Below are positions 1 through 64,000 of a stretch of 64,000 bases of DNA, in pieces. Source of the DNA: Pelodictyon luteolum DSM 273. Lineage in GTDB: Bacteria > Bacteroidota > Chlorobiia > Chlorobiales > Chlorobiaceae. The stretch's first letter is position 1; each line of letters begins with the position of its first letter. The notes beneath the pieces are model-generated. The model saw only the letters and a program-made list of their open reading frames with translations, did not search any database and was not told where the DNA came from. The position numbers and the translations under genes were made by a program. The stretch spans positions 1,427,001-1,491,000 of the forward strand of contig NC_007512.1 in the NCBI RefSeq assembly GCF_000012485.1, read 5' to 3'.

Positions 1-2244
1 CAGCACCGACACCCGGTCGTGCAGCACCTTCACATCCACCGTCCGGTCCCGCCAGCGGACCGAGAAGGAGAGGCTCTCCCACTTTTTCGGCAGCCAGGGT
101 TTCAGGACCAGCCGGTCGGACTTGATTGAAAATCCTCCAAATCCGGAAATGACCGTCTGCCAGGTTCCGCCGACCGCTGCGGCATGTATGCCGAGATCGG
201 TGTTTTTGTGGAGGTTTTCAAGGTCGAACAGCGCCGTTTTCATGAAATAGCTGTAGGCATGCTGGCGCCGGCCGGCCTGGATTCCCATTATGGCGTGAAC
301 GCAGTGGCTGAGTGATGACTTGTGCGCCGTGCGCTTTTCATAGAAATCGTAGTTGACTTCGATCTCTTTACGCGTGAATGCATGAGGAAAGAGCATGATC
401 ATCATCAATACATCTCCCTGCTTGATGAGACGGGTCGAAGCAATGTTGCGGTATGTCACACCGCGGGGAAGCACCGGGTGCCCTTCACGGTCGAACCGGT
501 CGATCACATGGTCTTTCAGGGCGAAATAGCCGTCGAACTGCTCGATGACCCCTGTTTTCTGATCTCGCCTGAAGCCGAGCTTGCGGCTCATCCTCAGCCA
601 TGCCGCTGCTTCGGCACGGGTGAGGGAAAGTCGTTCGGAAAGGGCTTCGAGCACCTCCGGCCGGGATTTGCCGACATGCTTGAACAGCATGGCCGCCAGT
701 TTGAGGTGCCATTTGACGAGCGCATTGGTATAGGCATTGTTGTCGACATGCTCATGGAACTCATCGGGCCCGATGACGCAACGGATCTCGCATCGCTCCC
801 CGCTGTCGATCACACGGGAGGCCCAGAAGCGCGCCGTGAGGAAAATCATCTCCAGTCCGCAGTCAACGAGAAATGCCTCGTCTCCCGTAACACGGAAATA
901 CTTTTCCACACCGTATATCACATCAGAAACGATGTGATCCTCCTCCGCCCCCGTATAGATGAACCGGATGGTCCGCTCAAGCTTGGAGGCGAAACGCGGG
1001 GTCACATCAACACCGGTCGTTGCCGACTCCCATGCGTATTTTGCCCCTGCGTACCCCAGCCTCCGGGCGTTTTCCCTCGCACCCGGCAGCGTGTTGAACC
1101 GGTAGAGCAGCATGTTTCTGGCGATATCCGGGAAGTTGTAGATGAAGAACGGAAGGATGAAGATCTCCGTATCCCAGAACACGTGGCCGAGATAGCCCTC
1201 ACTGCTGAGAAACTTCGCCCCGACTCCCCCCGGTGCCGGCGGGCCGTTGATGAGAAGCTGGTAGATGTTGTAGCGAAGGGCTTTCTGGGCGGCATCATCA
1301 CCCTGTATCTGGACGTCGGCCTGTTTCCACCGTTCATCCCAGAGGCTCACATGGGAGCGGATCTCCGTCTGAACGCCCTTACGGACAAAGGCGCGGAGCC
1401 GGCATATGGCGTCTTTCATCATGGCCTCCGGCGGCACTTCCCTGGCGGTGGTGACAACGGAAAGCTTTTCAAACAGGTAGGGCTTTCCCCGCTGGACATC
1501 GAGGGTGATTTCGCTGGTGAACTTCTCCCCGTAGATCCTCGGTTCCCATTTCAGATGCTGCCCCGGCGGTGCAACCAGCCGCCAGGAAGCTGCCTCGGCA
1601 ATGCGCATTTCCTGCTCCCGGGTCTTCATCTCCAGGTACATGAAGTTGCGTCCGCGCTCGATTTTTTCGAGCTGCAGGTGCTTCAGCAGTTCTTCAGGAA
1701 AGTAGCCGCGATTGCAGACACCGCCGTTCAGCCCGCTGAACACGCGGAGCGGACCGGAAAAATTCCGCGGGGTTATTCTGACAAGCATGCATCCGTAATG
1801 CTGGTTATGCAGCATGACAATGCGGAGGGTCTCAAGGGTGAGGATCTTTCCTGTAGGGTGGCGGTAGGTGGTTCTACGGTGCAGCGCACCTTTTTTGAGG
1901 TCGAGGATCTGCTCATGCTGGATGGCGCGGGAGGTGGACAGGCAGAACTTCTGGCCCTCCACCCAGAGCGACAGGTCGGTCCACATCGGGCACTTGACCA
2001 GTTCCTCCACATCAGCTTCGGACTTGTCGTACACACCGGAAATGTACATCCCTCCGGCATGGCCGGATGGCAGTTCCTCAAGGCTGCCCCTGATATTGAG
2101 GTAACCGTTGCCGAGCGTCAGGAGGGTCTCGTTGATGCGGATATGCTTTTCACTCCGCCGGAATCCGCTCTTGCGAAGGAGCCACTCCTCCTTAGAAAGC
2201 TCCAAAAGGCTATCAGCCCAGGGTACTCTTGCATCCGCTCCCAT
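1..2244 (-). CDS. Glycoside hydrolase family 65 protein (disaccharide phosphorylase type), C-terminus cut by window edge
   Basis: Reading the minus strand from ATG at 2244 gives 748 uninterrupted codons to base 1, so the C-terminus lies outside. The start is backed by a strong GGGGAGG ribosome site five bases upstream. The protein begins with the N-terminal beta-sandwich typical of GH65 (LLTLGNGYLNIRGSLEE), has the (alpha/alpha)6-barrel entry motif [15 protein letters not shown], and the catalytic acid motif IGPDEFHEHVDNNAYTN with Glu as proton donor. The later AHKSSLSHC matches the phosphate-binding region of maltose, trehalose and kojibiose phosphorylases. Family members split an alpha-glucoside with phosphate to beta-glucose 1-phosphate, or hydrolyse it; the substrate cannot be read from sequence. 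A second GH65 gene fused to a mutase is at 57249. Confidence 0.9.
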   Translation of the reverse strand, partial: MGADARVPWADSLLELSKEEWLLRKSGFRRSEKHIRINETLLTLGNGYLNIRGSLEELPSGHAGGMYISGVYDKSEADVEELVKCPMWTDLSLWVEGQKFCLSTSRAIQHEQILDLKKGALHRRTTYRHPTGKILTLETLRIVMLHNQHYGCMLVRITPRNFSGPLRVFSGLNGGVCNRGYFPEELLKHLQLEKIERGRNFMYLEMKTREQEMRIAEAASWRLVAPPGQHLKWEPRIYGEKFTSEITLDVQRGKPYLFEKLSVVTTAREVPPEAMMKDAICRLRAFVRKGVQTEIRSHVSLWDERWKQADVQIQGDDAAQKALRYNIYQLLINGPPAPGGVGAKFLSSEGYLGHVFWDTEIFILPFFIYNFPDIARNMLLYRFNTLPGARENARRLGYAGAKYAWESATTGVDVTPRFASKLERTIRFIYTGAEEDHIVSDVIYGVEKYFRVTGDEAFLVDCGLEMIFLTARFWASRVIDSGERCEIRCVIGPDEFHEHVDNNAYTNALVKWHLKLAAMLFKHVGKSRPEVLEALSERLSLTRAEAAAWLRMSRKLGFRRDQKTGVIEQFDGYFALKDHVIDRFDREGHPVLPRGVTYRNIASTRLIKQGDVLMMIMLFPHAFTRKEIEVNYDFYEKRTAHKSSLSHCVHAIMGIQAGRRQHAYSYFMKTALFDLENLHKNTDLGIHAAAVGGTWQTVISGFGGFSIKSDRLVLKPWLPKKWESLSFSVRWRDRTVDVKVLHDRVSVL

Positions 2245-2585
2245 GACAACCTCCCCGGGAAATGTTCCCGTTCCTTCATTTACAGTGGGGGATGATGAAA
2301 AATTAAACGGCCTCCCTCCCAAAAAAGTTCAATGAGCGCCCTGAAGAATACAGCCAGGGGCACGGTGGATACAGTGTCCTGTAAGGGAAATTCGGAACAG
2401 CACAAAAAAACTACTGCCAGAAGAGGCTGATTTCAGGGGTCCCGGTATGGGGATAACGCATTTTTTCTTATTATTTAAGAACACGGCGCCCCCCAAGAAG
2501 GCGACCGACGGATCCATGCTCAAACCGACGAGCGGTCCACCGGTTGCAAGAAGCCGTTTTACCAATGCTTTAACCGCCACCTGTC
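2245..2585. other. Divergent intergenic region
   Basis: This stretch of about 340 bases separates the minus-strand GH65 gene from the plus-strand leucine-rich-repeat gene, so promoters for both should lie here. It has an AT-rich patch around 2458-2482. I see no promoter good enough to call, no hairpin terminator and no RNA gene. Confidence 0.6.
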
Positions 2586-3788
2586 TTGGAGCAAAACACC
2601 TACAACCAATGCCCCGTCTGCAGCTTCCCCCTCACTGCTGACAGCGCCGTCTGCCCCCGGTGCGGCAACGACATTCTCGAAGAGATCTCCTCGCTTGACC
2701 AGCAGGACAGGGAACGGCATAACCGTACCATAGAAGATAAAAAAGCCGAATGGTACACCCGCTGCCTGACCGACAAGCTCGCCGGGTTCCAGCCCCCCGA
2801 AGAGGACACCCCGGTAGAAATAAAAGAGAACCGGGAAGCCCGCCATATCTGCTGCAGCCCCGATGAAGCCGAATTCCTCCGCACAACCAGCCGCAGGGAC
2901 CTGCTCCGCGATAGCGGACTGCGGAAAAAATGGTGGGAGTCACTGACCGCCGAGTGGAAAGACGTGGTCCGCCACACCCTGAAAGTGGTTCGGGACCCCG
3001 CTGACAATGAACTGCTCGCTTTTTTCGACACCACGCATCTGCGCTGCGACAACCGCAGGATCCATGATCTCCTCCCGGTCGCGCCCCTCGAAAAGCTTCA
3101 GCAGCTGCGGTGCGACGAGTCCCCCGTCGAAAGCCTTGAGCCTGTCGCCGGCCTCACGAACCTGCAGCGTATGTATGCCTTCGACTGCGATTTTTCTTCC
3201 CTTGAGCCGCTTCGCGGACTGAAAACCCTCAAACTGCTCTGGATTTCGAGCACAAGGGTCGCCTCACTTGAACCGATACGCGACCTGGAAAACCTTGAGG
3301 AACTCTACTGCTCCGAAACCCCGATCACCGACCTCTCTGCGCTGAGGAACCTCAAGGCCCTGGAAAAACTCAGCTGCTATAAAACAGGGATCACATCCAT
3401 CGACGCGCTCTCGGACCTGGAAAACCTGATAGAACTCGGCATCAACAATTCGGCGGTCAACGACCTCTCGCCGCTTTCTGCTCTCAAGAACCTTGAATAC
3501 CTCCGCTGCAATAAAACCGCCATCGAGAGCATCGAACCGCTCCGTAACCTGCCGTTCCTCCGCGAACTCAGCATTGCAGCAACTCCGGTAAGCAGCATCG
3601 AGCCCCTTGAGATGCACAGCGAACTCGAAGAGCTTGACATTTCCTATACCCAGGTACGCTCAATCGAGCCGGTCATGGCCCATGAAAGCCTTGAGAAACT
3701 GGAACTGACTGCGGGCCGGATACCCGACATCGAGCTCGAACGCTTTATTGAACTGCACCCGGACTGCGAGGTCATCCTGAAAAGCTGA
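2586..3788 (+). CDS. Zinc-ribbon leucine-rich-repeat protein
   Basis: The 400-residue protein opens with a two-pair cysteine zinc ribbon (CPVC, then CPRCG 15 residues later), followed by a charged linker of about 130 residues. From about residue 155 to the end are roughly ten tandem 22-residue leucine-rich repeats of internalin-like spacing (for example LEELYCSETPITDLSALRNL). No signal peptide or membrane segment is visible, so a cytoplasmic role in protein binding is inferred; no partner can be named. The start is TTG: a TAA lies 15 bases upstream in frame and no ATG or GTG precedes the zinc ribbon. There is no clear ribosome site, so expression may be low. The gene stands alone, divergent from GH65 and convergent with the oadB-like gene. 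Confidence 0.8.
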   Translation: MEQNTYNQCPVCSFPLTADSAVCPRCGNDILEEISSLDQQDRERHNRTIEDKKAEWYTRCLTDKLAGFQPPEEDTPVEIKENREARHICCSPDEAEFLRTTSRRDLLRDSGLRKKWWESLTAEWKDVVRHTLKVVRDPADNELLAFFDTTHLRCDNRRIHDLLPVAPLEKLQQLRCDESPVESLEPVAGLTNLQRMYAFDCDFSSLEPLRGLKTLKLLWISSTRVASLEPIRDLENLEELYCSETPITDLSALRNLKALEKLSCYKTGITSIDALSDLENLIELGINNSAVNDLSPLSALKNLEYLRCNKTAIESIEPLRNLPFLRELSIAATPVSSIEPLEMHSELEELDISYTQVRSIEPVMAHESLEKLELTAGRIPDIELERFIELHPDCEVILKS

Positions 3789-3840
3789 CCGGAAGAAAAC
3801 GCGGGATACACTCCCCCATACCCTATACCTCCCAAGAACG

Positions 3841-3870
3841 CAGAATGGCGGCCCGATGGCCGCCATTCTG
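3841..3870. terminator. Perfect hairpin between convergent genes
   Basis: A 13-base-pair perfect stem (CAGAATGGCGGCC with GGCCGCCATTCTG) closes a 4-base CGAT loop between the stops of the LRR gene (plus) and the oadB-like gene (minus). It probably serves both directions. No long T run follows on either side, so it is not a textbook intrinsic terminator. Confidence 0.6.
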
Positions 3871-3915
3871 GCGTATTGCCTGTGCCTGCATTCGCCGGCA
3901 CCATGGTCCTGAATG

Positions 3916-5466
3916 TTACATGAACACAGCGAGGAGTAGACCCGCGGCAACCGCAGAGCCGATGACGCCGGACACGTTCGGCCCCATGGCATGCATCAGG
4001 AGGAAGTTGTGCGGATCAGACTCAAGACCGACCTTGTTCGCTACACGGGCGGCCATCGGCACAGCCGAGACGCCGGCTGAACCGATAAGCGGATTGATCT
4101 TCTGCTTGAGGAAGAGGTTCATGAACCGAGCCATGAGGATACCGCCGGCCGTACCGACAGAGAAGGCGATGAGACCGAGGATGAGGATGCCGAGGGTCTC
4201 GATGTTCAGGAACTTCTCTGCAGAGAGCTTGCTGCCGACACCGAGTCCGAGGAAAATGGTGACGATATTGATGAGGGCGTTCTGGGACGTATCACTGAGC
4301 CTGTCAACAACACCGCACTCGCGCATCAGGTTACCGAACATGAGGAACCCGATGAGGGGAGCAGTTGAGGGCAACAGAAGCGCGCAGAGCAGGATCACGA
4401 CGAGCGGGAAAATGATCTTCTCCCTCTTCGATACATAACGGAGCTGGCTCATCTTGATCTTGCGCTCAGCTTCGGTAGTGAAGAACTTCATGATCGGGGG
4501 CTGGATGATCGGCACAAGCGCCATATAAGAATAGGCGGCAACAGCAATGCTGCCGAGCAGCGCCGGGCTGAGACGGGAAGCCACAAAAATCGAGGTCGGA
4601 CCGTCGGCACCGCCGATGATGCCAATGGAAGCGGCATCCTTCATGGTAAAGTTGATACCCGGAACATACTGCGAGAGAACGAGTGCGCCGATAAGGGTCG
4701 TGAAAATACCAAGCTGGGCAGCACCGCCGAGCAGGGCGGTTTTCGGGTTGGCGATCATCGGACCGAAATCGGTCATGGCGCCGACACCCATGAAGATGAG
4801 CAGCGGGAAGACACCGGTTTCGATGCCGACATGGAACACATAGTAAAGAATGCCGCCCTCATCATTGATATAGGCCAGCGGTATGTTCGAAAACACAGCG
4901 CCCATGCCGATCGGAATGAGAAGCAGCGGCTCAAACCCTTTGGAAATGCCAAGGTAGATGAGGAGAATGCCAACGCTGATCATGAGCAGACGGCCGAGAC
5001 CTTCAGTCCATATCAGGTTGTTGTCGGTAATGAGGGCATAGATGCCGGTGCTCTCCATGAGGTTGTTCATCACCAAGCCGATCGACAGCCTCTCGTGGGT
5101 CACTTCGGATCCCTGGATGTTCACGAGGAGGTCTTCCCGGGAAATCCGGATGAGTTCAGTCCCGGCAGGAATCGGCGAGTACTTGTGATAGAGGGAATCG
5201 TTGATGTAGGTGATGTGGCCCGAAACGCCGGCAGTCACCGTAATCTTGTTATGGGCCTCATCAGAAAAGAGGGCGAGAAAATCTCCCTGCTTTACCTCGT
5301 CACCAACCTTCAGGTTCCGGCTGTCGCGTATCGGGACCTTCACCAATTCAAGGCTGTCGGGAACCTGAAGGGTCACCGAATTGCCTTCGGTCTGGAAAAA
5401 AGTCTGGGAAAACCCTGCCGTACTGAAGAGCAGCAGGGAAAACACGACTAACAGTAATTTGCGCAT
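3916..5466 (-). CDS. oadB: Sodium-translocating decarboxylase beta subunit with extra N-terminal secreted barrel domain
   Basis: From about residue 125 to 516 this is the polytopic beta subunit of Na+-pumping oxaloacetate/glutaconyl-CoA/methylmalonyl-CoA decarboxylases. It shows many hydrophobic helices and the conserved [19 protein letters not shown] loop, which belongs to the region that decarboxylates carboxybiotin and moves Na+. Unlike the roughly 375-430-residue classical form, it starts with a signal-peptide-like stretch ([20 protein letters not shown]). A lipoyl/biotinyl-like barrel sandwich of about 90 residues follows ([19 protein letters not shown], then a VSGHI turn). The usual Met-Lys-Met tip is EAHNK, so it is probably not biotinylated. 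The gene follows the gamma and alpha subunits in one minus-strand operon. Confidence 0.88.
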
Positions 5467-5506
5467 AGTTGTGGTTTGAAACCTATGAATTTTTCAGGGG
5501 TGCGCT

Positions 5507-5542
5507 CCCCATCCCTCCACACTGACAGCTGAAAGGATGGGG
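5507..5542. repeat. Inverted repeat between oadA and oadB
   Basis: CCCCATCC and GGATGGGG face each other across 20 bases in the 95-base gap between the alpha and beta subunit genes. It may attenuate or stabilise the polycistronic message; no T run marks it as a full terminator. Confidence 0.4.
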
Positions 5543-5561
5543 GCGTGTCACTCCGGTTTTA

Positions 5562-7409
5562 TCAGGCGATGTATACGAGCACGTCACCGGTTGCCACCGT
5601 ATCGCCGACGGCGACATCAATGGAGACGACTTTTCCAGCCCTCGGCGACTTGACGGGAGACTCCATCTTCATGGCCTCGATGATGGCGATCTCATCACCC
5701 TCGGCAACCGTGTCACCGACTTCGACGGAGATGGCCATGACGGTTCCGGGAAGAGAGGTTTCAACAGGAACGCCCTCACCTGAAGAAGGAACGGCTGCAG
5801 GTGCTGCTTCTGCGACAGGTTTCACGGCGCCGGTTCCATCGGCGACCGAAACATTGAAGGACTTGCCGTCCACGGTAACGATATAGTTTGACATACAGGA
5901 TTTCTGGGGTTTGACGATGAGTTCATTAAGACGCTGATTCACATTCTTCGGTTCGGCCGTGCCATGCTTTTTTGCCACCTTTGCAGCCATTTCAGCCTCA
6001 ACATCAGCTTTGTAGCGGATGCCGAGCGGCTTGTCGCCCTGGAGGAACGAAATCCCTTTTGCGCCGCATGTTGCAGCGATGAAGATGTTCTCTTCCGTGA
6101 CGGGAACGCCTGCTTTCTCAAGCAGCGAACGGTTGTAGGCAATGCCGAGCTCGGGGTTGCGGTCATTGATGTCGTGCACATCCTCTTTCGTCGGCTGAAG
6201 TCCGAGCTGTTCGGATGCAAGCCGCACCACTTCCGGATCAGGCTCTGCAGGGGTGTTGCCGAAATAGCCGAGCACCATCTTGCCGTAGCTGTCGGTGATC
6301 TTCGTCCAGGGGCCCTGCACGGTGTTTGCGAAAGCCTGCTGGAAATAGAACTGGGAAACCGGGGTGACGGACGAGCCGAACCCGCCCTTGGCGACCACTT
6401 CACGCATGTTGCGGATGACCTCCGGGAACAGGTGCAGGGTGTTGTTGTCGCGCATCATCTGGGTGTTGGCCGTAAGCGCGCCGCCGGGCATCGGCGAGAA
6501 CGGGATGACGGGGTTGACCTCTTTGGCTTCCGGCGGCATGTAGTACTTCTCCATCCGTTCAGCAAAGAGCGCCTCGACCTCGATGTACTTCTCGGGATCG
6601 ATGTCAAGCGTATAGTCGGTGCCGCGCAGGCGGTGCCACATGGTGAGGATGTCGACCTCGGCCGTGCCTCCGCTGACGGGAGCCATGGCAAGATCGATGA
6701 TGTCCGCTCCGCCTTCAATTGCGGCGAAGTTGCAGGCCACGCCCATACCGGCGGTGTCATGGGTGTGGAACTCGATGATGGTACCCTCTGGGAGCATCGC
6801 ACGTGCGCCCTTGATTGATTCATAGACCACCGTCGGGGTCGTCACGCCGGAAGCGTCCTTGAAGGCAACGCTGTCGAACGGAATGCCGGCGTCAAGGATC
6901 TCACGAAGCTTGTCGAGGTAGAACTTCGGGGTGTGGCAGTAGCTCTCCTTCAGTCCCGGAGGAAGGCCCATGAGGGCAATGACGACCTGATGCTTGAGGC
7001 CCGCATTGTGGATGCACTGGCCGGAGTATGCGATATTGCGCACATCCATCAGGGCGTCGAAGTTGCGGATGGTGGTGATGCCGTGCTTCTTGAACATCCT
7101 TGCGTGCAGGTCGATGATGTCGCGCGACTGCGATACCAGACCGACGACGTTCGCACCCCTTGAAAGGGTCTGGAGGTTGATGTCGGGACCAACAACCCTG
7201 CGGGCGGCGTCCATCATCTCGAAGGCATCCTCCTGGCAGTAGAAGTACAGGCTCTGGAACCGGGCGCCTCCACCGATCTCGAAATTATCCGTCCCGGCTG
7301 CAACGGCAGCCTCGAGAGCGGGGATGAAATCCTCAGTCTTCACCCGTGCGCCGTAACAGGACTGGAACCCGTCACGGAATGATACATCCATAAACCGTAT
7401 TCTTTTCAT
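5562..7409 (-). CDS. oadA: Biotin-dependent decarboxylase alpha subunit / pyruvate carboxylase subunit B
   Basis: The 615-residue protein has an N-terminal HMGL-like carboxyltransferase barrel (opening MKRIRFMDVSFRDGFQS, with the metal-site motif EFHTHDTAGMG near residue 215). A PycB/OadA conserved region and a C-terminal biotinyl domain follow, with the modified lysine in EAMKMESPV about 40 residues from the end. An Ala/Pro-rich linker precedes the biotinyl domain, as in OadA. It transfers the carboxyl group of oxaloacetate (or a related 2-oxo acid) to biotin, or the reverse in pyruvate carboxylation. With the gamma and beta subunits on either side it should form a membrane Na+-pumping complex. 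No biotin carboxylase gene is adjacent, which favours a decarboxylase. Confidence 0.92.
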   Translation of the reverse strand: MKRIRFMDVSFRDGFQSCYGARVKTEDFIPALEAAVAAGTDNFEIGGGARFQSLYFYCQEDAFEMMDAARRVVGPDINLQTLSRGANVVGLVSQSRDIIDLHARMFKKHGITTIRNFDALMDVRNIAYSGQCIHNAGLKHQVVIALMGLPPGLKESYCHTPKFYLDKLREILDAGIPFDSVAFKDASGVTTPTVVYESIKGARAMLPEGTIIEFHTHDTAGMGVACNFAAIEGGADIIDLAMAPVSGGTAEVDILTMWHRLRGTDYTLDIDPEKYIEVEALFAERMEKYYMPPEAKEVNPVIPFSPMPGGALTANTQMMRDNNTLHLFPEVIRNMREVVAKGGFGSSVTPVSQFYFQQAFANTVQGPWTKITDSYGKMVLGYFGNTPAEPDPEVVRLASEQLGLQPTKEDVHDINDRNPELGIAYNRSLLEKAGVPVTEENIFIAATCGAKGISFLQGDKPLGIRYKADVEAEMAAKVAKKHGTAEPKNVNQRLNELIVKPQKSCMSNYIVTVDGKSFNVSVADGTGAVKPVAEAAPAAVPSSGEGVPVETSLPGTVMAISVEVGDTVAEGDEIAIIEAMKMESPVKSPRAGKVVSIDVAVGDTVATGDVLVYIA

Positions 7410-7486
7410 GTGCCTTCTTTGGTTTTATTGAGCTTTTTCAGTTCGTCGATACGTTTTCAGCCGCCGTGCATGGCCCGGGCTGAGCT

Positions 7487-7768
7487 TTAAGACTGCCGTG
7501 CGGCATGGGCATGGACCGCCGCGGTTATCACTGCCGTCATTCTGGCCGCATCGCCTGCGGTTCCCATGGTGGCGGCAGCTTTCTTCATATCCTTTTCCCT
7601 CTTTTTCCGCCGCTTGGACTCGATCTCGTCAAGGATGCTCTTCTCTTCATCGAGCGCATGGGTTCTGAACACATTCGAAAGGATCTTGATCATCATGATC
7701 ATCAGCATGATGAACACATACACGGTGAGCATACCCACCACCATGAGAATTACGCCGTCAAACGCCAT
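7487..7768 (-). CDS. oadG: Sodium pump decarboxylase gamma subunit (OadG-like)
   Basis: The 93-residue product has one N-terminal transmembrane helix rich in Met, Ile and Val (about residues 5-30), then a charged Lys/Glu/Arg segment and an Ala/His tail ending VHAHAARQS. That is the plan of OadG, which anchors the alpha subunit to the membrane beta subunit and binds Zn2+ through C-terminal residues. Sequence conservation is weak in this family, so the call relies on layout and on position just upstream of oadA and oadB in the same direction. It lies about 70 bases downstream of the fumarase gene and may share its transcript. Confidence 0.8.
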   Translation of the reverse strand: MAFDGVILMVVGMLTVYVFIMLMIMMIKILSNVFRTHALDEEKSILDEIESKRRKKREKDMKKAAATMGTAGDAARMTAVITAAVHAHAARQS

Positions 7769-7837
7769 AGCTTCGATTTTTATTGATTGTTGAGTAGCAA
7801 AACGGAACCCCGTCAGTCCGGCACCGGCCGGAACACC

Positions 7838-9361
7838 TTACCCTGCTGCCTCGAGGGCGCGCTTCGAATCGTTCTCTATCTCGCTGTGAAGGCTGTTGCC
7901 GTGTGCGTCCATGGTTACGATGGCCGGGAACCCTTCGACCTCGAAATGCCACATCGCTTCCGGCACGCCCATCTCCTCAAGCAGATCCACACCGGTGACC
8001 TTCTTGATGCACGCCGCATAGTACTGCGCAGCACCGCCGATTGCGTTCAGGTAAACCGCCCCGTGCTCCTGGAGCCCGGCCAGGGTCTTCGGCCCCATGC
8101 CGCCCTTGCCGATGATGGCGCGCAGGCCGAGTTTCTTTATGACGTCCGCCTGGTAAGGCTCTTCACGGATCGAGGTTGTCGGGCCTGCAGCGTTGACGGC
8201 GTAAGATCCGTCCTCGTTTTTAAGGATGACCGGTCCGCAGTGATAGAGCACTCCCCCGCGGGTATCGACCCCTTCGGGAAGGTCATGGTGCATGATGTAG
8301 TGATGGAAGGCATCCCTGCCGGTATGCATTTCGCCGCTGACGAGCACCACGTCGCCGACCCTCAGCGAGCGTACCTCCTCTTCGGTGAGAGGGGCCTTCA
8401 GCACCACCTCTTTTCCGGTGAGAGGCATCCCCTCCCCTTTGGCCATGCGGGTGATTTCATTTTCGTCACGGAACTGCCACTCTTTCACCGACCCGTCAGC
8501 CGGATCGACAATGATGCCGAGACGGCGGTAGGCCCAGCAGTTGTATGCCACAGACACGAAAAAGCTTGCCGGCACCCGGTGCGACTTGCCGATCTTGCAG
8601 CCGAGCAGGGTGGTTTTTCCGCCGAAGCCCATCGGGCCGATGCCGAACGTGTTTGCCGAAGCCATGATGCTCTCTTCGAGGCCCTGCAGATCATGATCCG
8701 GATTGGTGTCGTCGACCCGGCGGAAGAGCTGTTTTTTGGCAAGCTCGTAGCCGCTGGTGCGGTCTCCCCCGACGCCGACGCCGATGAAGCCCGGGCTGCA
8801 GCCCTGACCCTGCGCCTGCCAGACCGAGTGGAGGATGCACTTGCGCACGCCGTCGATATCGCGTGCCGCCCTGCCGAGTCCGGGAACCTCCATCGGAAGG
8901 GAATACTGGATGTTCTTGTTCTCGCAGCCGCCGCCCTTCAGGATGAGGCGCACTTCGATGTCCTCTTTTTCCCAGGGCTCGAAGTGGATGACGGGGACAT
9001 GGCATCCGAGATTGTTTCCGGAATTCTTTCCGGTGATGGCATCAACTGCATTCGGGCGGAGTTTGCCGGTACGCGATGCCTCAGCGATCGCTTCTTCGAT
9101 CTCCCGCTTCATGAAGAGCTGATCGACGCCTTTCGGGGCGTGGATGAAGAATGTCGGCATGCCGGTGTCCTGGCAGACCGGAGCGACGCGGTCGACCGCC
9201 ATATCGATGTTGAGCGAAATGGCCGACATGGAAAGCCCTGCCCTGGAATCCGGATCCTCTCTCTCTATGGCCGCAGCAATGGCACGGCGGACATCGCTCG
9301 GAAGGTTGGCGGAGGTCTCGGTGATCAGCGACAGTACTGAATTGCGGAAGTTCGTCATCAT
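7838..9361 (-). CDS. fumA: Fumarate hydratase, class I (iron-sulfur)
   Basis: The 507-residue protein is full length for the class I, oxygen-sensitive [4Fe-4S] fumarase: an N-terminal alpha domain and a C-terminal beta domain in one chain. Candidate cluster cysteines appear in APVCQDTGMP, in GGGCENKN and in GQGCSPGFIGVGVGGDRTSG. It interconverts fumarate and malate. In green sulfur bacteria this is a step of the reductive TCA cycle, and the neighbouring oadGAB genes act on oxaloacetate, the next intermediate. The first two codons are both ATG; either 9361 or 9358 may be used. Confidence 0.94.
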   Translation of the reverse strand: MMTNFRNSVLSLITETSANLPSDVRRAIAAAIEREDPDSRAGLSMSAISLNIDMAVDRVAPVCQDTGMPTFFIHAPKGVDQLFMKREIEEAIAEASRTGKLRPNAVDAITGKNSGNNLGCHVPVIHFEPWEKEDIEVRLILKGGGCENKNIQYSLPMEVPGLGRAARDIDGVRKCILHSVWQAQGQGCSPGFIGVGVGGDRTSGYELAKKQLFRRVDDTNPDHDLQGLEESIMASANTFGIGPMGFGGKTTLLGCKIGKSHRVPASFFVSVAYNCWAYRRLGIIVDPADGSVKEWQFRDENEITRMAKGEGMPLTGKEVVLKAPLTEEEVRSLRVGDVVLVSGEMHTGRDAFHHYIMHHDLPEGVDTRGGVLYHCGPVILKNEDGSYAVNAAGPTTSIREEPYQADVIKKLGLRAIIGKGGMGPKTLAGLQEHGAVYLNAIGGAAQYYAACIKKVTGVDLLEEMGVPEAMWHFEVEGFPAIVTMDAHGNSLHSEIENDSKRALEAAG

Positions 9362-9402
9362 AACAAAAAAGCTATGCGGTTCAATGAAATTTCTACTGGC
9401 AC

Positions 9403-9867
9403 TCAGGCCGAAACGATCCGGCCCGAAACGTCATGCTTGACAAGCAGCACCGGAATGTCGCAACCGCGGAACACCGCTTCAGCAACGCTGCCCATCATCA
9501 GCCGCTTGAGACCTGTGCGGCCGTGGGAGCCCATGATGATGAGATCGGCACCCCACAGCGCGGCCTGCTCGGTGATGACACTGTCCGCCTCTCCCCTGAG
9601 CACCAGCACATCGGCCGCGAGTCCCTTCTTTTTCTCTCTCATGAGCAGGGACGAAAAGTGTTCGGGAAGCACATCTTCCTGACGGGCCCCGCCGATTTCC
9701 ACGCCGTAGCCGGCAGCAGTCTTTTCAGCGATGTTGCCGCCGTGCAGCACATGCAGGAACCGCACATGCGCTCCTACCCGGTGGGCGAAATCGACCGCGT
9801 AGCGCACTGCCGTATGCGACGCTTCGGAATAGTCCGTCGGACAGATGATTTTGGTAAGATGGATCAT
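9403..9867 (-). CDS. Universal stress protein, UspA family
   Basis: A single 154-residue Usp domain. The ATP-binding signature of the MJ0577-like subgroup is complete: MGSHGRTGLKRLMMGSVAEAV gives the G-2x-G-9x-G-S spacing, and an Asp sits in the first beta strand (IICPTDYSEAS). Such proteins bind ATP and respond to stress or energy state; the exact role is unknown. It lies 41 bases upstream of fumarase on the same strand and may be co-transcribed. A paralogue with the same signature is at 37589. Confidence 0.88.
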   Translation of the reverse strand: MIHLTKIICPTDYSEASHTAVRYAVDFAHRVGAHVRFLHVLHGGNIAEKTAAGYGVEIGGARQEDVLPEHFSSLLMREKKKGLAADVLVLRGEADSVITEQAALWGADLIIMGSHGRTGLKRLMMGSVAEAVFRGCDIPVLLVKHDVSGRIVSA

Positions 9868-10062
9868 AGTCAGAGAAATGGAACCAAGGGTTAACCGCCA
9901 GCAGCCGGAAAGGCCTCTCTGGCGCCGGGAGAAAATGGTATCTACAAAATTTCAATTTAAACTTTTTTTGGACTTAAGCTATCAGATTGTGACCGGTTCG
10001 GCCAAACCGCTGGATATCACAAATGCCCCTCCGGCCGGCGACTCCGTCCACCTCCATCAGGC

Positions 10063-10091
10063 TTGCCGGACACCCTGCACGCTCGTATATT
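10063..10091 (+). promoter_or_regulatory. Sigma-70-like promoter of the kinase fusion gene
   Basis: TTGCCG at 10063-10068 and TATATT at 10086-10091 are separated by 17 bases. The start codon chosen for the next gene is 64 bases beyond the -10. This supports 10156 rather than a start inside the promoter. Confidence 0.55.
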
Positions 10092-10155
10092 GATAAAATC
10101 AGAGAGTTCCGTTTCCTACAAACCTCCCCCTCCGGCCCCATCACGGGGAGCTGCC

Positions 10156-11706
10156 ATGAACCGTCTGCCGGAATCGCTTCTGGACCCCCAGGCATACCCG
10201 CACCCCACTGGTGAAATTGTATTGGTCGAGACCCATATTTCATGGGTATTTCTTGCGGGCGGCTATGCCTACAAGGTCAAAAAACCAGTTGATCTCGGGT
10301 TCCTCGACTTCTCAACCCTTGAAAAGCGCAGGCAATTCTGCCACGAGGAGCTGCGGCTGAACCGGAGGCTATGCCGGGGCATCTACCTTGATGTCGTACC
10401 GGTTGTCCAAAGAGACGGGCGGCTTCATATCGGGGGAGAGGGTGAGACGGCAGACTACGCCGTCAAAATGGTACGTTTCGACCGGACACAGGAGCTCGAC
10501 CGCCTGCTCCGGTCCGGCGGCCTGAAACAGGCACTGGTCGAGCAGCTTGCCTCAAAGATCGCAGCCTTTCACACATCCCTTGACCCGCTTCCCCCTTCGA
10601 CCCCGTACGGCACAGCCGATACGCTCATCAAGCCCATGCTCGAGAACTTCGGCCATCTGGAGCCGGCTGCAACCGATGCAGGCGAGGGCGCCCTCGTCGA
10701 GCGGCTGAGGAAGTGGACACTCGAACGCCACAACGAGCTCATGAGGGTATTCGCCGGGAGAAAAGCCGCAGGATGCATACGCAGGTGCCACGGCGACCTG
10801 CATTCGGGCAATATGGTGCTGGTGAACGAGGAGGTGGAGGTGTTCGACTGCATCGAGTTCAGCAATAGGCTCAGCTGCATCGACGTCGCCAGCGATGCCG
10901 GATTTCTTTTCATGGATCTCCTGCATGCAGAAAGGAGGGATCTGGCCTGGTGCTTCCTGAACCGGTGGATGATGGAAACCGGCGACTACGGCGCGATGCG
11001 GGTAGTACGTTTCTACACCATCTACAGGGCGCTGGTGCGGGCAAAGGTGACGGCGATACGCTACAGCCAGGAAACAGGCGAAGCGCGAAAGCTTGCCCTG
11101 CAGGAGCACCGTTCCTATATCGGCTTTGCCGGCCGGTGCATAGAGGAGAAACGCCCATACCTGCTCATCACAACGGGACTCTCCGGCAGCGGCAAAACGA
11201 CCCATGCCGCCGCACTCGCCACGACACTTGGCGCAGTGCATGTCCGGTCCGACATTGAGCGCAAGCGCCTTCGGGGCCTGAAACCGCTTGAGAGCAGCCG
11301 GGAGCTTTCGGAGTCCATCTACACCACACAAATGAGCCGGGCGACCTACAACCAGCTGCTAGAGGCGGCGGATGCTGCACTTTGCGGTGGCTACCCGGTC
11401 ATTGCCGATGCCGCGTTCCTCAGGAAGAGCGAGAGAAAAGAGTTCATTGATCTGGCCGGTTCACTCGGATGCCCCTGCAGGATCCTGGCGTATGAAGCCC
11501 CTGATGAGGTGCTCATGCAACGGGTGCGACTGCGGAGTGAACGGCACAGCGATGCCTCCGAAGCAGACGAAGCGGTCCTTCTGGAACAATATGCCAGACG
11601 TGAGGGGTTCAGCGGCAAAGAGGAGCCGCTGGTGCTGAGGATAGCAACAGCGGGAAAGGTGGACCCGGAGGCTGAAGGGAGGCGGGTTACGGCCTCCCTC
11701 CACTGA
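10156..11706 (+). CDS. Fused aminoglycoside-phosphotransferase-like and P-loop kinase protein
   Basis: Two kinase-like halves in 516 residues. The first, residues 1-330, has the APH/choline-kinase fold: GGYAYKVKKP for the nucleotide-binding lysine, CHGDLHSGN for the catalytic loop, and FDCIEFSNRL before the metal-binding Asp in IDVASDAG. The second, from about residue 340, is an AAA-type P-loop kinase with GLSGSGKTTHAAALA and downstream Arg-rich lid residues. Start 10156 has GGGGAG six bases upstream and lies after the promoter. The substrate is unknown and the resistance-enzyme name should not be taken as drug resistance. The stop is four bases from the stop of the convergent iron gene. Confidence 0.82.
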   Translation: MNRLPESLLDPQAYPHPTGEIVLVETHISWVFLAGGYAYKVKKPVDLGFLDFSTLEKRRQFCHEELRLNRRLCRGIYLDVVPVVQRDGRLHIGGEGETADYAVKMVRFDRTQELDRLLRSGGLKQALVEQLASKIAAFHTSLDPLPPSTPYGTADTLIKPMLENFGHLEPAATDAGEGALVERLRKWTLERHNELMRVFAGRKAAGCIRRCHGDLHSGNMVLVNEEVEVFDCIEFSNRLSCIDVASDAGFLFMDLLHAERRDLAWCFLNRWMMETGDYGAMRVVRFYTIYRALVRAKVTAIRYSQETGEARKLALQEHRSYIGFAGRCIEEKRPYLLITTGLSGSGKTTHAAALATTLGAVHVRSDIERKRLRGLKPLESSRELSESIYTTQMSRATYNQLLEAADAALCGGYPVIADAAFLRKSERKEFIDLAGSLGCPCRILAYEAPDEVLMQRVRLRSERHSDASEADEAVLLEQYARREGFSGKEEPLVLRIATAGKVDPEAEGRRVTASLH

Positions 11707-11710
11707 CCGG

Positions 11711-12586
11711 TCATACCTCTATGCCGAAAGCATAGCGGATGACATAGCCGGCAAGGAAACTCAAGGCGGCAACCGAGAAGCTCAGCCCGACCATTTCAAG
11801 GAACCGGGTCCTGAAGGGCACGTCGCGGGCAACGGAAATGTAGTAGTTGAAGAATCCGATGATGCAGACCGCTCCGAAAAACGACAGGCCGAGCGACACA
11901 TAGAGGTCGGCGATCAGGATGAAGGGCGCAACCAGCACGATGACGGTCAGAATATAGGCGATGCCGGTATAGATGGCTGCACGGAAAGGGTTGTTTCCGT
12001 TCGGTTCAGACTTGGTCGACAGATACTCCGAAGCCGCCATCGATAGCGCTGCGGCAAATCCCGTGATGGAGGCGGTAAGAGCCACAAGTCTTGTATCCTG
12101 CAGGGCAAGAGTCAGACCGGCAAGCACACCCATCAGTTCGACAAGCGCATCGTTCAGGCCGAGTACGATCGAGCCGGTGTACTGCAGGCGTTCCTCGTCA
12201 AGCAGCTTGAGCAGGGCCTCCTCATGCTCCTCTTCGTCGCGGAGAATGCCGTTGACTTCATGCAGCGAGGGCGGCAGGGCTCCGTAGGCATCGAGTGCGC
12301 CTTTTTCCCCCTTCTCCATCAGCCTGATGCCGAAGGTGAATCCGAAGAGCATGCTGACCAGTGAGTAGAACCAGATCCTGAAACGGCTGGGAGCCACGTC
12401 CCTGCGGCTATGGTTCTTCCAGATATTGTAGTGCCGCATCTCGTCATCGGCGATCTGGGCCAGCACCCGGCGGTTCTTCACCCCGCGGACCCTGGTGGCC
12501 AGATTGCGGTAGATATGGTACTCGGTGATCTCGTTCTTCTGGAATGCCTCGATCTCCCTTGTGTTCAGTTCCCTGTTGCGTTTCAC
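11711..12586 (-). CDS. Ferritin-like / VIT1 fusion membrane protein (iron transport or storage)
   Basis: Residues 1-130 form a rubrerythrin-like four-helix domain with iron-ligand Glu and His patterns ([29 protein letters not shown]). Residues 140-291 are a VIT1/CCC1-type membrane domain with about five helices and the conserved [16 protein letters not shown] and [13 protein letters not shown] motifs. This is the domain order of Er-VIT1 or membrane-bound ferritin A proteins, which export or handle Fe2+/Mn2+ and protect against peroxide and iron stress. It is a single gene, convergent with the kinase fusion and downstream of htpG on the same strand. Confidence 0.87.
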
Positions 12587-12619
12587 AGTCCTGGTGTTTG
12601 TTATTGTTGGGGTATGCCG

Positions 12620-14497
12620 TTACCGCGAAAGCGTCGCTGCCTCGATCAACTCATTCATCCGCGAGACAAAGCCCGTGGTGGAATCCAGTCCGCCCTCAAG
12701 AAGCAGTGCCCCTTCGTACAGCTGGTGGATTGCGGTACGGATGAGGGGGTTATTGTCGTTGGCCATCATCATGCCCGACAGGTTCCTGATGATGGGATGC
12801 GAAGGGTTCACCTCGAGGATCTTCCTGCCGGCCGGCATCTCCTGCTGCATCATTTTCATCATCCGCTCCATCTGGCTGTCCATGGCGTCCTTGCCGCTGA
12901 CAAGCGTCACGGGAGAGCTGACGAGGCGGTGTGACTCGACAACGTCCTCGATGCCCTCGCCAAGGGTTTCCCGGAAGATCTTCAGCAGCGGAACAAGCAG
13001 ATTTTCAGCGATCGGCTCCGTCTTGTCCTTCGTTGCTTTGGAGAAGTCAATGTCCGCCTTTTCGATGGACTTGAGCTGTTTTTTGTCGTACTCGTGGATG
13101 GAGGGAATCACGAACACATCAACCGGATCACTGAGCAGCAGCACTTCGATCCCCTTGTCCTGGAAATACTCAAGGTTCGGGTTGGCAAGGAGCTGGGCCC
13201 TGCCTGCACCGGAATGGTAGTAGATCTCTTTCTGGTCCGGAGCCATGCGGGCGGCGTACTCTTTCAGGGTGACGTACTCCCCCTCCCCGGTCTTGGTGCT
13301 CTCGAAGCGCAGCAGCTCGATGAGTTTGTCGCGGTTGGTGAAATCAGTGTTCAGTCCGATTTTGACAATGGGGCCAAAAGCCTTGTAGAAGGTCCTGAAC
13401 TTCTCCGGCTGAGCGGTAGCGAGCTCCTCGAACCAGCCAAGGATCTTCCCGGTCAGGATCTGCCGGATTTTCGACATTACGGGGCTCGACTGCACGATTT
13501 CACGAGACACGTTCAGCGACAGGTCCTCGGTGTCGACCACGCCCGCGATGAAGCGGAGATACTCGGGAAGCAGATCACGGCACTCGTGCTGGATCATCAC
13601 CTTTTTCACATAGAGCTGCGGACCTTTGTTCTCGAGTTCGCCCTGGCGATAGAGCAGCTCCATCGGAGCCTCTTTCGGAAGAAACAGGATTGCCTTGAAG
13701 CTGACGGCCCCTTCCACCGACACGTGGAGGTAGTCGAGGGGTTCGTTGAAATCGTTGCTGATGAACTTGTAGAATTCGTTGACCTCCTCCTGCTTCAGCT
13801 CGCTCTTCGGACGCTGCCAGAGGGCGGTGATGCTGTTGAGCTGCTTCGTTTCGAGATAGATCGGGAAATCGACGAAGTTGGAGTACTTCTTGATGATGTG
13901 CTCGACCCGGTACTCTTCGGCAAACTCCTTGTGCTCGTCCTTGAGGGTGAAGGAGATCCGGGTGCCGGGCTCTTTTTTGTCGATCTTTTCGATGGTGTAG
14001 GTCCCCTGGCCTGACGAGCGCCACCGGAGGCCTTCAGACCCGGCCCGTGCGCTGCGGGTCTCGACCGTGACGTCGTCGGTCACCATGAACACCGAGTAGA
14101 ACCCGACGCCGAACTGGCCGATGAGGTTGCCGTCGAGCTCCTTTTTCTCCTGGCGGAGCGCCTGCATGAAGCCGAGGGTGCCGGACCTGGCCACGGTGCC
14201 GAGGTTGGCGATCAGTTCCTCCTCGGTCATGCCGATGCCGGTGTCTTCAATGGCGAACGCTGCCGTCTTGGCGTCAAGGGAGATCCTGATGGCCGCCTCT
14301 CCGGAGACTTTGGCCATGGTGTCGTCGGTAAGGGCGCTGAAGCGCGCCTTGCTGAGGGCATCGGAAGCATTGGAGACAAGCTCGCGGAGAAAGATTTCGG
14401 GATGGGTGTAGAGGGAATGGACGATGAGGTCGAGCAGCTGTTTCATTTCTGCCTTGTACTCGAACTCCTGCACTGCTGTATTCTGCTTGTTGCTCAT
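12620..14497 (-). CDS. htpG: Chaperone HtpG (Hsp90 family)
   Basis: 625 residues, normal length for bacterial Hsp90. The N-terminal GHKL ATPase has [32 protein letters not shown] and the lid motif [11 protein letters not shown]. The middle domain and the C-terminal dimerisation domain follow intact. I start it at MSNKQNTAV (14497) because the upstream in-frame Met at 14554 falls inside a good promoter and its extra 19 residues are not family-like. HtpG is an ATP-driven cytosolic chaperone. Confidence 0.95.
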
Positions 14498-14531
14498 GAT
14501 GAAAGGTCGTTGATCTCGTTCGTAGAATAAT

Positions 14532-14559
14532 AGTATATGCCGCCGTCGGTACACGGCAA
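14532..14559 (-). promoter_or_regulatory. Promoter for htpG
   Basis: On the minus strand TTGCCG (14559-14554), a 16-base spacer and TATACT (14537-14532) lie about 35 bases before the htpG ATG. It looks like an ordinary sigma-70 promoter; I see no CIRCE-type inverted repeat near it. Confidence 0.55.
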
Positions 14560-14639
14560 GGCCGCTGCCCCACCCGGCGGGCGAAGGAGGAATTTAAGGG
14601 AGACGGGTAAATATAGCAAGCCTTCCCCCCCGGAAGCAC

Positions 14640-15509
<870 letters not shown>

Positions 15510-15556
15510 TGCTCTTTTGTGATAACGATGAAAAAATACTGGTCGGCCGACCCTGC

Positions 15557-16075
15557 CTAAAGGCTTCTCAGGCGAAGGAGCCATTCGGCGAAATCCCTGA
15601 ATGCCCCGTACCCTCCGTCCGCTGCGGCCCGGTAATGAACAAGGGGTTCGACAAACGATGTAGCGTCACCGGGACATGCCACGAGGCCCTCGGGCGCGAT
15701 AGCCTCCATGATCTCCACATCGTTGACATCGTCCCCGATGTAGGCCAGTTCGGACAGCTGCAGACCGGTTTCCATAAGGACAGCCTCAAGCATCGCCCGC
15801 TTGTCCTTGACGCCGAGGTACAGGCGGGTCATGCCGAGCTTTTCGGCACGCTTCCTGATGCTCGGGGACACTTCCCCCGTCATTACTGCGGTATCAATGC
15901 CGTGAAGACGCAGACGCTCAACCCCCATCCCGTCACGGATAGAGTAGCGCTTCATCACCTCCCCGGACTCGGAATAATAGACGCCGTTGTCGGTGAACAC
16001 ACCGTCATTGTCGGAAATAACGAGCCGAATCTGGGCAGCACGGGTCGCAAGCGTTGCAAAAGGCAGTGAAAGCAT
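15557..16075 (-). CDS. KdsC-like HAD phosphatase
   Basis: 172 residues with the cap-less C0 HAD fold of KdsC. The nucleophile motif is LVISDNDGVFTDNG (Asp-x-Asp), motif II is AVMTGE, the lysine is in LGVKDKRAML, and motif IV is YIGDDVNDVEIM. Relatives dephosphorylate KDO 8-phosphate or nonulosonate 9-phosphates. Here it is the first gene of a two-gene minus-strand unit with a NeuB-like synthase, so it probably removes the phosphate from that product; true KdsC activity on KDO-8-P is the main alternative. Confidence 0.82.
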   Translation of the reverse strand: MLSLPFATLATRAAQIRLVISDNDGVFTDNGVYYSESGEVMKRYSIRDGMGVERLRLHGIDTAVMTGEVSPSIRKRAEKLGMTRLYLGVKDKRAMLEAVLMETGLQLSELAYIGDDVNDVEIMEAIAPEGLVACPGDATSFVEPLVHYRAAADGGYGAFRDFAEWLLRLRSL

Positions 16076-16585
16076 AGGGATCAGCGTATCATGGATCTGC
16101 CCCCGGAAAGCCTCTTAGAGACTCCGTACCCCGGGGAGCAGGGGGACTGTTTCTGCCGCAGAATATATGAACATTTTGGTCATTTTCCGGCATGCGCATT
16201 AAAAGCGAACCAGGGCGGCAAAAAGCTGTCAACAAGTTATCAACATTCCATACACATCAGGAAGCAGTGTTGTCAACAGCACACCACGAATTACGCCAGA
16301 AGGGTAAAAGAACATAAAAACCCCCATAAAGCACTACATAAAGACAACTTAGAAATGTATACCCCCTTAACATCCTACCGCCATGACCTGATAAAAGAGT
16401 TTCAGATACGCCCTTCATGAAAGTTGTCAACACCGGAAGCGCCGTTCATGGGCAAGCTGCTAAAGGCCCCGGGGCACTTTCACGCCACAGAGTACGCCAC
16501 GGGGGATGCCGTGCCGTAATAATGATCCCGGACCCCCATGCCGCATCGTCCATCCGCCCCCGGTTCTGCATCAAGGGGAGCTCAG
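16076..16585. other. Long intergenic region with a cluster of DnaA-box-like nonamers
   Basis: About 510 bases without a convincing gene. Four same-strand nonamers of the form YTRTCAACA occur at 16226-16234, 16237-16245 (TTATCAACA), 16270-16278 and 16424-16432 (TTGTCAACA). Each is one to three mismatches from the classical DnaA boxes TTATCCACA or TTGTCCACA. The central part (about 16280-16400) is AT-richer than its surroundings. I see no tRNA or other known RNA. An open frame at 16091-16420 has atypical composition and no start signal. Confidence 0.4.
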
Positions 16586-17464
16586 CTATTCGGCCAACAG
16601 CACTCTTCTGCAGGCCTGCAGCTCTTTTTTCCGTTTACTTGAAGCGACAGGATAGCTGAGATCCAGCCCCTTGAAGAGATCAAGCAGTATGGAGGAAACA
16701 ATCAGCCGGGCGTTGCGCTTGTCATCGGCCGGAACCATGTACCAGGGGGCATCGGCACTGCTTGTCGCCGACAGGCAGGCGGCATACGCTGCCATGTATT
16801 CATCCCAGTATCGGCGTTCCTCGATGTCGTTCATGCTGAACTTCCAGTTCTTGGCCGGCTTGTCAATCCGTTTCAGGAACCGACGCCGCTGCTCCTCTTT
16901 TGAAAGGTGGAGAAAAAACTTCACGATCCGGGTACCATTGGCGTGAAGATGGCGTTCCATGTCGTTGATCGAGCGGAAGCGGGCTTCCCATACATCCTCC
17001 TTCCGGGGGTGACCGTTGGCGATTCCTTCGCTCTCAAGGATTTCGGGGTGAACGCGGACTATCAGCACCTCTTCATAGTAAGACCGGTTGAAGATGCCGA
17101 TACGGCCCCGGGAGGGAAGGGCGCAGGTGGTGCGCCATAGAAAGTCATGGGCGTGCTCCTCCATCGAGGGATGCTGGAAACTGTGGACCTCGCATCCCTG
17201 GGGATTGACACCGGTCATGACGTGACGGATGCAACTGTCCTTTCCTGCCGCATCCATGGCCTGGAATACCAATAGTACCGCATAGCGGTTGTCGGCATAG
17301 TGTACCTCCTGCAGCTCACTGAGCGACGTCACATGGGCTGAGAGCAGCTCCCGATAGTGCTTTCCTGATGAGTACAGCGGTTCGACAAGGGTCGGACGGG
17401 AGGAGAGGTCGAGCGTTTCGCCGGGTGCGGCACAAAATACTGAGGTATCAAGCAAACTGTCCAT
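16586..17464 (-). CDS. ppk2: Polyphosphate kinase 2 family protein
   Basis: 292 residues from MDSLLDT at 17464. The single PPK2 domain has the Walker A-like [17 protein letters not shown], the Walker B region [21 protein letters not shown] and the lid [24 protein letters not shown]. These enzymes use inorganic polyphosphate to phosphorylate nucleotides (ADP, AMP or GDP). Class I, II or III cannot be assigned by eye; the single domain fits class I or III. The next gene upstream on the strand is inorganic pyrophosphatase, so both act in phosphate energy balance, but a hairpin lies between them. Confidence 0.92.
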
Positions 17465-17570
17465 GGCCGTGTCTCCTGGATTGACTGCAAGGTGAGATTG
17501 CAATGCGCTGTATAGGTATAATATAGTACAGCGCACTCCAACACCCTGCGATTAAGCGGCTGGAAACAGA

Positions 17571-17604
17571 AAGCGGCAGGAAGACCGGAGTCCGCCTGCC
17601 GCTT
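17571..17604 (-). terminator. Hairpin downstream of pyrophosphatase gene
   Basis: AAGCGGCAGG and CCTGCCGCTT form a perfect 10-base-pair stem with a 14-base loop, 26 bases past the ppa stop on the minus strand. Reading on, a moderately T-rich stretch follows, so it is a probable intrinsic terminator. Confidence 0.6.
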
Positions 17605-17629
17605 CAAGCATAGAATGAAGCCCCGGGCC

Positions 17630-18187
17630 TCAGACTTTGGGTGCATAGACCTTGTCGTAGTTTGCAATGGCATGCACAACACTCTGGCGCGCGATCTCGG
17701 CATTCTGGAACTGTTCGACAAGCACCGTCTTTTTCTCGAGTGATTTGTACTCTTCGAAAAAGTGCTGGAGCTCCGAATTGAAGTGTGGTGAAAGCTGGTC
17801 GATGTCGAAGATGTTGCTGAGGCTCATGTCATCTTCAGCAACGGCTATGATCTTGTCGTCACCCTCGCCGTGGTCGATCATGCGCATCACGCCGATCACC
17901 CGTGCACGCACCATGCACATCGGCACGATCTGGCACTGAGAAATCACCACGATGTCAAGCGGGTCATGATCATCGCCGAGCGTCTTGGGGATGAAGCCGT
18001 AGTTGGCGGGATAGAACACGGAGGAAAACAGCACCCTGTCGAGCCTCAGCATGCCGGTTTTCTTGTCGAGCTCGTACTTGGTTTTGCTGCCCTGTGAGAT
18101 TTCGATGATTGCGTTGACAATCTTAGGACTGTCCTCACCGATCTCGACGTGATGCCAGGGATTGAAATTCATGGGCGTATGAATCAT
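17630..18187 (-). CDS. ppa: Inorganic pyrophosphatase, soluble family I
   Basis: About 180 residues with the family I signature [12 protein letters not shown] (three metal-binding Asp) and [20 protein letters not shown] and the C-terminal KVYAPKV. It hydrolyses pyrophosphate in the cytosol and pulls biosynthesis forward. Two starts are possible, 18187 (MIHTP) or 18172 (MNFNPWHHV); the GGAGG upstream is nearer the first, while family similarity begins at the second. Confidence 0.94.
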
Positions 18188-18308
18188 TTAAAGTATTGAA
18201 AGCCTCCAACAGAAAATGCTGAGCCAGTATAGCATTTTTTTTCAAACCGCCATAGGACCCCGGCGATCTCAATGAGGAATAGTCCCCAGGGCATGAGCGA
18301 ATCGCACG

Positions 18309-19877
18309 TCATTTAGCATTGCCGTCAACATGGACACGGAACTGCGGTGCCTCTACGCCCGTCTCCTGGTGCCCCGGGGGAAGTGTTGAGGCGTTGCCGT
18401 CCCTGAGGGACGCATAATGCGGCGAAAGGATCTCTATGCCCGCTTCTGCGCAGCAGTCCTGGATATTCTGGTAGAGCATGGAGTATGTAAGGGCCATCTG
18501 CAGGGGGCAATCGGTATAGGCGTTGATCTCATAGCGGACATAGTAATCGTCCAGGCCGGTCTGCAGGACGAAAGGCTTCGGATCCTGAAGGATGCCCTCT
18601 GTCCTGCCTGCCGCATTTATGAGGGTCTCGTGCACCAGCCGCCAGGAGATGTCATAGCCGAGGGTGATGGTAGCATGCAGGATAAGCCTGCCCGCATGCG
18701 ACACGCCGCTGTAGTTGATAATGTGGCTTCCCATCACCATGCCATTGGGTATGGTGATCTCCTCGTTCTTGATGGTCAGGATGCGGGTGACGAGCAGCCC
18801 CTTTTCGATGACGTCACCGACGGTGTCGGATATTTTCACCCGGTCCCCCACCCTGAATGCGCCCGTGTAGGTCATCACGACACCGGAGACGACATTGGCC
18901 ACGACAGAGGTTGAACCCAGCGAGAAGAGCAGACCAATGAAGACCGAAATGCCTTGGAACGCGGGTGAAGACGAACCCGGCAGGTACGGGAAAGAGAGTA
19001 CCAGCGCGAGTGCTATCACCAGAAAACGGACCAGCTGATAGGTAGGCGTGGACCACTCCGCCTTGAATCCGCTGAGGGTGATCGTGCCTTTTTCAACTTC
19101 GCCGAAGAGGAACCCGATCAGCTTCAGTCCGTACCGGGTGGAGAGGATCACCAGCATGAGAATGAAGAGGCTCGGGATGTAGCCCAAAAATCCGCTCCAG
19201 GCATGCTCGATGCTGAGGAAAAGGGAGCCGAGGGCACTCTGCACCGTTCCGCGGGTCCCGGGAAAAATGCTGAACAGGCCGGTCAGGTAGACAAACGCAA
19301 GCAGTGCATTGAGGGTATAGCGGGCATAACGGCTGAGGCCAAGAAGAAAGCCGGTGAGCTGGGAGGCCGTGAATACCTGCACCTTCTGGATGGAAAAACC
19401 CTTCAGCCTGCGGTCCTTTTCCCGACGGATGCGCACTTCAAGCGCCTGGAAGCCGGTTTTGAGCCAAGCCGATATCCGAAGCAGCAGCAACGTCTCAAAT
19501 GCAATGAGAGCAACATTTACGAACAGCTCGACAGCAGGCATCTGCAACAAGCCCCTGAGAGCGAACCATCCTTCACCAATACTGCGCGCGATGACGGGAT
19601 GACCTGCAAGAATCTGCAGACCGGCGGCACAAGCAGCGAGTATGAGTGCCAGTCGGGCGGCATAGGTAACGCCGCGGGTGAGGGCCGATGGATCATTGAG
19701 CTTCAGTCGGCCGACAGCCAGCCTGATGAGGGGGACCCGCTTAAGGAGGCCGGCCGCAAATCCTGCGATACGGCCGGCAAACAAAAAGCCGAAGAGGACG
19801 ACAGCAAGAGCTGCGGCAAGGGTTGCCCAGAGGGAATCAAAAGTGACAGAAGAAAAATCCATGCGCTCCATCTGCAA
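18309..19877 (-). CDS. MscS-family mechanosensitive ion channel
   Basis: 522 residues with about seven hydrophobic segments. The last is the Gly/Ala-rich pore helix region (FIGLLFSLGSTSVVANVVSG) followed by the MscS beta domain (VGDRVKISDTVGDVIEKGLL, then ITIPNGMVMGSHIINYS) and the alpha/beta C-terminal domain. It should open under membrane tension to release solutes. The N-terminus has extra membrane helices beyond E. coli MscS, as in larger family members. It stands alone; the divergent prfC gene begins 216 bases away. ATG codons at 19877, 19871 and 19862 all fit. Confidence 0.92.
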   Translation of the reverse strand: MQMERMDFSSVTFDSLWATLAAALAVVLFGFLFAGRIAGFAAGLLKRVPLIRLAVGRLKLNDPSALTRGVTYAARLALILAACAAGLQILAGHPVIARSIGEGWFALRGLLQMPAVELFVNVALIAFETLLLLRISAWLKTGFQALEVRIRREKDRRLKGFSIQKVQVFTASQLTGFLLGLSRYARYTLNALLAFVYLTGLFSIFPGTRGTVQSALGSLFLSIEHAWSGFLGYIPSLFILMLVILSTRYGLKLIGFLFGEVEKGTITLSGFKAEWSTPTYQLVRFLVIALALVLSFPYLPGSSSPAFQGISVFIGLLFSLGSTSVVANVVSGVVMTYTGAFRVGDRVKISDTVGDVIEKGLLVTRILTIKNEEITIPNGMVMGSHIINYSGVSHAGRLILHATITLGYDISWRLVHETLINAAGRTEGILQDPKPFVLQTGLDDYYVRYEINAYTDCPLQMALTYSMLYQNIQDCCAEAGIEILSPHYASLRDGNASTLPPGHQETGVEAPQFRVHVDGNAK

Positions 19878-20093
19878 ACGGCCAGTGGGTTATGGGGACT
19901 AGTGAGGTTTAGGGAAAGATACATCAGCAACGACTGGAATACACTCCTTTTTATGCTGCCAACAGCCGGGCGGGACCCGGCGCTACGCCGGAGCCGTCCG
20001 GCGGGATGAAATTCTTTTTTTGGACGCCGTCTTCGTATCTTCCCCCCCTGTCGCCCGGCACAACCGACACACGAAGAAACGCACCGAACACCA

Positions 20094-21683
20094 ATGGATT
20101 TACAGAAAGAGATCTCGAGACGGAAGACATTCGCCATCATCAGCCACCCCGACGCAGGCAAAACCACACTGACAGAGAAGTTCCTCCTGTTCGGCGGAGC
20201 CATACAGACCGCCGGCGCAGTAAAAAGCAACAAGATCCGCAAGAGCGCGACCAGCGACTTCATGGAGATTGAAAAGCAGAGGGGAATTTCAGTGGCCACC
20301 TCCGTCATGGGATTCGAGTACGGCTCGAGACGCATCAACATTCTTGACACGCCGGGTCACAAGGACTTTGCAGAAGATACCTACCGCACCCTTACGGCCG
20401 TTGACAGCGTCATCCTCGTCATCGACTGCGTCAAAGGAGTCGAGGAACAGACCGAACGCCTGATGGAGGTCTGCCGCATGCGCCGAACTCCGGTCATCAT
20501 CTTCATCAACAAGCTGGACCGCGAAGGACGTGAGCCGTTCGAGCTGCTTGATGAACTTGAGAACAAACTCTCGATCAGTGTCCGCCCCCTCACCTGGCCC
20601 ATCGGACAGGGCCAGTCGTTCAAGGGTGTCTACAACCTCTACGGAAAAAGCCTCAACCTGTTCGAATCGGGTTCCAGCCGCGTGACACAGAGTTTCGTCA
20701 GCCTCCAGGACCTCAACGATCCGGAACTGGACCGGTGGATCCCTGAAAGCTTCTCAAAAAAATTGCGCGACGATGTCCTTCTCATAGAAGGCGTCTATGA
20801 GCCGTTCGACAGAGAGCTCTACCGCGAGGGTCTTCTGGCGCCGGTGTTCTTCGGAAGCGCCATCAACAACTTCGGCATCCGGGAGCTGCTTGAGACCTTC
20901 ACAGAAATAGCTCCGAGCCCTGATGCCCGTGAAGCTGCCGAACGAACGGTTCACGCAGCCGAGGAGGCCATGACGGGGTTCGTCTTCAAGATCCATGCAA
21001 ACCTCGACCCGAACCACCGCGACAGAACGGCGTTTTTCAAGATCTGCTCGGGGCGGTTCGAACGCAACCGGTTCTACACCCACACCCGGCTGCAGAAAAA
21101 AGTCAGGTTCTCAAGCCCCACCCACTTCATGGCCAACGAAAAGAGCATCATCGACGATGCCTGGCCGGGTGACGTCATCGGCCTCTACGACAACGGTTCA
21201 CTGAAAATCGGCGACACCCTCACCGAAGGCGAGGACCTTCACTTCCGCGGCATCCCGAGCTTCTCCCCAGAGATCTTCAAGGCCCTTGAAAACCGGGATC
21301 CCATGAAGCAGAAGCAGCTCGACAAAGGCATCCGTCAGCTCACCGAAGAGGGTCTTGCGCAGCTGTTCATCCAGTTCGGGAACCGCAAGATCATCGGCAC
21401 GGTAGGCGAACTGCAGTTCGACGTCATCAAGTTCCGACTCGAACACGAATACAACGCACAGTGCGATTTCACCCCCCTCCGGTACCACAAGGCATTCTGG
21501 GTGACGGGAGCCGACAAGGAGATGCTTGAAGAGTTCCGCCGCCGCAAGGCCGGTGCAATCGCCCTTGACCGCGAAGAGCGCCCTGTATTCCTTGCAGAAA
21601 GCGAATGGATGCTGAAGGTTGCCAGAGAAGACTACCCCTCCCTGGAATTCCATACCACTTCCGAATGCACGCCGGCTGAATAA
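20094..21683 (+). CDS. prfC: Peptide chain release factor 3
   Basis: 529 residues, the full RF3 length. GTPase motifs are intact: [14 protein letters not shown] (G1), a G2 region around [27 protein letters not shown] (G3) and [12 protein letters not shown] (G4). The translational domain 2 and the RF3-specific C-terminal domain follow. RF3 is a GTPase that recycles RF1/RF2 from the ribosome after termination. Monocistronic, divergent from the mscS-like gene. Confidence 0.96.
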
Positions 21684-21860
21684 GACACACCCCCTTACGG
21701 ACATGCGTTCCGTAACGCCGCAACTGTATCAGTTCGGAACAACGCACACAGGCATCGACTGATGCCGACTGCGCCGCTCTGCCTCCGGCACGGCAATTGC
21801 TGTCCAATTGTTTTAATGACTGTGGCCACCATGGTCCGCAGTCGGGACAAACAGGCCCGC

Positions 21861-22055
21861 ATGCAGATACGTATACATACTGCCGGAGGCATCAGCACCT
21901 ACAGCGGCATCAACGAGATGCCCGAAGGCATCCTGAAAGGATTTGCGGCATGGATGATCATGACGGACGAGAGCTTTCTGGCAGTCCACGACACCGTCAT
22001 AGAAATCATTGACAAAAAAAATGGGGCCGACGGGCCGGCTATGCCTCTGTCCTGA
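21861..22055 (+). CDS. Possible small hypothetical protein
   Basis: A 64-residue frame (MQIRIHTAGGISTYSGINEM...) that could begin here or at in-frame ATGs at 21816 or 21831. Predicted content is a beta strand, then an amphipathic segment (GILKGFAAWMIMTDESFLAVHDTVIEIID), plausible for a folded small protein. It overlaps the end of the convergent histidine kinase by 17 bases. There is no good ribosome site and I recognise no family, so it may be chance. The 21684-21860 gap before it holds a 7-base-pair inverted repeat (21695-21715) but nothing else I can name. Confidence 0.35.
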   Translation: MQIRIHTAGGISTYSGINEMPEGILKGFAAWMIMTDESFLAVHDTVIEIIDKKNGADGPAMPLS

Positions 22056-23653
22056 ACATTTCCTGCACCTTGCCGATCAGCTCTTTGACGGAAAAGGGCT
22101 TCTGGATGAAATTAACGCTCCTGTCGGACACTCCGTGGCTACCGACGATGTCGGCCGTGTAACCGGACATGTAGAGCACCCTGACATCCGGATGGAGCTC
22201 GGTGAGCCTTGCGGACAGTTCACTCCCGTTCATCTCCGGCATGATGACGTCGGTAAGCAGGAGGTCGATCGAGCCGGCATACTCCCGGACCCGGCAAAGA
22301 GCTTTCAACGGAGAAGAGGCGACGAGAACCGTGAAGCCCCGGCTTTCAAGCACGAACCGGCAGAGTTTGAGGATGTCGGGCTCGTCCTCGACGATAAGGA
22401 CCACCCGGCCGCCACTGCAGGCTGAAGTGTCGGACGCCTCCCTTTCAAGTTTCATGTCTGCATCATCTCCAAGAACATGGACAACCGGCAGATGGATGCT
22501 GAACCGGCTCCCCCTGCCGGGCTGGCTTGCAACGTCTATGAAGCCATGGTTCTGTTTGACGATGCCGTAAATGGTCGACAGACCAAGACCGGTACCCCTC
22601 CCGAGATCCTTCGTTGTGTAAAACGGCTCGAAAATATGGGAGAGGACTTCAGGATCCATTCCCGCGCCGGTATCTTCGACCGAAATCACCGCATAGTGGT
22701 TCGGCCTGTGCCCTGCAGATCCATCTTCGGGTACATGGCGCTCAAGGTGGACGCTCGCGGTACTTATGGTCACCGTTCCGCTCTGCCCTATCGCATCCCG
22801 TGCATTCACGCAAAGATTGGTGAGGATCTGGTCGATCTGCGAGGGATCGATTTTGATATGCACCCCCCCCCGAACCGGGTTGCCACTTGAGAGCGACATG
22901 CTCACCGATAAGCCGCTGCAGGAGGGAAAGCGTCCCCTCAACAGCTGAGTCGAGTTCGAGCACCTTCGGAAGAACGACCTGCCTGCGGGCGAACGCCAGC
23001 AGCTGACGGGTAAGATCCGCGGAACGGCTGGCCGCCTTGAGGATGGAATCCAGATGTCTGCGCAACTCCCCTTCTGGAGCGGTTTCCTCAAGAAGCGCCT
23101 CGGTATGACCGAGAATCACGGCCAGCATGTTGTTGAAATCATGCGCTATGCCGCCGGCGAGCTTGCCGACGATCTCCATTTTCTGGGAGTGCTGCAGTTG
23201 TTGACCGAGGCTCTCGTTCTCTTCTTCTGCCTTTTTGCGGTCGGTAATATCAAGCCCGGTACCGATGATATACGGCATGCCGGCAATGATTGCACGCCGG
23301 CCGGTCATGAGGAACCAGCGATAATCGGGCCCGCCGCGAAGCAGCACCCGGCCTTCGTCAATGTCCTCCTCCCCCGTCTCCAACACGCGGCGCATCCGCT
23401 CGATCGCTTCTGCCCTGTCATCGGGATGAAACGTTGCCATGGCATTGCGACCCGCCATTTCCTCGTCGCTGAGGCCGAGGATCTCGTCACGCTGATAGGC
23501 ATTCCACCGTACATACCGCCCCATGGCGTCCAGCATGTAGAACGCTCCGGGGATGGACTCAATGATGCTGTCCGTGATGGCATGTCCGCTGACATCGGGC
23601 AAAGCCTGGTTTACCAAAGAGGGCTCATGGCCCGGGGGTGGGGTCCTTTCCAT
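22039..23653 (-). pseudogene. Hybrid sensor histidine kinase with receiver domain, interrupted by a frameshift
   Basis: Two overlapping frames make one protein. From 23653 the first frame encodes a PAS domain (residues 25-140, ending TGLDITDRKKAEEE), the phospho-acceptor box KLAGGIAHDFNNMLAVI and dimerisation helices. After a run of nine G the reading must shift to continue into the ATPase domain (DQILTNLCVNARDAI N-box, EDTGAGMD, FEPFYTTKDLGRGTGLGL) and a C-terminal receiver (VVLIVEDEP, LLTDVIMPEMNG, YMSGYT, IQKPF). With eight G the frame would be continuous, about 537 residues. No transmembrane helix is seen, so it is a cytosolic sensor. Mutation, phase variation or a sequencing slip are all possible. 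Confidence 0.88.
22863..22871. repeat. Nine-base homopolymer (C on plus, G on coding strand)
   Basis: A run of nine C on the plus strand sits exactly where the histidine kinase changes frame. Loss of one base restores the frame. Runs of this length are prone to slippage in replication and in sequencing. Confidence 0.9.
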
Positions 23654-23837
23654 AATGATGCGACAAGAGTTGAGGGAGGGGGCAAGTCGTCACTATGTAA
23701 AATATACTTTTATTCACTCTGAGCAATACTGAAATATAACCACAGCATATAGAGTTGCATTGTCGGGCGGGGGGAGGAGGGAACTGTGACATAATAACAA
23801 AAGGCGACTGCGGAACCTGCCGCAATCGCCTTTAGTG

Positions 23838-23910
23838 TCGGGGTGGCGGGACTCGAACCCACGACCTCTGCGTCCCGAACGCAGCACTCTACCATCTGAG
23901 CCACACCCCG
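23838..23910 (-). tRNA. tRNA-Pro (anticodon CGG)
   Basis: The minus strand folds as a full cloverleaf: acceptor CGGGGTG/CACCCCG, D stem GCTC/GAGT, anticodon stem CTGCG/CGCAG with loop TTCGGGA, and T arm GTGGG-TTCGAGT-CCCGC. Discriminator A. The CCA end is not encoded. It is 15 bases from the tRNA-Arg gene and probably shares its transcript. Confidence 0.93.
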
Positions 23911-23925
23911 ATATGATCTTCCCTG

Positions 23926-23998
23926 TGCCCTTGGACAGATTCGAACTGCCGACCTTTAGTTCCGGAAACTACTGCTCTATCCACTGAGCTACAAGGGC
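23926..23998 (-). tRNA. tRNA-Arg (anticodon CCG)
   Basis: Cloverleaf on the minus strand: acceptor GCCCTTG/CAAGGGC, D stem GCTC/GAGC, anticodon loop TTCCGGA giving CCG, T arm GGCAG-TTCGAAT-CTGTC, discriminator A. The first pair of the anticodon stem is a G-A mismatch. CCA is not encoded. Confidence 0.92.
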
Positions 23999-24048
23999 CT
24001 GCCTGTTCATCCCACAGCCTGAATCAGGGTCTCAAAGATAACATTTTT

Positions 24049-24076
24049 TCATTTTCCGAATAATCATTTTCCGAAT
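24049..24076. repeat. Short tandem direct repeat
   Basis: TCATTTTCCGAAT occurs twice, separated by AA, between the tRNA-Arg gene and the stop of the carotene desaturase gene. It is AT-rich and probably part of the promoter region of the tRNA pair or the desaturase 3' end. Confidence 0.6.
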
Positions 24077-24083
24077 ATTTTTT

Positions 24084-25472
24084 TTATCCCTCCCCGACTC
24101 CTGCTGCTTTCATGATCCCCGCTGCCGCCAGGTTGGCGCTCATCACCGCACCGCCCATGGAGTCGTAGTAGAGCTGCCGGGAAAAGCCGCCGGCAAGGAA
24201 GAGGTTGCGGAGAGGGGTCTCCTGCGTCGGGCGGTACTGCTCCATCCCCGGCAGTGGAGCATAGACCGACCGGGGAATTCTGACGACCGTCGACTTCAGA
24301 ACGGTGGCTCCGGCCGATGAGGCGGGATAGCAGTTGCGCACCGAGAGGTCAACCTGGCGGACGATCTCCTCTTTCGTCATCTTCATCAAGGGAGAAGCCG
24401 GGGCCACGCAGAACTCAAGGCGGCTGCCGCCGTTGAAGGGTTTGCCGCGGAGCGTCGCATATTCAGGCGTCGTACGTGCAAGGTTCGCATAGACGGGAAT
24501 CACCCCGTCGGGACTGAAGAGGACATTGTCAACCGGAGTGATCTCTCGATCGTACCAAAGCTGCACGGAAACGACCGGCACCCCTTCAAGGTTGTCGAGA
24601 CCATGGAAAAACCGGTCATGCTGCTTCAGGGTCGGGGGAATGACACGGTTGAGATTGTGTATCGGCAGTGCGGCAAGGTAGTAGTCGGCCGTCAGGATCT
24701 CTCCGTTCCGAAGGAGCACGCCCTTGATTTCGCTGCCGTCGAAAAGAAGCTCATCGACCGCCGCACCGGTACGGAACTCCGCGCCCTTCCCCCTGGAGTG
24801 CCCGACCAGCGGCTTATGGATGTATTCCGAAGGGGCCCCTTTCAGGAATCCCATGCGCGAAGCGTCCGGAATGCGGTAGAAGGTTTCGGTGACGTCGAGG
24901 ATGATCTTGGCGGAAATCTCTTCGGGGGGAATGAACTTCAGGGCCAGCGACATGGGCCTGAACATCTTGTCCATGAGATTCTTACCGAATTTCTTCTCCT
25001 GGGCCCACTCGGCAAACGTCAGATGGTCCTGGGTCGGCGCATAGGCGTCACGCTGCAGGGCAAGCGGAATGAGCGAACGGGAGAATGCGGCCATTTCGCC
25101 GAACGAGAAATACCCGTTGTTTATGATGGCGGGAAGCAGGTGCAGGGGGCTCGGCAGGTTCCATGTGCTGAAGGTGAAGCGCCCTCCTCCGGCCATTGTA
25201 TAGGTCAGGCGGTGGTCCTTCCAGAGGACCGCATGGTAACTCCCGATTTCCCGAAGGAGATCGTACAGCACATCGTAGGCGCCGAAAAAACAGTGGGTGC
25301 CGGATTCCACCCAGTCGCCCTCCTCATCCTTCCAGGAAGAAACTTTTCCGCCGAACAGGTCGCGTTTCTCAAGAACCTTGACCTCGAAACCACGATCAAC
25401 AAGCCGTTTTGCCGCTGTGAGGCCGGCAAGGCCGCCGCCGAGGATCAGTACCGATTTCTTATCTCCAGTCAT
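24084..25472 (-). CDS. Plant/cyanobacterial-type carotene desaturase (CrtP/CrtQ family)
   Basis: 462 residues with an N-terminal FAD-binding Rossmann motif ([22 protein letters not shown]) and the C-terminal flavin motif ([23 protein letters not shown]). It belongs to the plant-type phytoene/zeta-carotene desaturases used by green sulfur bacteria instead of CrtI. The middle region ([27 protein letters not shown]) is closer to phytoene desaturase, while [13 protein letters not shown] and the [15 protein letters not shown] end resemble zeta-carotene desaturase, so I do not choose. It acts at the membrane or chlorosome-associated carotenoid pathway toward lycopene and chlorobactene/isorenieratene. 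recR follows 47 bases upstream on the same strand. Confidence 0.88.
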
Positions 25473-25519
25473 ATCAATAAATACCGTTCAATTGCTTGCA
25501 GAAAACCTGGCCGTTCCCG

Positions 25520-26134
25520 TTAGACCGCCGAGCGGCCTTCCATGGCCCGGGAAAGGGTGGCTTCGTCAATGAATTCAAGTTCGGCACCGACAGGGATGCC
25601 TCTGGCAATCTTTGTAACCTCCACCCCCAGCGGCTTGAGCAGCCGGCTGAGATAGAGGGATGTCGTCTCGCCCTCAATCGTGGGGTTCAGGGCAAGCACG
25701 ATTTCACGAACGCCTCCGATCCCTTCGGGTGAAAGCCGGCCGAGCAGTTCGCGGATCTTTATGTCGTCCGGTCCGACCCCGTCCAGCGGGGAGATCACAC
25801 CGTGCAGCACATGGTAGAGGCCCCGGTAGTGCCCGGTCTTTTCAAACGCGAGAACGTCGACCGGCGACTCGACGACGCAGATGACCGTCCGGTCACGCCC
25901 CTGGCTGGTGCAGATTGAGCAGGGATCCTCTTCGCGGTCGGTCACGTTCTGGCACACCGAACAGCGGATCACCCTGTCTTTCACATCAATGAGCGCCCGG
26001 GCAAGCCGCTCGGCCTCAAGCCGCGGCTGCTGCAGAACGTACATGGCAAGGCGACGGGCGGTTTTGCGGCCCACGCCCGGAAGACGCGAGAAAGCGTCAA
26101 TCAGGGCTTCTATTGAGGATGAGCTGTACTGCAT
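25520..26134 (-). CDS. recR: Recombination protein RecR
   Basis: 204 residues, usual length. Helix-hairpin-helix [15 protein letters not shown], a four-cysteine zinc finger (CSVC and CSIC), a Toprim domain ([28 protein letters not shown]) and a C-terminal Walker-B-like part. RecR acts with RecO and RecF in loading RecA at gaps. The ybaB gene ends nine bases upstream, the common ybaB-recR pairing. Confidence 0.96.
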
Positions 26135-26143
26135 GCCCGGGGG

Positions 26144-26473
26144 TTACTGGCCGAGGTTTTTCAGGATGTCCTGAGGGTTGATCATTCCGCCGGCCACTTT
26201 CGAAATCTCCTCCTGCGCCATCCGGCCAGAGGCCTCGAGCGCACTGTTCACGGCAGCAAGCACCAGATCCTGAACCATTTCGGCATCGTCCATGATCTCG
26301 GGATCGATCCACAGGGAGAGCACCCGCTGCTTGCCGTTGACCGTCACCTTCACCATGCCTCCGCCTGCCTCGCCGGAGGTGACCAGCTTTTCCAGCTGTT
26401 TCTGCACATCCTGCATCTTTTCACCAGCCTGCTGGATCTGCTTCATCATATCGCCAAAATTCGGCATTCCCAT
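26144..26473 (-). CDS. ybaB: Nucleoid-associated protein, YbaB/EbfC family
   Basis: 109 residues. Begins [30 protein letters not shown], has the beta core [27 protein letters not shown] and a C-terminal helix, the whole family plan. The homodimer binds DNA and helps shape the nucleoid. It precedes recR by nine bases. Confidence 0.93.
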
Positions 26474-26600
26474 ATCTCAATCCTTCCCGTTTAGCTTCGT
26501 TCCTTTAATAAAACTCCGGTACCCCCTAAGGCCAACACGCCCGTCACGGGTACCGGAAGCAATGTTCGTCACCACGCAGCCGGAAGGGCCGCGGTGCAAT

Positions 26601-27584
26601 TCAGTCCTTCCTTCGAAGGGCAAGATAGATCTTTTCAAGAATGTCCTCGGTCGTCAGCTTGTATTTCTGGAGCAGGTCGTCAGGTTTTCCCGACTCGCCG
26701 AACTGGTCCTCGACCCCCACCATCTCGATAGGAACAGGGATGTTGCGGGCACAGACGCCGGCAACGGCGTCACCAAGGCCGTTGTGGATCTGGTGTTCCT
26801 CAGCCGTGACGATCGCCCCCGTATCGTTTGCAGCGCGTACAATGGCGAGGGTGTCGATCGGCTTGATGGTGTGCATGTTGATCACACGCACGCCGACGCC
26901 CTCCTTTTCAAGGATCCTGGCCGCTTCAAGCGCCTTCCAGACCATGATGCCGCAGGCGATCACGGTGACATCCTTCCCGGGGTGGAGTTCGATCGACTTG
27001 CCGATCTCGAATCCGTCTTCATCAAGAGAAAAGTCGGGAATATTGGGTCGTCCGAACCGCAGGTAGACAGGCCCATTGTGGGCGGCAACTGCTTTGACGG
27101 CGCGTTTCGTCTCGCTGTAGTCGGCAGGAACGACCACCGTCATGCGCGGCAGGCCCCGCATGATGCCGATGTCTTCAAGGATCTGGTGGGTCGCGCCGTC
27201 TTCACCGAGGGTGAGCCCGGCGTGCGAAGCACAGACCTTCACATTGAGGTTCGAGTAGCAGAGCGACTGGCGGATCTGGTCGTAGACCCGGCCGGTGGCA
27301 AACACGGCGAAACTGGCGGCAAACGGGATCTTCCCGGTGGTCGCAAGGCCTGCTGCCATGGAAATCATGTTCGCTTCGGCAATACCGGTCTGAATGAAGC
27401 GCTCAGGGTAGGCGTCGCGGAACAGGTGCATGTTGAGCGAGCCGGTCAGGTCGGCGCAGAGAGCGACGACGGATTCATCCTCATGGCCTGCCTGAAGCAG
27501 GGCTTCCCCAAATCCGGTTCGGGTGGCTTTGTTTCCGCGGGAAACATATTGCCCGGCTTCGGCTCCGATGTTATTTTCTCCCAT
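26601..27584 (-). CDS. Transketolase, C-terminal subunit
   Basis: 327 residues covering the pyrimidine-binding and C-terminal domains of transketolase ([52 protein letters not shown], and the Asp/Glu and Phe-Ala patterns that hold the ThDP pyrimidine ring). The ThDP diphosphate-binding N-terminal half is not here: the next gene upstream is the divergent ksgA. Such split transketolases work as two-chain enzymes, so the N-half is expected elsewhere in the genome. 1-deoxyxylulose-5-phosphate synthase C-half is excluded by the shorter, transketolase-like sequence. Confidence 0.9.
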
Positions 27585-27669
27585 TACTGATCAGAATAGA
27601 GTAGATTATTGAAACTGCCTACCAACGTTGCGCCCGCCCGGCAGAGCGCGGCTGCAAACCACGCCCCTC

Positions 27670-28491
27670 ATGACAAGAGTTGAATATAAGCATACAGAAA
27701 TAGCGGTAAAAAAAAAACTGGGGCAAAACTTCCTCACCGACCGGAACATCACCCGTAAAATCGTTGCTGCTTCGGGTGCCGGGTCCCAGGACAGGATCCT
27801 TGAGATCGGCCCCGGCTTCGGGGCGCTGACGCGGGAGATCCTTGAGGTATGCCCCGCCTTCACGGTGGTCGAAAAAGACCGGGCGCTGGCGGCATTCATC
27901 CGGCAGGAGTATCCGCAGCTGCAGCTCATTGAAGCGGACTTCCTCGATATTGACCTTGAGCGGCTGGCCGCCGGCGGCCCCCTGCGGGTTCTCGGCAACA
28001 TTCCATACTCCATCACCACCCCCATTCTCTTCAAGCTGCTGGAGAACCGCCGCTCCATCACCTCGGCGACCCTCATGATGCAGCACGAGGTCGCTGCACG
28101 CCTCGTGGCGACCCCCTCGACGAAAGAGTACGGGATTCTGGCCGTCCAGCTGCAGACCTTCTGCGATGTCCGCTACCTCTTCAAGGTCGGCAGAAAAGTG
28201 TTCCGCCCTCAGCCCAATGTTGACAGCGCCGTCATCAGCATGGTGCCGAAAAAGAATGTGGCCGTAGAGGACGCTCAGGCATTCAGCCGTTTTGTGCGTA
28301 CCGCATTCCACCAGCGGCGCAAAACGCTCTACAACAACCTGAAAGACGCCTACATGCTTCAGGCTGTCGATGAAGGAACCCTGAAACTCAGGGCCGAAGC
28401 GCTCTCGATCGAAAAGCTTGCCGATCTCTTCAAGCTGGTGCAGCCGCTCCCGGCGGGTGAACCACCCATGAAAAGGGATGGCAGAAGGTAA
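27670..28491 (+). CDS. ksgA: 16S rRNA adenine dimethyltransferase KsgA
   Basis: 273 residues from [22 protein letters not shown]. The SAM-binding motif GPGFGALT, the catalytic NIPYSITTP and the C-terminal helical domain are present. It dimethylates two adjacent adenosines near the 3' end of 16S rRNA. An earlier in-frame start at 27628 would add a poorly conserved 14-residue leader. It is first on the plus strand before the propionate operon. Confidence 0.95.
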
Positions 28492-28506
28492 CAATTGCCA
28501 ATTGTT
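28490..28506. repeat. Small palindrome after ksgA, upstream of propionyl-CoA synthetase
   Basis: AACAATT-GCC-AATTGTT is a perfect 7-base inverted repeat overlapping the ksgA stop, 80 bases before the prpE start. It could be an operator for the propionate operon or a weak hairpin; no T run follows. Confidence 0.4.
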
Positions 28507-28585
28507 CCACATCTGAATTTTCAGTAACATGATGATCGGCGACGTCCCGTTTCACGACCCACTCCAACATAGCGAGGGCACCCCC

Positions 28586-30481
28586 ATGGAACACTCCTAC
28601 AACGAGATTTTCAGTCAGTCGGTCCAGAGTCCCGAAACCTTCTGGGCAGAAGCCGCAGACCGGCTTCACTGGTACCGGAAATGGGACCGCGTCCTCGACA
28701 GCTCGAACCCGCCTTTCTACCGCTGGTTTACGGGGGGAACCACCAACACCTGCTACAACGCGCTGGACCGCCACGTCGACGAAGGCCGGGGAAACAGCCT
28801 TGCGCTGATCTTCGACAGCCCGGTCACAGGCACAAAAGAACGATATACCTACCGGGAACTGCGCGACATCGTGGCCCTGTTTGCCGGAGCACTGCAGTCG
28901 AGGGGCGTGCGCAAGGGCGACCGGGTGATCATCTACATGCCGATGATACCCGAAGCGGTGGTCGCCATGCTTGCCTGTGCGAGGATCGGCGCCATCCACT
29001 CGGTGGTATTCGGCGGCTTCGCCTCCCATGAACTTGCCGTGCGCATCGACGACTGCAAACCAAAGGTGATCGTGTCGGCCTCATGCGGCATCGAGCACTC
29101 GAAGGTTGTCGACTACAAGCGGCTGCTGGATTTCGCCATCGAACTGGCACACTTCAAGCCTGAAATCTGCATCATCCGCCAGCGCGACCAGCTGAAGGCG
29201 GAACTGAACGAGGAGCGGGACCTCTCATGGAAACAGTCGCTGCTCGGCGCCGAGCCGGCAGCGTGCGTGCCGCTTGAGTCGACCGACCCGCTCTATATCC
29301 TCTACACCTCAGGGACCACCGGCCAGCCGAAAGGCATCGTCCGCGACAACGGCGGCCACATGGTGGCGCTCAAATGGAGCATGGAGCACGTCTACGACGT
29401 GAAACCCGGTGAGGTTTACTGGGCGGCAAGCGATGTGGGATGGGTCGTCGGCCACTCCTACATCGTCTACGCTCCGCTTCTCCACGGATGCACGACCCTG
29501 CTGTTCGAAGGCAAGCCCGTCGGCACTCCCGACCCCGGCACTTTCTGGAGGATCGTCTCTGAATACGGCGTCTCGGTGCTCTTTACCGCCCCTACCGCAT
29601 TCAGGGCGATCAAGAAAGAAGATCCCCACGGCCGCTACATGAAGCAGTACGACCTCTCCTCGCTCCGCACCCTGTTCCTTGCCGGCGAACGGGCCGACCC
29701 TGACACGGTGCAATGGGCTGAACAAAAGCTCCAGGTTCCGGTGATCGACCACTGGTGGCAGACGGAGACCGGGTGGGCCATTGCGGCCAACTGCCAGGGC
29801 ATCGAACCCGGACCGGTCAAGTACGGCTCGGCTTCTCGTGCCGTGCCGGGCTATGACGTGCGGGTGGTCAACCAGGACATGGAGGAACTCCCGACAGGAG
29901 AGATGGGCGACATCGTCATCAAGCTTCCGCTCCCTCCCGGCACCATGCTGACCATCTGGAAGGCCGACAACCGGTTCGTTGAAAACTACATGACCCGCTA
30001 CCCCGGCTACTACCAGACAAGCGACGCAGGCTACATTGATGAGGACCGCTACATCCACATCATGTCGAGGACCGACGACATCATCAACGTGGCCGGCCAC
30101 CGTCTGTCGACCGGCGCCATCGAGGCGGAGCTGTCCGGCCATCCCGACGTTGCCGAAAGCGCAGTCATCGGAGTCCACGACGACCTGAAGGGGCAGGTAC
30201 CGCTCGGCTTCCTCGTACTCAAAACAGGAGTCGACACCCCGCACCAGCAGATCGTCAAACATGTCATCGAGTACGTGCGGGAGAACATCGGTCCGGTCGC
30301 ATCGTTCAAAAACGCCGTCATCGTCGACCGCCTCCCGAAAACCCGCTCGGGAAAAATCCTCCGCTCAACCATGCGCAAACTGGCCAACAGCGAGCCCTTC
30401 GACATCCCGGCAACCATCGACGACCCGGACATCCTCGAAGAGATACGTACAGCCCTCAGCACAATCGGCTATGCCACATGA
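28586..30481 (+). CDS. prpE: Propionyl-CoA synthetase (acyl-CoA synthetase)
   Basis: 631 residues from MEHSYNEIFSQS; the frame is open from 28529 but the added 19 residues look non-coding. AMP-binding motif YTSGTTGQPKGIV, the PrpE-like NALDRHVDEGRG and DHWWQTETGWAIAANCQG, and the acylation lysine in LPKTRSGKILRSTMRKL are all present. The overall pattern fits propionyl-CoA synthetase better than acetyl-CoA synthetase, and position at the head of a methylmalonyl-CoA operon supports propionate as substrate. It activates propionate with ATP and CoA. Confidence 0.88.
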   Translation: MEHSYNEIFSQSVQSPETFWAEAADRLHWYRKWDRVLDSSNPPFYRWFTGGTTNTCYNALDRHVDEGRGNSLALIFDSPVTGTKERYTYRELRDIVALFAGALQSRGVRKGDRVIIYMPMIPEAVVAMLACARIGAIHSVVFGGFASHELAVRIDDCKPKVIVSASCGIEHSKVVDYKRLLDFAIELAHFKPEICIIRQRDQLKAELNEERDLSWKQSLLGAEPAACVPLESTDPLYILYTSGTTGQPKGIVRDNGGHMVALKWSMEHVYDVKPGEVYWAASDVGWVVGHSYIVYAPLLHGCTTLLFEGKPVGTPDPGTFWRIVSEYGVSVLFTAPTAFRAIKKEDPHGRYMKQYDLSSLRTLFLAGERADPDTVQWAEQKLQVPVIDHWWQTETGWAIAANCQGIEPGPVKYGSASRAVPGYDVRVVNQDMEELPTGEMGDIVIKLPLPPGTMLTIWKADNRFVENYMTRYPGYYQTSDAGYIDEDRYIHIMSRTDDIINVAGHRLSTGAIEAELSGHPDVAESAVIGVHDDLKGQVPLGFLVLKTGVDTPHQQIVKHVIEYVRENIGPVASFKNAVIVDRLPKTRSGKILRSTMRKLANSEPFDIPATIDDPDILEEIRTALSTIGYAT

Positions 30482-30493
30482 CAACAGGAATCA

Positions 30494-30907
30494 ATGATCA
30501 GTAAAATAGACCATATCGCCATCGCCGTATCGAACCTCGACGAAGCAGTCCGGACCTACATGAACGTCCTCGGCTGCGGGGCGGATGCCATACGTATCGA
30601 GGAGGTCCCCTCCGAACAGGTACGGGTGGCATTCATTCAGGTAGGAGAGACGAAGATCGAACTGCTCGAACCCATGTCCCCGGAAAGCCCCATATCGAAG
30701 TTTCTGGAGAAGAACGGAGAGGGCATGCACCACATCGCGTTCTCCACAGACAGCGTAGCCCGGGAACAGGAGCGCGTAACAGCCCTTGGCATGCGCCCGC
30801 TCGGTGAGATACGCCGGGGAGCCGGAGGAAAGGAGATTCTCTTCCTCCATCCGAAAGACACGGGGCGGGTACTTATGGAACTCACCGGGAAAAAGAAAGA
30901 GGAATGA
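30494..30907 (+). CDS. mce: Methylmalonyl-CoA epimerase
   Basis: 137 residues of the VOC/glyoxalase fold with paired beta-alpha-beta units. Metal ligands are visible in KIDHIAIAV, GMHHIAFS and VLMELTGK. It converts (S)- to (R)-methylmalonyl-CoA, linking the carboxylase and the mutase made by the next genes. An AGGAA ribosome site precedes the ATG, and its stop overlaps the next start by four bases (ATGA). Confidence 0.92.
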   Translation: MISKIDHIAIAVSNLDEAVRTYMNVLGCGADAIRIEEVPSEQVRVAFIQVGETKIELLEPMSPESPISKFLEKNGEGMHHIAFSTDSVAREQERVTALGMRPLGEIRRGAGGKEILFLHPKDTGRVLMELTGKKKEE

Positions 30908-32688
30908 AGCACTTCCAGCTCCCTTTCGAGAAACAGGAAGGGTTCAGCTATGCACATGCAGACATCGAGGCGCTTTCGGAGTATGACAAGTACCTTCTCT
31001 CGTTCCATCCGGAGCGTCCGCGGTACCTCGACTACCTCACCCTGTTCGAGAAGCAGGAAGAGTGTCTCCGGAGCGACCGATTCGGCAGCTGCACCATACA
31101 GGTCCACCGCGCCGAACTCACCCTGAACGGCACCACCCACCGGGTGATGCTCATCGGCCAGCAGTCCTCCCCGACTTCCGACTTCGCCCGCCTCCAGGAG
31201 ATCATGAAAAACCCGGAGGAGATCGCCCGCTGGAACCACGGCATGCCGACCCCGGCGGCTTTCCAGAAGGCCATCGAGGCCATCGCCCTCGCCGAAGCAG
31301 AGAAGCGAACCATCATCACCATCATCGATACGGCAGGGGCTGATCCCACCGAGGCCTCGGAAGCCGGCGGCATCGCCTGGAAAATCGGCCGCTGCATGCA
31401 GTCGCTCGCCGAAGCCTCCGTCCCCACCCTCTCTGTGATCATCAACCGCGGATGCAGCGGCGGCGCCATAGCCCTCAGCGGCTGCGACGGGATACTCGCC
31501 ATGGAGTATGCGACCTATATGGTGATCTCTCCCGAAGCCTGTTCATCCATCCTCTTCCATACCCGCCAGAAGGCAGCACTTGCCGCCGAACTTTCCCGCA
31601 TCACGGCACATGAGGGGCTGGAGCTCGGCATCATCGACGACCTGATCCCGGAATCGGAAGGCCCGGCGCACCGGTTCCCTGACGGAGCACTCCGCTCTTT
31701 CCGCTCCGGCGTGCTCCGCTGGCTTGAAAAGCTCTCCGCACTCTCTCTCGATGAGGTGTTCAGCAGCAGGATGGAGCGCTGGAAGCGTATCGGACGGTGG
31801 GAGTATATGGCTGAAGAGGAGATCAAGACTTTTGAAAAACCAGTCCGGAACCTCCCCGATGCACCCGAAAAGAACCGGTTTGTTCCGCGCCACAAAGGGT
31901 GTCGCGACAGCGAAGGCCGGGCCATCGTAGACCCGGTGCTTTTCTCTACACTCCGGCGAGACAACTTTCGCTGCGACACCTGCCTTCACCGCTACCTCCG
32001 CCTCACGGCACATGACTATATAGCGCTCGTGCTCGACGAAGGCTCGTTCAGGGAACATCCCCAAACCCGGCATATCATCGACAGCGACATCCTCGCCTTC
32101 CCCAACTACCCCGAAAAACTCAGGGAGGCGCGCCAGCGCTCCGGCACCGCCACGGCCTTCATCACCGGAGACGGCAGAATAGAGGGGCAGGATGTGGTGT
32201 TCTGTGCCTCGAATTTCAGTTTCCTCGGCGGTTCGTTCTCCATGTCGACCGGTGAAAAGCTGCGCATTGCCGCCTGCATCGCCCTCGAGCGGCAGTGCCC
32301 GCTCGTCATCCACGCCACGGGCGGCGGGGCGAGAATGCACGAAGGGTGCTCCTCAATGACGAGCATCCCCAAGATCCATGTAGCGCTCTCGGCCGTCGAG
32401 CGGGCCGGGCTTCCGCTCGTCACCATCATTTCCGACCCGACCCTTGGCGGCGTGGCCATCGGAGCCGGATCTCGTGGAGAGCACATCATAGAACATAATG
32501 CGGGCAATATCGGTTTTTCAGGCAAACGGGTCATCGAACAGTATACCGGCCTACCCACATCGAAAGGATTTCAGACAGCCGACTGGCTCAGGGAAAAAGG
32601 ATACGCCTCCCGCATCGCACGACCATCTGAAATGAAGCGCGAAATATCGGCCATCATCAGCCGGCAACCATCAAACAGCAAGCAATGA
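30904..32688 (+). CDS. Fused acyl-CoA carboxyltransferase, AccA-like half then AccD-like half
   Basis: 594 residues. Residues 70-320 match the AccA alpha subunit (WNHGMPTPAAFQKAI, RGCSGGAIALSG, ISPEACSSILFH, IIDDLIPE). Residues 340-585 match AccD beta (SFSMSTGEKLRIAACIALE, HATGGGARMHEG, IISDPTLGGVAIGAG). Usual single-chain carboxyltransferases of the PccB/MmdA kind have the order beta then alpha, so this is the reverse. The AccD zinc finger keeps only one Cys pair (CDTC). Between epimerase and mutase it should act on propionyl-/methylmalonyl-CoA; acetyl-CoA carboxylation is the alternative. Biotin carboxylase and carrier are not in the operon. Confidence 0.85.
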   Translation: MKHFQLPFEKQEGFSYAHADIEALSEYDKYLLSFHPERPRYLDYLTLFEKQEECLRSDRFGSCTIQVHRAELTLNGTTHRVMLIGQQSSPTSDFARLQEIMKNPEEIARWNHGMPTPAAFQKAIEAIALAEAEKRTIITIIDTAGADPTEASEAGGIAWKIGRCMQSLAEASVPTLSVIINRGCSGGAIALSGCDGILAMEYATYMVISPEACSSILFHTRQKAALAAELSRITAHEGLELGIIDDLIPESEGPAHRFPDGALRSFRSGVLRWLEKLSALSLDEVFSSRMERWKRIGRWEYMAEEEIKTFEKPVRNLPDAPEKNRFVPRHKGCRDSEGRAIVDPVLFSTLRRDNFRCDTCLHRYLRLTAHDYIALVLDEGSFREHPQTRHIIDSDILAFPNYPEKLREARQRSGTATAFITGDGRIEGQDVVFCASNFSFLGGSFSMSTGEKLRIAACIALERQCPLVIHATGGGARMHEGCSSMTSIPKIHVALSAVERAGLPLVTIISDPTLGGVAIGAGSRGEHIIEHNAGNIGFSGKRVIEQYTGLPTSKGFQTADWLREKGYASRIARPSEMKREISAIISRQPSNSKQ

Positions 32689-34451
32689 CAGCACAGGAGC
32701 CCGGTCTCGGGTATAGTGAATTTCCGGCGGTAAGCCGGGTTGAATGGAAAGAACGGGTGGCGTCAGACCTCGGGGAAGGCAAAACCTATGACCGGATTGT
32801 ATGGCAGACGCCCGACGGCTTCCCGCTTGAACCCTGGTACGGCATCAATGAACCCTCGCCCCGGATCAGGGTCCCCATGCAGGCAGGCGGCACCACCGCA
32901 GTAAGCTGCCGACGCATCACGGCTGAAGATCCCGAAGAGGCAAACCGGGATGCGCTTCGGGCACTCGAGGAGGGAGCCGGTGCGCTCGAGTTCGTCATGA
33001 CTGGCAAAGAGAGCTGCCGGCCGGCATATACCCGGCGGCTCCTTTCCGGCATCAGCCTTGAAAACGTCCCCGTATGGTTTTCCGGCACGCCGGACCATCT
33101 CGCCCTCACCGGGGCACTCGCCGCAATGGATGGATTCTCTGCCAACACCGGCGGACTGCTCAGCCCTCCTCCGGCCGGAGATTCCGGGTTGCTTCAGGCA
33201 CTCTGTTCCGGTGAAGGCCTCCCGGTCACCTTCGGGACCCTCTGCGTGGACACCGTCCCCTTCCACGACAGGGGCGCGACTCCAGCTGAAGAGGTAGCGC
33301 TTGCTCTTGCCGGCATGAGCGACATGATTGAAGAGCTCCTTGAAGCCGGAATCCCCGGGGAAAGCATTGCAGGGAAAATGACCATCACTATGGCGGTGGG
33401 CTCGAGCCATTTTCTTGAGATGGCCAAACCGAGGGCGCTGCGGGCACTGCTCCCCCATCTCCTTGAAGCATACGGGATACCGGCGGACACATTGCCCCGC
33501 CTCTTCGCCAGAACCTCTCGCAGAAACCTCTCGCTCCTCGACCCCCATACCAACCTGCTCCGTCTGACTACCGAAACAGCCTCGGCCATCGCCGGAGGGT
33601 ACGAAACGCTTGAGATCGCTCCGTTCGACGCCGGGAAATCGACCTCCGCGGGTGAAGCCGCCCGCATCTCGATGAACATCCACCTGCTGCTCACGATGGA
33701 GGCCGGGCTCGGCAGGGTCCAGGACCCTGCCGCCGGATCGCCCTTCATCGAAACCATGACGGCAAAGCTCGCCGGAACGGCCTGGGAGATTTTCAAGACC
33801 ATCGAATCGGCAGGCGGACTCAGTGCCGCATCCCCCCTTGTGGAATCCATGATTGCCGCTGCGCGCAGCGCTGCCCTGAAACAGGCGGCAACAAGGAAAA
33901 AAACCCTTGTCGGGGTCAACCGCTACCCCGCAGACCTTCTTCCGCAGCAGCTCCTCCATCTCGACGCCCTCACGGCAACAGCCGACGAAAGCGTGGAGGG
34001 AAGTGAAACGGCACGCTTCGAACGGATCCGGCTCCGCACGGCATCGCATGCCCTAAAGACCGGCCGCACCCCGTCGGTGTTCATCTGGATGCACGGAAAC
34101 CCGGCCGTATCCCGCCTGCAGGCAGGTTTTACCGAAGACTTCTTCCGCTGCGGAGGGTTCGCCATATCGGGCAGCGCTGAACTGGCGGTTGAGGCTGCAT
34201 CGTGCGCGACCGCACTTGCAGACAAGCCCTCCTTTGTGGTGCTCTGCATCGCCGAAAAAGACCCCGTTCCCTCAGCCGAATCAATCTGCCGGATGCTTAA
34301 AGAGGCCTCCTCGGGCATCATTCCGGTGATGGCGGGAAAGCCCCCCGAAGGACACGAACGGCTTACTGCCGCAGGGATCGACAGCTTCATCTATACCGGG
34401 GTCGACTGCCCCGCAATGCTCGAGAAATACCAACACACGACAGGAGCGTAA
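32685..34451 (+). CDS. mutA: Methylmalonyl-CoA mutase small subunit
   Basis: 588 residues, the size of the non-catalytic MutA/McmA1 chain. It has the TIM-barrel half ([46 protein letters not shown]) and a C-terminal flavodoxin-like domain that lacks the cobalamin DxHxxG motif found in the large subunit. It pairs with MutB to form the heterodimer. Start overlaps the previous stop (ATGA), and its stop overlaps the next ATG by one base (TAATG). Confidence 0.9.
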
Positions 34452-36595
34452 TGAAACCCGATTTTTCATCCATTGATATTTTCAGCGGGGCAGTACCCGC
34501 AGCACCGCAGCACGACGAGGCTGAAACGCCACGCTGGCTCACCCCGGAAGGACTCGGGGAATGCCGCTCCTATGCCGGCCGTGAAGAAGCTTCTGAAGCG
34601 CACCTGCAGGGTGCGCCGGGGTTCCCGCCCTTCACCGCAGGCCCCTACTCCACCATGTACACGACCAGGCCGTGGACCATCCGGCAGTATGCAGGGTTTT
34701 CAACGGCCGAGGAGTCAAACCTCTTCTACCGCCGCAACCTTGCCGCAGGCCAGAAAGGTCTCTCGGTCGCCTTCGACCTTCCGACCCACCGCGGCTATGA
34801 TTCCGACCACCCGAGGGTGGTGGGAGATGTCGGCAAGGCCGGAGTCGCCATCGACTCGGTCGAGGACATGAAGATCCTCTTCGACGGGATTCCACTCGGC
34901 GACATCTCCGTTTCGATGACCATGAACGGGGCGGTGCTCCCCGTCATGGCATTCTACATCGTCGCCGCCGAAGAAGAGGGCGTGGGGCCGGAAAAACTCA
35001 GCGGAACCATCCAGAACGACATCCTCAAGGAGTTCATGGTCCGCAACACCTACATCTACCCTCCGGCGCCTTCAATGCGTATCATTGCCGACATCTTCCG
35101 CTATACGAGCGCCACGATGCCGAAGTTCAACTCCATCAGCATCTCCGGCTACCACATGCAGGAAGCCGGTGCCACGGCGGACCTGGAGCTGGCCTTCACC
35201 CTTGCAGACGGACTCGAGTACCTCCGTACCGGCCTCGAAGCCGGCCTGGATATCGACGCCTTCGCCCCCCGCCTCTCCTTTTTCTGGGCCAGCGGCATGA
35301 ACTACTTCACCGAGATCGCCAAACTGAGGGCGGCAAGGATGCTGTGGGCAAAAATCGTGAAGCGCTTCAATCCGAAGAACCCGAAATCGCTGATGCTGCG
35401 CTCCCATACCCAGACCTCCGGCTGGAGCCTCACCGAGCAGGACCCGTTCAACAATGTTGCGCGAACCTGCATAGAAGCTCTCGGCGCCGCACTCGGCCAT
35501 ACCCAGTCGCTGCACACAAACGCCCTCGACGAAGCCATCGCGCTGCCCTCCCCGTTCTCGGCGCGCATCGCCCGCAACACCCAGCTCTACCTGCAGGAGG
35601 AGACCGACATCACCCGGAGCATCGACCCGTGGTCGGGCTCATACTATGTCGAATCCCTCACATCCCAGCTTGCATCGAAAGCGTGGAAGATCATTGAAGA
35701 GATCGAAGAAGCCGGAGGCATGGTGAAGGCTATCGAGCAGGGCATCCCGAAACGGCAGATTGAAGAGGCGGCCGCCCGCAAGCAGTCCCGAATTGATCGC
35801 GGAGAAGACAGCATCATCGGCCTGAACGCCTACCGTACCGCTGAGAAAACCGACATCGAGCTGCTTGAGGTCGACAATACCATGGTGCTCCATAAACAGA
35901 TGGAACGCCTTGAAAGAATCAAGGCCACCCGCAACCCGGAGGAAACCCAGGCAGCGCTCCGGGCCATGACGGAATGCGCCCGATCGGGAGAGGGAAACCT
36001 TCTCGCCCTCGCCGTTGATGCTGCGCGCAAACGCGCCACACTCGGAGAAATATCCTCAGCCTGCGAAGAGGTGTTCGGCCGATACCGCTCAACAGTCAGG
36101 CTCAACAGCAACGTCTACATGTCAGGAATGGAACACAACCACCGGTTCAGGGAGGCACAGGACCTTGCCGACACCTTTGCATCCATCGAAGGCCGACGGC
36201 CGAGGATCATGGTCGCCAAGGTCGGACAGGACGGCCATGACCGCGGAGCCAAAGTCATTGCAGCCGGCTTTGCCGACGTCGGCTTCGACGTCGACATCAG
36301 CCCGCTCTTCCAGACCCCTGAAGAGGTCGTCCAGCAGGCGCTCGACAATGATGTGCACCTCATCGGCATCTCCAGCCTTGCAGCCGGCCACAAGACCCTC
36401 ATCCCGGAGACAGTCAAGCTGCTCAGGGAGGCAGGACGGGAGGATATTCTGGTGATTGCCGGCGGCATCATACCCGAACGCGACCATGCGTTCCTCCGTA
36501 GAGAGGGAGTAGCGGCGATATTCGGGCCGGGTACCGTCATTGCCGATGCAGCCATTGAGATTCTCAGCATCCTCATAGGAAAAACCGGCGTATGA
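34451..36595 (+). CDS. mutB: Methylmalonyl-CoA mutase large (catalytic) subunit
   Basis: 714 residues. N-terminal substrate-binding barrel ([47 protein letters not shown]) and a C-terminal cobalamin domain with the intact base-off motif [13 protein letters not shown] near residue 595 and [14 protein letters not shown] after it. It interconverts (R)-methylmalonyl-CoA and succinyl-CoA using adenosylcobalamin. Here it can feed propionate carbon into succinyl-CoA of the TCA cycle or run the reverse. Confidence 0.96.
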
Positions 36596-37605
36596 GCAGG
36601 CAGGGGTCAGCGGGAACCGGAGGACCGCTTGATGCGGAAAGCATTGCCCGGGGCGTGATTGGCGGCAACCGCCAGATGCTTGCCAGAGCCATCACGCTCG
36701 TGGAATCCGAAAACCCGGTGCACGCCGAATCGGCACGCCGCATCCTTGAGCAATGCATCACTGAAGGTCGGCATGCGATGCGCATTGCCGTCACCGGCTC
36801 GCCGGGAGCCGGCAAAAGCACCTTCATCGAATCACTTGGCGAAGAGATCATCAGCAACGGTCATAGCCTTGCGGTCCTTGCCGTCGACCCGAGCAGCCTG
36901 CGTTCGAGAGGAAGCATTCTCGGCGACAAGGCCCGCATGGAAAAGCTGACCGCACGAAAAGAGGCCTTCATACGCCCTACCGCGTCCTCAGGCCACCTCG
37001 GAGGCGGAGCGCCAAAAACCCATGAAACCATGCTGCTGCTGGAAGCGGCGGGTTATGAAGTCATCATACTGGAAACAGTCGGGGTGGGCCAGTCGGAAGT
37101 ACATGCCGATGCCATGACGGACTTCGTCCTTCTCCTCATGCTGCCGGGATCGGGTGACGAGCTGCAGGGGATAAAACGCGGGATCATGGAAATTGCGGAC
37201 GCAGTCGGCGTCACCAAGGCGGACGGAGAGCGGGTGGAGTTGGCCAAAGCAACAGCATCCGACTTTACGGCAGCCCTCGGCATGCTGCCCGAGAAACACC
37301 CCGGACACCGGCGGAAGGTGCTCCTCACCTCGGCACGCAGCGGAGCAGGCATCAAGGAAACCTGGGGGGAGATTACCGGCTTCTTCGATCTTCTCCAAAA
37401 GAGCGGGGAGCTTGAGCTGCGTCAGCTGCAGCAACGCTCAAGCCTGCTCCGGGACCTCGTCGAATGGGGACTCAGGAAAGCGTACCGGAGCGACCCTGCC
37501 ATACAACAGCGGAAGGCGGAGATAGAGGCCGAGGTTGCTGCCGGCCGGCTGAGCCCGTTCGAGGGCGCCGATCTGCTCGTCGAAGCCTTTAGGCTTCGCC
37601 GATAA
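36592..37605 (+). CDS. meaB: Methylmalonyl-CoA mutase-associated GTPase MeaB/ArgK
   Basis: 337 residues. P-loop [17 protein letters not shown], switch motifs [12 protein letters not shown] and the base-recognition NKxD position read as VTKADGE, with the C-terminal dimerisation arm. MeaB protects the cobalamin mutase from inactivation and gates cofactor loading. It overlaps mutB by four bases (ATGA) and ends 17 bases inside the convergent stress protein gene. Confidence 0.94.
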
Positions 37606-38047
37606 ACTCCTTCTCATCATCCTTGACGATCAGCACCGGGCAGCCAGCCCTGCGCACGATTGTTTCGGCAACGCTTCCCATCAGGAGGCGGCTGAGCCCT
37701 TTCTTGCCGTGGGAACCCATGATGATGAGGTTGACATCGAGTTCGTTCAACCGCTCCAGGATGATGTCGGCAGGATTGCCGATGCGTACAAGCCCATCGG
37801 CCTTGATGCCGGCAGCACGAAGCTCACCGAGCAGGAGCTCGAGATCCTCTGTGGCAGCCTTCTCGAGGTCCTCTTCAAGCGGCACATAGTTGAGCGAGAT
37901 GTCAACAGCCATCGGACGGGGCTCGACTACGTTGAGCAGCATGAGTGACGCACCCATGCCCAAGGCAAATTCCTGGGCGTAACGCACCGCCTTTTTCGAT
38001 ACATCGGAAAAATCAACCGGACAGAGGATGGTCTTGATCTTGAACAT
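37589..38047 (-). CDS. Universal stress protein, UspA family
   Basis: 152 residues, one Usp domain. The ATP-binding signature is MGSHGKKGLSRLLMGSVAET, and ILCPVDFSDVSKKAV carries the strand-1 Asp. A paralogue of the gene at 9403, it overlaps the end of meaB by 17 bases and ends the metabolic block before the CRISPR locus. Role unknown beyond stress or energy sensing. Confidence 0.88.
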   Translation of the reverse strand: MFKIKTILCPVDFSDVSKKAVRYAQEFALGMGASLMLLNVVEPRPMAVDISLNYVPLEEDLEKAATEDLELLLGELRAAGIKADGLVRIGNPADIILERLNELDVNLIIMGSHGKKGLSRLLMGSVAETIVRRAGCPVLIVKDDEKEFIGEA

Positions 38048-38423
38048 GGCTGTATGTTTATGTTGTCTGTTTGCAGACCTTCACTGCAGGATTTCTTTCA
38101 AATATATAACAAAAATAAGCTCGCAGACTACCCAATACCCACCGTCTCAATGTAATTGCTATAGGAAAATAACGCTCTACGCACATAAATTTTACACCTA
38201 GGACACCCTTTGTCCCATAGCCCATAGTAGATTGCTTTTGAATCGCCGGCTTAACACATAGTGATTTATTGAAATCAATGCATAAATTACACCAATAGGA
38301 CTTCACGGTAAGGCGGCATAGAATCAAATCAACCCTTCCTTCCCAACCAGAGAACGTTCTGCAATTTATGCAGTCGATTTGCGCGATTCTTGTCAATGTA
38401 GAAAACTCAGCCCAGTTCCCCCG
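38048..38423. promoter_or_regulatory. AT-rich region upstream of the cas operon with imperfect direct repeats
   Basis: About 375 bases without a good gene. Two related 21-base stretches at 38184-38204 and 38281-38301 both start CATAAATT and end in AGGAC, and AATTTATGC at 38363-38371 is their inverted core. The palindrome ATTGA-AA-TCAAT lies just before the second copy. These may be binding sites controlling cas expression. I cannot place a confident -35/-10 pair. Confidence 0.4.
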
Positions 38424-40653
38424 ATGAAACCCGTTGCACATCTCCGTCAATTAGAGGATTCCGTTTGGGAAGAACATTCCCTTCATGACCACCTCATGCA
38501 TGTTGCAGAACTTGCCGGCAGATTTGCAAAAGAGTTCGGCAATGCCGACTGGCTGCAAGCTGCGGGATTATTGCATGATCTTGGCAAATTCAACCCGACC
38601 TGGCAGGAATATATCCGCAGGAACAATGGGGATTATTCCGAGGAGGATGATGGGCAAGATTGACCATTCCGCTGCTGGAGCCATACATGCCGTGCAGAAA
38701 CACGCCCTGATCGGAAAAGCTCTGGCCTATCTCATTGCCGGCCATCACACGGGGTTGCCGGACTGGTATCGTGAACCCGGTACTGGCGGCCAAACATTGC
38801 CCGAACGGATAGAGAACAAGGATCATCATCATCTTCAACATGCATTACAGGGTAAGCCTCCGGCTGACATTCTTGAGGTTTCCTTACCGACGACGCACCC
38901 CTGTGGAAGCCCGACTCCAGCTCCCGAATTGATGCACCTGTGGATTCGCATGCTTTATTCCTGTCTTGTCGATGCGGACTTTCTCGATACAGAAGCATTC
39001 ATGAATCCGGATAAGGCTCAAGCGAGGTTACATGCATACAATCTTTCCGAACTGAAAGATACGTTTAATCATTTCATGGCCCGGAAACAGGCTGGAGCTA
39101 AAGATTCACCAGTAAACCGGGCAAGAAACTTGATTCTAGAAGAATGCCGTACGAATGCCGCTCTGGAGCCGGGACTTTTTTCCCTGACGGTACCAACAGG
39201 TGGCGGAAAAACACTGTGCTCCATGGCATTTGCCCTTGAGCATGCAATCCGGTTCCAAAAAAAACGAATCATTGTTGCCATACCCTATACCAGTATCATC
39301 GAACAGACTGCCGATCAGTACCGACAGATATTTGGCAATGATGCGGTGCTTGAACATCACAGCAACCTCGATCCTGAAAAAGGAAGCGGGAAGTATAGGC
39401 TTGCCTCAGAGAACTGGGATGCACCAATTATCGTGACCACGAACGTGCAGTTGTTCGAATCTTTATTTGCCGCCAAAAGCTCAGCATGCCGGAAGCTCCA
39501 CAACATCGTCAATTCAGTTATTGTGCTTGATGAAGCGCAGATGCTGCCCACCGGGTATCTGCAACCGGTTGTTTCCGTTCTGGAATTGCTTGCGGAGCAT
39601 TTCAGAACCTCAATTGTCCTGTGCACAGCTACACAGCCAGTCTTGTCCGGCAGAGTCGGAACCGGACAGAATGTGCTGAAAGGTTTCAAGAATGACGGTG
39701 TCAGGGAACTGATGTCTGATCCCGACAACTTGTTCAAGGTATTTCAGCGAGTAACGGTAAACATGCTTGGCGATGCCGATGAGAGGCATGAATGGGACAA
39801 AATAGCTGAAGCCATTACGACCCAACGACAGGCGCTATGCATCGTCAATACCCGAAAAGATTGCCGTGAGCTACATGGGCTGATGCCGGAAGACACCATT
39901 CATCTTTCTGCACTCATGTGCCCTGAACACAGAAGCCAGGTTATCGCCGATATCAAGTCAAAGCTGATTGATGGAGAATCTGTTCGTGTCGTCAGTACAC
40001 AACTGCTCGAAGCTGGTGTAGATATAGACTTCCCTAGGGTTTATCGAGCATTCAGCGGTCTTGACAGCATCGCACAAGCTGCTGGCAGATGCAACCGGGA
40101 AGGAAAACATGAAAGAGGGGATGTCCTCGTATTCAACCCACCGAAACCACCGCCTCCCGGCATCATGCTGAAGGCTGAACAAGCCGGGAAGGAGATGTTC
40201 CGAGCATTTCCAGAACTGGCAACGACCCTCATGCCGAGAGCCTTCAGACAGTACTTCAGCCTGTATTACGGACGCTTGAACAGTTTCGATGTACAGAAAA
40301 TAATGGAACTGCTTGTTGCAGATGCCCCTCAGCTCAATATCCAGTTCCGTACGGCGGCCATGCGGTTCAAGCTGATCGATGACAAGAGCCAGCATGGTGT
40401 TATCGTGCGATACCGATCCGAAAGAATCGATAGCAACCCGCTGATCGACCAATTGCGTTATGGCGGCCCGAATCGCAAGTTGATGAGACAGTTGCAACGT
40501 TTTTCGGTCAACGTGTATGACAAAGATTTGATGCAACTCAGAAATAACGGGCTGATAGAAAACATCAACGGTGTATGGGTGCAGCTGTCGGAAAGTGCAT
40601 ACCATCCGGTTTTCGGATTGAACGTCGATGCAACACTGGACTATTACTGGTAA
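38424..40653 (+). pseudogene. cas3: CRISPR-associated helicase-nuclease Cas3 (type I), frameshifted in the HD domain
   Basis: The first frame starts at ATG 38424 and encodes the HD start (EEHSLHDHLMHVAELAG, LLHDLGKFNPTW) but stops at 38663. The rest is in the next frame and runs to 40653: DHSAAGAIHA and LIAGHHTGLP complete the HD domain, then the helicase has VPTGGGKTLCSMA, VLDEAQMLP, STQLLEAGVDIDF and AAGRCNREG. Removing one G from GGG at 38652-38654 would fuse them as EEDDGKIDHSAAG, about 743 residues. An AGGAGG sits just before ATG codons at 38647 and 38650 in the second frame, so separate translation of the helicase part is possible. Cas3 cuts and unwinds Cascade-marked DNA. Confidence 0.9.
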
Positions 40654-40676
40654 ATCAATCACGGGGATGATACGCT

Positions 40677-41390
40677 ATGGAACATTTCAACAAAACGTTC
40701 TGCCTTGAAGTGAAAGGGGATTACGCCTGTTTCACAAGGCCGGAGATGAAGGTGGAGCGCGTCAGTTACGACGTCATCACTCCTTCATCGGCGAGGGGGA
40801 TTTTCGAAGCGATATTCTGGAAACCAGCCATTCGCTGGCGAATTCGAAAGATCGAAATATTGAATCCGATCAAATGGATTTCGGTGAGGCGCAATGAAGT
40901 CGGTCAAACCGCAAGCGACCGAAGTGAGGGGATTTTCATCGAAACAGCGCGACAGCAACGAGCAGGCTTGTTTCTACGGGATGTGGCCTACCGGCTTTAC
41001 GCTGAACTTGAGTTCATCCCGCATCCCAACAGAACTGAAACAAAACGTTCTGTTCCAGAACCACTCCTTGACACATGGGAAAAAGAAGAGTTCAGAAAAG
41101 ACGAAAACCCTGGCAAATACTATGGCATCTTCGAGCGTCGAGCTCGAAAAGGTCAGTGTTTCAACCAGCCATATCTCGGTTGCCGCGAGTTCAGTTGCGA
41201 ATTCAGGTTGATTGATGGCCACACAACGGAAACAGTGCCAATCAGTGAAACGCGCGATCTTGGATTCATGCTCTACGATCTTGACTTTGAAAAGAACGTC
41301 AAAGAATCCTCACCAGCGTTTTTCAGGTGCTGTATGGAACAAGGAGTGATCAACGTCCCGGCTTGGGATAGCGAGGAGGTGAGAAAATGA
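40677..41390 (+). CDS. cas5: Cas5c (Cas5d), type I-C crRNA-processing subunit
   Basis: 237 residues. The N-terminal RAMP ferredoxin fold begins FCLEVKGDYACFTRPEMKVERVSYDVITPSSARGI, typical of Cas5 of subtype I-C, which replaces Cas6 as the pre-crRNA endonuclease and stays on the crRNA 5' handle. It lies 23 bases after cas3 and overlaps cas8c by four bases. Confidence 0.94.
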   Translation: MEHFNKTFCLEVKGDYACFTRPEMKVERVSYDVITPSSARGIFEAIFWKPAIRWRIRKIEILNPIKWISVRRNEVGQTASDRSEGIFIETARQQRAGLFLRDVAYRLYAELEFIPHPNRTETKRSVPEPLLDTWEKEEFRKDENPGKYYGIFERRARKGQCFNQPYLGCREFSCEFRLIDGHTTETVPISETRDLGFMLYDLDFEKNVKESSPAFFRCCMEQGVINVPAWDSEEVRK

Positions 41391-43132
41391 TTTTACAGGC
41401 TCTCTATGACTACTACCAGCGCAAAGCTGTCGATCCGGATAGCGGTATTGCGCCAGAAGGTTTCGTATGGAAAGAAATTCCTTTTGTTATAGTGATTAAT
41501 CACGAGGGTGATTTCATCTCACTTGAAGATACCCGAGAAGGAGATGGCAAAAAGAAACGGGCGAAAAAATATTTGTTACCGAAATCAGTCGGACGTTCAG
41601 GATCCAATGGATGGATGACAAGCTTTCTTCTATGGGATCATTACGGCTATGTGTTGGGTCATGCAAGAAGTGAAGGTGAAAAAGATCAGGTGATGGCTCA
41701 AAAACAGATGCTAAGCTTTATTAAAAAGATTCAAGATTTGCCTCAGGAGATTAAAGAAGACAACGGTGTCTTGGCTGTCATTCGTTTTTATGATCAACGC
41801 TCATATGAAAAAGTAAAAGATTCAGATAAGTGGGAAGAGTGCTCTAAAATCATCGGGTGCAATATGAGTTTTAGGCTGGATGGCGATAGCAGTCTTATAC
41901 CATGCAATACTAGCGTTCAGAAATATATTGCGGATCAATGTGACGAAAACGCTGATGGTGTTACCGGCTTATGTCTTATCACAGGGAAAAGAGGAGAAAT
42001 AGCCAGAATTCACAGTGATACACCGATAAATAAAGACTCAAAAAAATTTGTGTCCTTTCAGAGGAGCTCAGGATATGACTCTTATGGAAAGGAACAGGCA
42101 TTTAATGCCCCAATCAGTAAATCAGCTGAGTTCGCTTATACCACTGCCATGAATATGCTCTTAGGAAAGGACTCAATAAATAAAGTGCAGGTAGGTAATA
42201 CGACAAGTATTTTCTGGTCACAAAAAGAAGATGTCTTTGAGGCGATTTTTCCATCATTCTTTGGGTACAATAAAGACAATCCTGATGCTGATGTCAAAGC
42301 TGTAAAAACTCTTTTTGAAAGTGCCTGGACGGGATACGTAAATACCAACTCAAACACACGGTTCTATATACTGGGGCTTTCGCCGAATTCAGCTCGCATT
42401 GCTGTCCGATTTTGGCATACCGGAAGTATCGGGAAATGTTCCGGAAATATCAAACAGCATTTCGATGATCTTGAAATCATCAGACCTTCACATGATAGAG
42501 GACATTATTCCTTGTTCTGGCTTCTTTCCGCAATAGCACACGAGAAAAAGGTTGACAATATTCCGCCAAATCTCTCAGGACAAATTTTTGAAGCCGTTAT
42601 AACGGGAGGGACTTACCCGGCAACCATGCTTCAGCAGACCATAAGGCGCATTCGTGCAACTCAGGACGTCACAAGGGTTCAGGCAGGAATTTTAAAAGCC
42701 TATCTCAATAGATTTCACAGAATTTACTCAACCAAAGAAAAGGAGACAATCACCGTGGCTCTTGATTCTAATAATATCAATCCGGGATATCGGCTTGGGC
42801 GGCTTTTTGCCGTACTTGAAAAAATTCAGGAGGAAGCAAACCCCGGAATAAACGCAACGATACGTGACCGGTTTTATGGCGCGGCTTCATCCACACCGGT
42901 TACGGTATTTTCGCAATTACTTAAACTGAAAAACCATCATCTTGCAAAACTCGACAATGAAGGCCGAAAGGTCAATTTCGAGAGGATGCTTTCTGACATA
43001 TTTGCCGGGATCGATGCAAGTATGCCAGCACATCTTGCCATGGAGGATCAGGCCCGTTTTGCTATCGGCTACTATCACCAACGACAAGCATTGTTTACAA
43101 AGTCATCTTCAAACAACGAATCCAAAAATTAG
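41387..43132 (+). CDS. cas8c: Cas8c (Csd1), type I-C large subunit
   Basis: 581 residues, usual for Csd1. Starts [20 protein letters not shown] and includes [27 protein letters not shown] and [18 protein letters not shown]. It is the large subunit of type I-C Cascade, recognising the PAM and starting DNA opening. The first two-thirds of the gene are clearly AT-richer than the neighbouring genes, which suggests replacement by transfer. The last 125 codons can also be read separately as Cas11c. Confidence 0.95.
42755..43132 (+). CDS. cas11c: Cas11c, small subunit translated from inside cas8c
   Basis: A GTG at 42755, in frame with cas8c, has AAAAGGAG at 42738-42745, nine bases upstream. It would give 125 residues beginning (M)[24 protein letters not shown]. 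Type I-C systems are known to make Cas11c from an internal start of cas8c at this position, with this length, and the small subunit is needed to build Cascade. Seen: codon, ribosome site and length. Inferred: use in this organism. Confidence 0.7.
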
Positions 43133-43143
43133 GGAGAACAATC

Positions 43144-44043
43144 ATGAGCGATCTTACAAAGAGGTACGATTTTGCATTACTGTTTGATGTACAGGACGGC
43201 AATCCAAACGGTGATCCTGATGCAGGAAATCTGCCCAGAATAGATGCAGAAACCGGCATGGGTCTGGTAACCGATGTTTGCCTAAAACGCAAGGTTAGAA
43301 ACTATGTGCAGCTTTCAGGTAAGGATATTTTTATCAAGGAAAAAGCTGTTTTGAATACCCTAATCAGCAATGCATATGAAGAGCAGAAAATAGACCTTAC
43401 AAAAGATCCTGTCGATTTGAAAGATGGCAAGAAACGCAACAAAGACGGCACTGCGCAAGGTGGTGAGGTCGAGAAAGGCCGTTCCTATATGTGTTCAAGA
43501 TACTACGACATCCGCACATTTGGAGCGGTGATGTCTACAGGAGCTAACGCTGGTCAGGTGCGTGGACCCATTCAGATTACTTTTGCCCGGTCGGTTGAGC
43601 CGGTCGTTGCATTGGAGCACAGCATTACCCGTATGGCTGTCACAACTGAAGCGGATGCGGAAAAACAAAGCGGCGATAACCGGACGATGGGCAGAAAGTA
43701 CACTGTACCCTACGGGCTGTATTGTTCACATGGTTTCGTTTCGGCTCACCTCGCAAATCAAACCGGCTTCTCAGCAGAAGATCTCAAACTGTTCTGGGAA
43801 GCCTTACAGAATATGTTCGAACATGACCGCTCTGCAGCCCGAGGTATGATGTCTACTCGAGGACTCTATGTTTTCGAACACAGCACAGCTTTGGGTAACG
43901 CTCCGGCCCACAAGTTGTTTGAACGGATTAAAGTGGAACGGAAGCCGGAATCAGAAGGTCCGGCTCGTTCATTTGAAGACTATACCGTTACGATAGATGA
44001 AAGCGGACTTGACGGCGTGACTTTGCATAAAATGCTGTGCTGA
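43144..44043 (+). CDS. cas7: Cas7c (Csd2), type I-C backbone subunit
   Basis: 299 residues. The signature [21 protein letters not shown] opens the protein, as in Csd2; [18 protein letters not shown] follows. Several copies coat the crRNA spacer in Cascade. GGGAG precedes the ATG, and the next gene (cas4) overlaps its end by seven bases. Confidence 0.96.
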
Positions 44044-44693
44044 AAAGCATGTACGCTGCATCCGATTTCATAGCGCTCTCGGCATTGCAACACTTCGTTT
44101 ATTGCCCCCGACAGTGTGCATTGATCCATATCGAACAGGTATGGGCTGAAAACAGCTTCACTGCTGAGGGTAGGGTAATGCATGAACGTGTTGACGACGG
44201 AGAAACATCGTACCGTTCGGGGGTTCGAACTACAAGGAGCGTCTTGCTACGAAGTTCTATGCTGGGTGCTTCGGGTATAGCTGACGTTGTCGAGTGGCAT
44301 AAGAGCAATAGCCTTGAGGAACCGTTCCCGATAGAGTACAAGCGAGGAAGGCAGAAAAAGCATGATGCCGACAAGGTTCAACTCTGTGCCCAAGCCATCT
44401 GTCTTGAGGAGATGCTTAACCTGACAATACCTGCCGGAGCATTGTTCTATGGACAGACAAAACGGCGGTTCGATGTGACTTTCGATTCAACACTTCGAGC
44501 AAAAACCGTTTCTACTGCAGAATGCGTTCATGAACTGTTCAGGAATGGCGTCACTCCCCTGCCGGAACCCGGCCCGAAATGTACACAGTGCTCATTACAG
44601 GAGCTCTGTCTTCCTAAGGTCGTTGCACATAATCGGTCGGCTAAAGAGTATGTGCACAAACTGCTTCATGAACTGTCGGAGGGTGAAATTTGA
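44037..44693 (+). CDS. cas4: Cas4 iron-sulfur nuclease for spacer acquisition
   Basis: 218 residues from GTG 44037 (ATG at 44049 is the alternative). The first cluster cysteines are in YCPRQCALI and the last three in [10 protein letters not shown]. The RecB-like nuclease core appears as [19 protein letters not shown] and [12 protein letters not shown]. Cas4 trims prespacers and fixes PAM choice with Cas1-Cas2. Its stop overlaps the TTG start of cas1. Confidence 0.94.
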
Positions 44694-45721
44694 AAAAGCT
44701 GCTCAACACGCTGTTCGTAACTACGCAAGGAGCATATCTGTCGAAAGAAGGAGAGTGTGCGGTAATAAAAATCGATAAGGTTGAAAAGGTACGGCTGCCC
44801 CTTCATATGCTTGACGGAATTATCTGCTTCGGGCAGATAACCTGCAGCCCATTTCTCATGGGTCACTGCGCAGCCAATGGCGTAACCGTAACGTTCCTTA
44901 CCGAATACGGCAAGTTCCTCTGTCAGGTACAGGGGCCAACAAAAGGCAACATTCTGCTCAGGCGTGCACAGTACAGGCAAGCTGATAACTATCTGCAGTC
45001 GGCCATGCTTGCCCGATCGTTCGTCATCGGGAAAATCGGTAATAGTAGAGTTACGCTAGCAAGAGCCCTGCGGGACCACCCCGATAAGATCGATTGCGAA
45101 AAGATGCATTATGCTCAGCAACTGCTGGCAGGCTGTATAAAAAAGCTTGGAAATGAAACCGATCAGGAGCGAATCAGAGGCATCGAGGGTGAAGCTGCAA
45201 GAATATATTTCGAGGTATTCGACCAGTGCATTACCTCTTCTGATCCGTTGTTCTGCTTCAATGGCCGGAACCGTCGGCCGCCGGTTGACCGGGTAAACTG
45301 CCTGCTGTCGTTTCTCTATACCCTTGTGACGCACGATATCCGATCTGCACTTGAGTCATGCGGGCTCGATCCTGCAGCGGGTTTTCTGCATAAAGACCGA
45401 CCCGGCCGCCCGAGCCTTGCGCTCGATATGCTGGAAGAGTTCCGTTCCTATATAGCCGACAGAATGGCATTGTCGCTGATTAACCGGGGACAGATTCATG
45501 CGAATGATTTCACAGTATCCGCAACTGGCGCTGTGCTGATGAAAGACGATGCAAGAAAAACATTACTAACGGCTTACCAAAAAAGAAAACAGGACGAAAT
45601 AGAGCATCCTTTTATAAGAGAGAAAATGGCTGTAGGACTGATTTGGCATATGCAGGCTATGTTGCTGGCCCGTTATATCCGAGGGGATATCGATATGTAC
45701 CCACCCTTTGTCTGGAGATGA
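44690..45721 (+). CDS. cas1: Cas1 integrase, subtype I-C
   Basis: 343 residues from TTG 44690, with GGAGGG six bases before it. The metal-binding residues are in GIEGEAARIYFEVF (Glu), THDIRSALESCGLDP (His) and HKDRPGRPSLALDMLEEFR (Asp). It inserts new spacers next to the leader together with Cas2. Translationally coupled to cas4. Confidence 0.96.
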   Translation: MKKLLNTLFVTTQGAYLSKEGECAVIKIDKVEKVRLPLHMLDGIICFGQITCSPFLMGHCAANGVTVTFLTEYGKFLCQVQGPTKGNILLRRAQYRQADNYLQSAMLARSFVIGKIGNSRVTLARALRDHPDKIDCEKMHYAQQLLAGCIKKLGNETDQERIRGIEGEAARIYFEVFDQCITSSDPLFCFNGRNRRPPVDRVNCLLSFLYTLVTHDIRSALESCGLDPAAGFLHKDRPGRPSLALDMLEEFRSYIADRMALSLINRGQIHANDFTVSATGAVLMKDDARKTLLTAYQKRKQDEIEHPFIREKMAVGLIWHMQAMLLARYIRGDIDMYPPFVWR

Positions 45722-45724
45722 CCG

Positions 45725-46015
45725 ATGCTGGTACTTGTAACCTATGACGTCAATACAGAAACGCCTGCCGGCAGGCGAAGGTTACGCAGGATTGCTAAAA
45801 CTTGCCAGAACTATGGGCAACGAGTTCAGTTTTCCGTTTTTGAATGCAATGTCGATCCGGCACAATGGGTAAAACTCCGTGCAAAGCTGATGCAGGAAAT
45901 GAATCCTGCCCATGACAGCCTGCGATTTTATTTTCTCGGTTCAAACTGGCAGAATCGTATTGAACACGAAGGAGCAAAAGAACCGCGCGACCTTGAAGGA
46001 CCGCTAATTTTATAA
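45725..46015 (+). CDS. cas2: Cas2, adaptation subunit
   Basis: 96 residues. Begins MLVLVTYDVNTETPAGRRRLRRIAK with the first-strand Asp; the ferredoxin-like core and the beta strand SLRFYFLG follow. Forms the bridge of the Cas1-Cas2 integrase. It starts three bases after cas1 and is the last gene before the array. Confidence 0.96.
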   Translation: MLVLVTYDVNTETPAGRRRLRRIAKTCQNYGQRVQFSVFECNVDPAQWVKLRAKLMQEMNPAHDSLRFYFLGSNWQNRIEHEGAKEPRDLEGPLIL

Positions 46016-46127
46016 CACGCGAACCTCAAGCTGCACCTGAAAACCCAGAAATGTTCGCGAGAAAGCTTAAAAGCATTATTTATAGCAACTTAACTCTTCA
46101 TGTCATCAGGTTTGCGTAAAGTGTTAT

Positions 46128-46155
46128 TTGACATACGAAACGGTTCGCGGATAAT
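46128..46155 (+). promoter_or_regulatory. Leader promoter of the CRISPR array
   Basis: A perfect TTGACA at 46128-46133, a 16-base spacer and GATAAT at 46150-46155 lie in the 180-base leader between cas2 and the first repeat. Transcription would begin about 34 bases before the array, reading along the plus strand. Confidence 0.7.
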
Positions 46156-46195
46156 GCTCCGCAACCCGTGGAATAGCTGACTCTATAGATTGACA

Positions 46196-48792
46196 GTCGC
46201 GCCCCACGCGGGCGCGTGGATTGAAACTTTGATGAATGGAACCTATCGGACGAGCGAGTAGTCGCGCCCCACGCGGGCGCGTGGATTGAAACAGCGTAGG
46301 GTATAGGTACGGTATCGATAGGGTAGTCGCGCCCCACGCGGGCGCGTGGATTGAAACTGATAGTGTGGTATGGCCAGCCATTATAGGCCGCGTCGCGCCC
46401 CACGCGGGCGCGTGGATTGAAACCGGACGGGGATCACATTATTGCCCGCCGTAACGAGGTCGCGCCCCACGCGGGCGCGTGGATTGAAACCTTGTGAAGA
46501 AAATGGCGCAATTAAAGGTGTTGGTCGCGCCCCACGCGGGCGCGTGGATTGAAACAATGATGGTGGTACGATTTACAACCTCGTTGTGGTCGCGCCCCAC
46601 GCGGGCGCGTGGATTGAAACAATCGGATTGCAGACCGTATCTATGAGATGCTTGAGTCGCGCCCCACGCGGGCGCGTGGATTGAAACTCATGCCCGCCGT
46701 TGAAGTTCAGCAAGGGATCGAGGTCGCGCCCCACGCGGGCGCGTGGATTGAAACACCAAAATCACAGTCGTTTTCGTAACCGCAACGGTCGCGCCCCACG
46801 CGGGCGCGTGGATTGAAACGGGTAGTTATGGCGGAGCATCTGGAGCGTGGGGTGTCGCGCCCCACGCGGGCGCGTGGATTGAAACGCCGAGCTGATGGTT
46901 GGCCTCTGGGGTGGCATCGTCGCGCCCCACGCGGGCGCGTGGATTGAAACAAAACTTGGTGCAACAAAAGTCACGCTGTCTGAGTCGCGCCCCACGCGGG
47001 CGCGTGGATTGAAACAAGTCCGCTCGGAGTATCGTGGACCTGGTCCCAGTCGCGCCCCACGCGGGCGCGTGGATTGAAACTTTGTATACATGGGGGCTTG
47101 CCTTTGGTGGGCCGGTCGCGCCCCACGCGGGCGCGTGGATTGAAACCTATAACCTCATTACATGGTTGGAGCACCGCTATGTCGCGCCCCACGCGGGCGC
47201 GTGGATTGAAACGAAGCGAATACGACAAATCATACTCTCCGCCGGGTCGCGCCCCACGCGGGCGCGTGGATTGAAACTTTTTCGAGGGTGCCGGGGACGG
47301 AAGGGGACTCGTCGCGCCCCACGCGGGCGCGTGGATTGAAACTACCCTGTGGTTGAGCTTGATGGCGCAGGCGCTGTCGCGCCCCACGCGGGCGCGTGGA
47401 TTGAAACTGAATATCCGGCGCCATCTTACGGAACGCATCGGTCGCGCCCCACGCGGGCGCGTGGATTGAAACTTGAACGCGTCGCTTTCGTCGGCGACAA
47501 TCATTGTCGCGCCCCACGCGGGCGCGTGGATTGAAACTCTTCCGGACCGAGCTCCTCGATGTATGGGTTCGGTCGCGCCCCACGCGGGCGCGTGGATTGA
47601 AACAGTTATCCTTTTGAGGTTAAAGTTCGTACGCGAGTGTCGCGCCCCACGCGGGCGCGTGGATTGAAACCGAGGCAAGTACGCAGGGTTCGTCAGGTTC
47701 AAGGTCGCGCCCCACGCGGGCGCGTGGATTGAAACAATATCGGCCTGCATATCCAACAGCGCGTTTATCGTCGCGCCCCACGCGGGCGCGTGGATTGAAA
47801 CTCGTCAAACGCTATCCTCATAAAAGGGCGTGATGTCGCGCCCCACGCGGGCGCGTGGATTGAAACATCCGGGAGGTGCAGGAGGCGACCGGCATCCCGG
47901 TCGCGCCCCACGCGGGCGCGTGGATTGAAACAGCGACGACATCAGCCGACAGATACGGCTCGATGGTCGCGCCCCACGCGGGCGCGTGGATTGAAACATG
48001 TACCGGACAGCCCGCAAAAATGCAATCTCCGTCGCGCCCCACGCGGGCGCGTGGATTGAAACTAAAAAACCTTGAGGAGGTAGGGTTATGAAAGTGGTCG
48101 CGCCCCACGCGGGCGCGTGGATTGAAACAACCAGGAGCGATGGCTCGATGATGTAGATGATGCAGTCGCGCCCCACGCGGGCGCGTGGATTGAAACAAAC
48201 TCATTTGTTGTTGTTTCCCGGTTCCGCTGGGTGTCGCGCCCCACGCGGGCGCGTGGATTGAAACCACTATAAAATCAGAAGAAAGAGAAGGCAAGGAAGG
48301 TCGCGCCCCACGCGGGCGCGTGGATTGAAACTATTCGACGATTATCACCATAATAAGATGAAGCAAGTCGCGCCCCACGCGGGCGCGTGGATTGAAACGC
48401 CTCAAGACGGGCAGCAGTGTTATCGAGAGCCCGGTCGCGCCCCACGCGGGCGCGTGGATTGAAACAGGTAAGTTCCTGCCGACCGAGGAGAAGATTGCTC
48501 GTCGCGCCCCACGCGGGCGCGTGGATTGAAACTACTTCGGCTCTCGCGGGCTTGAGAAGATTGGGCAGTCGCGCCCCACGCGGGCGCGTGGATTGAAACT
48601 TCGGGATACAGCGCGTCAACTGATACCCGTGCCCGTCGCGCCCCACGCAGGCGCGTGGATTGAAACATGAGTCTCCCTGCTACTCTTCGCAAGCGGTTCG
48701 AGTCGCGCCCCACGCGGGCGCGTGGATTGAAACGCCTATCTGGGACGACGGGTCCCAGCTTTTCGGGTCGCGCCCCACGCGGGCGCGTGGAT
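46196..48792 (+). CRISPR. Type I-C CRISPR array, 40 repeats and 39 spacers
   Basis: The 32-base repeat (first copy 46196-46227; starts GTCGCGCCCC, contains the stem GCGCCC/GGGCGC, ends ATTGAAAC) is of the I-C class and matches the adjacent cas genes. I count 40 starts from 46196 to 48767, with 39 spacers of 33-36 bases. Copies are identical except the 38th (48635), which has one G-to-A change, and the last (48767), which keeps only its first 26 bases. The leader with its promoter is at the cas2 side, so the degenerate copy marks the old end. No repeated spacer was noticed. Confidence 0.97.
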
Positions 48793-48827
48793 CTGGGAAC
48801 TTGAGGTACTGTTCGTTCGCGATGGCG

Positions 48828-48857
48828 GTCTTCTTCCCCACACGCGGGGGGGGGGTC
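48828..48857. repeat. Degenerate type I-E-like CRISPR repeat
   Basis: GTCTTCTTCCCCACACGCG followed by a run of ten G resembles the palindromic repeats of type I-E arrays (GTCTTCCCCAC...GTGGGG), with a two-base insertion and a decayed right arm. It begins 36 bases after the last recognisable I-C repeat and matches the better copy at 49449. It is unrelated to the I-C repeat. Confidence 0.5.
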
Positions 48858-48901
48858 CATCAGCAAGGGAATCAAACCGCGGAATTAACCAGGGATTATA
48901 G

Positions 48902-49092
48902 TACATCGTCATCGACATAGGGCCAGACGCCCCACTCGACAAAGTTACCGAAGGCATTAATCTGAGCTTTGAACGCTACAAGGCAATACAACGCATCATC
49001 ATCCTGATGGGCGACAAAGCCCCCGAGATCCAAAAAAAGCTGACTATGAGACGGGAAAGATGCTCGTAGAGCTGCAGAGAAGACTGAAATAA
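48902..49092 (+). pseudogene. Frameshifted gene fragment of unknown family
   Basis: From 48902 one frame reads YIVIDIGPDAPLDKVTEGIN, continues through a helical FERYKAIQRIIILMGDKAPE and reaches a run of seven A (49032-49038). After it, the next frame continues naturally as ADYETGKMLVELQRRLK and stops at 49092. One extra A would join them. The charge pattern and helices look like a real protein C-terminus, but a stop codon directly precedes 48902 and I recognise no family. It lies between the two I-E-like repeats and may be phage-derived. Confidence 0.45.
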
Positions 49093-49203
49093 AAAAAGCG
49101 ATATAAAGAAGACCGGAGCCTTTCTTCCCGGTGGGCCGGCATTACCCGCCCCCCCCTCATCGCACTACAAATATACGCACGAATCGCTAAAATATAACCC
49201 GCC

Positions 49204-49448
49204 ATGATCGAGCCAATTATCCACATCGAGGTCGCCGGGATCCAAGAACTCAAAAGCCTGCTCGCCCGCATAACCAGCCCTCGCACAGCAAGTAACCAAA
49301 GACAGCGACGCACTCCACGGCATCGGCACCATCCTCTACAAAAGCGCCATCACCACCATCAACCAAGGCGGCCGGCCACTCTACAAACCACTCGCCCAAA
49401 GCACCATCAACAAACGATGGGCCAAAGAGCAAACGCGCACCCCCGGCA
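49204..49448 (+). pseudogene. Remnant of a Mu-like phage virion morphogenesis (gpG-type) gene
   Basis: ATG 49204 begins MIEPIIHIEVAGIQELKSLLARITSP, then a frameshift near 49280, after which the next frame reads LAQQVTKDSDALHGIGTILY and then TINQGGRPLYKPLAQSTINKRWA. The layout (beta start, helix, then a G-G-x-P-x-(Y/W)-x-P-L-x-x-x-T motif) resembles phage tail-completion/virion-morphogenesis proteins. The reading runs straight into the I-E-like repeat at 49449, so the gene is cut and frameshifted. Family assignment is by pattern, not alignment. Confidence 0.5.
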
Positions 49449-49477
49449 GTCTTCCCCACAGGCGTGGGGGTGTTGTG
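49449..49477. repeat. Isolated type I-E-like CRISPR repeat
   Basis: A 29-base unit beginning GTCTTCCCCACAGGCGTGGG and ending in GGTGTTGTG has the intact CCCCAC/GTGGGG stem of I-E repeats. Only one copy is present; no second copy follows at spacer distance. With the decayed copy at 48828 it suggests the remains of another array. The 280 bases after it (to 49757) are AT-rich and hold no gene I recognise. Confidence 0.6.
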
Positions 49478-49757
49478 ATACCCTCAATCGCACAATATCT
49501 GGTAATATTATTCCAAAATAGAACGCACAATACATTCTATCAGCTCGCCGTGTTCAACAATGAGCTTCGGATGATTGATAACAGGCAAGATCTGGATTAT
49601 GAACAGTTTCGCGCTTTTCGCTTCGTTCAGCTATACCGATGTATGTTCCCCGTGCTCGTAAAAACTTGACAGGAAGACTGACTTCACAGATAAGAGTGTT
49701 TGCGCGATAGCAGAATCAGAAAAGCCGGGGGAAATCACTTATGGGGAAACTCACCCT

Positions 49758-49803
49758 GCCGGTTATGATTCCGTACCCTCTAGTGGACGGAATCATAACC
49801 GGC
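49758..49803 (-). terminator. Long inverted repeat downstream of slipin gene
   Basis: GCCGGTTATGATTCCG (49758-49773) and its exact complement CGGAATCATAACCGGC (49788-49803) enclose a 14-base loop, 13 bases after the stop of the minus-strand slipin gene. A 16-base-pair stem without a T run suggests a terminator or an mRNA-end barrier. Confidence 0.6.
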
Positions 49804-49816
49804 GGCCTCCGCTCCG

Positions 49817-50572
49817 TCAGGACTTGTTCAGGAAGACAGAGAAGAGATCGATCGGGATCGGGAAAACGGTCGTCGAGTTGTTCTCCTGGGCGATGTCCTT
49901 CAGGGTCTGCAGGTAGCGCAGCTGCAGGGCCGAAGGAGCAGAGGAGATGACCATGGCAGCGTCAGCCAGACGCTGGGCGGCCTGGAACTCACCCTCGGCG
50001 TTGATGATCTTCGAACGGCGCTCACGCTCCGCCTCGGCCTGCTTGGCCATGGCGCGACGCATCTCTTCGGGAAGGTCAATCTCCTTCACCTCCACCTTGC
50101 TCACCTTCACACCCCAGGGCTCGGTGTCCTTGTCGAGAATGGACTGGATCCGGGTATTGATTTCATCGCGCTCGGCCAGGAGATTATCAAGCTCTCCCTG
50201 TCCACAGACACTCCGGAGGGTGGTCTGGGCAAGCTGCGAGGTCGCGAAATGGAAATCCTCGACATCGATAATGGCCTTTACCGGGTCGAGCACCCTGAAG
50301 TAGACCACCGCACTTACCTTCACCGACACGTTGTCGCGGGTGATGATGTCCTGCGGGGGGACATCGAGTGTGACGGTGCGGAGGTCCACCCGCACCATCT
50401 TGTCGATGCCCGGGATGAGGATGATGAGCCCCGGACCTTTGGGACCGAGCAGCCTGCCGAGGCGGAACACGACGGCCCGTTCGTATTCGCGCATGATCTT
50501 GATCGAAGAGGCCAGAAAGGCCGCAACGAGGATCAGTATGGTGAGAAAATTGAAAGTAAGCATAGTGTGCAT
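49817..50572 (-). CDS. Slipin (SPFH/Band 7/stomatin family) membrane protein
   Basis: 251 residues. One N-terminal membrane helix ([19 protein letters not shown]), then the SPFH domain ([42 protein letters not shown]) and a coiled-coil Glu/Arg-rich segment ([14 protein letters not shown]) leading to [14 protein letters not shown]. Slipins oligomerise at the membrane and are usually encoded next to an NfeD protease, as here; NfeD cleaves their hydrophobic C-terminus ([14 protein letters not shown]). Confidence 0.93.
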
Positions 50573-50609
50573 CCTTTATGGTTATTGTTGATATGGTTGT
50601 CTGTTCCTG

Positions 50610-51962
50610 TTATTGCCTGTTCACCTGCAGCTGCATCCCCTTCATCCCCTCCACCCTTACCCCGCCCCCCTTCTCAACGGCGGAAGCCGACACCGCGTCC
50701 CAAAGCTCTCCGTGCACGAATACCTTTCCGGGGACTCCCGGGGCCAGCGGCTCGAGTGCCTCGCCTGTTTCACCGACCAGACCCTCGCCTCCCGACAGTT
50801 TTCTCCCGCGTGCCGAACGGACGATGAGGCGCAGGATCAACACGACTGCCAGAGAGAATGCTATGAACACAGGAAGGAATACCTGCAGCGACAGGGTGAG
50901 GCCGCTCGAGGGGAAATCGAACAGCATGAGGGATCCTGCAAAGAGCGACACAAGCCCTGCAACGGCAAGCACGCCTCCGCTCGTCACGAAAACCTCCATA
51001 GCCAGAAAAAGTACGGCAAGCATGAGAAGGAGGATGCCGGTGATGCTGGCAGAAAGCAGCTGCAGCGAATAGAGGCCGAGCAGAAGCGCTACGGCACCCG
51101 CAGTGCCTGGAAAAATGGCTCCGGGGCTGGCGAATTCGAAATACAGGCCGAGAAGCCCGGCAAGGAAAAGAATGTAGGCGATGTCCGGATGAGCAACGGC
51201 CATCAGCACGGATTCGGAGAATGACGGCGGTTTCATGACCAGCCTGGCGCCTGCAGTCGAGAGGGTCTGGATTCCTGCAGCGGTTTTTAGCTGACGGCCG
51301 TCTGTGCGCCGGAGCAGCTCTTTGGGCGTATCGGCAATGATGTCGATCACCCCTTCCTGCAGGGCTTCGGAGGCACTTGAGGCAAGGCTTTCACGAACCG
51401 CACGCTCCGCCCACTCAGGATTGCGGCCGCGCTCGAGGGCAAGGCTTCTGGCAAATGCGGCAAGATCATTGACCGCTTTCGTGCCGGCGGCACTTTCCCC
51501 CTGCCCGGGGATTCCGGGAGTGACTGGATGTGCGGCACCGGTTTCCGTACCGGGCGACATGGCAGCCACATGGGCTGAAAGCAGGAGAAGGGCTCCTGCC
51601 GAAGCCGCCTCGGCTCCTGAAGGCGATACATAGACGATGACGGGAACCGGGGATGCCATGACGGCCTTGACCATGGTGCGTAGAGAACTCACCAGGCCGC
51701 CGGGAGTATCAAGTTCAACGAGCACAGCCCCCGACCCCTCCAGAGAAGCCTCATCGAGCACCCGGCTGAAGTAGCGGGCACTGCCGGGGTTGACCGGCCC
51801 CCTGAGCACCATCCCGGTGACAAGCCGCTCCACCGGGACCGATTCTGCGGCATGAAGGGACTGGAAAAAGAGTAACATCACCACCATCACCAGGGCGACG
51901 CCGAAGCCGGGTATTCTGAATGGAAGAGCGCGCATCTCCATCGACAGGTGAATGGTTCTCAA
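50610..51962 (-). CDS. NfeD-family membrane-bound serine protease (ClpP class)
   Basis: 450 residues: signal or membrane anchor (VALVMVVMLLFFQSLHA), a ClpP-like protease domain with LDTPGGLVSSLR and the catalytic Ser in YVSPSGAEAASAGALLLLS and a Lys in GTKAVNDLAAFARSL, then about five transmembrane helices and a C-terminal OB-fold (GEALEPLAPGVPGKVFVHGELWDAVS). This long form pairs with the slipin gene 37 bases downstream; together they act in membrane quality control. Confidence 0.93.
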   Translation of the reverse strand: MRTIHLSMEMRALPFRIPGFGVALVMVVMLLFFQSLHAAESVPVERLVTGMVLRGPVNPGSARYFSRVLDEASLEGSGAVLVELDTPGGLVSSLRTMVKAVMASPVPVIVYVSPSGAEAASAGALLLLSAHVAAMSPGTETGAAHPVTPGIPGQGESAAGTKAVNDLAAFARSLALERGRNPEWAERAVRESLASSASEALQEGVIDIIADTPKELLRRTDGRQLKTAAGIQTLSTAGARLVMKPPSFSESVLMAVAHPDIAYILFLAGLLGLYFEFASPGAIFPGTAGAVALLLGLYSLQLLSASITGILLLMLAVLFLAMEVFVTSGGVLAVAGLVSLFAGSLMLFDFPSSGLTLSLQVFLPVFIAFSLAVVLILRLIVRSARGRKLSGGEGLVGETGEALEPLAPGVPGKVFVHGELWDAVSASAVEKGGGVRVEGMKGMQLQVNRQ

Positions 51963-52171
51963 ATGTGAAGAATTTGTAAAGGATTAAGGAATATGGCAGG
52001 TAAAGCGTTCCCCTGCAAGCCCCGCGCACCCGATTCCCCAAAGGGGCGGTTACGCTTTACATTACAGAAACTTATCTGTATGTTTATCTGTTATGTATTT
52101 TTGACTGCCTGCCGGGCAAGACCCCATGCAATACGCTTACGATGGCGGTATGCATCCCATGAACATCATCA

Positions 52172-52873
52172 ATGACCACCATGTTTTATTTTGATCCGCT
52201 CTATTTTGTTTTCGCACTTCCCCCGATGCTGCTCGGCCTGTGGGCCCAGTTCCGGGTCAAATCAACTTTCAAAAAATATGCACTGGTACGCACCGGCTCG
52301 GGCATAAACGGTGCCGAGGCTGCGCGGCGCATTCTGGAGCGCGGCGGCATCGCAACGGTGAGTGTAGAGGCTACACGCGGCATGCTTTCGGACCATTACG
52401 ACCCCCGCCACAAGGCGCTCCGCCTGAGTGAAGATGTCTATAGCCAGGCAAGCATCGCCGCCGTCGGTGTGGCGGCCCATGAGGCAGGCCACGCATTGCA
52501 GGATAAAACCCGATACTTCCCGCTGCAGATCCGCTCCCTCATGGTGCCGGCCGTCTCCATCGGCAGCAATGTCGGCCCGCTTCTCTTCATGGCAGGGATA
52601 TTCCTTGCCGGAACCATCGGCACAACGCTTGCCTGGGCGGGCATCATCCTGTTCGGCTCGACGGCGCTCTTCGCACTGGTGACACTGCCGGTGGAGATTG
52701 ATGCAAGCCGCAGGGCCAAAGCGCTGCTGGTATCGCAGGGCATCGTCTCACCCGCAGAAATGCAGGGTGTCAATGCGGTGCTCAACGCCGCAGCATTGAC
52801 CTATGTGGCGGCAGCCGCACAGGCCGTCATGCAGCTGGTCTATTTCCTTTCCATCATGAACCGCCGCGACTGA
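52172..52873 (+). CDS. Membrane zinc metallopeptidase, YugP family
   Basis: 233 residues. HEAGHALQD near residue 108 gives the HExxH zinc site, preceded by SEDVYSQASIAAVGVAA. Hydrophobic segments at the N-terminus (DPLYFVFALPPMLLGLW) and around residues 125-180, plus a C-terminal helix, place it in the membrane. YugP-family (DUF/Peptidase M50-unrelated) zinc peptidases are widespread but their substrates are unknown. It is divergent from nfeD and 39 bases before the permease gene. Confidence 0.87.
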   Translation: MTTMFYFDPLYFVFALPPMLLGLWAQFRVKSTFKKYALVRTGSGINGAEAARRILERGGIATVSVEATRGMLSDHYDPRHKALRLSEDVYSQASIAAVGVAAHEAGHALQDKTRYFPLQIRSLMVPAVSIGSNVGPLLFMAGIFLAGTIGTTLAWAGIILFGSTALFALVTLPVEIDASRRAKALLVSQGIVSPAEMQGVNAVLNAAALTYVAAAAQAVMQLVYFLSIMNRRD

Positions 52874-52912
52874 GCGCCCCGCCGCACGGTCCGCACAACC
52901 CCTTCTGTTCGA

Positions 52913-54406
52913 GTGAAGCAAAGTTTCAGGAAAAAACCGCTTGCCCTCCTCCTTGAAGAGATGCAGGGCGAACACCGCCTCCACAGGGTGCTCGGGCCGG
53001 TGGCACTCACCAGTCTCGGCGTCGGGGCCATCATCGGCACCGGCATCTTCGTACTCATCGGCATCGCCGCACACGACAAGGCGGGACCTGCCGTCACCCT
53101 TTCCTTCGCCCTTGCCGGCTTCGCCTGCATCTTCGCAGCCCTCTGCTATGCCGAGTTCGCCTCGATGGCGCCCGTGGCCGGCTCAGCCTACACGTACGCC
53201 TATGCCACCCTCGGCGAGCTCTTCGCATGGATCATCGGCTGGGACCTCATCCTTGAATACGGTGTCGCATCGGCAACGGTAGCGCATGGATGGTCGCACT
53301 ATTTCCAGGACTTCATCAGCATCTTCGGTCTGTCGATACCGGCGGTGTTCAGCCGCCCTCCGCTTGACTTCGACCCGGCAACAGGCATGATGACCCCCAC
53401 CGGCGCACTGTTTGACCTTCCTGCAGTCCTCGTGGCGCTCGCCATGACGGTGGTGCTGGTCAAGGGCATCAAGGAGAGCGCAGGCTTCAACTCCGTGATG
53501 GTGATCCTTAAAGTGGCCGTCGTGCTGCTTGTGATCGTGCTCGGGGCGATGCACATCAACCCCGCCAACTGGCAGCCCTTCGCCCCGTTCGGATACTCCG
53601 GACTGAGCCTGTTCGGCCATACCGTGCTCGGCCCTGCCGGCTCGGGCGGCGCGCCGGTCGGCGTGCTCGCAGGAGCGGCAATGATCTTCTTCGCCTACAT
53701 CGGATTCGACTCTGTATCGATCCATGCCGAGGAGGCCATCAACCCGCAGCGCGACATCCCGATCGGCCTCATCACCTCGCTCATCATCTGCACCGTCCTC
53801 TACATCGCCGTTGCCACCGTCATCACCGGCATGGTTCCCTACGACCAGCTCAACATTGACGCTCCGGTATCAAACGCCTTCAAGCAGGTCGGCCTTGAAT
53901 GGGCCCAGTTCATCGTATCGCTCGGCGCCATAACCGGCATCACCTCCGTGCTGCTCGTCATGATGCTCAGCCAGCCGCGCATCTTTCTTGCAATGGCGCG
54001 CGACGGCCTGCTTCCTGTCAAATTCTTCGGCGCCATCCACGAGAAGTTCAGGACCCCCTGGAAATCGACCATCCTCACCGGTATCTTCGTCGCCGTGCTC
54101 GGAGGCCTTCTCCCTCTCCGCCTTCTGGCAGAACTTGTCAACATCGGAACGCTGTTCGCGTTCGTCGTCGTCTGCAGCGCCGTGCTCATCATGCGCCGCA
54201 CCAACCCCGATGCCGTGCGCCCCTTCAGGGCCCCCCTCGTGCCGTTTGTGCCGATTGCCGGCATCCTCACCTGCCTCGTACTCATGTTCTCGCTCCCGGC
54301 TGAAAACTGGCTCCGCCTCATCGTCTGGCTCGCAATCGGTTTTCTGATCTACTACTTCTACGGCCGCCGCCACAGCGTGCTCCGCAAAATAAACAGCGCC
54401 CGATGA
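52913..54406 (+). CDS. Amino acid permease, APC family (cationic-type)
   Basis: 497 residues with about twelve hydrophobic helices. TM1 carries the substrate-binding SLGVGAIIGTGIFVLIG break, and GSAYTYAYATLGELFAWIIGWDLILEY matches the CAT/YfnA branch of the amino acid-polyamine-organocation family. A proton- or exchange-coupled amino acid uptake role is inferred; the substrate is not readable. Start is GTG 52913. Its end overlaps the next gene by four bases. Confidence 0.92.
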   Translation: MKQSFRKKPLALLLEEMQGEHRLHRVLGPVALTSLGVGAIIGTGIFVLIGIAAHDKAGPAVTLSFALAGFACIFAALCYAEFASMAPVAGSAYTYAYATLGELFAWIIGWDLILEYGVASATVAHGWSHYFQDFISIFGLSIPAVFSRPPLDFDPATGMMTPTGALFDLPAVLVALAMTVVLVKGIKESAGFNSVMVILKVAVVLLVIVLGAMHINPANWQPFAPFGYSGLSLFGHTVLGPAGSGGAPVGVLAGAAMIFFAYIGFDSVSIHAEEAINPQRDIPIGLITSLIICTVLYIAVATVITGMVPYDQLNIDAPVSNAFKQVGLEWAQFIVSLGAITGITSVLLVMMLSQPRIFLAMARDGLLPVKFFGAIHEKFRTPWKSTILTGIFVAVLGGLLPLRLLAELVNIGTLFAFVVVCSAVLIMRRTNPDAVRPFRAPLVPFVPIAGILTCLVLMFSLPAENWLRLIVWLAIGFLIYYFYGRRHSVLRKINSAR

Positions 54407-55113
54407 CAGAGAGGACAACAGGAAAAACAATCCTCATCACAGGGGCCTCGACCGGCATCGGTCAGGCCACTGCCCTTCTTCTTGCCGAAGGGGGCTGGAA
54501 TGTAGCGCTCGCCGCCCGATCCCGCGATAAGCTTCTGTCGCTCACGAGCCAGATAGGAACAAAGCGGGCGCTTGCCATTCCGACCGATGTGGCCGACTGG
54601 CAGTCGCAGGAGACGATGGTCCGGAAAACACTTGAGCGGTTCGGTACCATCGACGCGGTGTTCGCCAATGCGGGGTTCTCCAAAGGCTCAAGCTTCCTCG
54701 GCGGTCCCGACCAGCCGGACGAATGGCGCCAGATGGTGCTGGTCAATGTGTACGGCGCAGCGGCCACCGCACGACTCACGCTGCCGGAACTCGTCAAGAG
54801 CCGGGGACACTTCCTCATCACCGGCTCCGTTGTCGGTCGCGTCACATCCATCCGAAACCTCTATTCGGCAACGAAGTGGGCCGTCACCGGCATGGCGCAG
54901 GCGATACGCAACGAAATGGCCGGCACCGGCGTCCGCGTCACCCTGGTGCAGCCTGGAGTGGTCGATACCCCGTTCTGGGAGAGCATCCCAAAGCCCGGCA
55001 CGCCGGAACTCCAGCCGGAAGACATTGCCCGCGCAGTCCAGTACGCCCTCCTGCAGCCGGCGCATGTCGACGTCAATGAAATCATCATCAGGCCGACGGG
55101 CCAGCCGCACTGA
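54403..55113 (+). CDS. Short-chain dehydrogenase/reductase
   Basis: 236 residues of classical SDR. NAD(P) motif ITGASTGIGQATALLL, NAG motif FANAGFSKG, catalytic Ser in LITGSVVG and YSATKWA for Tyr and Lys. The Arg in AARSRDKLL suggests NADP preference. Substrate unknown. Translationally coupled to the permease gene (ATGA overlap), though no functional link is evident. Confidence 0.9.
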   Translation: MTERTTGKTILITGASTGIGQATALLLAEGGWNVALAARSRDKLLSLTSQIGTKRALAIPTDVADWQSQETMVRKTLERFGTIDAVFANAGFSKGSSFLGGPDQPDEWRQMVLVNVYGAAATARLTLPELVKSRGHFLITGSVVGRVTSIRNLYSATKWAVTGMAQAIRNEMAGTGVRVTLVQPGVVDTPFWESIPKPGTPELQPEDIARAVQYALLQPAHVDVNEIIIRPTGQPH

Positions 55114-55161
55114 ATCGTTCCGGACAGCAGCCGGGCCAACACACCAGACCCTTTTTCATCC

Positions 55162-55806
55162 ATGCTCATCACCTTTGAGGGAATAGACGGCGCAGGCAAG
55201 TCGACACAGATCCAGAAACTCGCCGCATACCTGAAACAGGAGGGCCGCGAGGTTCTCACCCTGCGGGAACCGGGGGGAACGGAAGTCGCCGAAAAGATAC
55301 GTCACATCCTCCTCGAAAGCCGCCACGACATCACCCCCGTCGGAGAGCTGCTGCTCTTTTCGGCAAGCCGCGCCGAGCTGGTATCGGAAGTGGTCCGGCC
55401 CGCTTTGGCCGAAGGCAAAACCGTCATCCTCGACCGCTTCTTCGACTCCACCACCGCCTATCAGGGTTACGGCCGCGGCCTCGACCTCAACATGCTCCGG
55501 ACCCTCATCGCCATCTCTACCGGCGCACTCACTCCCGACATCACCTTCTACCTCGACATCCTTCCCGAGGAGGCGCTGATCAGGAAGTTCTCCGAAAAGT
55601 CCCTCCCGCTGGCATTTGAAAACGAAGAGCTCGACCGCATGGAGCGCTCGGGCCTCGAGTTCTACCGGAATGTCCGCCAGGGATACCTCGACATCATAGA
55701 AGCCGAACCCGGACGGTTCAAAAGCATCAACGCACGCCACGGGGTGCAGGAAATACACGCAATCATCGTCAAAACCTTGAACGAACGCTTTAAGGAGCAA
55801 TCCTGA
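55162..55806 (+). CDS. tmk: Thymidylate kinase
   Basis: 214 residues. P-loop [16 protein letters not shown], the DR(F/Y) motif [17 protein letters not shown] and the lid region follow the family. It phosphorylates dTMP to dTDP. A good intrinsic terminator sits 57 bases past its stop. Confidence 0.96.
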
Positions 55807-55862
55807 CAACCGCTCCGGAGCGAGACCAGCGAGGAAGGATTGCCGTTCTGTTAATTCTGAAG

Positions 55863-55888
55863 AATCCTGCCGCTTTTGGCGGGATTTT
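55863..55888 (+). terminator. Intrinsic terminator after tmk
   Basis: AATCCTGCC and GGCGGGATT form a 9-base-pair stem (one G-T pair) around GCTTTT, with the right arm running into a short T tract. Confidence 0.75.
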
Positions 55889-55945
55889 CCGTAAATTGCC
55901 GGTCGTAATGCCCATCCTTCACCTTTTCCTATACTTTGGTTATCA

Positions 55946-57208
55946 ATGCACGAAAGCATCCTGAAAGAGCGCCAGCTGACCACATGCACCACCCCCATCA
56001 CGCTGCAGGACATCAGGACCCTGAAGGAACTTTACACCCTCAAGGCAGAAACCAAGGAACTTCGTGAGCCGATCGTCAGGAACATCATCAAGCAGCGTGT
56101 CGTCGGACGCGCCTGCATCGAGTCCCTGAAAAACGCCCTCTACTCGCTTGAAACCATCTACATCGACGACAACACCGGGCACCGTCTGCTCCGGCTCGAC
56201 GGGATGAAGCAGATCGAGGTCGACCTTACCTATGAAATCCGGGAACTGCAGAAGGACATCTACTACCTCGAATACGGCGAAGACAAGTTCATCGACTACC
56301 TCGCCAAGTTCATGCCCGAGTTCCGCGCCTATGTGAACAAGGGCGTGAACCTGCTAAAGGGCAAGCAATTCAACGCGTTCATCACCGACCGCGACGGCAC
56401 AACCAACAACTACTGCGGCCGGTACCGCTCCTCCATCCAGCCGATCTACAACTCGGTGTTCCTTTCGCGGTTCGCCAAGAACTGCTGCACCCATCCGATC
56501 ATCATCACCTCGGCACCCCTCAAGGACTTCGGCATCCTGAACGTCTCCATAAACCCGAGCCACACGTTCGTCTACGCGGGCTCGAAAGGCCGGGAGTTCA
56601 TCAATCTTGACGGCGAGTTCAACAGCTTCCCGATTGAAGAGGACAAGCAGAAACTCATCCACCGCCTCAACGATCACCTGCGGGTAATGCTGCAGGACCC
56701 CGATTTTGAAAAGTTCAACTTCATCGGCTCGGCCCTCCAGATCAAGTTCGGCCAGACCACCGTGGCGCGACAGGACATCAGCAGCTCGATTCGCGATGAC
56801 GAATCCTCGGCGTTCCTGGAAAAGGTGAAAAGCATCGTGCGCGAAATCGACCCCGAGGAGAAGAACTTCCGCATCGAAGACACCGGGCTCGACATTGAAA
56901 TCATCCTGACCATCGATGTCGACTGCAACGATGCCGTCATCAAGGATTTCGACAAGGGCGACGGCCTCTCCTTCATCAGCAGGGAACTTTCCCTCAGTAG
57001 CGCAAGCGGCCCCATCCTCGTCTGCGGCGACACTCCGTCCGACATCCCGATGCTGAAAACCGCGATGGAGATGTTTGACGATGTCTGGACCATCTTCGTC
57101 ACCCGCGACCATGAGCTGAAAAAAGAGGTTCAGGAAATATGCCCGAAAAGCATCACGGTACCCTATCCGGACATACTCCTGACCATCCTCGGCCTCCTGT
57201 CGCTCTGA
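55946..57208 (+). CDS. HAD-superfamily phosphatase, trehalose-phosphatase-like
   Basis: 420 residues. The first 140 are mostly helical and carry no motif I know ([17 protein letters not shown]). The HAD core begins at [20 protein letters not shown] (nucleophile Asp-x-Asp), with motif II in PIIITSAPL and motif IV in [11 protein letters not shown]. The C2B-type cap between them and the neighbouring beta-phosphoglucomutase-GH65 fusion fit a trehalose-6-phosphate or similar sugar-phosphate phosphatase. No OtsA synthase is in the window. Starts 40 bases before the next gene, likely one transcript. Confidence 0.72.
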
Positions 57209-57248
57209 TATTTTTTTCCGCATCACCAAAATCATACTACTACACGGC

Positions 57249-60200
57249 ATGAGCACTCTCTTCAAAGGCGCGATATTCGATCTGGACGGGGTCATCACAG
57301 GAACGGCGAAAGTACACAGCCTGGCCTGGGAATCAATGTTCAACACCTTCCTCCAGCAGTACGCGGAAGACAACAACGAACCGTTCGTTCCCTTCGACCC
57401 GCTCCACGACTACCACCGGTACGTGGATGGAAAACCGCGCATGGAAGGAGTGAAAAGTTTCCTTGAGTCCCGTGACATCGAGCTTCCCTTCGGCGAACTC
57501 GACGACATCCCCGAGAAAGAGACCGTCTGCGGGCTCGGCAACCGAAAGAACATCGTCTTCACCGAGATCCTCCAAAGAGAGGGCCCGGAGGTCTACACCA
57601 CCTCGGTCGAGCTCATCGAAACCCTCATCAAGAACGGCATCCGCATCGGCATTGCCAGCTCGAGCCGCAACTGCCAGCTTATCCTCAAACTGGCCAACCT
57701 CGAACACCTCTTTGAAACCCGCGTCGACGGTGAAGTCTCCATAGAAATGGGCCTGAAAGGAAAGCCGAACCCCGACATCTTCGTCACCGCAGCGGCCAAC
57801 CTCGGCCTGCTCCCCCACGAATGCGTGGTGGTCGAAGACGCGATTTCAGGCGTACAGGCCGGCTCGCGCGGAAACTTCGGCATGGTACTCGGCATCGCCC
57901 GTGACATTGAAGGCTCGAAACTCCGCGAACAGGGCGCTGACATCGTTGTCCGTGACCTCGGAGAGATCACCATTGATGGGATCCGCGACTGGTTCCGGGA
58001 AGGGCTCCGCCATGAAGGCTGGAACTTGACCTACACCGAGTTCTCCCCGAAAGAGGAAAAGCTCCGCGAAACCCTTACCGCCATCGGCAACGGCTACCTC
58101 GGCGTACGCGGCGCCTGGGAAGGCTCGAAAACCTCCGAATCCCACTACCCCGGCACCTATATTGCAGGCATCTTCAACCGCCTGCCCTCCAAGGTCCACG
58201 GCCAGACGGTCTTCAACAACGACTTCGTCAATGCCCCGAACTGGCTCCCGGTCGAGTTCCGCATCGGCGGCGGCGAGTTCATCGACCCAGCCCTGCAGAC
58301 GATCCTCAGCTACCATCAGAACCTCGACTTCCAGAATGCCGTGATGGAACGCGAAGTCGTCATTCAGGACAACCTCGGCAGGATATCGCGTATCAGCAGC
58401 CGCCGGTTCGCCAGCATGGACAACCCCCATATCGTGGCACTCCGCTTCACCCTCCGTCCCGTCAACTACAGTGCTACGGTCGAGTTCCGGACGGCAATCG
58501 ACGGCACTGTGGAGAACAAGGGTGTCGCCCGCTACAACGAACTGGCAACCGACCATCTTGAAGAGGTTGCCTCCACCTGTACCGATGGTGTAATGCTGCT
58601 TCATGTGCAGACGAGCGTTTCGAAGTACGACATCGTCACCGCAGCCAGAACCCGGGTGCTCTCGCACGGCAAGGAACAGGAAGTCCTGCGCACAACGATC
58701 AGGGAAAATCGTTTTGTCGGCGAGTGCTTCAGCCTCGAACTCGCCCCCGACAAAAGCGGCACCATTGAAAAAACCGTCGCCATCCACACATCCCTCGATG
58801 CCGATCAGCCGCAGGGACCGGTGGAGGCCGCTTCGGCCACCCTCAGCGGAACAGGCTCGTTCGACGACCTCTTTCTTGCCCACAGGGAGGCCTGGCAGGC
58901 AATCTGGGAGCGTGCCGACATGGTGGTCGAAGGAGACCGGTTCAGCCAGAAAGTGCTCCGCCTGCATATCTACCACATGATGGGCACCGCTTCACCCCAC
59001 AATCCGTCAATCGACGCCGGCATGCCGGCACGCGGACTGAACGGCGAATCATACCGCGGACACATCTTCTGGGACGAGATCTTCATACTCCCCTTCTTCA
59101 ACAGCCACTTCCCGGAGATCTCCAAAGCGCTGCTCATGTACCGCTACCGCAGGCTTTCTGCTGCGAAGGAGTACGCTCGCGAAAACGGATACAGTGGAGC
59201 GATGTTCCCCTGGCAGACCGCCGACGACGGGCAGGAAGACACGCAGATCCTCCACTTCAACCCCGCCAGCGGGACCTGGGGCCCCGACCTCAGCCGCAAA
59301 CAGCGCCACGTCTCCATTGCGGTGTTCTACAACACCTGGCGCTATGTGCATGACAGCGGCGACACGGCGTTCCTCAACGCCGAGGGTGCGGAGCTCATGT
59401 TCGAGATCGCCCGGTTCTGGGCATCCATCGCCCACTCTTCAGCCGAAACCGGCAAGTACCACATCGAAGACGTCATGGGTCCCGACGAGTTCCATGAAGC
59501 GCTTCCGGGCAGCGGCCGCGAAGGGTTGAAAGACAACGCCTACACCAACATCATGACGGCCTGGCTGATGGAAAAAGCCGTAGAGGCCAGCGAACAGATC
59601 GACAGTCAGGCCCTCAGCGCCCTGATGGAGAAAACCGGCCTCGGGTTCGACGAAATCGAGCTCTGGCGCACCATCAGCAGCAACATGACGATCCCCGTCG
59701 ACCGGGACGGCATCATCGAACAGTTCGAAGGGTACATGGGACTCAGGGAACTTGACTGGGCGCACTACCGCCAGAAGTACCCGAACATCCACCGCATGGA
59801 CCGCATCCTCAAGGCGGAAGGCGACAGCCCGGACAACTACAAGGTCGCAAAGCAGCCCGACGTGCTCATGACCTTCTATACCCTGCCTCCCTCCGAAGTG
59901 GCCCGTCTGATCGAGAAGAACGGCTATGGTAAAATCGATCCCGAAGTCCTCGTCCGCGAGAACTACGCATACTATGAACCCAGAACCAGCCACGGCTCGA
60001 CACTCAGCAAGGTGGTCCACTGCATCATCTCCAGTTACCTTGAAGAGGGTCGTGATACCGCATGGAACTGGTTCATGGAAGCCCTGAAAAGCGACATCCG
60101 CGACACCCAGGGTGGCACCACCCAGGAGGGCATCCACTGCGGGGTCATGGCCGGCACGCTCGACACCGTGACCCGGTTCTTCGCCGGCATCTCCTTTGAG

Positions 60201-60410
60201 GGTGACCGCCTAAGCGTGCACCCCAACCTTCCGCCGCAGTGGAAAACCCTTGCGCTGAAGGTCGTTTTCCGCGGAAACCTCTACGCCATCGAAATCGAAG
60301 ACCAGAAAGTCAGCGTGACTCTTCTTGAGTCCCCGGCCGACGAAGCAGAGGCCTCTATCAACGGTCAGGATGTGGTACTCAAAAAAGCAGTTCTTCACAC
60401 TGCCGGCTGA
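57249..60410 (+). CDS. Beta-phosphoglucomutase (HAD) fused to GH65 disaccharide phosphorylase
   Basis: 1053 residues in two enzymes. Residues 1-255 are a beta-PGM-type [42 protein letters not shown] and [13 protein letters not shown]. Residues 260-1050 are GH65: [33 protein letters not shown], the catalytic [15 protein letters not shown] and the phosphate-site [13 protein letters not shown]. The phosphorylase would give beta-glucose 1-phosphate and glucose, and the mutase would turn the former into glucose 6-phosphate within one chain. Trehalose or maltose is the likely substrate. Similar HAD-GH65 fusions are known in mycobacteria. It is a paralogue of the gene at the left edge. Confidence 0.9.
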
Positions 60411-60430
60411 ACACGCCCGTCAGGAACCAG

Positions 60431-60459
60431 GGGGCGGCAAGCTATGCCGCCCCGGTTTT
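60431..60459 (+). terminator. Intrinsic terminator after the GH65 fusion gene
   Basis: GGGGCGGCA and TGCCGCCCC make a 9-base-pair stem with a 5-base loop, followed by GGTTTT. Confidence 0.8.
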
Positions 60460-60524
60460 GTATTATTGGCGTTTAACCGTATTATGATTTTTTTCTTTTA
60501 CTGCAGCTTCACCGCTTAGAGCTT

Positions 60525-61565
60525 ATGCGCCTATCAAATTTCAGGTACACCCTTCCGAAGACCAAGATCGCCGATCATCCCGCCGACCCGAGGGACTCAT
60601 GCAAGATGATGGTCCTGAACCGCCGCAAAAAGGACATCGAGCACAAGGTCTTCGAAGACATCGCATCCTACTTCAAGAAGGGCGACCTTCTCATCCTCAA
60701 CAACAGCAGGGTGTTTCCCGCCAAGATCTTCGGGCAGAAGGAAAAGACCGATGCCAAGATCGAGGTTTTTCTGCTCCGGGTCCTCAATCGTGAAGCAGGC
60801 CTCTGGGACGTACTCGTCGACCCAGCCCGCAAGGTCCGCGTCGGCAACAAGATCTACTTCGACGAGGACGTCGTGGCTGAAGTGGTAGACAACACCACCT
60901 CACGCGGACGCACCATCCGGTTCCTCAATCCTGAAATAGATGTGTTCAGCCTGGTCGACAGGATCGGCAACGTCCCCCTGCCGCCCTATTTCACCCGGAA
61001 ATCCAAAGACTCCGACAAAGAGAACTACCAGACCGTCTATGCCAACCAGACCGGTTCGGTCGTAGCCCCGATGGCCGGCCTGCACTTCACGATGCCGCTG
61101 CTCCAGAAGATCCAGAAAATCGGCGTGAAGGTCCTGCCGATTACCCTGCACCCGAGCTTGAGCACGTTCAACGCGATTGAAGTCGAAGATGTCTCGAAGC
61201 ACAAGATGGATTCGGAATATTTCAATATTCCCTACCAGACGGCCATGGAGATCAATGAGACGAAAATGAAGAAAAGCGGACGGGTGATCGCCGTCGGTAC
61301 AACCACGTGCAGGGTCCTCGAAGCCAATGCCACCGTCGACGGCAAGATCAAGTTCGGCCAGGGATGGACCGACAAGTTCATCTACCCGCCTTACCAGTTC
61401 AAGGTGACCGATGCGCTCGTCACCAACTTCCAGCAGCCCGAAACGACCCTCCTGATGGTAGTCAGCGCATTTGCAGAACACCGCCTTCTCATGGACGCCT
61501 ACAAGGTGGCCCTGAAGAACGACTACAAGTTCCTGGCTTACGGGGACGCCATGTTCATCCATTAA
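60525..61565 (+). CDS. queA: S-adenosylmethionine:tRNA ribosyltransferase-isomerase
   Basis: 346 residues. Family motifs include HPADPRDSCKMMVLNR, FKKGDLLILNNSRVFPAK, GNVPLPPYFTR, YQTVYANQTGSVVAPMAGLHFT and VTNFHLPxS-like VTNFQQPETTLLM. It moves the ribosyl part of SAM onto preQ1 in tRNA during queuosine synthesis. A terminator precedes it and ispD follows 13 bases later. Confidence 0.96.
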   Translation: MRLSNFRYTLPKTKIADHPADPRDSCKMMVLNRRKKDIEHKVFEDIASYFKKGDLLILNNSRVFPAKIFGQKEKTDAKIEVFLLRVLNREAGLWDVLVDPARKVRVGNKIYFDEDVVAEVVDNTTSRGRTIRFLNPEIDVFSLVDRIGNVPLPPYFTRKSKDSDKENYQTVYANQTGSVVAPMAGLHFTMPLLQKIQKIGVKVLPITLHPSLSTFNAIEVEDVSKHKMDSEYFNIPYQTAMEINETKMKKSGRVIAVGTTTCRVLEANATVDGKIKFGQGWTDKFIYPPYQFKVTDALVTNFQQPETTLLMVVSAFAEHRLLMDAYKVALKNDYKFLAYGDAMFIH

Positions 61566-61578
61566 GTACCCGTAGAGA

Positions 61579-62301
61579 GTGAACGCCATCGCCATCATTG
61601 CCGCCAGCGGCATAGGGAAACGGATGCAGCTGCCCGGCGGCAGGAGCAAGCAGCTGCTTGAAATCGGAGGGTTCCCGGTCATCCACCACACCCTCAAAGC
61701 CTTCGAGGATGCCTCGCAGGTCACGGAGGTTTACATCGCCACGAAAGCCGACAACATCGACCTGCTCCAGGACATGGCCCGCAGTGCCGGGTTCAGGAAG
61801 GTCCGCCACGTGATTGAAGGAGGCAAGGAGCGCCAGGACTCCGTATGGAACTGCATCCGCATGATCAGTGACGGACACTCTGGCGCAGGCGAACTGCCCG
61901 ATGCCATCCTGGTCCATGACGGGGCACGCCCCTTCATCCGCCCCGAAGAAATCGACGACATCGTCCGTCTCTCGGTAGAATCGGGCGCATGCGTTCCCGG
62001 AAACCGCCCGAAGGATACCATCAAGTACATCGGCAGCGACCCCTCCTGCTTCGGAGCCACCCTTGAGCGTTCGCGCCTCATGCAGGTGCAGACCCCCCAG
62101 GGATTCCGTGCCGGCATGCTCATCGATGCGCACCATAGGGCGGCAGAAGAGGGATGGTACGCAACCGATGACGCAGCGCTGGTCGAACGCTATTTCCCCG
62201 ACTATCCGGTCAGGATCTACGAAACAGGCTACCACAACATCAAGATCACCACACCCGAAGACATACCGGTAGCCGAAGCGATTTACCAAGCTCTCCTGTA
62301 A
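61579..62301 (+). CDS. ispD: 2-C-methyl-D-erythritol 4-phosphate cytidylyltransferase
   Basis: 240 residues from GTG 61579. Nucleotide motif NAIAIIAASGIGKRMQLPGG, the HDGARPFI signature and the C-terminal KITTPEDIPVAE are present. It makes CDP-methylerythritol in the MEP isoprenoid pathway, which supplies carotenoids, bacteriochlorophyll tails and quinones. Queues directly after queA, probably co-transcribed. Confidence 0.95.
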   Translation: MNAIAIIAASGIGKRMQLPGGRSKQLLEIGGFPVIHHTLKAFEDASQVTEVYIATKADNIDLLQDMARSAGFRKVRHVIEGGKERQDSVWNCIRMISDGHSGAGELPDAILVHDGARPFIRPEEIDDIVRLSVESGACVPGNRPKDTIKYIGSDPSCFGATLERSRLMQVQTPQGFRAGMLIDAHHRAAEEGWYATDDAALVERYFPDYPVRIYETGYHNIKITTPEDIPVAEAIYQALL

Positions 62302-62348
62302 TAGCCCTGAAACCGGCTGCCGGAGCCCAGAAAAACCAGAGATTCAGT

Positions 62349-62376
62349 TTGTTTATTGTGAGGGCTGTCGTATATT
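62349..62376 (+). promoter_or_regulatory. Promoter of the tRNA gene
   Basis: TTGTTT (62349-62354), a 16-base spacer and TATATT (62371-62376) sit 14 bases before the first tRNA base. Confidence 0.5.
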
Positions 62377-62390
62377 ATCAGCCCGGAAAT

Positions 62391-62467
62391 GGTGAGGTAG
62401 CTCAGTTGGTTAGAGCACAGGATTCATAACCCTGAGGTCGAGGGTTCAACTCCCTCTCTCACCACCA
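62391..62467 (+). tRNA. tRNA with CAT anticodon (tRNA-Met, or Ile2)
   Basis: Full cloverleaf: acceptor GGTGAGG/TCTCACC, D stem GCTC/GAGC, anticodon stem CAGGA/CCCTG-type with loop TTCATAA, T arm GAGGG-TTCAACT-CCCTC, discriminator A and an encoded CCA. CAT is used by elongator Met and by lysidine-modified Ile2; I favour Met but sequence alone does not decide. It lacks the C1-A72 feature of initiator tRNA. Confidence 0.92.
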
Positions 62468-62497
62468 CTTCCAAGTTTACCACCATGCGTAAAGCGC

Positions 62498-62526
62498 CGA
62501 AAGCCCCTATTCCACAGGGGTTTTCG
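62498..62526 (+). terminator. Intrinsic terminator after the tRNA
   Basis: CGAAAGCCCCT and AGGGGTTTTCG pair (one G-T) around a 7-base loop, with T-rich sequence in and after the right arm. Confidence 0.75.
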
Positions 62527-62592
62527 CGTTTCTGCCATTCGCCTCTTTTCGCTCATACTACCATTATCCGCATTATTAATCCGGCAACGAAA

Positions 62593-62787
62593 CTACGAAG
62601 CTTGTGCATACCGGACTTTTGGGTGATTGAATAGCTTCGCAACTTTCCTGGCGATTTCTGAAGATGCCTCAAATGTGAAACGGTCTTCTTTCGAATTGTT
62701 TCTTTGTTCCGCGAAACACCGCCCTTGTTTCCATGCACGGCCGATTTCTCTTGTGCAAAGCACGACAGACAGCTCTAGACTTTTCAT
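62593..62787 (-). CDS. Possible small protein coupled to hipA
   Basis: A 64-residue frame whose ATG overlaps the hipA stop (ATGA) on the minus strand. It reads MKSLELSVVLCTREIGRAWK and ends FEASSEIARKVAKLFNHPKV plus eight residues; basic and partly helical. The overlap is the only support. I recognise no family, and HipB antitoxins are normally upstream of hipA and carry a helix-turn-helix, which I do not see. Confidence 0.3.
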   Translation of the reverse strand: MKSLELSVVLCTREIGRAWKQGRCFAEQRNNSKEDRFTFEASSEIARKVAKLFNHPKVRYAQAS

Positions 62788-64000
62788 TTCAGGTATATAA
62801 GGGTCTTTGAGATCTGGTCCCGTAAGGCAGGATTAACCATGACTTCATCGGCATAGTGCGTCCAATCCGCAACCGCAGCATTGACTTCATCGATGATGCC
62901 GGCGGCTTTTTTTACACTGACGGATTTGCCGATGGCGAGCAGGTCTTCCCTGGTGATGTCTCTGCGCTTGCCGTTGATGCTCAGGGCATGCTGACTGACC
63001 CATCGATGATCGGGCTGCCAGGCGTGGCAGACATCATACGCCGGTGCCAGTTCCCATTTTCCGCCCTGTTTCAGCCGGAATGAAAAATTCTTGGTATGGT
63101 CGTCACAGTTCCGGGCCGCGACGTTGAAGGTCATCCTCCTGAACAGTTGCTCGGCATCGGGATAGGGCAGTTTCAGTTCGCGCATGGTCTGAAAAAGCTG
63201 TTCGTAGCTGAAACTCATGACCAAGTTGTAGTCGAAGTGCTTCAGGGCACTGAAGGTCTGGATATGATGTTTCGTTGATCCTCCTTCACGGTCGAACCGT
63301 TTGGTCATGAAGTGCGCCCTCCCGTGTTCCTCCAGCAATCGGCAGGGCATCATGGTGATGCCGCAGGCCTGGGCCATGTGGTAGTAGGCCATTTCCACCC
63401 GGCCATAGCCGTGAGATGAGCCGAGTTGCACGTCGCTTACGCCGTCGAGCTTTAATAGCCAATGCGAGAACCCTTGTGGGGCATTAGTCTGCCCAGATCG
63501 AACCTCTCCGGTTTTCTCGTTCAATGCAATTATGGCCTTCGGCCTTGCACCGCCTGCCGAGGTGCCGATACGCAGCAGTTCCGACACCACCTTTTCCGTG
63601 TCCGCTTCGAGGTTGGTTGAAAAGGCCTCTTTGCTGGAGAGCATCCTTTTGGCAATATCCACCAGCGTATCGATCTCCAGAGAAAAGGTCCGTTTGCTGG
63701 CTTTCCAGACAGCCGGTTCGAATTCCAGAGCACCCATTCCACGGGTGCCCATAAAGCAGAGCATTTCGACCGGATTCATGCTGTTCTGTGGGCGGCCCTG
63801 GCGGGCCAGCCACAGATTGATCAACTGGTTACCGTACCGGTCAGGCAACACATCGGCCAGGAGGCCCGGCAATCCTTTGAAATTGTCCAGTGCAGGTTCA
63901 GCCTTTTTGCGCAGCGAGGGAAACAGAAACAGATTCCCAACATATGAGATGGGCATCTGCAGGGGAGCAAGGTCCCATCCCTTCGACTTGAACCGGGGAT
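62784..64000 (-). CDS. HipA-family serine/threonine kinase (toxin-antitoxin type), N-terminus beyond the window
   Basis: At least 405 codons: coding continues upstream of the Met at 63956 as RFKSKGWDLAPLQMP to the window edge. The kinase parts are clear: nucleotide loop RIGTSAGGARPKAII, substrate-lysine region HWLLKLDGV, catalytic loop ARNCDDHTKNFSF and the metal site LAPAYDV. HipA toxins phosphorylate translation factors such as glutamyl-tRNA synthetase and cause growth arrest, held in check by HipB. The antitoxin, if present, would lie to the right of the window. Confidence 0.88.
   Translation of the reverse strand, partial: PRFKSKGWDLAPLQMPISYVGNLFLFPSLRKKAEPALDNFKGLPGLLADVLPDRYGNQLINLWLARQGRPQNSMNPVEMLCFMGTRGMGALEFEPAVWKASKRTFSLEIDTLVDIAKRMLSSKEAFSTNLEADTEKVVSELLRIGTSAGGARPKAIIALNEKTGEVRSGQTNAPQGFSHWLLKLDGVSDVQLGSSHGYGRVEMAYYHMAQACGITMMPCRLLEEHGRAHFMTKRFDREGGSTKHHIQTFSALKHFDYNLVMSFSYEQLFQTMRELKLPYPDAEQLFRRMTFNVAARNCDDHTKNFSFRLKQGGKWELAPAYDVCHAWQPDHRWVSQHALSINGKRRDITREDLLAIGKSVSVKKAAGIIDEVNAAVADWTHYADEVMVNPALRDQISKTLIYLK

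Follow-up and report, generated by a model that had tools for sequence, protein, structure and literature searches.

Two type I-E CRISPR repeats enclosing Mu-like phage DNA in Pelodictyon luteolum: a probable fossil of a lost array

Why do two solitary repeats of one CRISPR type stand directly beside the array of another, with broken phage-like genes between them? The question is raised by a locus of Pelodictyon luteolum DSM 273 contained in a 64,000-nucleotide stretch of its genome (NC_007512.1, positions 1,427,001 to 1,491,000), referred to here as the window, whose coordinates are used throughout. A first-pass annotation, made from the letters of the window, had described the locus as the remains of a type I-E system next to a type I-C array, enclosing phage debris. 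The features on which the analysis draws are as follows.

37589–38047, minus strand: usp gene, left flank of the island (usp–SPFH adjacency in relatives)
38485–46015, plus strand: type I-C cas operon with cas3, cas8c/Csd1, cas7, cas1 and cas2 (Pfam Cas3-like_C_2, Cas_Csd1, Cas_Cas7, Cas_Cas1; cas2 by position and length)
46196–48792, plus strand: type I-C array, 39 full repeats and a final repeat cut to 26 of 32 nt (48767–48792)
48793–48827, plus strand: orphan spacer-like stretch of 35 nt between the I-C array and the I-E relic (length, position)
48828–48856, plus strand: R1, decayed type I-E repeat, its 3' half replaced by poly-G (alignment)
48857–49448, plus strand: phage-derived giant spacer, 592 bp (collinear with L091 3352–3964 and the G010 prophage)
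48857–49095, plus strand: frameshifted MuF-type phage head gene, 3' end only (PF04233, Phage_Mu_F, in intact homologues; alignment)
49092–49176, plus strand: copy of a three-way-junction element (covariance model R1, E 3.9e-27; covariation)
49204–49448, plus strand: frameshifted 5' part of a Mu gpG gene (virion morphogenesis), truncated by R2 (intact homologue: PF05069, phrog_26)
49449–49474, plus strand: R2, good type I-E repeat (palindrome scan, identity to other arrays, alignment)
49817–50572, minus strand: SPFH/band-7 gene, right flank of the island (usp–SPFH adjacency in relatives)

Type I-E repeats at the end of a type I-C island

The repeats were compared with those of intact type I-E arrays. 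R2 (GTCTTCCCCACAGGCGTGGGGGTGTT) is identical at 26 of 26 nucleotides to the repeats of the intact arrays of two relatives (G029 and G059), and it is the sole copy of the CTTCCCCAC..GTGGGG palindrome in the 2,364,842-bp single-contig genome. R1 agrees with the TCTTCCCCACACGCG(T)GGGGG variant of the repeat at 20 of 21 positions before running into its poly-G tract; with R2 set aside, it was the top match in the 64-kb window (alignment score 34, next 27). The second P. luteolum genome, CIII (G025), has one extra G in R1. Arrays of intact relatives are built from a 28-nt GTCTTCCCCAC..GTGGGGGTGTTTC repeat of the same type as the window repeats, and their terminal repeat is degenerate at its 3' end, as at the relic. 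Allowing up to two mismatches, the repeat GTCTTCCCCACNNNCGTGGGGGTGTT was found in 24 of 86 Chlorobiaceae genomes, mostly in regularly spaced arrays, and Cas7e in 19 of the 86; I-E repeats and cas genes thus occur in about a quarter of the family. Profile searches of the DSM 273 genome detected neither Cas7e (PF09344) nor Cse1 (PF09481), and beyond R2 the genome holds no other good I-E repeat. Since the repeat type is common to I-E arrays while Cas7e and Cse1 are missing here, the locus is best described as a real but orphaned I-E relic. The earlier description of two isolated I-E-type repeats, left by a second CRISPR type beside the I-C array, is borne out by these comparisons, including the search for a cas set and a matching repeat that it had proposed.

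The I-C system and the relic appear to have a common insertion history. In four relatives (G022, G028, G029 and G038) usp and SPFH are adjacent, separated by 39–48 bp, and the junction is empty; the I-C system and the I-E relic are therefore taken to form one inserted island of approximately 11.8 kb, with the relic at one end. Replacement of a resident I-E locus at the same site was considered and rejected: in the relatives compared, SPFH and the I-E array are on different contigs or at least about 100 kb apart, and the usp–SPFH junction is empty in the four relatives. Leader-distal I-C spacers (46196–48792, compared with L032 1–820) differ between DSM 273 and CIII, indicating turnover even at the old end of that array. 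Because these spacers differ while the relic is 99% identical, the relic has outlasted I-C spacer turnover and is fixed in both P. luteolum genomes. Among the fetched loci, the 35-nt stretch that joins array and relic has a homologue in CIII only. In DSM 273 the HD region of the I-C cas3 gene contains a frameshift (38379–38760), so that impairment of the I-C system is possible too. Comparison of the I-C spacers with the fetched phages gave only matches of 13–17 nt, none of them convincing. A near-perfect 22-bp inverted repeat with a 2-nt gap, possibly a terminator, lies beside SPFH at the right end of the island (49758–49803).

Phage DNA and a structured element between the repeats

The segment between R1 and R2 was aligned with Mu-like phages of Chlorobiaceae. 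It is collinear, at 69% identity and with few indels, with the viral contig L091; homology starts at 48857, directly after the poly-G tract of R1, and reaches the first base of R2, so that the segment abuts R2 within about one base. It begins with the 3' end of the MuF-type gene, continues through a structured intergenic element and ends within gpG, of which it holds the first half. L091 and the G010 prophage have the order terminase, portal, MuF-type head gene (with an extra C-terminal domain), structured element and gpG. Mu-like phages of the family (IMGVR_UViG_3300029286_003654 and the G010 prophage) carry MuF gene, element and gpG in the order and orientation of the window but have no CRISPR repeats there, whereas the window has only this internal 0.6-kb piece. 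Domains were assigned from the intact homologues, since no Pfam family scored above cut-off with the broken fragments themselves; a DNA-level search of a phage collection yielded only chance matches of 32–38 bp. The whole segment is 99% conserved in CIII. The two frameshifted gene fragments of the first-pass annotation are thus real, although they are parts of one collinear phage stretch and not independent genes; gpG, whose 5' part is present, is a virion-morphogenesis gene of Mu. Instead of the ends and core genes of a Mu-like prophage, the repeats enclose the end of MuF and the start of gpG. What lies between them is phage DNA flush with both, with no sign of a whole phage having interrupted an array.

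The element between the two genes is a conserved three-way junction of approximately 66 nt (annotated over 85 nt in the window) with compensatory changes (8 of the 19 pairs in the model are changed on both sides), and its occurrences were confined to the genomes of Chlorobiaceae and to their Mu-like phages. A covariance search returned 21 copies in 17 of the 86 Chlorobiaceae genomes, and a pattern scan of 84,980 species, with one genome for each, gave Chlorobiaceae matches only. Further copies lie at L034 9783–9868, at L041 6449–6534 and around L091 3612. Rfam searches gave no matching family, neither for the window at gathering level nor for related loci at E 0.1. Two roles for the element were considered. 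A minus-strand small-RNA gene, suggested by a poly-U end and a TACAAT-like box, found no support in promoter and terminator scans, which were empty in L034 and L091 and gave only chance-level stems in the window. An anti-CRISPR mimic of the repeat was discarded, as only about 9–11 nt resemble the I-E repeat.

A second giant spacer and the ends of both

A parallel case was found in G063, a metagenome assembly of an uncultured member of the Chlorobiaceae (CAIPKT010000114.1) that has a complete I-E cas operon and an array of 15 repeats. The last, leader-distal interval of this array is 387 nt of phage DNA, both ends of which are flush between intact I-E repeats. Like the window segment, it holds the end of a MuF gene and the element, but it continues into the start of a gene unlike the window's and belongs to another Mu-like phage lineage, so that the same gene junction is covered in different phages. 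The rest of the G063 system is intact, whereas for the relic the I-E cas genes are missing, two repeats are left and the interval is 592 nt. In a tree of the shared region, the G063 piece forms one group with the phages of G051 and G072 (support 100), from which the window piece stands apart. This placement in separate lineages provides good support for two independent captures from two phage lineages. Of the 33 positions of one ordinary G063 spacer, 30 match the Mu-like phage of G051, and the G063 system therefore does target this phage family. No other giant I-E interval was seen in arrays parsed fully or partly (312 ordinary spacers, including those of G063) or in others inspected by position; the giant I-E spacers seen number two, one in the window and one in G063. 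The open-access literature yielded no report of such spacers.

By analogy with G063, R2 probably closed the old array as its last repeat, at the leader-distal end. R1 and R2 flank the DNA of an invader, as repeats of an I-E array do, but 592 nt is far from the 32–36 nt of the 312 spacers of relatives, and the I-E cas genes are missing from the genome. We read the locus as the fossil of a lost type I-E array, consisting of two repeats, probably from its leader-distal end, with a 592-bp segment of a Mu-like phage between them.

To place the ends of the giant spacers, the protospacer-adjacent motif of the I-E systems was derived from relatives. Intact arrays have 33-nt spacers starting with a PAM-derived Y: 303 of 312 spacers begin with C or T. 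Protospacer matches of at least 26 of 33 positions were found at four sites, deriving from three spacers, one of which occurs in two genomes, and all four sites have AA just upstream. Together, the first base and the upstream AA give AAY as the PAM, a well-supported assignment resting on three spacers. It agrees with the AAY-N32 rule published for type I-E in another species (PMC7677007).

Judged from phage relatives, each giant spacer begins at an AAY site. The first base is T in G063, where the G051 phage reads AAAAC, and C in the window, where the G010 prophage (L033) and L091 read AAC; the G072 phage has bases other than AAY at the equivalent position. At the other end, the terminal 33 nt of the insert in G063 and the terminal 34 nt of that in the window each begin with C and follow AA. 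The local AAY frequency is 0.034–0.037 (0.034 for G063), rising to 0.075 for the window when two lengths are allowed, and the joint chance that both 3' ends fit is approximately 0.003, for a test conceived after the sequences had been viewed. All four ends are consistent with AAY, with the reservations that the starts are judged via phage relatives, that the window 3' end needs 34 nt and that the rule comes from three spacers.

Possible origins of the giant spacers

The explanation that we favour, with moderate confidence (a probability of roughly 0.6 for the whole account), is that two ordinary spacers from the same phage were fused when the array recombined with phage DNA. An I-E array would have held two spacers, about 33 and 34 nt long, derived from one phage strand. 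Through these short identities it would then have recombined with phage DNA, exchanging the middle repeat for the phage sequence that lies between the two sites. Later losses would have removed the remainder of the array together with the I-E cas genes, and the remnant would have stayed beside the I-C array in one inserted island, where it would now be decaying and inactive. Neither a recombination intermediate nor a sister strain with the two spacers still separate was found. The main rival is that Cas1–Cas2 took up an abnormally long phage fragment in a single step, with the repeat duplicated as usual, the PAM end correct and the other end arbitrary. Such a capture accounts for the flush boundaries and AAY starts of both cases, but it is silent on the 3' ends, which in both nevertheless fit AAY at 33–34 nt, and lengths of 387 and 592 nt are far outside the range of the other I-E spacers. 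Fusion is preferred because it predicts PAM-proper 3' ends and over-long capture does not; we consider the latter unlikely, at perhaps one chance in four. The insertion and deletion offered by the first-pass annotation, here taken as a Mu-like phage that transposed into the array and was then deleted save for one piece, draws on the expectation that phages of this family transpose and on transposase-like genes in L033 and L091. Insertion and deletion could have disrupted an array, but the phage ends are missing, and random deletion would not be expected to leave an internal piece flush with the repeats, with PAM-defined ends, in two independent lineages. This course of events is accordingly improbable.

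It is less probable still, to the point of being very doubtful, that the repeats arrived with the phage DNA, in a phage-borne mini-array or as a solitary repeat. It has been proposed that phages carry solitary repeat units and that these recombine with host arrays (PMC8616872); such units, like the relic, place phage DNA beside isolated repeats. The window repeats, however, are chromosomal and the related phages are without them: the I-E repeat is absent from the G010 (L033) and G072 (L038) loci and from the surroundings of the region in L091, and the G051 phage aligns straight through it without a repeat. The repeat of R2 is, moreover, that of chromosomal arrays with cas genes, and the mini-array that the first-pass annotation had offered as a second possibility is not supported. 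Least credible of all is that the repeats resemble type I-E by chance. The degraded state of R1 would allow it, but R2, identical to real arrays throughout and unique in the genome, already refutes it for that repeat, and R1 and R2 sit at both edges of the phage homology. As Chlorobiaceae arrays use the repeat of R2 and homologues of the enclosed fragments exist, the circumstances in which the first-pass annotation would have accepted a chance resemblance do not apply.

Spacer fusion suggests a broader proposal, which we put forward tentatively and hold to be somewhat less than an even bet. CRISPR arrays may occasionally be rewritten by recombination with a target phage, so that two spacers from the same phage are joined into a PAM-bounded giant spacer and a repeat is removed; in green sulfur bacteria this would have happened at least twice at one Mu-like gene junction, possibly helped by the structured element. 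If so, arrays would be written by Cas1–Cas2 but also edited by phage DNA, and such editing would destroy immune memory and could serve as counter-defence. In G063 an intact, testable example is available, and sequence databases allow the predicted end rule to be checked. A puzzling stretch of the P. luteolum genome would be explained as the fossil of a lost immune system.

Some further loci carry stray I-E repeats or CRISPR-linked copies of the element. G084:C2 (L144) and G085:C1 (L145) each have one isolated I-E repeat with similar flanks near toxin–antitoxin-like genes, and no phage DNA is linked to either. Several related loci, including the copies in G083 and G012, were found with the phage sequence as query, and for this reason they do not prove the phage region to be a hotspot. 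In G083 (L041, G083:C55), over-long intervals occur in an array of another CRISPR type, at 5870–6412 (543 nt, with short gene-like frames) and at 6450–6542 (93 nt, corresponding to the element). In G012 (L040 around 10381–13190; G012:C16:135380–138190), a copy split by an IS21-like insertion lies close to where an I-E array ends. The copy follows, at a distance of about 36 nt, a 14-nt match to the end of a type I-C repeat, which makes this another mixed I-E/I-C junction with phage DNA.
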